Shown: piece by piece, positions 1 through 22,235 of the stretch | Position numbering within the stretch: position 1 is the first letter of the stretch | Layout of the letters: the number at the start of each line of letters is the position of its first letter | Virus record (IMG/VR): IMGVR_UViG_3300006922_000208 | Location: 1-22,235 of that record | Length of the DNA: 22,235 nt | Strand: one strand, 5' to 3' | Source of the DNA: a virus | Program-made: the position numbers and the translations under genes | The notes under the pieces: model-generated | Database searches by the model: none | What the model was told of the DNA's origin: nothing | What the model saw: the letters and a program-made list of their open reading frames with translations, nothing else

Positions 1-163
1 CAGTGTCTTCAGTGACATAGTAACTGTTCTCACCTGATCCAACTTTTACAGCATACCTTGTTGGACCGACTACGGCATTTCGTTTGCTAAAGATGCGATC
101 CCAATTATCTTCGTAAGTTTCCCTATCTACATCAAAGGGTCTTGGTTTACTTCCCTTTCCCAT
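1..163 (-). CDS. Conserved small phage protein, 3' end cut by window
   Basis: The first 54 residues are visible; the gene runs off the left edge, so its C-terminus is unknown. It begins MGKGSKPRPF and continues with a Tyr-x-x-Asn-Trp-Asp-Arg-Ile-Phe stretch. From memory this start recurs in short hypothetical proteins of many tailed phages; I know no function for it. The start is ATG at 163 and overlaps the end of the preceding gene by 17 bases. GGAAAATGGGAAAGG-like context around the start is purine-rich but gives no clear separate Shine-Dalgarno. It is the last visible gene of the operon that begins at the promoter near 3948-3976. Confidence 0.75.
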   Translation of the reverse strand, partial: MGKGSKPRPFDVDRETYEDNWDRIFSKRNAVVGPTRYAVKVGSGENSYYVTEDT

Positions 164-455
164 TTTCAACTAACTCTCTATTCTCCGATGATTCAAAAAA
201 CTTGCGGCGATATACCGTGTTGCCTTTGTCCGGCGACTCGTATATCCAAGTCTCGTCTTTATCTTCAAACCACTCTTTATATGTAATCAGTGGTTCATTG
301 TCTCCTTCGCGGCGGGCCAGTTCAGCGTGATACAACTTTCTTCGCTGAACATCAATATCCATAGGGGCATATTGATTTTCTTGTACTACCTTCACGCCAT
401 GTACTGCGTCAAACGTAGCACTCAACTGTTTAAATGCATAATCTTTCGTGTTCAT
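147..455 (-). CDS. Small conserved unknown protein, 102 aa
   Basis: A 102-residue acidic-to-neutral soluble protein. The frame is open further upstream to 500, but the start at 455 (MNTKDYAFK) is preferred because its ATG overlaps the TGA stop of the preceding gene as ATGA (positions 452-455), the junction used throughout this window. The middle is rich in charged and aromatic residues, with the run YKEWFEDKDETWIYESP near residues 58-74. There is no membrane segment, signal peptide or recognisable catalytic motif. I do not recognise a family. Translational coupling to the SGNH-like gene upstream is the only contextual clue. Confidence 0.7.
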   Translation of the reverse strand: MNTKDYAFKQLSATFDAVHGVKVVQENQYAPMDIDVQRRKLYHAELARREGDNEPLITYKEWFEDKDETWIYESPDKGNTVYRRKFFESSENRELVENGKGK

Positions 456-1408
456 AACAATTCTCTTCTTCTTAGTTCTTGTTTTACAAACTCTTTCCAC
501 ATCTCCTGACTTTTGGCACTAGGATGAATGTGCAAATCTTTTTCTGTCTCTCCTGTTTCCCAGACTCTAAATTCCTGCATACCGCCCATCTTCACCGAGT
601 CGTTTTCATAGAACAACCATGTGTCCCAATCAATCAAATCGTACCAGTGTTTGCAGTCTGGATACTTTTTGTCAATGCGGTGATCGGCATACTCTTGTGT
701 CAGATCAACCTTTCCTCTTTTGGTGGTATCATAGTTATCCCAAAGTCTCCAAGCAACCCAACCCGCCGTGGCCTGTACTCGTTCTAGCATAGACTTTTCT
801 GTGGCATGTTGTCGTATTGGATCGCTGATATGCAAATCATGAAACAGATTTTGCCAACCCATGTTTATCAATGGTATGTTCATTGACTTGCACAGTGATT
901 GGACCGTGACCATGGCACGGCACATATCGATATAGGATTGATCTTTACTGAAATTGTTTTCATAGTATGATCTGATTCTTCGATCTAAATTACCTACACC
1001 AAAATCCCAAACACCAAACCCACCACCAACTATCAACCAGTTCGACATTCCATGAGTCGATCTTACTTCATGGCCTTCCCTATCATTTCTCATATAATTG
1101 GTAAAAGTTGTCTTTTCTTTCAACCCACTATATATAGTCCGCCAATCGGGGTCATCGACAGTGAACAAGAATTCTTTTCTAAATGGAGATGACCACATTA
1201 CCAGAACGGCAGAGATCGACTGTCTAACTTCTTCCTTTGACAGTTCATAACAGATGCGGTCACAGATGATCTGATTACCAGAACCCATCTGTGCTGAGTT
1301 TATCACATCATACTCTTTACCAAGTTGGTATGCCCACGATAGGTGTTTGTCTACAGAATGAGCAGTGAATGAACAACCACCAGTTAAAAATTTATCGTTT
1401 ACCGCCAT
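452..1408 (-). CDS. SGNH/GDSL hydrolase-like protein (first copy)
   Basis: 318 residues. The N-terminus shows a block I-like nucleophile turn, TGGCSFT (residues 9-15, candidate Ser13), and a block III-like GSGN at residues 42-45. Near the C-terminus HIHPSAKS (from residue 293) could supply the histidine of block V. These are the landmarks of SGNH/GDSL esterases, which hydrolyse ester or acetyl groups on lipids and polysaccharides. In phages such proteins might trim surface glycans, but the substrate here is unknown. No signal peptide or TM segment is seen. The ATG at 1408 overlaps the end of the nuclease gene upstream by 17 bases. A second protein of the same type lies at 7856-8935. Fold assignment is moderately sure; activity is inference. 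Confidence 0.65.
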   Translation of the reverse strand: MAVNDKFLTGGCSFTAHSVDKHLSWAYQLGKEYDVINSAQMGSGNQIICDRICYELSKEEVRQSISAVLVMWSSPFRKEFLFTVDDPDWRTIYSGLKEKTTFTNYMRNDREGHEVRSTHGMSNWLIVGGGFGVWDFGVGNLDRRIRSYYENNFSKDQSYIDMCRAMVTVQSLCKSMNIPLINMGWQNLFHDLHISDPIRQHATEKSMLERVQATAGWVAWRLWDNYDTTKRGKVDLTQEYADHRIDKKYPDCKHWYDLIDWDTWLFYENDSVKMGGMQEFRVWETGETEKDLHIHPSAKSQEMWKEFVKQELRRRELL

Positions 1409-1757
1409 AATATCTGGTTGCGTGTCCTTTCTCTACTAGATACTCATTCAATGATTGATCGGCAAATTCACCAACAGACCAAATCTCACCCAAGATTCTA
1501 CCATACTTGCCCTTGGCATCATATGATTTTGTTTTCAAGGTGGCAAAAGAACCTTCCTTGCAGAAATTCTTGCAGTATTCTTTGGCAGCCAGTCCCAATT
1601 TCTTTTCTTCTAAATCTCTGGTGCGACTCTCTGGAGCATTGATGCCATGTAAACGCACTCTCTGGTCATTCAACCAGACACCAAATCCTAGATCGATGTG
1701 TACATCAACCGTATCCCCATCGACCCATCGATCAATAATTATTTTATATTCGTACAT
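1392..1757 (-). CDS. Staphylococcal nuclease-like (thermonuclease) protein
   Basis: 121 residues, essentially one SNase/TNase OB-fold domain. Visible motifs are WVDGDTVDVHIDLGF (residues 11-25), RVRLHGINAPES (33-44) and YDAKGKYGRILGE (79-91). The expected catalytic set is present: acidic calcium ligands around Asp13 and Asp22, Arg35, Glu43 and Arg87. The family cuts DNA or RNA with Ca2+. No signal peptide is present, so it probably acts in the infected cell, for example on host or recombining DNA; the exact role is not shown. The ATG at 1757 follows AGTAGGGA at a workable distance, 8 bases after the upstream stop. The reading of family and active residues is strong. Confidence 0.88.
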   Translation of the reverse strand: MYEYKIIIDRWVDGDTVDVHIDLGFGVWLNDQRVRLHGINAPESRTRDLEEKKLGLAAKEYCKNFCKEGSFATLKTKSYDAKGKYGRILGEIWSVGEFADQSLNEYLVEKGHATRYYGGKR

Positions 1758-1765
1758 TGTTTTCC

Positions 1766-2176
1766 CTACTTGCTGTCAAGTTCAGTACTGATTGCACCCA
1801 ACATTGCGACCATTGAAGATAACCCAGCGGTATTTGGGTTTTCGGCAAGAGCGGCAGTATCTGGGTTGCCGTCTTCGTCAGTTCCGACACCAGAAGCTGC
1901 TACCGCTGCAGCTGCACTAGCGATGGCCGCACTGGCAGTATCGATTTTATACCCGTACCACTCTAGGACAGCAGTTCCATCAGTAACGTCCCCACTGGTG
2001 TGCGAGGGAGTTCCACTCCCAGCAGTAACTCCAGCGGTTGTGACCACATAGATTCGGTCAGTTCCGGCAAGCAACTGTTGATTCTCTGTTACCAATAAAC
2101 TATTGGAATAGTCTGTTGGAGTTCCAAGAACCTCCCGATTGATTTGAGCAATTATATCGTCCAGTTCTGCTGGCAT
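1766..2176 (-). CDS. Virion-like beta-rich small protein
   Basis: 136 residues. The N-terminus is predicted helical (MPAELDDIIAQINREVLG). The middle carries RIYVVTTAGVTAGSG followed by a TPSHTSGDVTDGTAVLEW run (about residues 41-73), a Gly/Thr-rich pattern I associate with small beta modules of phage tail-fibre and decoration proteins. The C-terminal half has an Ala-rich helix (SAAIASAAAAVAAS, about 81-94) and then a polar tail. No enzyme motif is seen. The start shares one base with the upstream stop (TAATG at 2174-2178). A structural role is inferred from composition only. Its place among early-type genes is unexpected. Confidence 0.6.
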   Translation of the reverse strand: MPAELDDIIAQINREVLGTPTDYSNSLLVTENQQLLAGTDRIYVVTTAGVTAGSGTPSHTSGDVTDGTAVLEWYGYKIDTASAAIASAAAAVAASGVGTDEDGNPDTAALAENPNTAGLSSMVAMLGAISTELDSK

Positions 2177-2409
2177 TAATCTGTCTCCGCTAGTTCCGTT
2201 TCAATGAATCTAGCAAACTTTTTATTGTCTTTGCCAAACATATCTTGAAACCATTCACTACCCATTTTTTTAGATAAGAATTCTTCTAGTATGGTCATGT
2301 ATACAATGGTATGTATCGCGCCACCTTTTTTGAATCCAATATAGTAACTTGTATAACCGCACCCACCTACGCAGGCGACCATCAGAAAAAACTGTTCCAT
2401 TGATAACAT
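2176..2409 (-). CDS. Small single-TM membrane protein, 77 aa
   Basis: The frame is open to 2490, but the likely start is ATG at 2409 (MLSMEQFF), 1 base after the upstream stop and 4 bases after GGAGAG. The second ATG at 2400 is an alternative, 13 bases from the same GGAGAG. Residues 4-20 (MEQFFLMVACVGGCGYT) form one hydrophobic span with a Gly-Gly-x-Gly patch. It is followed by GFKKGG and a mostly soluble acidic tail ending ETELAETD. This suggests an inner-membrane protein with a cytoplasmic tail. Size and topology resemble many unassigned early phage membrane proteins; no lysis function can be claimed. Confidence 0.6.
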   Translation of the reverse strand: MLSMEQFFLMVACVGGCGYTSYYIGFKKGGAIHTIVYMTILEEFLSKKMGSEWFQDMFGKDNKKFARFIETELAETD

Positions 2410-2410
2410 A

Positions 2411-2986
2411 TTACTCTCCGGCAATAATTTCGTATATCGTCTTCCAGTTCTGGACGCGACGAACATTGCTTTCATCACGATTATGTTCATGAGCCACTAA
2501 TAAGCTATTTAGACCTAGTGACTGACCCAATAATGCATTTTCTGGTTTATCTTCTATCCAATAACACTCACTGTCAGCGTACTCTGCCAACGCCTCATCT
2601 TTGTCAGCACCCGTGTCTAGGTAAACGTATCGATCAAAGACAGTATCGCCAAACAACTCTCGCAAGTTCTTCGTGCGTAGGTGTTGGGCATATTCATCGT
2701 TGCTCAAACTGGTGATACAATGGAAAACGTATCCGTGTTCTTCGTGCAACTTCTTGACATACTTGATGGCATCACGGAGAGGTGGCAGTTTGCGAATGGT
2801 GGCAGACTCGTTGAACATCCTAACAAGTCTTTTCTTGTCAGTGTAGTTCAGTGCGTACTTCTCATTGATACTGTAGACGTTCGGCACAACAATAGGATAC
2901 TCATGCTTGGCCATCCAACGATCAAAAGAGAATTCCCAATCGCACAAGACCCCATCGCAGTCAGTCAGAATGACTTTGTTTTTCAC
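2411..2986 (-). CDS. HAD-family 5'(3')-deoxyribonucleotidase-like phosphatase
   Basis: 191 residues from a GTG start at 2986, which overlaps the upstream TGA as GTGA and places the first HAD motif close to the N-terminus as usual. An earlier GTG at 3001 would add five residues but has no Shine-Dalgarno. Motif I is LTDCDGVLCDW (nucleophile Asp9, acid/base Asp11). Motif II is CITSLS with Thr/Ser at about 92-93. Motif IV is WIEDKPENA with Glu145-Asp146 for Mg2+. The spacing fits the NT5C/deoxynucleotidase-like branch, which dephosphorylates nucleoside monophosphates. Nucleotide-pool adjustment would suit a phage rich in dNTP genes, but the substrate is inferred. Confidence 0.78.
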   Translation of the reverse strand: MKNKVILTDCDGVLCDWEFSFDRWMAKHEYPIVVPNVYSINEKYALNYTDKKRLVRMFNESATIRKLPPLRDAIKYVKKLHEEHGYVFHCITSLSNDEYAQHLRTKNLRELFGDTVFDRYVYLDTGADKDEALAEYADSECYWIEDKPENALLGQSLGLNSLLVAHEHNRDESNVRRVQNWKTIYEIIAGE

Positions 2987-3144
2987 GGAACCTCTTCCCA
3001 CTGGACTTCGCTGTACAGAACGTCAGCACCTTCTTCCTTTAGTAGTGCGTGGGCCATGTCAGTGACCCCGATCTCATGTATCTCGGACGGATACATGTCG
3101 AAAGTAACCTCAAACTCTTCAAAAAACGCTCTGTATTTTTTCAT
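2983..3144 (-). CDS. Small unknown protein, 53 aa
   Basis: 53 residues beginning MKKYRAFFEEFEVTFD. The frame is open to 3180, but ATG at 3144 is preferred: it overlaps the upstream stop as ATGA and follows AGAGGTGG at a good distance. The protein has alternating charged and aromatic residues compatible with a small alpha/beta fold. It has no cysteine pair, TM segment or known motif. It is coupled to the genes on both sides by short overlaps. I do not recognise it. Confidence 0.65.
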   Translation of the reverse strand: MKKYRAFFEEFEVTFDMYPSEIHEIGVTDMAHALLKEEGADVLYSEVQWEEVP

Positions 3145-3650
3145 GCTGCCACCTCTTCTGGTGCATACTTGTCCAACCAAGAACGAAGCTCACTGTAAGG
3201 AATTTGGTCACCGTTCACCATCTCAAAAGAGACACCGTGACTGACCTGCTCTCCGTTGTTCAACACATCGTAGGCATCGTACTGCTTTGCGATCTCGTTC
3301 CGCATACCAGACATAGTTCGGTTTTCAGTCGTGCGGTGAAAACAGATGCGATCTTCCTTGATCGTGCCATAGTAAGGAGCATCCCACTCCTCACAGTGAT
3401 CTGACAGACGGAAGTCGATATCATCGACCACAGTCTCGCCAACAGAATACTCTTCAAAGTACTCCGACTTGCTGGTGCAAGAGGCTTCAACACGAGCCCA
3501 CCACTCAGGAGACATATTCTCCTCAATGGTGCAGTTAAAGATATAGGTGTTGCCAAACTTTGGTTTCCAGTACTGCGGGCACTCGCCCTTGCCGTCCCAA
3601 TCGTGGGCGCCATAGTTTTCCATGTGTTGTGTTTGAATAATGGCTTTCAT
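3141..3650 (-). CDS. Conserved-looking phage protein of unknown function, 169 aa
   Basis: The start is ATG at 3650, 1 base after the upstream stop and preceded by GGGAGAAATAAA. The frame extends to 3740, but that part overlaps the preceding gene. The N-terminus MKAIIQTQHMENYGAHDWDG is followed by Trp/Tyr-rich sequence (PQYWKPKFGNTYIF) and a charged centre. The C-terminus SYSELRSWL-like helix ends EEVAA. No membrane segment and no clear catalytic motif are seen. The MENYGAHDW opening reminds me of small proteins in T4-like marine phages, but I cannot name a family. It is the second gene after the strong promoter at 3948-3976, so early expression is likely. Confidence 0.7.
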   Translation of the reverse strand: MKAIIQTQHMENYGAHDWDGKGECPQYWKPKFGNTYIFNCTIEENMSPEWWARVEASCTSKSEYFEEYSVGETVVDDIDFRLSDHCEEWDAPYYGTIKEDRICFHRTTENRTMSGMRNEIAKQYDAYDVLNNGEQVSHGVSFEMVNGDQIPYSELRSWLDKYAPEEVAA

Positions 3651-3651
3651 T

Positions 3652-3912
3652 TTATTTCTCCCAAAATTTGTGAGATGAGATGTCCCACTTTTCTTCGACA
3701 GGTTTCCCATACTCATCTTCATCAACGCAGATGTAGGCAACGGTCTTCAGTATCCGAGCGTAACGGAACCCATCAAGGGTCCAGAGTTTGTGGGGAAAGT
3801 CTTGAGCAAACTCAAGGTCTGTATTGCGTGAATACTCATGATAACCACCGACTGAACGCTCACGGAAACACCCTACTGTATTCGGATAATCTTCCCATTT
3901 CGCCATTCCCAT
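3652..3912 (-). CDS. First gene of the promoter-driven operon, unknown, 86 aa
   Basis: 86 residues (MGMAKWEDYPNTVGCF...). An ATG at 3906 would give MAKWEDY and is equally possible; both follow GAGAGTGAGAGTGAT. The protein is rich in Tyr, Trp and charged residues, with no TM segment, signal peptide or recognisable motif. It sits about 30 bases downstream of the expected start of transcription from the consensus promoter at 3948-3976, so it should be among the most strongly and earliest expressed genes here. That position is typical of small host-takeover proteins, but no such activity can be read from the sequence. Confidence 0.65.
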   Translation of the reverse strand: MGMAKWEDYPNTVGCFRERSVGGYHEYSRNTDLEFAQDFPHKLWTLDGFRYARILKTVAYICVDEDEYGKPVEEKWDISSHKFWEK

Positions 3913-4036
3913 ATCACTCTCACTCTCTCAACTCAATTTAGACTACCATTATAAGCCATTTTGAAGCAAATGTCAAATTTTTCTGCCTCTGTAAGTCATT
4001 GATTTGTAAGGAAAAGTAAAAAAAGTTGAAATAATT
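3913..4036. other. Largest intergenic gap (124 bases)
   Basis: A/T-rich region between the NUMOD3 gene and the left operon. Reading leftwards it holds the weak terminator, then about 40 bases without recognisable content, then the consensus promoter (3948-3976) and a leader of about 30 bases with GA-repeat-like ribosome site. No protein frame in it is convincing. Confidence 0.65.
3948..3976 (-). promoter_or_regulatory. Consensus sigma70-type promoter, TTGACA-N17-TATAAT
   Basis: On the minus strand, TTGACA (3976-3971) is separated by exactly 17 bases from TATAAT (3953-3948). Both hexamers match the bacterial housekeeping consensus perfectly. Transcription should begin near 3941 and run leftwards into the 3652-3912 gene. 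It lies in the only gap over 100 bases in the window and just after a possible terminator. A phage early promoter read by unmodified host RNA polymerase is the natural reading. Confidence 0.9.
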
Positions 4037-4039
4037 TCA
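4018..4039 (-). terminator. Possible weak intrinsic terminator
   Basis: On the minus strand TGAAATTATTTCA (4039-4027) is an inverted repeat whose first three bases are the TGA stop of the NUMOD3 gene. After AAC it is followed by seven T (4024-4018). The stem is short and A/T-only apart from one G-C pair at each end, so the hairpin is weak. The U-tract and the position between a stop codon and a strong new promoter are what suggest termination. Confidence 0.4.
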
Positions 4040-4558
4040 CGCGGATGGGCGATATTTGTCGTAAAATCGACCCCATTGCCAGTCCTCTGGTATCTCAGAG
4101 TCCGCCCTGACAAGGTGCATCCTGCCATCTGGTTCGACACACCATCGCATCTTTGGTCTCTCATACGCACGCTGGCGAATCTTGGCGATGGTTTCTGGGC
4201 GGTGTTTCCGGCCATACATTGGGTTGAATTCACCACGCCGAGTTCCGGTCATCGTCTCGGAAATCTTGCGTTTGTGATCCTCTTTCAATCCACCCTTGGC
4301 GGGGTGTTTGTCACCCAGTTTTGCCTGTCGTATGCGTTCCCGTCCTTCTGGTGTATGCCATGAAGTTCTATCTCTACACTTATCCACGATAGGCAGATTG
4401 CGTTTGTTATATGTTATGACGTACTCTCGCACACCCTCAACCGTTGATTGTTTGATAATCAATTCTCTGGGTTTGGGTACAAGTTGAAGAGTGTTTTCAT
4501 CTACAATCCAAAACTCTTCTCTGCACTGGAATAGAAAAAATCTACTTGCTCTAGTCAT
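4037..4558 (-). CDS. NUMOD3-motif DNA-binding protein without a visible nuclease domain
   Basis: 173 residues. Residues about 68-131 hold repeated NUMOD3-like helices: TPEGRERIRQAKLGDKHP, then KEDHKRKISETMTG, then NPMYGRKHRPETIAKIRQRA. This module contacts DNA in GIY-YIG and HNH homing endonucleases. The C-terminal IPEDWQWGRF pattern also resembles the tail of such endonucleases. The first 65 residues contain neither GIY/YIG nor HNH motifs, so the protein may be a nuclease-free remnant or a repurposed DNA-binding protein. Its ATG overlaps the upstream stop as ATGA. It is the last gene before the gap at 3913-4036. The module is recognised with good confidence; its role is open. Confidence 0.75.
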   Translation of the reverse strand: MTRASRFFLFQCREEFWIVDENTLQLVPKPRELIIKQSTVEGVREYVITYNKRNLPIVDKCRDRTSWHTPEGRERIRQAKLGDKHPAKGGLKEDHKRKISETMTGTRRGEFNPMYGRKHRPETIAKIRQRAYERPKMRWCVEPDGRMHLVRADSEIPEDWQWGRFYDKYRPSA

Positions 4559-5475
4559 TTGATGGAATACCTCAACACCTTTTCGTTGTTGAGACTTTTT
4601 GGTAGTGAATACTTGTCAAGGTCTATATTTCCGATTGGCCACCTGTTCAACATTTTATCAGGGCAGTGCTTACTATGCCACTGATTAAACTCGGTACTCC
4701 GCAATATTTGATTGTAGTGTTTGTCCACATCGATCATAATGTTTGGAGTCATGAATGCATTTCCAGTGATGTCATCATTGGTTGGATCATCGCCATCCAA
4801 GTAACAACACACCAAGTCTTTGCCTAAGATGTCATTCGATAACCAAACGTTAAAGTCTGTTTTCTCCGCTCGGTGGTCAAACATATCAAACTCAGGCCTT
4901 ATCCGATGAAAGAATAAGGAGTCATCATCAGAATTAAAATTGGCACTGGTGTATATTATATTGTGGCAAACACCCCTGTATTTGTTTCTAAGAGGCAAAC
5001 TGTCCCAAGAAACAAAAGTCTCCAACAAGTGTACTGACTGATTGATATCATGTACTCTTTCATCCAGCAGAGGATCATCTGATTCATTGTTTTTCAAAAA
5101 ACATTGAGTAGTGAATTCTCTGTGCAGGATATTCAAATCCGATTGGCGTATGTCAACCTTTGCGTTCCATGTGTACTTCACTCTATTAAAAGCATCAAAG
5201 GCAAGAGTCCAATCATACTGTGGTATATTGTCTCTACAATACTCTAGGGCCCGCTCCAATTTCTCTATAATCTTGACAATCCTTTCCCTAGACACCTTGA
5301 CATGTCCTTGATATGGTGACCAACTAGAAACTTGAAAGTCTTTACTGAGAACCTTGTGACGTTTTCCTCGGAATTGACTTATCTTTTTCATGTACACGGA
5401 CCACTTCTTCGCAAATTCAGTATCTAATACATCTATTACGAATCTAGAAGTGGTTGTGGTGACATCAATCTGCAT
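4555..5475 (-). CDS. Conserved marine-phage protein of unknown function, 306 aa
   Basis: 306 residues, ATG at 5475 directly after the TAA of the preceding gene. The N-terminus (FVIDVLDTEFAKKWSVYMKK) is followed by charged helices. There is a DLNILHREFTTQ stretch near 113-124. The C-terminal half shows NVWLSNDILGKDLVCCY, then DGDDPTNDDITGN and STEFNQWHSKHCPDK followed by NRWPIGNID. From memory, the order LDTxxAKKW, LNxLHxxF, DDPTxxDIT and a C-terminal PIG recurs in unknown proteins of marine T4-like phages. Function is unknown. No TM or signal peptide is present. It is coupled to the NUMOD3 protein by ATGA. Confidence 0.75.
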   Translation of the reverse strand: MQIDVTTTTSRFVIDVLDTEFAKKWSVYMKKISQFRGKRHKVLSKDFQVSSWSPYQGHVKVSRERIVKIIEKLERALEYCRDNIPQYDWTLAFDAFNRVKYTWNAKVDIRQSDLNILHREFTTQCFLKNNESDDPLLDERVHDINQSVHLLETFVSWDSLPLRNKYRGVCHNIIYTSANFNSDDDSLFFHRIRPEFDMFDHRAEKTDFNVWLSNDILGKDLVCCYLDGDDPTNDDITGNAFMTPNIMIDVDKHYNQILRSTEFNQWHSKHCPDKMLNRWPIGNIDLDKYSLPKSLNNEKVLRYSIK

Positions 5476-5483
5476 TTAAATGC
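5472..5483. repeat. Perfect 12-bp palindrome across a stop/start junction
   Basis: GCATTTAAATGC reads the same on both strands and contains the TAA stop of the 71-aa gene and the ATG of the 306-aa gene. It may simply follow from TTTAAATG junction composition. It could be a dimeric-protein binding site or occlude the start in RNA. Confidence 0.4.
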
Positions 5484-5691
5484 GGGGAACGGTATCTTTC
5501 AGTCTGACCAGCATCTCTAGCTTATCGTCATACTCTGCCGCACGGCTAAGTTCTTCTTCGATTGTGGCCAATATATCTGGATGTTCAGCAACACCAACTC
5601 CATTCTCCATGAGAATTTTTGCGTTGGTCAAATGTTTTTCTCTCATAGATTCAAACAATGCTTGGAGAGTACGAGTAATTTGTTCTTTCAT
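5476..5691 (-). CDS. Small conserved helical protein, 71 aa
   Basis: 71 residues, nearly all predicted helix. The central pattern REKHLTNAKILMENGVGVAE is followed by HPDILATIEEELSRAAEYDD and LEML. I recall the same 'xVGVxEHxDIxxxIExELxxxAEYDDxLxML' pattern in small proteins of cyanophages and other T4-like marine phages, where it has no assigned role. Acidic overall, no cysteines. The ATG at 5691 overlaps the stop of the DUF6433-like gene upstream as ATGA, and the TAA abuts the next ATG, so the three genes are translationally linked. Confidence 0.78.
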   Translation of the reverse strand: MKEQITRTLQALFESMREKHLTNAKILMENGVGVAEHPDILATIEEELSRAAEYDDKLEMLVRLKDTVPRI

Positions 5692-6185
5692 TTTGATACC
5701 TTCTTCTTTTTCGGTGTCTTTTTCTTAGTCTTGACAGGTTTGTTGTACCCAGTGATACCCAGAGGTTCCATCAGTTTTTCCAACTTGGGATACAGGGACA
5801 ACAAAACGGCGTCCTTCACCGCAGTGAGCACCTTCGCCTCATTTGCGTGAACACCTTCAAGAATCTGCAACCAGTTCATTTCACGTTTCCAATCTGGCAA
5901 TTTGTTCATGTTGCTTGCGGGATCAAAAAACTGTGAGATGCGGCGCCACTCCAACTGAATAGATGTCTCGCCCATACCTTCTGGGATATCTTCCTTGAGT
6001 TTAATATTCTCTGGTTGGCCCTCTGGCAAGTTCCACTCTACCTTTTCGGCACCAACTCCGATGCGTACAAGTGGCACTAGAGTCTGATTAGTACCGGCCC
6101 ATTGTTTGAGTCTTGATACCTGTTCATCAACTGACTCACCCTTCAATACCCAATCAAACCCCTCGTCGGTTTGTCTAAATTTCAT
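5688..6185 (-). CDS. DUF6433-like conserved phage protein
   Basis: 165 residues. The pattern EWNLPEGQPENIKLKEDIPE, then GMGETSIQLEWRRI, then DWKREMNWLQILEGVHANEA and KVLTAVKDAVL.LYPKLEKL is one I associate from memory with the family named DUF6433 in cyanophages and related T4-like phages. The family has no known activity. The C-terminus is a very basic tail (KTKKKTPKKKKVSK), suggesting nucleic-acid or capsid-interior contact. The ATG at 6185 follows the FEN nuclease stop by one base. Conserved neighbours (FEN nuclease before, small helical protein after) suggest the replication or late-transcription region rather than structure. Family recognition is good; the role is unknown. Confidence 0.8.
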   Translation of the reverse strand: MKFRQTDEGFDWVLKGESVDEQVSRLKQWAGTNQTLVPLVRIGVGAEKVEWNLPEGQPENIKLKEDIPEGMGETSIQLEWRRISQFFDPASNMNKLPDWKREMNWLQILEGVHANEAKVLTAVKDAVLLSLYPKLEKLMEPLGITGYNKPVKTKKKTPKKKKVSK

Positions 6186-6186
6186 T

Positions 6187-7071
6187 TCAAAATTCCTCTG
6201 CTTTATCCATCAAACGATGTAAATTAAACTTACTGAAATACTTATGCACATCGCCACGACCTTTATTTTGTTGTAGTTCGTACTGTGCTACGATTTCATC
6301 TTGAATGTTCTGTGGTGTCTGTGATAAGTCAACCATAGTTCGGTTGCGAATGTATCCCTCCACCATGTCACCAGTAACCCACTCTTCTGGTTTCTGTGTC
6401 TTCCACTCTGCAATGAGAGTTTTGCGAATGGGTCTCTGTCTGTTGCCATTCACAAACACATCATCATCACTGAGAATGTTGGGCACACCATCACCCTTGT
6501 CACCAGCGATGATGTGTTCCATTAGAATTTCCTGTGCCGTAGAAGTGATCTCCACAAACTTTTTGCGGATAGGTGACCACTGTTTGACGTTCTCCCACTT
6601 CTGCAACTGTTGAAAGTCATGGTCAGCAGAGACGACCAAGAAAGGTTTTGGTTCTTGGAATAATGAGTGTTCGGTTAGATCGTTTGTCTGACTGTAAGCA
6701 GCAAGTGTACCGATCACATCATCTGCCTCTGCACCTGTTACATCAATAACAGGGTAGGGCATAAACTCATCAAGTTCCGACTTCACCTGACCCAGACAAT
6801 CAAAGATAGTGTTCCAATCGTAACCACTGGCCTCTCGCGTTTTTTTGCGGCTTGCTTTGTAGTTTGGGAACACTTCTCTGCGCCAGTACCGGCGATTGTC
6901 ACAGGCTATGACAACCTCACCAAACTCCTCACCCCACTTGGTTCGGTAACTCAGTATGGTACTCAAAATCATGTGGCGAATCAGATCAAAATCTACGTCA
7001 CTCGTTTTTCTTTTATTCATCTCAGCCATCAGGTTACTGATACTGATCTGATTATAATCAACTAATATCAT
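6187..7071 (-). CDS. rnh: T4 RNase H-like 5'-3' exonuclease (FEN family)
   Basis: 294 residues from ATG at 7071 (MILVDYNQISISNLM); the open frame runs to 7161 but that part overlaps the previous gene. GGGGAACAGAAG precedes the start. FEN-family metal ligands are visible: Asp5, Asp58 in VVIACDNR, Glu115/Asp117/Asp118 in GAEADDVIG, Asp150/Asp152 in SADHDFQQL, and Asp191/Asp194 in GDKGDGVPN with the helix-hairpin-helix region that follows. T4 RNase H removes RNA primers from Okazaki fragments with gp32 and the polymerase, in the cytoplasm. Length is close to T4 RNase H (about 305). It pairs functionally with the primase at 16615-17652. Confidence 0.93.
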   Translation of the reverse strand: MILVDYNQISISNLMAEMNKRKTSDVDFDLIRHMILSTILSYRTKWGEEFGEVVIACDNRRYWRREVFPNYKASRKKTREASGYDWNTIFDCLGQVKSELDEFMPYPVIDVTGAEADDVIGTLAAYSQTNDLTEHSLFQEPKPFLVVSADHDFQQLQKWENVKQWSPIRKKFVEITSTAQEILMEHIIAGDKGDGVPNILSDDDVFVNGNRQRPIRKTLIAEWKTQKPEEWVTGDMVEGYIRNRTMVDLSQTPQNIQDEIVAQYELQQNKGRGDVHKYFSKFNLHRLMDKAEEF

Positions 7072-7546
7072 CTTCTGTTCCCCATACAATTCCAAGATCG
7101 GGATAGTATGTGTACTTCTCCCGTTTTGGATTTCCATCCTTGTCATATGCCATAGCCACACAGTGTCGAATCATTCTCTTTTCCATGTTCGCACCGTAGT
7201 AGTCTGACGCCCAATCACCATTCTTTAGGTAACCTTCCATCAATGCAATGTATCCTTTGATCTTTGCATCTTCGGCAATGGCGCCCTTATGGTTTGTCCT
7301 TATTTGTTGTCGGATCGCAGGCAACTTGTCACGGTTCTCTTTGATCCACGACTTCACCGTTTGAAAAGACAGGGGATTGTCTTCGGGCAAAGCAAGGACA
7401 TCTGGGTGGATGTTTTTGTATGTGGGTGGGTTGGATTTGGCACGTTTCTCTCGCGCCAACTTGAGACGTTCCGCAGCTGCGGCACGTTGTTCTTCGGTCA
7501 TAGGTTTGCGTCTACGCCGAATCTTTGGTTTGGGTGTGGTTGCCAT
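7058..7546 (-). CDS. Conserved basic phage protein before the FEN nuclease, 162 aa
   Basis: 162 residues. The first 40 form a Lys/Arg-rich, partly helical tail (PKIRRRRKPMTEEQRAAAAE). Then come YKNIHPDVLALPEDNPLSF and a helical middle with IKGYIALMEGYLKNGDWASD, and the end is YYPDLGIVWGTEDDIS. I recall related proteins next to the RNase H gene in T4-like marine phages but no function. A basic tail suggests nucleic-acid binding. The start is firm: ATG at 7546, six bases after AAGGAG. It is the first gene of a unit with its own promoter (7572-7601). It overlaps the nuclease gene by 14 bases, so the two are probably co-translated. Confidence 0.75.
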   Translation of the reverse strand: MATTPKPKIRRRRKPMTEEQRAAAAERLKLAREKRAKSNPPTYKNIHPDVLALPEDNPLSFQTVKSWIKENRDKLPAIRQQIRTNHKGAIAEDAKIKGYIALMEGYLKNGDWASDYYGANMEKRMIRHCVAMAYDKDGNPKREKYTYYPDLGIVWGTEDDIS

Positions 7547-7561
7547 TATGGACTCCTTGTA

Positions 7562-7578
7562 TTACTATTATATAGTAA
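7562..7578. repeat. Inverted repeat covering a -10 box (operator-like)
   Basis: TTACTAT-TAT-ATAGTAA on the plus strand is a perfect 7+3+7 inverted repeat. It coincides with the -10 element and start point of the promoter at 7572-7601. As DNA it could be the site of a dimeric regulator; as RNA it would be too weak to fold stably. Confidence 0.5.
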
Positions 7579-7601
7579 CACAGAGGAGCCTCGGATGTCA
7601 A
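7572..7601 (-). promoter_or_regulatory. Probable sigma70-type promoter, TTGACA-N18-TACTAT
   Basis: Minus strand TTGACA (7601-7596) is followed after 18 bases by TACTAT (7577-7572). Transcription would start near 7565, giving a leader of about 19 bases that still contains AAGGAG for the gene at 7546. TATAAT also occurs slightly downstream (7571-7566), but 24 bases separate it from the -35, which is too far. An inverted repeat covers the -10 (separate entry). Confidence 0.7.
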
Positions 7602-7604
7602 GGA

Positions 7605-7868
7605 TTAAAATCCCTTACCGAAATGAAGGATATTACCGATGATTAGTGTTCTCCACTCAGACTTTTCTACGTCAAACACCGTAACGCATGTCGAGCTACC
7701 CCTTCCCTTGGTATCCGATTGAGTGCCAGTGCCAGTAGTTTTGGGCACAACGGATTCTTGCAGTGTGGCCTTTACCACTCTTTCGGTCCCATCCTTTTTC
7801 CTGTACAAGATATCACAAGTATTGTTGACCAGAACATCCATGACCGACTGTTTGTTTAATGTTTCCAT
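7605..7868 (-). CDS. Small SH3-barrel-like phage protein (DUF2693-like)
   Basis: 87 residues. The pattern CDILYRKKDGTERVVKATLQ, then a loop rich in Gly/Thr/Ser, then TVFDVEKSEWRTLIIGNIL matches what I remember of small phage proteins annotated as SH3 beta-barrel fold (DUF2693), where a strand pair with 'F.K.DG..R...CTL' is followed by 'V.D...WR.F....I'. No enzymatic function is known. The start ATG at 7868 lies inside the end of the upstream SGNH-like gene, preceded by AAAGGAAAAGAAGT. It is the last gene before the promoter gap at 7547-7604. Confidence 0.7.
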   Translation of the reverse strand: METLNKQSVMDVLVNNTCDILYRKKDGTERVVKATLQESVVPKTTGTGTQSDTKGRGSSTCVTVFDVEKSEWRTLIIGNILHFGKGF

Positions 7869-8935
7869 ACTTCTTTTCCTTTCATTTCAAAATAAAGATG
7901 ATTAGCAATTTCACGGTGGCATTTTTCGTCTGGATGATATCCGGGCATTTTGCCAACAAAATCTGGGTGGTCTGGATGTAGATACATGCGAGAGAAAAGT
8001 TTAGTAGACATCTCTGGCATCGACGTTACAGACTCCAGTTTATATAACATCTTATCATAAATTCTTCCTTCACGCAAGAGATTATAGTAAGTTTCTTGTT
8101 TAAATGATCCCATGTCGAAAAATTCTTGCGGGTCGGAAAACAAATTCATTATTCTATCAAAATTGCCAGACCTCACCAATCTGCTCACACTGGTGCATGT
8201 TTCGGCTTCATCTATCACCTTCAATCCAGCCAAAACCCAGTTCCACATTTCTACATTATGAAAAGCATCCCATATATAACACGGAATATTTTTCGATCTG
8301 AACATGTAGACTAGAGATTCTACCAACCTCAACGTATCTAAGGATTGATGAATTGGGGAGTTGAATAAATCATGAGATAATATATCATCCTTCATCAAAC
8401 TAAAGTTCGTAAGACGTTCATCATTGTTATTTCTAAGTTCTCGGAGATCATGACTATTCCAGTTAGAGTTTTCTTCAACCGAACCGAGTCCACACAAATC
8501 TTGCGTGTCACTGTAAATGCCACCCTTGCTCCATCCAATAAAATCAACACCAACGTGTCCATCGTTATCACACATCACCGCACACGGTCTACTGGGTTGC
8601 CACCTATTAACAAAGTTTTCATTTACAGGCACTTGAAATCTTTCTGGCCCACTCAGTTGAATTACTGCGGCACCACTAAAATTTTTATTATCTGGGTTAT
8701 CAAAATAATCCAGTGTAGTTCTCCACGTTCTCCAGTTGGAACCACCACCCCTAGCAAGATTGACAGGTTCTAAATTTAATTTTTCTGCAAGGACAGCAGA
8801 CCATCTGAGTTGTGCTCTTTGCTCTGGATCAACCCACTGATATGGCCGGTTTTTGTCTCCGTCAAAATATCTGGTTTCTTCGGATAACTCTGCGCCCAGA
8901 GTGACAGAACAACCATTTACAAATAGTTTAGTCAT
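7856..8935 (-). CDS. SGNH/GDSL hydrolase-like protein (second copy)
   Basis: 359 residues. NGCSVTLGAEL (residues 7-17, candidate Ser10) resembles SGNH block I. NLARGGGSNWRT (59-70) resembles the Gly/Asn oxyanion blocks. The C-terminal YHPDEKCHREIANHLY (from 333) gives a His-Pro-Asp...His arrangement like block V. The same layout is found in the 318-aa protein at 452-1408, though the middle parts look different. Function could be esterase action on surface glycans or lipids, or a non-enzymatic remnant. It has no signal peptide or TM segment. Its ATG at 8935 overlaps the end of the membrane protein gene by 8 bases. Confidence 0.65.
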   Translation of the reverse strand: MTKLFVNGCSVTLGAELSEETRYFDGDKNRPYQWVDPEQRAQLRWSAVLAEKLNLEPVNLARGGGSNWRTWRTTLDYFDNPDNKNFSGAAVIQLSGPERFQVPVNENFVNRWQPSRPCAVMCDNDGHVGVDFIGWSKGGIYSDTQDLCGLGSVEENSNWNSHDLRELRNNNDERLTNFSLMKDDILSHDLFNSPIHQSLDTLRLVESLVYMFRSKNIPCYIWDAFHNVEMWNWVLAGLKVIDEAETCTSVSRLVRSGNFDRIMNLFSDPQEFFDMGSFKQETYYNLLREGRIYDKMLYKLESVTSMPEMSTKLFSRMYLHPDHPDFVGKMPGYHPDEKCHREIANHLYFEMKGKEVWKH

Positions 8936-9851
8936 TGTTTTCCTTGTCTATCAACCATCCCAATTTTGTTCTGAGAGTTTTGTCAAGTCTTCTAAACTGA
9001 GCCAGTTCAGTTTCACTCAGTTCTTCTGTTTCTTCTACTTCTGGTATCACAACCTCTTCGACCACTGTATCATCTATACTGACAGCGGTGATTACCTCAC
9101 CCCGCCTCTGCATCCATGTCATGTTTGATGAGATAACCAGAAGAATAGCGAGAGGATCGAATACCAAAACAATAAGGATAATAATCCAGCGGACAGCTGC
9201 ATCAAAATGATCTTGTGCTTCGTCTCCATAAATTAACTCCGCGATATATTTTAGAGGCCCAACTTCCGCCTCAAGAGCCAAGGATTGTTTCTGTATAGGG
9301 ATGAGTTGAGTTTGAATTTCTTCGATAGTTGTGTACGCAGTGTCGATCTGAGCGTTGATAGTTCGCCTTTCCTCTGCCTGCCCCTCACGAACCGCGAGTG
9401 ACCCCGATGGTCCTCGTATTCTATCGTATTCGATGAGAGTTTGTACGGCACCGTCGAGTTGAGACAATACAGTCTCTGCATCTTCAATAATAACCTGTTG
9501 ACGATCAATTCTGCGTTGAAAGTTTTGTATCTGAAGTTCATTGTTGCCACCCGCGCTTACGGTATGTTCAATGTGTGCCTTTGATAAGAACCCAAAGATG
9601 CCTATACTAGTTATAATAGACAAGACTACAACAGCAACAGTAAAATAAGATTTCAATAAAACAGCGGCGGTGTCCCAGTTTCGGTACAACCAAGATGCAG
9701 TAACCAGTTTCGCCACCTCCAATACCGCACCCATAGTGAGAATGGGAATCGCAGCTGCGGGAAAAATTGCCATCAGTCCTACGATGGAAAACCATCCGGC
9801 GACTGCGGAAACGGATAGTGCTGACAATACTAACAGAGACAAAAATATCAT
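8928..9851 (-). CDS. Four-TM membrane protein with a long coiled coil
   Basis: 307 residues. Hydrophobic spans lie at about 2-20, 24-45 and 68-90. A hydrophilic helical region (about 105-200, with QNFQRRIDRQQVIIEDAETV and repeated Gln/Glu/Ile heptads) is predicted to be coiled coil. A last span is at about 218-243 (WIIILIVLVFDPLAILLVI). The tail is very acidic (EEVVIPEVEETEELSE) and then basic. This looks like an inner-membrane assembly whose coiled coil lies in the periplasm between spans 3 and 4. I recall membrane proteins of this plan in marine T4-like phages without assigned function. Its ATG overlaps the next gene upstream by ATGA at 9848-9851. Confidence 0.75.
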   Translation of the reverse strand: MIFLSLLVLSALSVSAVAGWFSIVGLMAIFPAAAIPILTMGAVLEVAKLVTASWLYRNWDTAAVLLKSYFTVAVVVLSIITSIGIFGFLSKAHIEHTVSAGGNNELQIQNFQRRIDRQQVIIEDAETVLSQLDGAVQTLIEYDRIRGPSGSLAVREGQAEERRTINAQIDTAYTTIEEIQTQLIPIQKQSLALEAEVGPLKYIAELIYGDEAQDHFDAAVRWIIILIVLVFDPLAILLVISSNMTWMQRRGEVITAVSIDDTVVEEVVIPEVEETEELSETELAQFRRLDKTLRTKLGWLIDKENND

Positions 9852-10615
9852 TGGAATGTTTTCTTTTCTAATTCTATCAGCGTCATCTCATTCTTTTCGT
9901 CATTACCGTCTTGTACGAAACTGATTTGGAATGGGGAGAGGTCTTCTATGTAGTCTTCAGCCTCGGCCGTAAGATTAAAGTCGGGGGATGGCAACAGAGG
10001 GGAATTGCACTCCATTGACAGGACATCCTCAAAAGAGATTGTGGTGAAGTTTGGGTCTTCATGTGTTCGTTGATGAAACAAATACACCTCCGTCATTCTT
10101 TCCGCGAAATTACGGGCGAGTTTGTTTTTGTCAATATTGTCAGTAGATACTTCTACGGGCGCCTCATCATTTTTTTCCCACTGCCACCTTTGCGACATGT
10201 TGGCAAGTGCAAACGATCTCCACTGAGAAACCAATTGTCTTCTAATGTAAACTTTTTGATGTTCTACTATATCACAAAGACCATGAACGTGAGGGTAACC
10301 CTTAGCAATCAGTCTTCTATCAGCATCCTCTATCGTGTCTGCGTTATCCATAAAAAATTCTGGGGGTTGCATACATGCGGCTTCAAATAGATTGAAGTGA
10401 CATGAGCTGCCAGCAAATTCTATAGATTGATAAAGGGGGTCTTTGCCTTTTCTAAAAGCCGTACCATAAGCGTCGATGTCAGGATATTTCCCACCAGTAT
10501 CCCAATCCAAGTCCTCAAGACCAGAGTACAACACTGGGTCGGCCTGGCATCTTGCATACTGGTAGTGCCAAGAACCATTTCTCGGTCCACCGAATATAAA
10601 AACATGATCTGTCAT
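9848..10615 (-). CDS. Possible P-loop/sulfotransferase-like protein
   Basis: 255 residues from ATG at 10615, chosen because it overlaps the upstream stop as ATGA; a further ATG at 10627 is also in frame. Right after the start, VFIFGGPRNGSWHY resembles the PAPS-binding 5'-PSB loop of sulfotransferases (GxPRSGT). KVYIRRQLVSQWRSFALAN (about 122-140) resembles their 3'-phosphate-binding region (R..P...W.SF). The remainder has no landmark I know. If real, it could transfer sulfate to a glycan or small molecule; marine phages carry such genes. The loop is not canonical (no Lys/Thr at the end), so this is a tentative fold call and the substrate is unknown. Confidence 0.5.
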   Translation of the reverse strand: MTDHVFIFGGPRNGSWHYQYARCQADPVLYSGLEDLDWDTGGKYPDIDAYGTAFRKGKDPLYQSIEFAGSSCHFNLFEAACMQPPEFFMDNADTIEDADRRLIAKGYPHVHGLCDIVEHQKVYIRRQLVSQWRSFALANMSQRWQWEKNDEAPVEVSTDNIDKNKLARNFAERMTEVYLFHQRTHEDPNFTTISFEDVLSMECNSPLLPSPDFNLTAEAEDYIEDLSPFQISFVQDGNDEKNEMTLIELEKKTFQ

Positions 10616-10959
10616 TTTGGTTTCCACTCTACGGGCGTAAACTCTGACAAGTGACTTCTTCTCAACCTAATATTCAACATGTCGTTGAGACAGTTATCAT
10701 CTTCTCTTTGTTGCCACTGCAAAAGAAATTCTTGCATCTTTGCATGAGATTTTTTCTCATACTCCGCAATAGTTACTTTGGTCAGTTCGCCCTCATACTC
10801 TTTTACTATTGTGCTACTGCCATAATATTTCTCATACAGATTTTGTGGTTTGCATGAGTATCCTATGTAATATCTTCCGTCTGGAAAATATGTGCAGTAG
10901 ACTCTATGTGTCTTCTTTGAGGAGGTATTTTTCTTTCTCTTCTTCGTGGTCATAACCAT
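10612..10959 (-). CDS. Small GIY-YIG nuclease-like protein
   Basis: 115 residues. After a Lys-rich start (MVMTTKKRKKNTSSKK), HRVYCTYFPDGRYYIGYS (about 18-35) matches the GIY...YIG core in a divergent form. It is followed by QNLYEKYYGSSTIVKEY, similar to the Y.GSG segment of small phage GIY-YIG proteins. A later helix (KMQEFLLQWQQRE) could hold the conserved Glu, and DNCLNDMLN the usual Asn. The arginine usually found just after YIG is not obvious, so activity is uncertain. No DNA-binding module is attached. ATG at 10959 follows AAGAG by 7 bases; ATG at 10953 is an alternative. Likely a free-standing endonuclease-like or decayed homing protein. Confidence 0.68.
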   Translation of the reverse strand: MVMTTKKRKKNTSSKKTHRVYCTYFPDGRYYIGYSCKPQNLYEKYYGSSTIVKEYEGELTKVTIAEYEKKSHAKMQEFLLQWQQREDDNCLNDMLNIRLRRSHLSEFTPVEWKPK

Positions 10960-11086
10960 CAGGTAACTCTTGCACTGTTGAGTTACTATTTATGGTCTTG
11001 CCATCACCCCACAATCTCTTCATAGCATCTTCTTTGGACACGGATTCAAGTTTTGGTTTCTTATGTACTTGTTTTGATTTTGCCAC
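10904..11086 (-). CDS. Small charged unknown protein, 60 aa
   Basis: The preferred start is GTG at 11086, which sits eight bases after GGAGAG and gives (M)AKSKQVHKKPKLES. An in-frame ATG at 11107 has no Shine-Dalgarno and would deepen the overlap with the gene upstream. The protein has a basic N-terminal half, a KEDAMKRLWGDGKTI centre and an acidic C-terminus (HEEEKEKYLLKEDT). It is probably soluble. No family recognised. It overlaps the neighbours on both sides. Confidence 0.6.
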   Translation of the reverse strand: MAKSKQVHKKPKLESVSKEDAMKRLWGDGKTINSNSTVQELPDGYDHEEEKEKYLLKEDT

Positions 11087-11378
11087 GATATGGTCTCTCC
11101 ATTCCACGGTAAATGATAAGTTTCCACCAAGGCAGATTCCTTGGTATTTTTTTCATGGTGTATTCCCAAGCCACACCATCAACATCCTGATATACACAGT
11201 GGTATCCTCTCCACCGTTTACTTGCTATGGGTATTACTTTACCAACGAATCCCTCAAACACCAATCTCTTGACTGCGTAGTACCAGCAGTTTGAGTATGG
11301 GGTGAGCAGGACAATTGGCATTAACAGGAACCACAACAAAAACAACCACGCGGTCATTAAAACTCTAGGGATTTTCAT
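11061..11378 (-). CDS. Small membrane protein, 105 aa
   Basis: One N-terminal hydrophobic span (about residues 7-27, MTAWLFLLWFLLMPIVLLTP) followed by an aromatic and basic soluble part (KRWRGYHCVYQDVDGVAWEY, then WWKLIIYRG and a basic tail). With Lys2 and Arg5 before the span, it could be a signal anchor. There is no lipobox and no lysis motif. ATG at 11378 overlaps the dCMP deaminase end by 14 bases. Function unknown. Confidence 0.68.
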   Translation of the reverse strand: MKIPRVLMTAWLFLLWFLLMPIVLLTPYSNCWYYAVKRLVFEGFVGKVIPIASKRWRGYHCVYQDVDGVAWEYTMKKIPRNLPWWKLIIYRGMERPYRGKIKTST

Positions 11379-11781
11379 CTTCTATTTTTTCTACTTTCAT
11401 TTCACACTTCTCTAGAAATTTCAAACCTTCGTCTGTTCTGAGGTGTGGGTTTTTCCAAACCACTCTGGAAATACCAGATTGGTATATGAGTTTGGCGCAA
11501 TCCAAACACGGTGCTGTGGTGACAAACAATGTAGCCCCAACACAATTTTCATTTGATCTAGCAACCTTTGCGATTGCATTTGTCTCTGCATGTAACACTT
11601 CGGGTTTGGTTACATTCTCAACTTCACATGTGTTATCCCATCCAGAAGGCATACCATTATATCCGATAGAAATAATTCTATTCTCTTTTACAATGATACA
11701 ACCAACCTTTAATCTAGTAGCAGAAGAAAGGTTGGCGTATACTTGAGCGACCTGCATGTGTGCATAATCAAACTTTACCAC
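11365..11781 (-). CDS. cd: dCMP deaminase
   Basis: 138 residues. The zinc site of the cytidine/deoxycytidylate deaminase fold is complete: His64-Ala-Glu66 (HAETNAIAK, Glu66 the proton shuttle) and Pro91-Cys92-x-x-Cys95 (APCLDCAK). The enzyme turns dCMP into dUMP, which feeds the ThyX at 15580-16269. The T4 enzyme (cd) is longer (about 190 residues) because of an inserted region; this one is compact. The start is GTG at 11781, seven bases after GAGGAAG. The first ATG in frame is eight codons further in. The gene overlaps the zinc-ribbon gene by 7 bases and belongs to the dNTP cluster. Confidence 0.95.
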   Translation of the reverse strand: MVKFDYAHMQVAQVYANLSSATRLKVGCIIVKENRIISIGYNGMPSGWDNTCEVENVTKPEVLHAETNAIAKVARSNENCVGATLFVTTAPCLDCAKLIYQSGISRVVWKNPHLRTDEGLKFLEKCEMKVEKIEDENP

Positions 11782-11957
11782 TCAATTTCTTCCTCGGCCT
11801 CATCGGGAAACAATTCCCGTTGATTTGGGTCATAGAAATCTTCTAGTTTCCCACCGCAGAAAGAACAAAATGATACCTCGTAATGCTCACCTGACATATC
11901 ATGTTTTATTTGATAAGTTGCCTCACAGTCTTGACATTCTATATACAACGGTTTCAT
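11775..11957 (-). CDS. Small zinc-ribbon protein
   Basis: 60 residues from ATG at 11957, which overlaps the nrdB stop as ATGA. Two CxxC knuckles are visible: CQDC near residues 8-11 and CSFCGG near 30-35, about 20 residues apart, as in a one-zinc ribbon. The C-terminus is strongly acidic (PDEAEEEIEW). Such small ribbons bind nucleic acid or bridge protein complexes. Its place between nrdB and dCMP deaminase might mean a role in the dNTP-synthesis complex, but that is inference. Confidence 0.75.
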   Translation of the reverse strand: MKPLYIECQDCEATYQIKHDMSGEHYEVSFCSFCGGKLEDFYDPNQRELFPDEAEEEIEW

Positions 11958-12937
11958 GCAGCAGTACCCCAGACATCTCCCCAATCACCAGACAGTGCGC
12001 CACGGGCGTAGTCTGTTGCACGATTCTCAAAGAAATTCGTGTGGGTCGGTGCGTTAATCATCTCTTCTACCCACGGCAGAGGATTCTTCTTAACCTTGAA
12101 GATACCCTTCATACCGAGCGAGATCAATCGACGGTCACAAATATATCGAATGTATTTCTTCACCTCTTCGTTTGTGAGTCCTTCCATTGGTCCCATGGCA
12201 AACGCGAGATCAATAAACTTGTCTTCTAGTTGTACCATTTGCTCGGCAATGGTGTAGATTTTGGATTTGAGATCATCATTCCACAGATCAAGGTTCTCTT
12301 CAACATATGTTCGGAACAGTTTAATCATAGACTCGGCGTGCATTGTCTCATCAACAATAGACCAAGTTACAATCTGTCCCATACCCTTCATCTTTCCGTG
12401 TCGCGGGAAGTTCAGAAGCATAATGAATGATGAAAAGAGTTGCATACCCTCGGTAAAGGCAGAGAACGCGGCAATGTTTGTTGCAACCGATTCTCTTGAC
12501 CCATTGGTGTTAGATAGATCAGTAAAATAATCATGCTTATCGCGCATGGCTTCATATTCAAGGAATTCATTGTATGTACTCTCTGGCATACCCAGAGTTT
12601 CGATGAGGTGTGAGTATGCAGCGACATGCAATGCTTCTCTCGCGGCGAATCCCATCAACATCATTCTGACTTCTGGTTGGGGGAAGTATGGCAGATAGTT
12701 TGTTACATATCCACCAGCGACATCAATATCACCTTGAGTGAAAAAACGAAAGATGTTTGTTAAAAATGCTTGTTCTGACTCGTTTAGTCTACTCTTCCAA
12801 TCTTTTACGTCTTCTGCCATCGGTACTTCGGTGTGTAACCAATGTGATTGTTCGTGTTTCAACCACGCCTCGTATGCCCAAGGATAGTTGAAAGGCTTGA
12901 AGTAATCTCGGTCCTGCGTTAAATCTGTTTTAGCCAC
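11954..12937 (-). CDS. nrdB: Class I ribonucleotide reductase, small subunit (beta)
   Basis: 327 residues. The diiron site can be read: Asp70 in FFTQGD, Glu101 and His104 in REALHVAAY, Glu163 in FTEGMQ, Glu197 and His200 in VDETMHAES. Tyr108, seven residues after Glu101, is at the place of the radical tyrosine. Beta makes the radical used by NrdA to reduce ribonucleotides. The FFTQ.D...GGY and GMPE.EY patterns remind me of marine cyanophage/cyanobacterial NrdB more than T4 or E. coli NrdB. The start is GTG at 12937 with AAGGAG six bases upstream. It lies 10 bases after glutaredoxin and overlaps the zinc ribbon by ATGA. Confidence 0.95.
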   Translation of the reverse strand: MAKTDLTQDRDYFKPFNYPWAYEAWLKHEQSHWLHTEVPMAEDVKDWKSRLNESEQAFLTNIFRFFTQGDIDVAGGYVTNYLPYFPQPEVRMMLMGFAAREALHVAAYSHLIETLGMPESTYNEFLEYEAMRDKHDYFTDLSNTNGSRESVATNIAAFSAFTEGMQLFSSFIMLLNFPRHGKMKGMGQIVTWSIVDETMHAESMIKLFRTYVEENLDLWNDDLKSKIYTIAEQMVQLEDKFIDLAFAMGPMEGLTNEEVKKYIRYICDRRLISLGMKGIFKVKKNPLPWVEEMINAPTHTNFFENRATDYARGALSGDWGDVWGTAA

Positions 12938-12947
12938 TTACTGCTCC

Positions 12948-13154
12948 TTAGAAATGTGTGTCCCACTCAGGGGTCATAGAAAATTTGATTAGGTCTTCGT
13001 ATCCACCAATATGATAATCACCAATGTATATCTGAGGAACCCGTCCCTCGGATTGATATTCTTCGGTGTACTCTACTTCCATCCCCATTAAAAATCCTTT
13101 AGCGTCATCACAATAGCTACAGTCATCTCTTGAAAGAATTTTTACCTTACTCAT
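12948..13154 (-). CDS. Glutaredoxin
   Basis: 68 residues, a minimal glutaredoxin/thioredoxin fold. The redox motif is Cys12-Ser-Tyr-Cys15 (DDCSYCDDAKGFL), the cis-proline is in RVPQIYIG (Pro40), and the GGYEDL stretch follows. It reduces the C-terminal cysteine pair of NrdA after each turnover, using glutathione, as T4 NrdC does. It sits between the QueC-like gene and nrdB in the dNTP cluster, which supports this partner. ATG at 13154 overlaps the upstream gene by 8 bases, with GAGGAC as a probable ribosome site. Confidence 0.93.
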   Translation of the reverse strand: MSKVKILSRDDCSYCDDAKGFLMGMEVEYTEEYQSEGRVPQIYIGDYHIGGYEDLIKFSMTPEWDTHF

Positions 13155-13770
13155 TGCCGGTGTCCTCTTTGTTTATTTGTTTGAAACCCCATTCCCTTTC
13201 TTTACACCACCAACATTCACCACACCGACCTCTATTCAATTCCGTACAACTGTGAGTAATAGGCATAATCTCATCCGCGATCCCAAGTGTAAAGCCCCAA
13301 CGTATAGTTTGGTCTTTGGTCATATTTGCGAATGGTTGTCCTACAAACTCCTTGTGTTTTTCTTCCGGTTCCCATCGGTCATTGGGTAGAGGATATCCCT
13401 CTGGCAACATGTCACGTTGATTCGGGGGATACTTGTTCGCACCGTTCAACAGGTAGTCGGCATATCCCTTTTCAAAAATTTCATATGCGCCACTTGTGAC
13501 GTAATCTGAGGGATTGTCTGAGCTGATCTGTCCTACGAGTGTTGTTTTGATTGTTGGTATTTTCAATCGCTGACAAGACCATTCCAATACTTTGTTTGCG
13601 TAGTGTTCTGCACCGTCCAACTTAGGGACTGTGAAGGGGTTACAAACTTGGTTTCGCGCAAGACACACAGATTTGGCAACATACCACAATACTGCGCTGT
13701 CCCATCCACCGGATATCACAACAGCGATCTTTTTATTTATCGGGATCATTTTTTCTAAAGTGTAAAACAT
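13147..13770 (-). CDS. queC: QueC-like PP-loop enzyme (7-cyano-7-deazaguanine synthase-like)
   Basis: 207 residues from ATG at 13770, eight bases after AAGGA. An ATG at 13776 shares a base with the nrdA stop and is the alternative. The ATP PP-loop is VVISGGWDSAVLWY (SGGxDS at 20-25). The C-terminus has Cys175-x7-Cys183-x2-Cys186-x2-Cys189 (SCTELNRGRCGECWWCKER), almost the zinc site of QueC (C-x8-C-x2-C-x2-C). QueC makes preQ0 from carboxy-deazaguanine. In some phages this feeds deazaguanine DNA modification. The usual QueC segment after the PP-loop (YGQRH) is not seen, and QueD, QueE, FolE or DpdA are not in this window, so the substrate may differ. Confidence 0.72.
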   Translation of the reverse strand: MFYTLEKMIPINKKIAVVISGGWDSAVLWYVAKSVCLARNQVCNPFTVPKLDGAEHYANKVLEWSCQRLKIPTIKTTLVGQISSDNPSDYVTSGAYEIFEKGYADYLLNGANKYPPNQRDMLPEGYPLPNDRWEPEEKHKEFVGQPFANMTKDQTIRWGFTLGIADEIMPITHSCTELNRGRCGECWWCKEREWGFKQINKEDTGNE

Positions 13771-13775
13771 TCCCA

Positions 13776-15575
13776 TTATCCTTCGCAGGCAAGACAAGAA
13801 TCTTCATCAATAAGAGACTGCATATCTATCTCTTTGATGACCTCTCTTTCGATCCTCTTTGATACTCTGTCTGCCTTACCTAGTTTCTCTGATCGGCAGT
13901 AGTACATAGTCTTCAATCCACGTTTCCACGCAAGAAAGTGGACAGCGTGTAGATACTTGATGTTTACATCGGGTCTGAAGAATACGTTCAATGACTGCGC
14001 CTGATCGATAAAAGACTGTCTGTCTGCGGCGTGTTCGATTACCCACCGTTGATCGATTTCCATTGCGGTCTTGAAGATGTCCTTCTCCCAATCATCAAGA
14101 AAACTTAGATGTTGTACTGAACCATCATTGGCGATTATCGACGACCAAGTTTCGTCATAATCGATCTTCGGATTCTCTTCAATTTTACTTTTAATGAGGA
14201 CATCCAAATGCTTATTTTTGTTGAGATACGCACCACTAAGCGTGTCCTGGCGATATGCGTTAGCCCTAAAAGGTTCAATAGACGGTGAAGTGTTACCCAT
14301 GATAATACTACTACTAGCATTGGGAGCGATAGCCATAATGTGACTAAATCTTCTCCCTGTGCCTGCTGCGTCAGGCGCTTCACCTCGTTCTTCACCAAGT
14401 TCCAAGTTTGCGTCATTTAAACGACTCCTGATTAATTTAAACATTCTTAGATTAGCACCCTTCGCCATTGCATTTTCCCAAGGCAATCCTTTCTTTTGCA
14501 AATATGCGTGAAAACCTAGAGCACCAATACCAATACTTCTTTCTCTAATTGCAGAAAACTTGGCCCTCTTCACTTGATCTGGGGCGTTGTCAATAAAGTA
14601 TTGCAGTACGTTGTCCAACATCTCTGCAACATCTTTCAAGAAATTACTGTCCTTTGACCATGCGTCATAGTTTTCCAGATTGACGGAAGAGAGACAACAC
14701 ACGGCAGTACGTTCTTCGTTAGTCGGAAGAATGATTTCAGAACACAAATTTGATTGATGAATCTTCAGTCCCAAGTCCTTCTGGAATTCTGGAAGATTTC
14801 TATTACTGGTATCAATGAAGTGAAGATATGGTTCACCCGTCTCCATGCGTAGTTCCAGAATCTTCTGCCACAGTTCCTTGGCGGACACCGTGTCGCGAAT
14901 TGCTCCACTATGGGGGTCAGTAAGGTTCCAACCATCATCGGCGTCAGGGTCCGCCATGCACCGCTCTACGAGTTCCATGAACCTGTCGCTGATGTTGATG
15001 CCATGATGTAAATTCAAACATCTCCAGTTTTGGTCTCCTGTTGGTTTACGCATCTCCAAGAACACTACAACATCTGGGTGTGAGATGTCCAAGTATGTGG
15101 CATAGGAACCACGGCGAGTCCGTCCTTGTCTGTACGCCAGACAAGAGGCGTCATATGTCTTGAGGTGAGGCATAACACCGACCGACTTATCGTCACTGGC
15201 GCGGATACCGAACCCGATACCGACACCACCACCTAACATAGACAACCAGTTTGTTTCCGAAAGATTTTCAACAAGACCTTCGGCGGTGTCGTTGATGTAA
15301 TTTAGAAAACAAGAAATAGGCATACCACGTTTCGATCTACCGTAAGATAGAATCGGGGTTGAGTATGACAACCAATGTTTACTGGAATACTCGTACAATC
15401 GCTGAGCGTGTTCTGGATTAGAACCAAACGCCTTGCTGACGAAAGCAAATCTTTGTTGCGGAGTCGTTTCCTCATCCGTCATGTAACTTTCTTTCAGTCT
15501 TTGCAGACCCAACTTGTCAAATAAATCATCACGCGAGGTATCAATCTGAATACCCAGATATTCTTGTTTGGCCAT
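13776..15575 (-). CDS. nrdA: Class I ribonucleotide reductase, large subunit (alpha)
   Basis: 599 residues. Active-site residues are visible: Cys89 in MPISCFLNYI, Asn276-Leu-Cys278-Ser-Glu280, Cys294 before LSSVNLENY, the radical-transfer pair Tyr558-Tyr559 (MYYCRSEKLG) and the C-terminal shuttle Cys594-x-x-Cys597 (CLACEG end). It reduces ribonucleoside diphosphates together with NrdB. It is much shorter than E. coli or T4 NrdA (about 750) because the N-terminal ATP-cone is absent: the catalytic domain begins at once. So inhibition by dATP at the activity site is expected to be missing, useful for a phage that needs high dNTP. ATG at 15575 lies 4 bases after thyX. Confidence 0.97.
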   Translation of the reverse strand: MAKQEYLGIQIDTSRDDLFDKLGLQRLKESYMTDEETTPQQRFAFVSKAFGSNPEHAQRLYEYSSKHWLSYSTPILSYGRSKRGMPISCFLNYINDTAEGLVENLSETNWLSMLGGGVGIGFGIRASDDKSVGVMPHLKTYDASCLAYRQGRTRRGSYATYLDISHPDVVVFLEMRKPTGDQNWRCLNLHHGINISDRFMELVERCMADPDADDGWNLTDPHSGAIRDTVSAKELWQKILELRMETGEPYLHFIDTSNRNLPEFQKDLGLKIHQSNLCSEIILPTNEERTAVCCLSSVNLENYDAWSKDSNFLKDVAEMLDNVLQYFIDNAPDQVKRAKFSAIRERSIGIGALGFHAYLQKKGLPWENAMAKGANLRMFKLIRSRLNDANLELGEERGEAPDAAGTGRRFSHIMAIAPNASSSIIMGNTSPSIEPFRANAYRQDTLSGAYLNKNKHLDVLIKSKIEENPKIDYDETWSSIIANDGSVQHLSFLDDWEKDIFKTAMEIDQRWVIEHAADRQSFIDQAQSLNVFFRPDVNIKYLHAVHFLAWKRGLKTMYYCRSEKLGKADRVSKRIEREVIKEIDMQSLIDEDSCLACEG

Positions 15576-15579
15576 AATC

Positions 15580-16269
15580 TTATTTCTCTTCTAGTGCGTC
15601 TACTATGTCTGGGAAATGAATGCCAACGATGTTCCAACATTTGTCGGCAATTTTCATGTGTTCTTTTTGTGTGCCGTTCTCACGGCGTAGTTCGCAATAG
15701 TGAATCCAAGAACGCAATGTACCACCCATATACAGTGTTGATTCTGTAAGTCCTTCTGGTAATACTGCTCTTGCCTGTTCCTTTGCGATTCCGTTGTCTA
15801 ACGCCCACTGGTAAATCTTTTTTGTCTCATGGATATGTCGGTGTTGCATCATATTCCATTCTTCAGACAAACGTCCTTCTGGGGTTGAAAGTCCGTCTTT
15901 GCGGACACGGTGATCTATTTCGATGCTGTTCTGTCTATTCTTGGGGTCTTGCAATCTTGCTTGACGAGAAGTAAAATTCTCACTGACCGCATACCGCTGA
16001 CTAAACTCTTGAAAACTAAAACTTCGATGTCTCAAGATTTGTCTGGCGATATCCCGCGTAGTTTTAATCTCCATTGTCATGTGTACCATTTCAAATGGAG
16101 ACCAGTGATTATTTTTTGCTAAGTACCGCAAAAGTTTGGGAGAGGTTTCTTTATTATTCTGGTTGTCGGGGTTACTCACCCTAGCAACATATGAAACCAA
16201 CTCTCCCGCAGTGCCACATCCTGTGATAGCAGAAGGTTTTGATACACTAATCAAATTCACTTCACTCAT
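15580..16269 (-). CDS. thyX: Flavin-dependent thymidylate synthase ThyX
   Basis: 229 residues. The ThyX signature RHRxxSxxxxSxR is complete at residues 80-92 (RHRSFSFQEFSQR). Upstream HWSPFEMVHMTMEI is the usual beta-strand region that binds FAD and folate, and the C-terminal half has the conserved LPEGLTESTLYMGGTLRSW. It methylates dUMP to dTMP using methylene-tetrahydrofolate and NADPH/FAD. It works with dCMP deaminase and NrdAB in the same cluster. T4 itself carries the unrelated Td; ThyX is common in marine T4-like phages. The start follows AAAGGA by seven bases (ATATATA). Confidence 0.97.
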   Translation of the reverse strand: MSEVNLISVSKPSAITGCGTAGELVSYVARVSNPDNQNNKETSPKLLRYLAKNNHWSPFEMVHMTMEIKTTRDIARQILRHRSFSFQEFSQRYAVSENFTSRQARLQDPKNRQNSIEIDHRVRKDGLSTPEGRLSEEWNMMQHRHIHETKKIYQWALDNGIAKEQARAVLPEGLTESTLYMGGTLRSWIHYCELRRENGTQKEHMKIADKCWNIVGIHFPDIVDALEEK

Positions 16270-16293
16270 TATATATTCCTTTACAACTTAAAC

Positions 16294-16605
16294 TTACTTA
16301 GACTTCAATCCATCCTGATACGCGGATACCATCTTCTTCTTTGTTTGACGAGCGTCCAACTTGATACCCTGCTTTGCAGCTTGTGCATCTAGTTGCTTTT
16401 TGGTCAACTTCATCAACTCTTCATAAGAAGGTAGTCCGAGTGATGCGAGACCTACGTCATAGTTTGCTTCTACCTGTTCCGGTGTCAGCGATTTTGATGC
16501 TCCAGTAGCGTTGTCAATCGCCTTTTCAGCTTTGGGTTTAAACATGAAAGTCCAAAAACCCCAAACAAACAATACTGCGACACCGGCAAGAATTAAAAAT
16601 TCCAT
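16294..16605 (-). CDS. Membrane-anchored protein with HeH/SAP-like C-terminal domain
   Basis: 103 residues. The start is ATG at 16605, six bases after TTAGGAG; ATG at 16611 touches the ribosome site and is unlikely. Residues 1-22 (MEFLILAGVAVLFVWGFWTF) form a TM anchor, followed by FKPKAEKAIDNATG and a linker. The last 45 residues, with SYEELMKLTKKQLDAQAAKQ and then GIKLDARQTKKKMVSAYQ, fit the helix-extended-loop-helix (HeH/SAP/LEM-like) pattern that binds DNA or folds the end of termination-like factors. It lies directly after the primase gene. A membrane tether for DNA or a replication protein is a possible reading; no partner is known. Confidence 0.65.
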   Translation of the reverse strand: MEFLILAGVAVLFVWGFWTFMFKPKAEKAIDNATGASKSLTPEQVEANYDVGLASLGLPSYEELMKLTKKQLDAQAAKQGIKLDARQTKKKMVSAYQDGLKSK

Positions 16606-16614
16606 TACCATCTC

Positions 16615-17652
16615 CTAACATTTTTTCCATTGGTTAAAGTTAAATTGAGCAGACAGTCCACGGTATGTGTTGTTGTCTACTATATCTTGTACGTTCAAAC
16701 CACTTGTTACCATATCATTTATATCTTTCTGAGATATGCTCTCAGGCCAAATAACGACATTGTAATTCTGATCGACGTACTTTGACATCAACTTACAAAC
16801 ATCCTTGTTCTTCGGTTGATTATCAAAAACGATGCGAATTTTTTCTGGATCAAAACCTAGACTATCTATCTTATTGAAAGATGTTCCGGCACACGCAATG
16901 CAGTTGTCAAGAAACAGAGAATCCAGTGGACCCTCAACAACAGTGGCCATCTTTGTGTTATCCACCTGTTCCAATCCAAATACAGTAGGAGCATCTTCCC
17001 TAACTTTGACAAGGATGTATCTCAGTGTCTCACCACGCATGGCTCGCAAAGAAACGGCAGTCAATCTACCGTGTTTGTCAAAGAATGGAATTGCTAGTCT
17101 GGGTTCCTCCGTAATAATACTCGCCGCATACTTCTCATTCAGTTGTACAACATTTTTTATGTTGTCAATATAGTAAAGTCTGTCCCAAACTTTCTTGGGG
17201 ATATCTCGACTCTCCACATATTCGACAACCTCATGGTCATATGGTAATGTGCTTACCTTGTCCATTATATTATCTATAAGAGTCTTTACTTTTGGCTGTT
17301 CTGGTTCTTCGTTTTTGTCAAAGAGGGTGTGTCCGTTGGGTGTCCAATTGGACCCCGTTGGTTGCCACTGTTTTCTTTCTCCCTCGGTGTACTTCTCTAA
17401 ACAATATTCCTTGTATGATAATGGGTCAAGTTGTTTCAAAACATTCCCAAAACTAGCTCCGTATCCACATTTGTGACACTTGTAGATCATGTTGTTTTCT
17501 TTGCGGAAGAAGTATCCACGCATCTTGTTCAGTTTGCGTTTGGAGTCTCCACAGAAGGGACATCTCACATTAAAGAGATAGTCATTCTTGCGCTTGAATT
17601 TCTCAAAACGATAGGAAATGAAGTTTAGGTATTTTACGTCAACATATAGCAT
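16615..17652 (-). CDS. 61: DNA primase (T4 gp61-like)
   Basis: 345 residues. N-terminal zinc ribbon: Cys31-x2-Cys34 (RCPFCGDSKRK) and Cys59-x2-Cys62 (YKCHKCGYG). The TOPRIM core is VVEGPLDSLF (Glu240), IVFDNQP (Asp277) and SQKDINDMV (309-315). It makes the short RNA primers for lagging-strand synthesis together with the replicative helicase. Length matches T4 gp61 (342). ATG at 17652 is the only plausible start because the ribbon is close to the N-terminus. There is no Shine-Dalgarno, and the start is 6 bases after the -10 of a promoter (17659-17687), a point discussed in the findings. Confidence 0.95.
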   Translation of the reverse strand: MLYVDVKYLNFISYRFEKFKRKNDYLFNVRCPFCGDSKRKLNKMRGYFFRKENNMIYKCHKCGYGASFGNVLKQLDPLSYKEYCLEKYTEGERKQWQPTGSNWTPNGHTLFDKNEEPEQPKVKTLIDNIMDKVSTLPYDHEVVEYVESRDIPKKVWDRLYYIDNIKNVVQLNEKYAASIITEEPRLAIPFFDKHGRLTAVSLRAMRGETLRYILVKVREDAPTVFGLEQVDNTKMATVVEGPLDSLFLDNCIACAGTSFNKIDSLGFDPEKIRIVFDNQPKNKDVCKLMSKYVDQNYNVVIWPESISQKDINDMVTSGLNVQDIVDNNTYRGLSAQFNFNQWKKC

Positions 17653-17658
17653 CAGTCT

Positions 17659-17687
17659 ATAGTACTAGAAACCCATGTATAAGTCAA
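17659..17687 (-). promoter_or_regulatory. Promoter at primase start, TTGACT-N17-TACTAT
   Basis: Minus strand TTGACT (17687-17682) and TACTAT (17664-17659) are separated by 17 bases. The -35 lies inside the end of the glycosyltransferase-like gene. Six bases (AGACTG) separate the -10 from the ATG at 17652, so transcription would start at or within a base or two of the start codon. Confidence 0.7.
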
Positions 17688-18618
17688 GGTCTTTTTTGAT
17701 TTTCAAAGATTTTTCTAGTCTAGATACGTCATCTGCAAGTCGGGGTACTTCGGTAGGTAGTTGAATCTCTTCCAAGATTTCAAAACATCTTTTTTGGTTG
17801 TGTTTTCGGCACTCCAAAGTTTCTTCATGCAATTCTGGTAGTGTGTATTCTTCTCGCAGTCGTTTGAGTTCTCTAACCAACCCTCTTGCCCTGAGATATG
17901 GATTTGGTTCCATGTCATACTCGTAGTTGATTATTTGGTGTGGGAAATGAAATCCCCATTCCATGAGTGGGTCCATCATATTTTTGTTGCCAAAAATCAG
18001 AGGTAGTCTCATGCCAAGCATCGGTTTCCAAGTTTTTTCTGTATAGAACGTGTGATCTTCATGTGTCTCTACCACCAAGTCAATGAGACACAGATCATAC
18101 CAAGGCGGGAATCTGTGAGTCTTTTGTTGGTTATCACCTTTCCATACACATCTATCGACATCTTCTCTGTAGTGTTCTACAACATCCCTATAGATGCCTT
18201 TGCCGACAAAGGTGACATACTGACCAATACACCTCTGTGACAGTAACAGGTCATAAATCATCTCTCTGTGGGGTCTCTTCTGACCCAACATACATGTATA
18301 CAATTGGCAGGGTAGGCGGGATGTTTGCCAGTATTGTTCTGGGTCTACGCCGCTGTTTACGATATCCCAACAGGCATTCACCGTATCAATTAACCAGAAG
18401 TACGGCCAACTAATAAATTTTGTGTTGTTTTCGGGGTATTGTTTTGGATGTAAGTTACCAGTGATTTCTGTGTAACTTTTGACTTTTAGGGGTCGGTTGT
18501 TGTAATCGTAATCAGGTACAATTTCTACTTCATTGGAATTGTAAAACAAAACATCTTCGTTGTGGTATCGTCCACGCAGTAGAGAGTCTTTGGTTTGGTT
18601 ATCGTTGATTACAATCAT
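17665..18618 (-). CDS. Glycosyltransferase-like protein
   Basis: 317 residues. The best landmark is FYTEKTWKPMLGMRLPLIFG (from about residue 193), followed by NKNMMDPLMEWGFHFPHQII. This 'TEKTWKP...P.I.G....L...GF' segment resembles the nucleotide-sugar site of GT10/exostosin-like phage proteins, from memory. The first half is without landmarks. The end is charged helix (LRARGLVRELKRLREEY). If real it would modify a glycan, DNA base or virion protein. No TM segment. ATG at 18618 has no Shine-Dalgarno and lies 6 bases after the -10 of its promoter. I consider the fold plausible, the donor and acceptor unknown. Confidence 0.55.
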   Translation of the reverse strand: MIVINDNQTKDSLLRGRYHNEDVLFYNSNEVEIVPDYDYNNRPLKVKSYTEITGNLHPKQYPENNTKFISWPYFWLIDTVNACWDIVNSGVDPEQYWQTSRLPCQLYTCMLGQKRPHREMIYDLLLSQRCIGQYVTFVGKGIYRDVVEHYREDVDRCVWKGDNQQKTHRFPPWYDLCLIDLVVETHEDHTFYTEKTWKPMLGMRLPLIFGNKNMMDPLMEWGFHFPHQIINYEYDMEPNPYLRARGLVRELKRLREEYTLPELHEETLECRKHNQKRCFEILEEIQLPTEVPRLADDVSRLEKSLKIKKDLDLYMGF

Positions 18619-18624
18619 TACATA

Positions 18625-18653
18625 ATAGTACCACCAATGTGGCCAAATGTCAA
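18625..18653 (-). promoter_or_regulatory. Promoter at glycosyltransferase-like gene start, TTGACA-N17-TACTAT
   Basis: Minus strand TTGACA (18653-18648) and TACTAT (18630-18625) are 17 bases apart, with a perfect -35. Six bases (TATGTA) separate the -10 from the ATG at 18618. The spacer contains a small inverted repeat CCAC-ATTG-GTGG. The -35 overlaps the stop of the preceding tail-anchored protein gene. Confidence 0.78.
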
Positions 18654-19087
18654 CCCAATAAGTTCATAAGACTCGCGTTACCAGCAATAAATCCAAGTAC
18701 TGCAGCAGCACCCATAATCATCCACTGTCTCTTTTCTACATTGCGGAGTCGTTCTTCTTCTATGCGTTGTTGATCCAACATTGCATCCTTCAAATCTGCT
18801 ATAGAATCCATGAGACTTTTAGTCTCTTCTTTCATCTCTTCAGATAATTCTCTATGAACCGTAGTGATCCTAGAGTGAAGTTGTTCATACCTCTGGTCAA
18901 ACATAGAAAATTGCGTCTCCAATTCGATTTCCGTAGCGTTAATTCTAGTTTCGTGAGAAGATAATACTTCTCGTATGGATACGTTTAGTTCTGCAATTTT
19001 TTCTATGGAAGTGTCAAGACGACTAAAAAATCCTTCCATTTTTCTGGTATCAGCTTCCAGTACGGCGATTCTGGTCTCAGTTGACAT
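18650..19087 (-). CDS. Tail-anchored coiled-coil protein, 145 aa
   Basis: 145 residues. From 1 to about 118 the sequence is a long heptad-type helix (TRIAVLEADTRKMEGFF..., SHETRINATEIELETQFSMF, LRNVEKRQW), strongly predicted coiled coil. Residues about 122-143 (WMIMGAAAVLGFIAGNASLM) are one hydrophobic span at the very C-terminus, making a tail-anchored inner-membrane protein. I recall similar small coiled-coil proteins in T4-like marine phages with unknown role. Its position after virion-type genes suggests head, tail or lysis-related late expression, but none is shown. ATG at 19087 follows GAGGAAG by 7 bases. Confidence 0.75.
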   Translation of the reverse strand: MSTETRIAVLEADTRKMEGFFSRLDTSIEKIAELNVSIREVLSSHETRINATEIELETQFSMFDQRYEQLHSRITTVHRELSEEMKEETKSLMDSIADLKDAMLDQQRIEEERLRNVEKRQWMIMGAAAVLGFIAGNASLMNLLG

Positions 19088-19625
19088 TTGGAAACTTCCT
19101 CTTCTTCTTTCTACGTTGAAGAGGCATTGCTATGGATTTTCGGCCTGGTTCACCTTGCGCGTCAGTTCCCAGACCAGCGATTTTACCACCCGTCATTGGT
19201 CCTGCAACATTAGCGATTTCTTCTCCCATCATGAAATATTTGAATGGGACATTACCAGCTTCTAGAATTTTAGCCTCAGTGATTACATTTTCATCTTGTG
19301 AATACATATCAAGTAAAACTTGAAATTCATCATCTGACATATTTTCGATGTCATTGTTTTCTCTTATCATGGCAATAGCAGAAGCAAATACTAATAATCT
19401 TCTGGCAGCTGCATTTGATGAGGTGGTCAATGCTCTACGAATTTTGAATCCGAGTCTATCTAAAAAGGTGTATGCGTTTCGTTCTTCGGAGGTGCGAGGG
19501 TCTTTAATTTTGTTGCCTTTATTGTCGATGATACCCATCTCAAAAGCTGGATGCTTCTCGTAGGGTGTACTAAACAACCTGAGAAGTCTTATCGCTACGA
19601 GACTATCAACTACAGTTCTTGACAT
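19077..19625 (-). CDS. Conserved phage protein of unknown function, 182 aa
   Basis: 182 residues. The N-terminus is MSRTVVDSLVAIRLLRLFST, then an FEMGIIDNKGNKIK and RNAYTFLDRLGFKIRRALT region, then a helix with ARRLLVFASAIAMIRE. The C-terminus is Gly-rich (GPMTGGKIAGLGTDAQGEPG) and ends in a very basic tail (RRKKKRKFPNVN). From memory, the 'MGIIDxKGxKIK..RTxEExxAYTxLxRLxFxIKR' pattern recurs in marine phages, with no function known. The basic tail suggests DNA contact or capsid interior. Its start shares one base with the upstream stop (TGATG). Confidence 0.75.
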   Translation of the reverse strand: MSRTVVDSLVAIRLLRLFSTPYEKHPAFEMGIIDNKGNKIKDPRTSEERNAYTFLDRLGFKIRRALTTSSNAAARRLLVFASAIAMIRENNDIENMSDDEFQVLLDMYSQDENVITEAKILEAGNVPFKYFMMGEEIANVAGPMTGGKIAGLGTDAQGEPGRKSIAMPLQRRKKKRKFPNVN

Positions 19626-20002
19626 CAGATATTCCTAAGTATGTTAATAATTTTAAAGTCCAGTGGTATATCATCACCGCGAACACCACCAGTAATTATT
19701 GACTCCAAAGGCATCCGGTTTAGGAATACCAAAAAAGTTTTTAGTATTGACCAATGTTGTTTATCAATCTTGTAAAACAACATTGGAGTAGCATGTCTAT
19801 CAAACACGTTGTATAATACTATAAGGTGATTCAAGATGAGTCTGTCATTTAATTGACCCGATCTTTCATATCTTCTAAACAACCTCTTCAGATACTTGAA
19901 TCTTTTTACATCTTCCTCAAAGTCTTCGATCCCCGAACACTCTGGACTGTTGTAATGTTTTATAGCATAAACAAGATAATTACTTTCATTCAATTCAATC
20001 AT
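19625..20002 (-). CDS. Conserved phage protein of unknown function, 125 aa
   Basis: 125 residues, mostly helical: MIELNESNYLVYAIKHYNSP, CSGIEDFEEDVKRFKYLKRL, FRRYERSGQLNDRLILNHLI and LYNVFDRHATPMLFYKID. This run is one I have seen in many marine phages, where it is uniformly unassigned. The last segment (HWSILKTFLVFLNRMP) is hydrophobic but interrupted by charges, so soluble is likelier. It lies between a virion-like gene and the 182-aa unknown, and has no clear Shine-Dalgarno at ATG 20002 (CCTAATAATAAT), 7 bases after the upstream stop. Confidence 0.75.
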   Translation of the reverse strand: MIELNESNYLVYAIKHYNSPECSGIEDFEEDVKRFKYLKRLFRRYERSGQLNDRLILNHLIVLYNVFDRHATPMLFYKIDKQHWSILKTFLVFLNRMPLESIITGGVRGDDIPLDFKIINILRNI

Positions 20003-20009
20003 ATTATTA

Positions 20010-20453
20010 TTAGGTTACCGCAGCAGAACCCCCAACCATCCACCACTTCGATCCTGCATAAATCAGAAGGGCGGTGTCACCAGCACTGTCAAAGGTAATA
20101 GTGTCATGTCCCAGATCGCTGTCATCCAGCAAAAGGGTCACGGCACTAGCATTAGAAGTCATGATGATAGTTTTTAACTGACCTGTAGTTCCACCAGTGA
20201 GGGTAAGAGTACCACCAACAGCAGGATCAACAATCAGATGTACGTTGTAATCATTTGACAATACACCAGCACTTGTAACATTTATATGATCTCCAATAGA
20301 AACCTTGTCTGCGAACAATGTTGGAGTAGAAATCTGTCCAAATATGTTTGCAGTACTAACTTTCTTACTGGAACCACCTTGTACAAGGTAGTGGGTATCA
20401 TCAGCGGCCACCGAGGTGGCCGCAGTGAGTTCTGATAGTTTTGAATCAGACAT
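20010..20453 (-). CDS. Beta-rich virion-like protein, 147 aa
   Basis: 147 residues. The N-terminus SDSKLSELTAATSVAADDTH is followed by YLVQGGSSKKVSTANIF, a short segment I recognise at the start of many phage tail-fibre or decoration-type proteins. The rest is Thr/Ser/Gly-rich strands (GTLTLTGGTTGQLKTIIMTS, then TLLLDDSDLGHDTITFDS) ending in YAGSKWWMVGG, typical of trimeric fibre beta-prisms. No enzyme motif. Likely exposed on the virion. ATG at 20453 has AAGG nine bases upstream. A strong hairpin lies early in the coding sequence (20404-20423). Confidence 0.78.
   Translation of the reverse strand: MSDSKLSELTAATSVAADDTHYLVQGGSSKKVSTANIFGQISTPTLFADKVSIGDHINVTSAGVLSNDYNVHLIVDPAVGGTLTLTGGTTGQLKTIIMTSNASAVTLLLDDSDLGHDTITFDSAGDTALLIYAGSKWWMVGGSAAVT
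20404..20423 (-). repeat. Perfect GC-rich hairpin inside the 147-aa gene
   Basis: In the transcript GCGGCCAC-CTCG-GTGGCCGC forms an 8-bp GC-rich stem closed by a CTCG tetraloop (or 9 bp with two-base loop). It starts 30 bases after the A of the start codon. No U-tract follows, so it is not an intrinsic terminator. It encodes the AATSVAA part of the protein. Confidence 0.75.
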
Positions 20454-20463
20454 CAGTTAAACC

Positions 20464-20865
20464 TTATGAGTCGGGGAATTCAGTATCGTCATCATCGGCA
20501 GTAGCGACAGCAGTACCCGTTCCAGTACCAGCGCCAGAAGCGGTGAATACTGTGCCTGGGTTAGAGTCAGCGGCACCAACTGCGGTGAAGTCGGTAGTTC
20601 CAGTGGTAAGAATTTTGTACTCAGTTGCGGCGGCAAGAGCAGTAGCGACAACACCTACAGCCGCCTCGTATACTGCGTCAGTAGATGCGGATGCCATAGC
20701 AACAAGAGTTTCATACTTCTTGCGCGAACCGACAGTAGTTCTCCGTACCCAACCGGGCTGTGTAATACCAGCAGTAGCAGCGACTTCCGCTTCGTCAACC
20801 ATAAAGATTTCAGATGCAGGAATCCCAGTAATTACTGGCTTATTGGATTTTGACCATGCGCTCAT
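20464..20865 (-). CDS. Small virion-like protein, 133 aa
   Basis: 133 residues. The first part has PGWVRRTTVGSRKKYETLVA (about residues 37-56), a segment I have seen in small virion-associated proteins of T4-like marine phages. After an Ala-rich helix comes EYKILTTGTTDFTAVGAAD and then GTVFTASGAGTGTGTAV, the Gly/Thr-rich beta module frequent in phage fibres, followed by an acidic tail (DDDDTEFPDS). Probably a structural or decoration protein. It is the first gene after the TATAAATA late-promoter box at 20894-20901, and ATG at 20865 follows AAGGAG with a seven-to-eight-base gap. Late expression fits a virion role. Confidence 0.78.
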   Translation of the reverse strand: MSAWSKSNKPVITGIPASEIFMVDEAEVAATAGITQPGWVRRTTVGSRKKYETLVAMASASTDAVYEAAVGVVATALAAATEYKILTTGTTDFTAVGAADSNPGTVFTASGAGTGTGTAVATADDDDTEFPDS

Positions 20866-20893
20866 TGTGACTTTCTCCTTGGGTCTATTATTT

Positions 20894-20901
20894 TATTTAT
20901 A
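20894..20901 (-). promoter_or_regulatory. T4-type late promoter, TATAAATA
   Basis: TATAAATA on the minus strand (20901-20894) is the exact -10 of T4 late promoters, recognised by the phage sigma gp55 with the gp45 clamp. It overlaps the stop codon of the upstream gene (20899-20897). Transcription should start about 6-7 bases on, near 20887, leaving a leader with AAGGAG before the ATG at 20865. No other exact copy upstream of a gene was found on this strand. Confidence 0.88.
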
Positions 20902-22235
20902 CGTGCTTCTTAAAATGATCGTGGCTCTTGTGGGCAGACGTTTGCATTGCTTGTTTGTCAGCGGGTTTGCTGTTCATGTACTTATTCAAGAACTTTGCAG
21001 CGTGTCCTTTACTGATCTTGTGCGTCTTCCCATCTTGGAATTGAACCTCTTTACCAACGGTAATTGCTTTTCGCATCTGAGGTACAATGTGTTCGATTTC
21101 TTTTGCGTTTGATGCGTCACTGACCTTTGCGGGTTTGTCCGACTTAGTAGGAGCAAGACCTTTCTTATCATCCGCATCATAGTCTCTCTTTGCATCCGCA
21201 GCGGCATCTTCAGTGATACCCTTCTTCTTCATGAGTCTTGCCTTGGCAGCACCAGCATCTTTATTTGAGATACGCATCCCACCAGTGTTGTGACTTGCCT
21301 TGTCCTTTGACATAGCACCAGAAGACTTTGCATAATCATTCTTCATGGTGTAGTTTTCATTCTTTGCGTTGTGTGCGGCATCTACACTGTTGAAGAATTT
21401 CTTTTTCTCTTCTGGGGACATAGAACCAAGAGACTTACCTGATTTCTTCAGCATCGCCTGAAACTTTGCCTTGAATTCCATTTCGATCAACTCATCCAAC
21501 TCTTCATCGGAGTAGTCATCGAACATACCTTCGTTTGCAGTGCGGAGAGCCTTCTGAGCGCCTGGGTGATTAGAAAGACCTTTCTTAATCTTTTCCATCT
21601 TCTTTGCGGCACCCGTCATGTCACCACCCTTGTGACGGGGGTCATTTGCAATACCCTTCGCCATCTTAACTTGTTTACCAGTGATATACTCTTTGAGTTG
21701 ATATCCCTTGTCATCGCATTCGGAACAACCTTTACCCCTACACTCTGGACAATCAACCTTTTTAACTTCGTCAAGGCCCGGATCAGTTTCCCTCTCAGTC
21801 TTTGAAACTTTGCGAGAAAGTCTCTCGGCGGCCTTCTTGGCGCGTTGTCGAGAATCTTCTGCGTCTGAGCCAGGATTCTTAACTTTGTACTCGTCGAGTT
21901 TTGATTTCTTAGCGGCGGCAAACGGATTGTTCATGTCCACGGTAATTTCCTCTTCGGTCTCTTCTTTGGAGAGTTTAGCAGCGATGGCCATCTCTCTCTT
22001 CTTTTCTTTAGACTTGCCCTTAAATTGGGGTGCATCAGACTTTTGGAAGTCCTTGATGACTTCACCCATTTCCATGTCTTCAACCTTTTCTTCTAGGTCT
22101 GTTTCTTCGTTAGTAGCAGGAACCTTGGCAGTAGATAAACCATACTTCTTGTAAACGGATGAATATCTCTTCTTACTTGCAAGACGGTCACCCTTCACAC
22201 GTTTTTTAATCTTATCTACATCCTGAGTACCAACC
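20897..22235 (-). CDS. Long charged phage protein with DnaJ-like zinc motif, N-terminus outside window
   Basis: 445 residues are visible and the frame is open to the right edge, so the true start is beyond 22235. The codon at 22198 is GTG inside an uninterrupted frame (preceded by DVDKIKKR) and should not be taken as the start. The protein is highly charged, rich in Lys, Ala, Asp and Glu, low in hydrophobics and probably mostly helical and disordered. CPECRGKGCSECDDKGY (encoded about 21751-21701) has the CxxCxGxGCxxC spacing of DnaJ-type zinc fingers. Segments such as KREMAIAAKLSKEE and DDYSDEELDELIEMEFK recall large structural or scaffold-type proteins of T4-like marine phages. Its place before virion genes supports that, but it has no assigned function. 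Confidence 0.72.
   Translation of the reverse strand, partial: VGTQDVDKIKKRVKGDRLASKKRYSSVYKKYGLSTAKVPATNEETDLEEKVEDMEMGEVIKDFQKSDAPQFKGKSKEKKREMAIAAKLSKEETEEEITVDMNNPFAAAKKSKLDEYKVKNPGSDAEDSRQRAKKAAERLSRKVSKTERETDPGLDEVKKVDCPECRGKGCSECDDKGYQLKEYITGKQVKMAKGIANDPRHKGGDMTGAAKKMEKIKKGLSNHPGAQKALRTANEGMFDDYSDEELDELIEMEFKAKFQAMLKKSGKSLGSMSPEEKKKFFNSVDAAHNAKNENYTMKNDYAKSSGAMSKDKASHNTGGMRISNKDAGAAKARLMKKKGITEDAAADAKRDYDADDKKGLAPTKSDKPAKVSDASNAKEIEHIVPQMRKAITVGKEVQFQDGKTHKISKGHAAKFLNKYMNSKPADKQAMQTSAHKSHDHFKKHV

Follow-up and report, generated by a model that had tools for sequence, protein, structure and literature searches.

Gene organization of the window

The window analysed here is the whole 22,235-base virus record IMGVR_UViG_3300006922_000208, part of the genome of a marine T4-like phage, in which almost all of the genes lie on the minus strand, in a dense same-strand array with short gaps. 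A gp61-type DNA primase of 345 residues is encoded at 16615..17652 (minus strand; phrog_47, E 3.3e-69), and its zinc-ribbon cysteines C31, C34, C59 and C62 are invariant in 14 relatives. Downstream of it lies a gene for ThyX (15580 to 16269, minus strand). The gene immediately upstream (17665..18618, minus strand; TAG stop 17667-17665), referred to below as the upstream gene, codes for a 317-residue protein, and is itself preceded by the gene for a DUF7201 coiled-coil protein (19087-18650, minus strand; TGA stop 18652-18650), relatives of which sit ahead of the primase in many loci. The 317-residue protein matches no PHROG or Pfam family. Its structural model is of low confidence (pLDDT 61) and the best PDB matches of the model, to alpha-1,3-fucosyltransferases, are non-significant (E 0.04); the protein is therefore described only tentatively as glycosyltransferase-like (GT10-like). 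In a search of a phage collection the best primase matches, which are also the nearest cultured ones, are from cyanophages and only about 41% identical, such that no cultured phage is close to the window.

Two promoters abutting start codons

As the sequence-only reading of this DNA had reported, and as the coordinates bear out, both the primase and the upstream gene are preceded on the minus strand by the arrangement TTGAC(A/T)-N17-TACTAT-N6-ATG. The -35 box of the primase (TTGACT, 17682..17687) lies within the final codons of the upstream gene and is kept in relatives, and its -10 box (TACTAT, 17659..17664) comes right after the TAG stop of the same gene, the relatives having TANNNT or TATAAT in its place. 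The A of the primase ATG (17650..17652) is the predicted first transcribed base, with a start one base earlier being possible, as judged from the geometry and the N-termini of 14 relatives. For the upstream gene, the -35 box (TTGACA, 18648..18653) extends across the TGA stop codon at the end of the DUF7201 gene, the -10 box (TACTAT, 18625..18630) is preceded by TG, and the predicted first base is the A of the ATG (18616..18618) or the one before it, again from the geometry and the N-termini of relatives. The distance from the preceding stop to the ATG is 12 bases for the primase and 31 for the upstream gene. Both -10 boxes match the consensus at four of six positions. The bases preceding the two ATGs are G and A, purines that are rare in the class of starts described below, so that at these two genes a 1-base leader is as likely as none.

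Neither start, both of them ATG, has a Shine-Dalgarno core match, in agreement with the earlier reading; its statement that most other genes here have a readable ribosome site was too strong, since 13 of 30 plausible starts pass a strict AGGA/GGAG/GAGG test. The same reading held that no later in-frame Met is compatible with the primase zinc ribbon, and this stands: the next Met, at position 44, already falls within the ribbon, and C31 and C34 are invariant in the 14 relatives. A wrongly assigned primase start codon is ruled out by the N-termini of the relatives, which align from the window ATG. T4 middle and late promoters are ruled out as well: for a middle promoter, the -35 positions read TTGACT and TTGACA, with no MotA box, and for a late promoter there is no 7-of-8 match to TATAAATA within 60 bases of either start. 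Other promoter types occur elsewhere on the minus strand of the window. A TATAAATA T4-type late box is found at 20894-20901, 36 bases ahead of an ATG at 20865 that has a good Shine-Dalgarno. The start at 3912 is preceded by a sigma-70-like promoter with a 12/12 match at N35, and that at 7546 by TTGACA-N18-TACTAT at N25 with a Shine-Dalgarno present, both corresponding to ordinary leaders.

The exact pattern was matched twice, compared to no match in 100 dinucleotide shuffles. A loose form (-10 of TANNNT, one mismatch allowed) is not rare, with 0.7 matches expected, and promoter-like sites are not enriched between 12000 and 22235 (17 found versus 20.5 expected from shuffles). The case consequently rests on the position of the sites relative to the ATG and on their conservation.

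The primase promoter among relatives

Searching with the window primase yielded 32 loci, to which an alignment search added 80; 84 primases were placed in a tree. Among the 32 loci, most carry TTGAC(A/T)-N17-TANNNT followed by 6 or 7 bases to the primase ATG, down to 54% protein identity (N6 in L006, L010, L015 and L026; N7 in L013, L016, L020, L025 and L027). The exceptions are L012 and L014, at N10, and L022, L023, L033 and L034, which have leaders (N22-N26). Sigma-70-like boxes, mostly TTGACW-N17-TATAAT-like, are carried by 71 of the 84 tree loci. By the distance of the -10 box from the ATG, the 84 divide into 24 at N6-N8, 14 at N9-N13, 33 with a leader and 13 in which no promoter is clear, in counts which include near-copies and in which the best promoter within 60 bases may be a chance match in single rows. 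The clade of the window primase (11 rows, SH-aLRT 99) shows only N6-N7, plus two N10 rows, and a pelagiphage-type clade has the in-between distances of N9-N13. Over the whole tree the N6-N8 state requires 12 changes, versus a shuffled mean of 21; it is clustered on the tree but has changed repeatedly.

Within nine members of the window's clade, mean identity is 93% in the -35 box and 80% in the -10 box. The corresponding figures are 44% for the 17-base spacer, 47% for the 20-base stretch upstream and 43% for four-fold degenerate sites of the primase. The upstream neighbour of the primase and the intervening gap vary among relatives, and the promoter stays with the primase. This pattern of sequence identity indicates that selection has kept the geometry of the primase promoter across the whole clade, and since the geometry is so kept, the promoter probably supplies the primase separately from read-through RNA. 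Conservation in relatives, on which the proposal of leaderless starts partly hung, was found for the primase, where boxes and spacing are kept throughout the clade and recur further out; for the upstream gene it extends to one other lineage only.

Two further features of these primase loci were observed. L099 and L104 contain a palindrome-like TTCCTACTTAGGAA in the spacer between the -35 and -10 boxes, possibly an operator. In L075 (S-8S55), L078 (S-PRM1) and L234 (Syn33), the primase is annotated to begin about 135-250 bases into the conserved frame, which would remove the zinc ribbon partly or wholly, and the conserved promoter precedes the upstream start.

The upstream-gene promoter and possible promoter copying

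The other lineage that retains the upstream-gene promoter is L006, in which the protein is 63% identical and the promoter has an N18 spacer, TATTAT in the place of the -10 box, and N6. The geometry is absent at the homologous starts in L010, L013, L014, L015 and L016, which have no promoter and lie after T-rich sequence. At the glycosyltransferase-like starts of L010, L013, L014 and L016, which have no Shine-Dalgarno either, the T-rich stretch is of the TTTGTTATG type and perhaps represents a different ribosome-recruiting element.

The window's upstream-gene promoter and the primase promoters of L012-L014 all begin with TTGACATTTGGCC, and because this sequence is common to them, one of the promoters may be a copy. 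In G017 (23891-24148, plus strand), two near-identical promoters, the first ahead of a 59-residue ORF and the second ahead of the primase, are separated by 219 bases, in what looks like a promoter duplication. The copying of a promoter during gene insertion would likely explain the matching geometry of the window's two sites, which are therefore not to be counted as independent. The earlier argument that the coincidence of N17, TACTAT and N6 at both genes makes chance less likely agrees with the absence of the exact pattern from shuffled sequence, but is weakened insofar as it counts two independent coincidences.

Promoter-to-ATG distances in whole genomes

The distances between sigma-70-like promoters (at least 10/12 matches) and the ATG starts of called genes were enumerated in 15 relatives and the window, about 1.5 Mb in total. 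The counts at N6, N7 and N8 are 16, 6 and 3, respectively (25 in total), versus 1, 0 and 0 in a reversed-pattern control. They fall to 0-2 at N15-N18, and are followed by a broad leadered peak at N24-N34. When upstream regions were shuffled, 2.9 +/- 1.7 starts at N6-N8 were obtained, compared to 24 observed. A chance origin of the window's sites is ruled out by this positional peak together with the conservation in relatives.

A Shine-Dalgarno core is found in none of the 31 rows of the leaderless class (28 distinct plausible genes), versus 81 of 145 in the N24-N34 class, an absence that is partly forced, since the -10 box fills that place. A first Shine-Dalgarno census, which took the best start within 25 codons, was biased and was replaced by a position profile. 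Of the 28 distinct members, 25 have T or C directly before the ATG, these being the favoured -1 bases for transcription starting on an A. The class includes replication genes; among its members are genes for the primase, a DNA polymerase (G024), PHROG exonucleases (G023 and G029) and a polynucleotide-kinase-like protein (G030). The gene for a gp55-like late sigma factor in G015 is at N10. In G030, three similar TTGACATTTGGTCGCGAATCGACTATAGTAAAT-type promoters, two of them near-identical, are located at 76534, 78830 and 79893 (minus strand), with a GTCG/CGAC inverted repeat in the spacer.

Split hairpins in a sister group

A sister group of primase loci (L091, L093, L095-L097, L100-L102, L106-L110 and L126) shows a related arrangement about 35 bases before the primase ATG. 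Here the -10 box adjoins the 5' arm of a terminator-like hairpin, the T-run of which ends just before the ATG, and the predicted start, taken as the seventh base after the -10 box, falls inside the 5' arm. Folding of the read-through RNA gives about -7 to -12 kcal/mol, versus 0 to -1.9 for the promoter's own RNA, a difference that shuffled leaders almost never match (for L100, the higher-scoring -10 box was used in this test). In L116 and L125, the hairpin masks a Shine-Dalgarno instead of having the terminator-like form. The loci are related to one another, yet their hairpin arms differ in sequence; RNAalifold found no consensus for the leaders of this clade, the arms being misaligned, and the leaders were folded singly instead. 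The start position predicted in this group fits the start site assumed for the leaderless class, and the folding suggests that these phages may keep primase expression separate from read-through. A split hairpin also occurs before another gene in W03 (S-PM2; 138914-139426, plus strand), where the read-through RNA folds at -12.7 and the promoter's own RNA at -1.2 kcal/mol.

Proposed mechanism and alternative explanations

We consider it probable that promoters of the sigma-70 family place the start of transcription at, or within 1-2 bases of, the A of the ATG, and that leaderless mRNAs result. Messages that are leaderless or have a leader of 1-2 bases are the best prediction from the promoter positions, most firmly for the primase; the earlier suggestion of leaderless transcripts is supported, as a prediction, by the conservation of the primase promoter and by the N6-N8 peak. 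The housekeeping holoenzyme of the host would start at or next to the A of the ATG, the mRNA would begin with AUG and have no Shine-Dalgarno, and a ribosome with initiator tRNA would bind the 5'-terminal AUG by the leaderless route. RNA reading through from upstream would offer no ribosome site at the primase ATG. From these features we infer the start site, the activity of the promoter during infection, translation by the leaderless route, expression before the late phase (early or middle, as the earlier reading suggested) and the insulation of the gene.

Were the boxes unused, polycistronic RNA from further upstream would carry both genes, and their translation would be coupled to the stop codon ahead of each. 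The dense same-strand array with its short gaps would suit such an arrangement, the primase ATG is near enough to the upstream stop (12 bases) for coupling from read-through RNA to work, and T4 gene 61, which starts 2 bases after 61.1, shows no such promoter. We nevertheless regard it as very unlikely, as the sequence and spacing of the boxes have been kept while their surroundings drifted, the promoter stays with the primase while neighbour and gap vary, and unused boxes would not give rise to a genome-wide positional peak. The promoter could alternatively be real and its RNA leaderless, but serve mainly the genes further downstream (a 105-residue ORF, ThyX and beyond), with weak and incidental translation of the primase. 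By the same test no separate promoter precedes the next genes of the window, and nrdA comes next after the primase in many relatives; an ordinary-length leader would, however, serve such genes equally well, and the sharp N6-N8 peak with a trough beyond it suggests selection on the distance to the ATG, which leaves this explanation unlikely.

The preferred reading assigns the boxes to a plain sigma-70 promoter. A promoter specific to the phage, its -35 box extended (TTGACATTTGGYC) and recognized by a phage regulator or a modified polymerase, would instead account for the recurrence of TTGACATTTGG(T/C)C in the window's upstream gene, L012-L014, G017, G029 and G030. Many members of the class are without the extension (among them the primases of the window, L016, L026 and L027), and the shared part fits common descent, so that we view such a promoter as quite unlikely.

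In a broader and more tentative proposal, which we hold to be possible but somewhat doubtful, T4-like phages of marine and other waters would gate the primase and a few further genes by making translation depend on the gene's own sigma-70 start. In one group the ATG would be well translated only as a 5' end; in the sister group the position of the start site would deprive a hairpin, of terminator or ribosome-site type, of its 5' arm, so that read-through RNA would be silenced and expression confined to RNA made from the promoter itself. The two would then be alternative solutions to one insulation problem.

Comparison with known systems

In phages, leaderless translation is generally seen as a marginal phenomenon. 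Some giant phages have late transcripts without a leader. In the open literature searched, which mostly leaves out subscription papers, we found no case of leaderless mRNA in T4-like phages, nor a conserved class of leaderless genes in them. The leaderless mode with an adjacent -10 box is itself well known in other organisms (PMC12340547, PMC4633059). In Deinococcus-Thermus, the -10 motif adjoins the ORF in leaderless genes, which make up about a third of the genes and mostly have no -35 (PMC12340547). Like those genes, the starts described here have TANNNT just before the start codon, no ribosome site, and an mRNA predicted to start at the codon; unlike them, they have a strong TTGACW at N17 and number only a handful per phage genome. 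Leaderless transcripts are also known from mycobacteria, with further examples in lambda, P2 and Tn1721, phage genes being among the earliest cases (PMC4633059). As in these examples, the promoter abuts the coding sequence and the start codon is (here by prediction) 5'-terminal; the phage cases concern temperate phages of E. coli, whereas the present ones are found in T4 relatives, include replication genes and are conserved across a clade. Leaders in Lactococcus cremoris are shorter than 5 bases or about 40, with none between 4 and 14 (PMC10986495). A similarly bimodal distribution is seen here, although in L. cremoris it concerns cellular genes with mapped ends, and here it is predicted from promoter position, the pelagiphage-type clade being in between (N9-N13). 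Like T4 early promoters, the present ones have sigma-70-like boxes; unlike T4 middle and late promoters, they have no MotA box and do not read TATAAATA, and transcription is predicted to start at the start codon.

If the prediction is true, a conserved leaderless class would lie in abundant T4-like marine phages, replication genes included, and the efficiency with which a host reads leaderless mRNA would then determine the timing of phage genes, the annotation of their start codons and compatibility with the host.

Cultured representatives

The prediction is open to test now in the cultured methylophage Melnitz, and in pelagiphages HTVC008M and Mosig, which have near-leaderless versions of the primase promoter (N11 and N10, respectively); for HTVC008M the predicted leaders are about 3-5 bases long. 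The primase of Melnitz (EXVC044M), whose start was annotated by others, is preceded by TTGACA-N17-TATATT-N7-ATG, and three more author-annotated starts (8419, which belongs to a MazG-like gene that precedes recA, 38547 and 66627) are at N7-N8, giving four annotated starts with leaderless-type geometry (8419, 26014, 38547 and 66627). In the complete Melnitz genome the pattern occurs 11 times versus once in the control, several of the occurrences being inside genes. The authors of that genome found no middle promoters, and retained a promoter only where it was intergenic or lay no more than 10 bases from the end of an ORF (PMC9004378). In six cyanophages the same primase promoter stands at N23-N27, i.e., in leadered form, and no such promoter was found at T4 gene 61. 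Melnitz also contains TTGACT-N17-TATTAT-N5-ATG (MZ577097, 48659-48710, plus strand) before a 5-codon ORF (MLYNE, stop), the first base of which is 60 bases upstream of where the ssDNA-binding protein is annotated to start.
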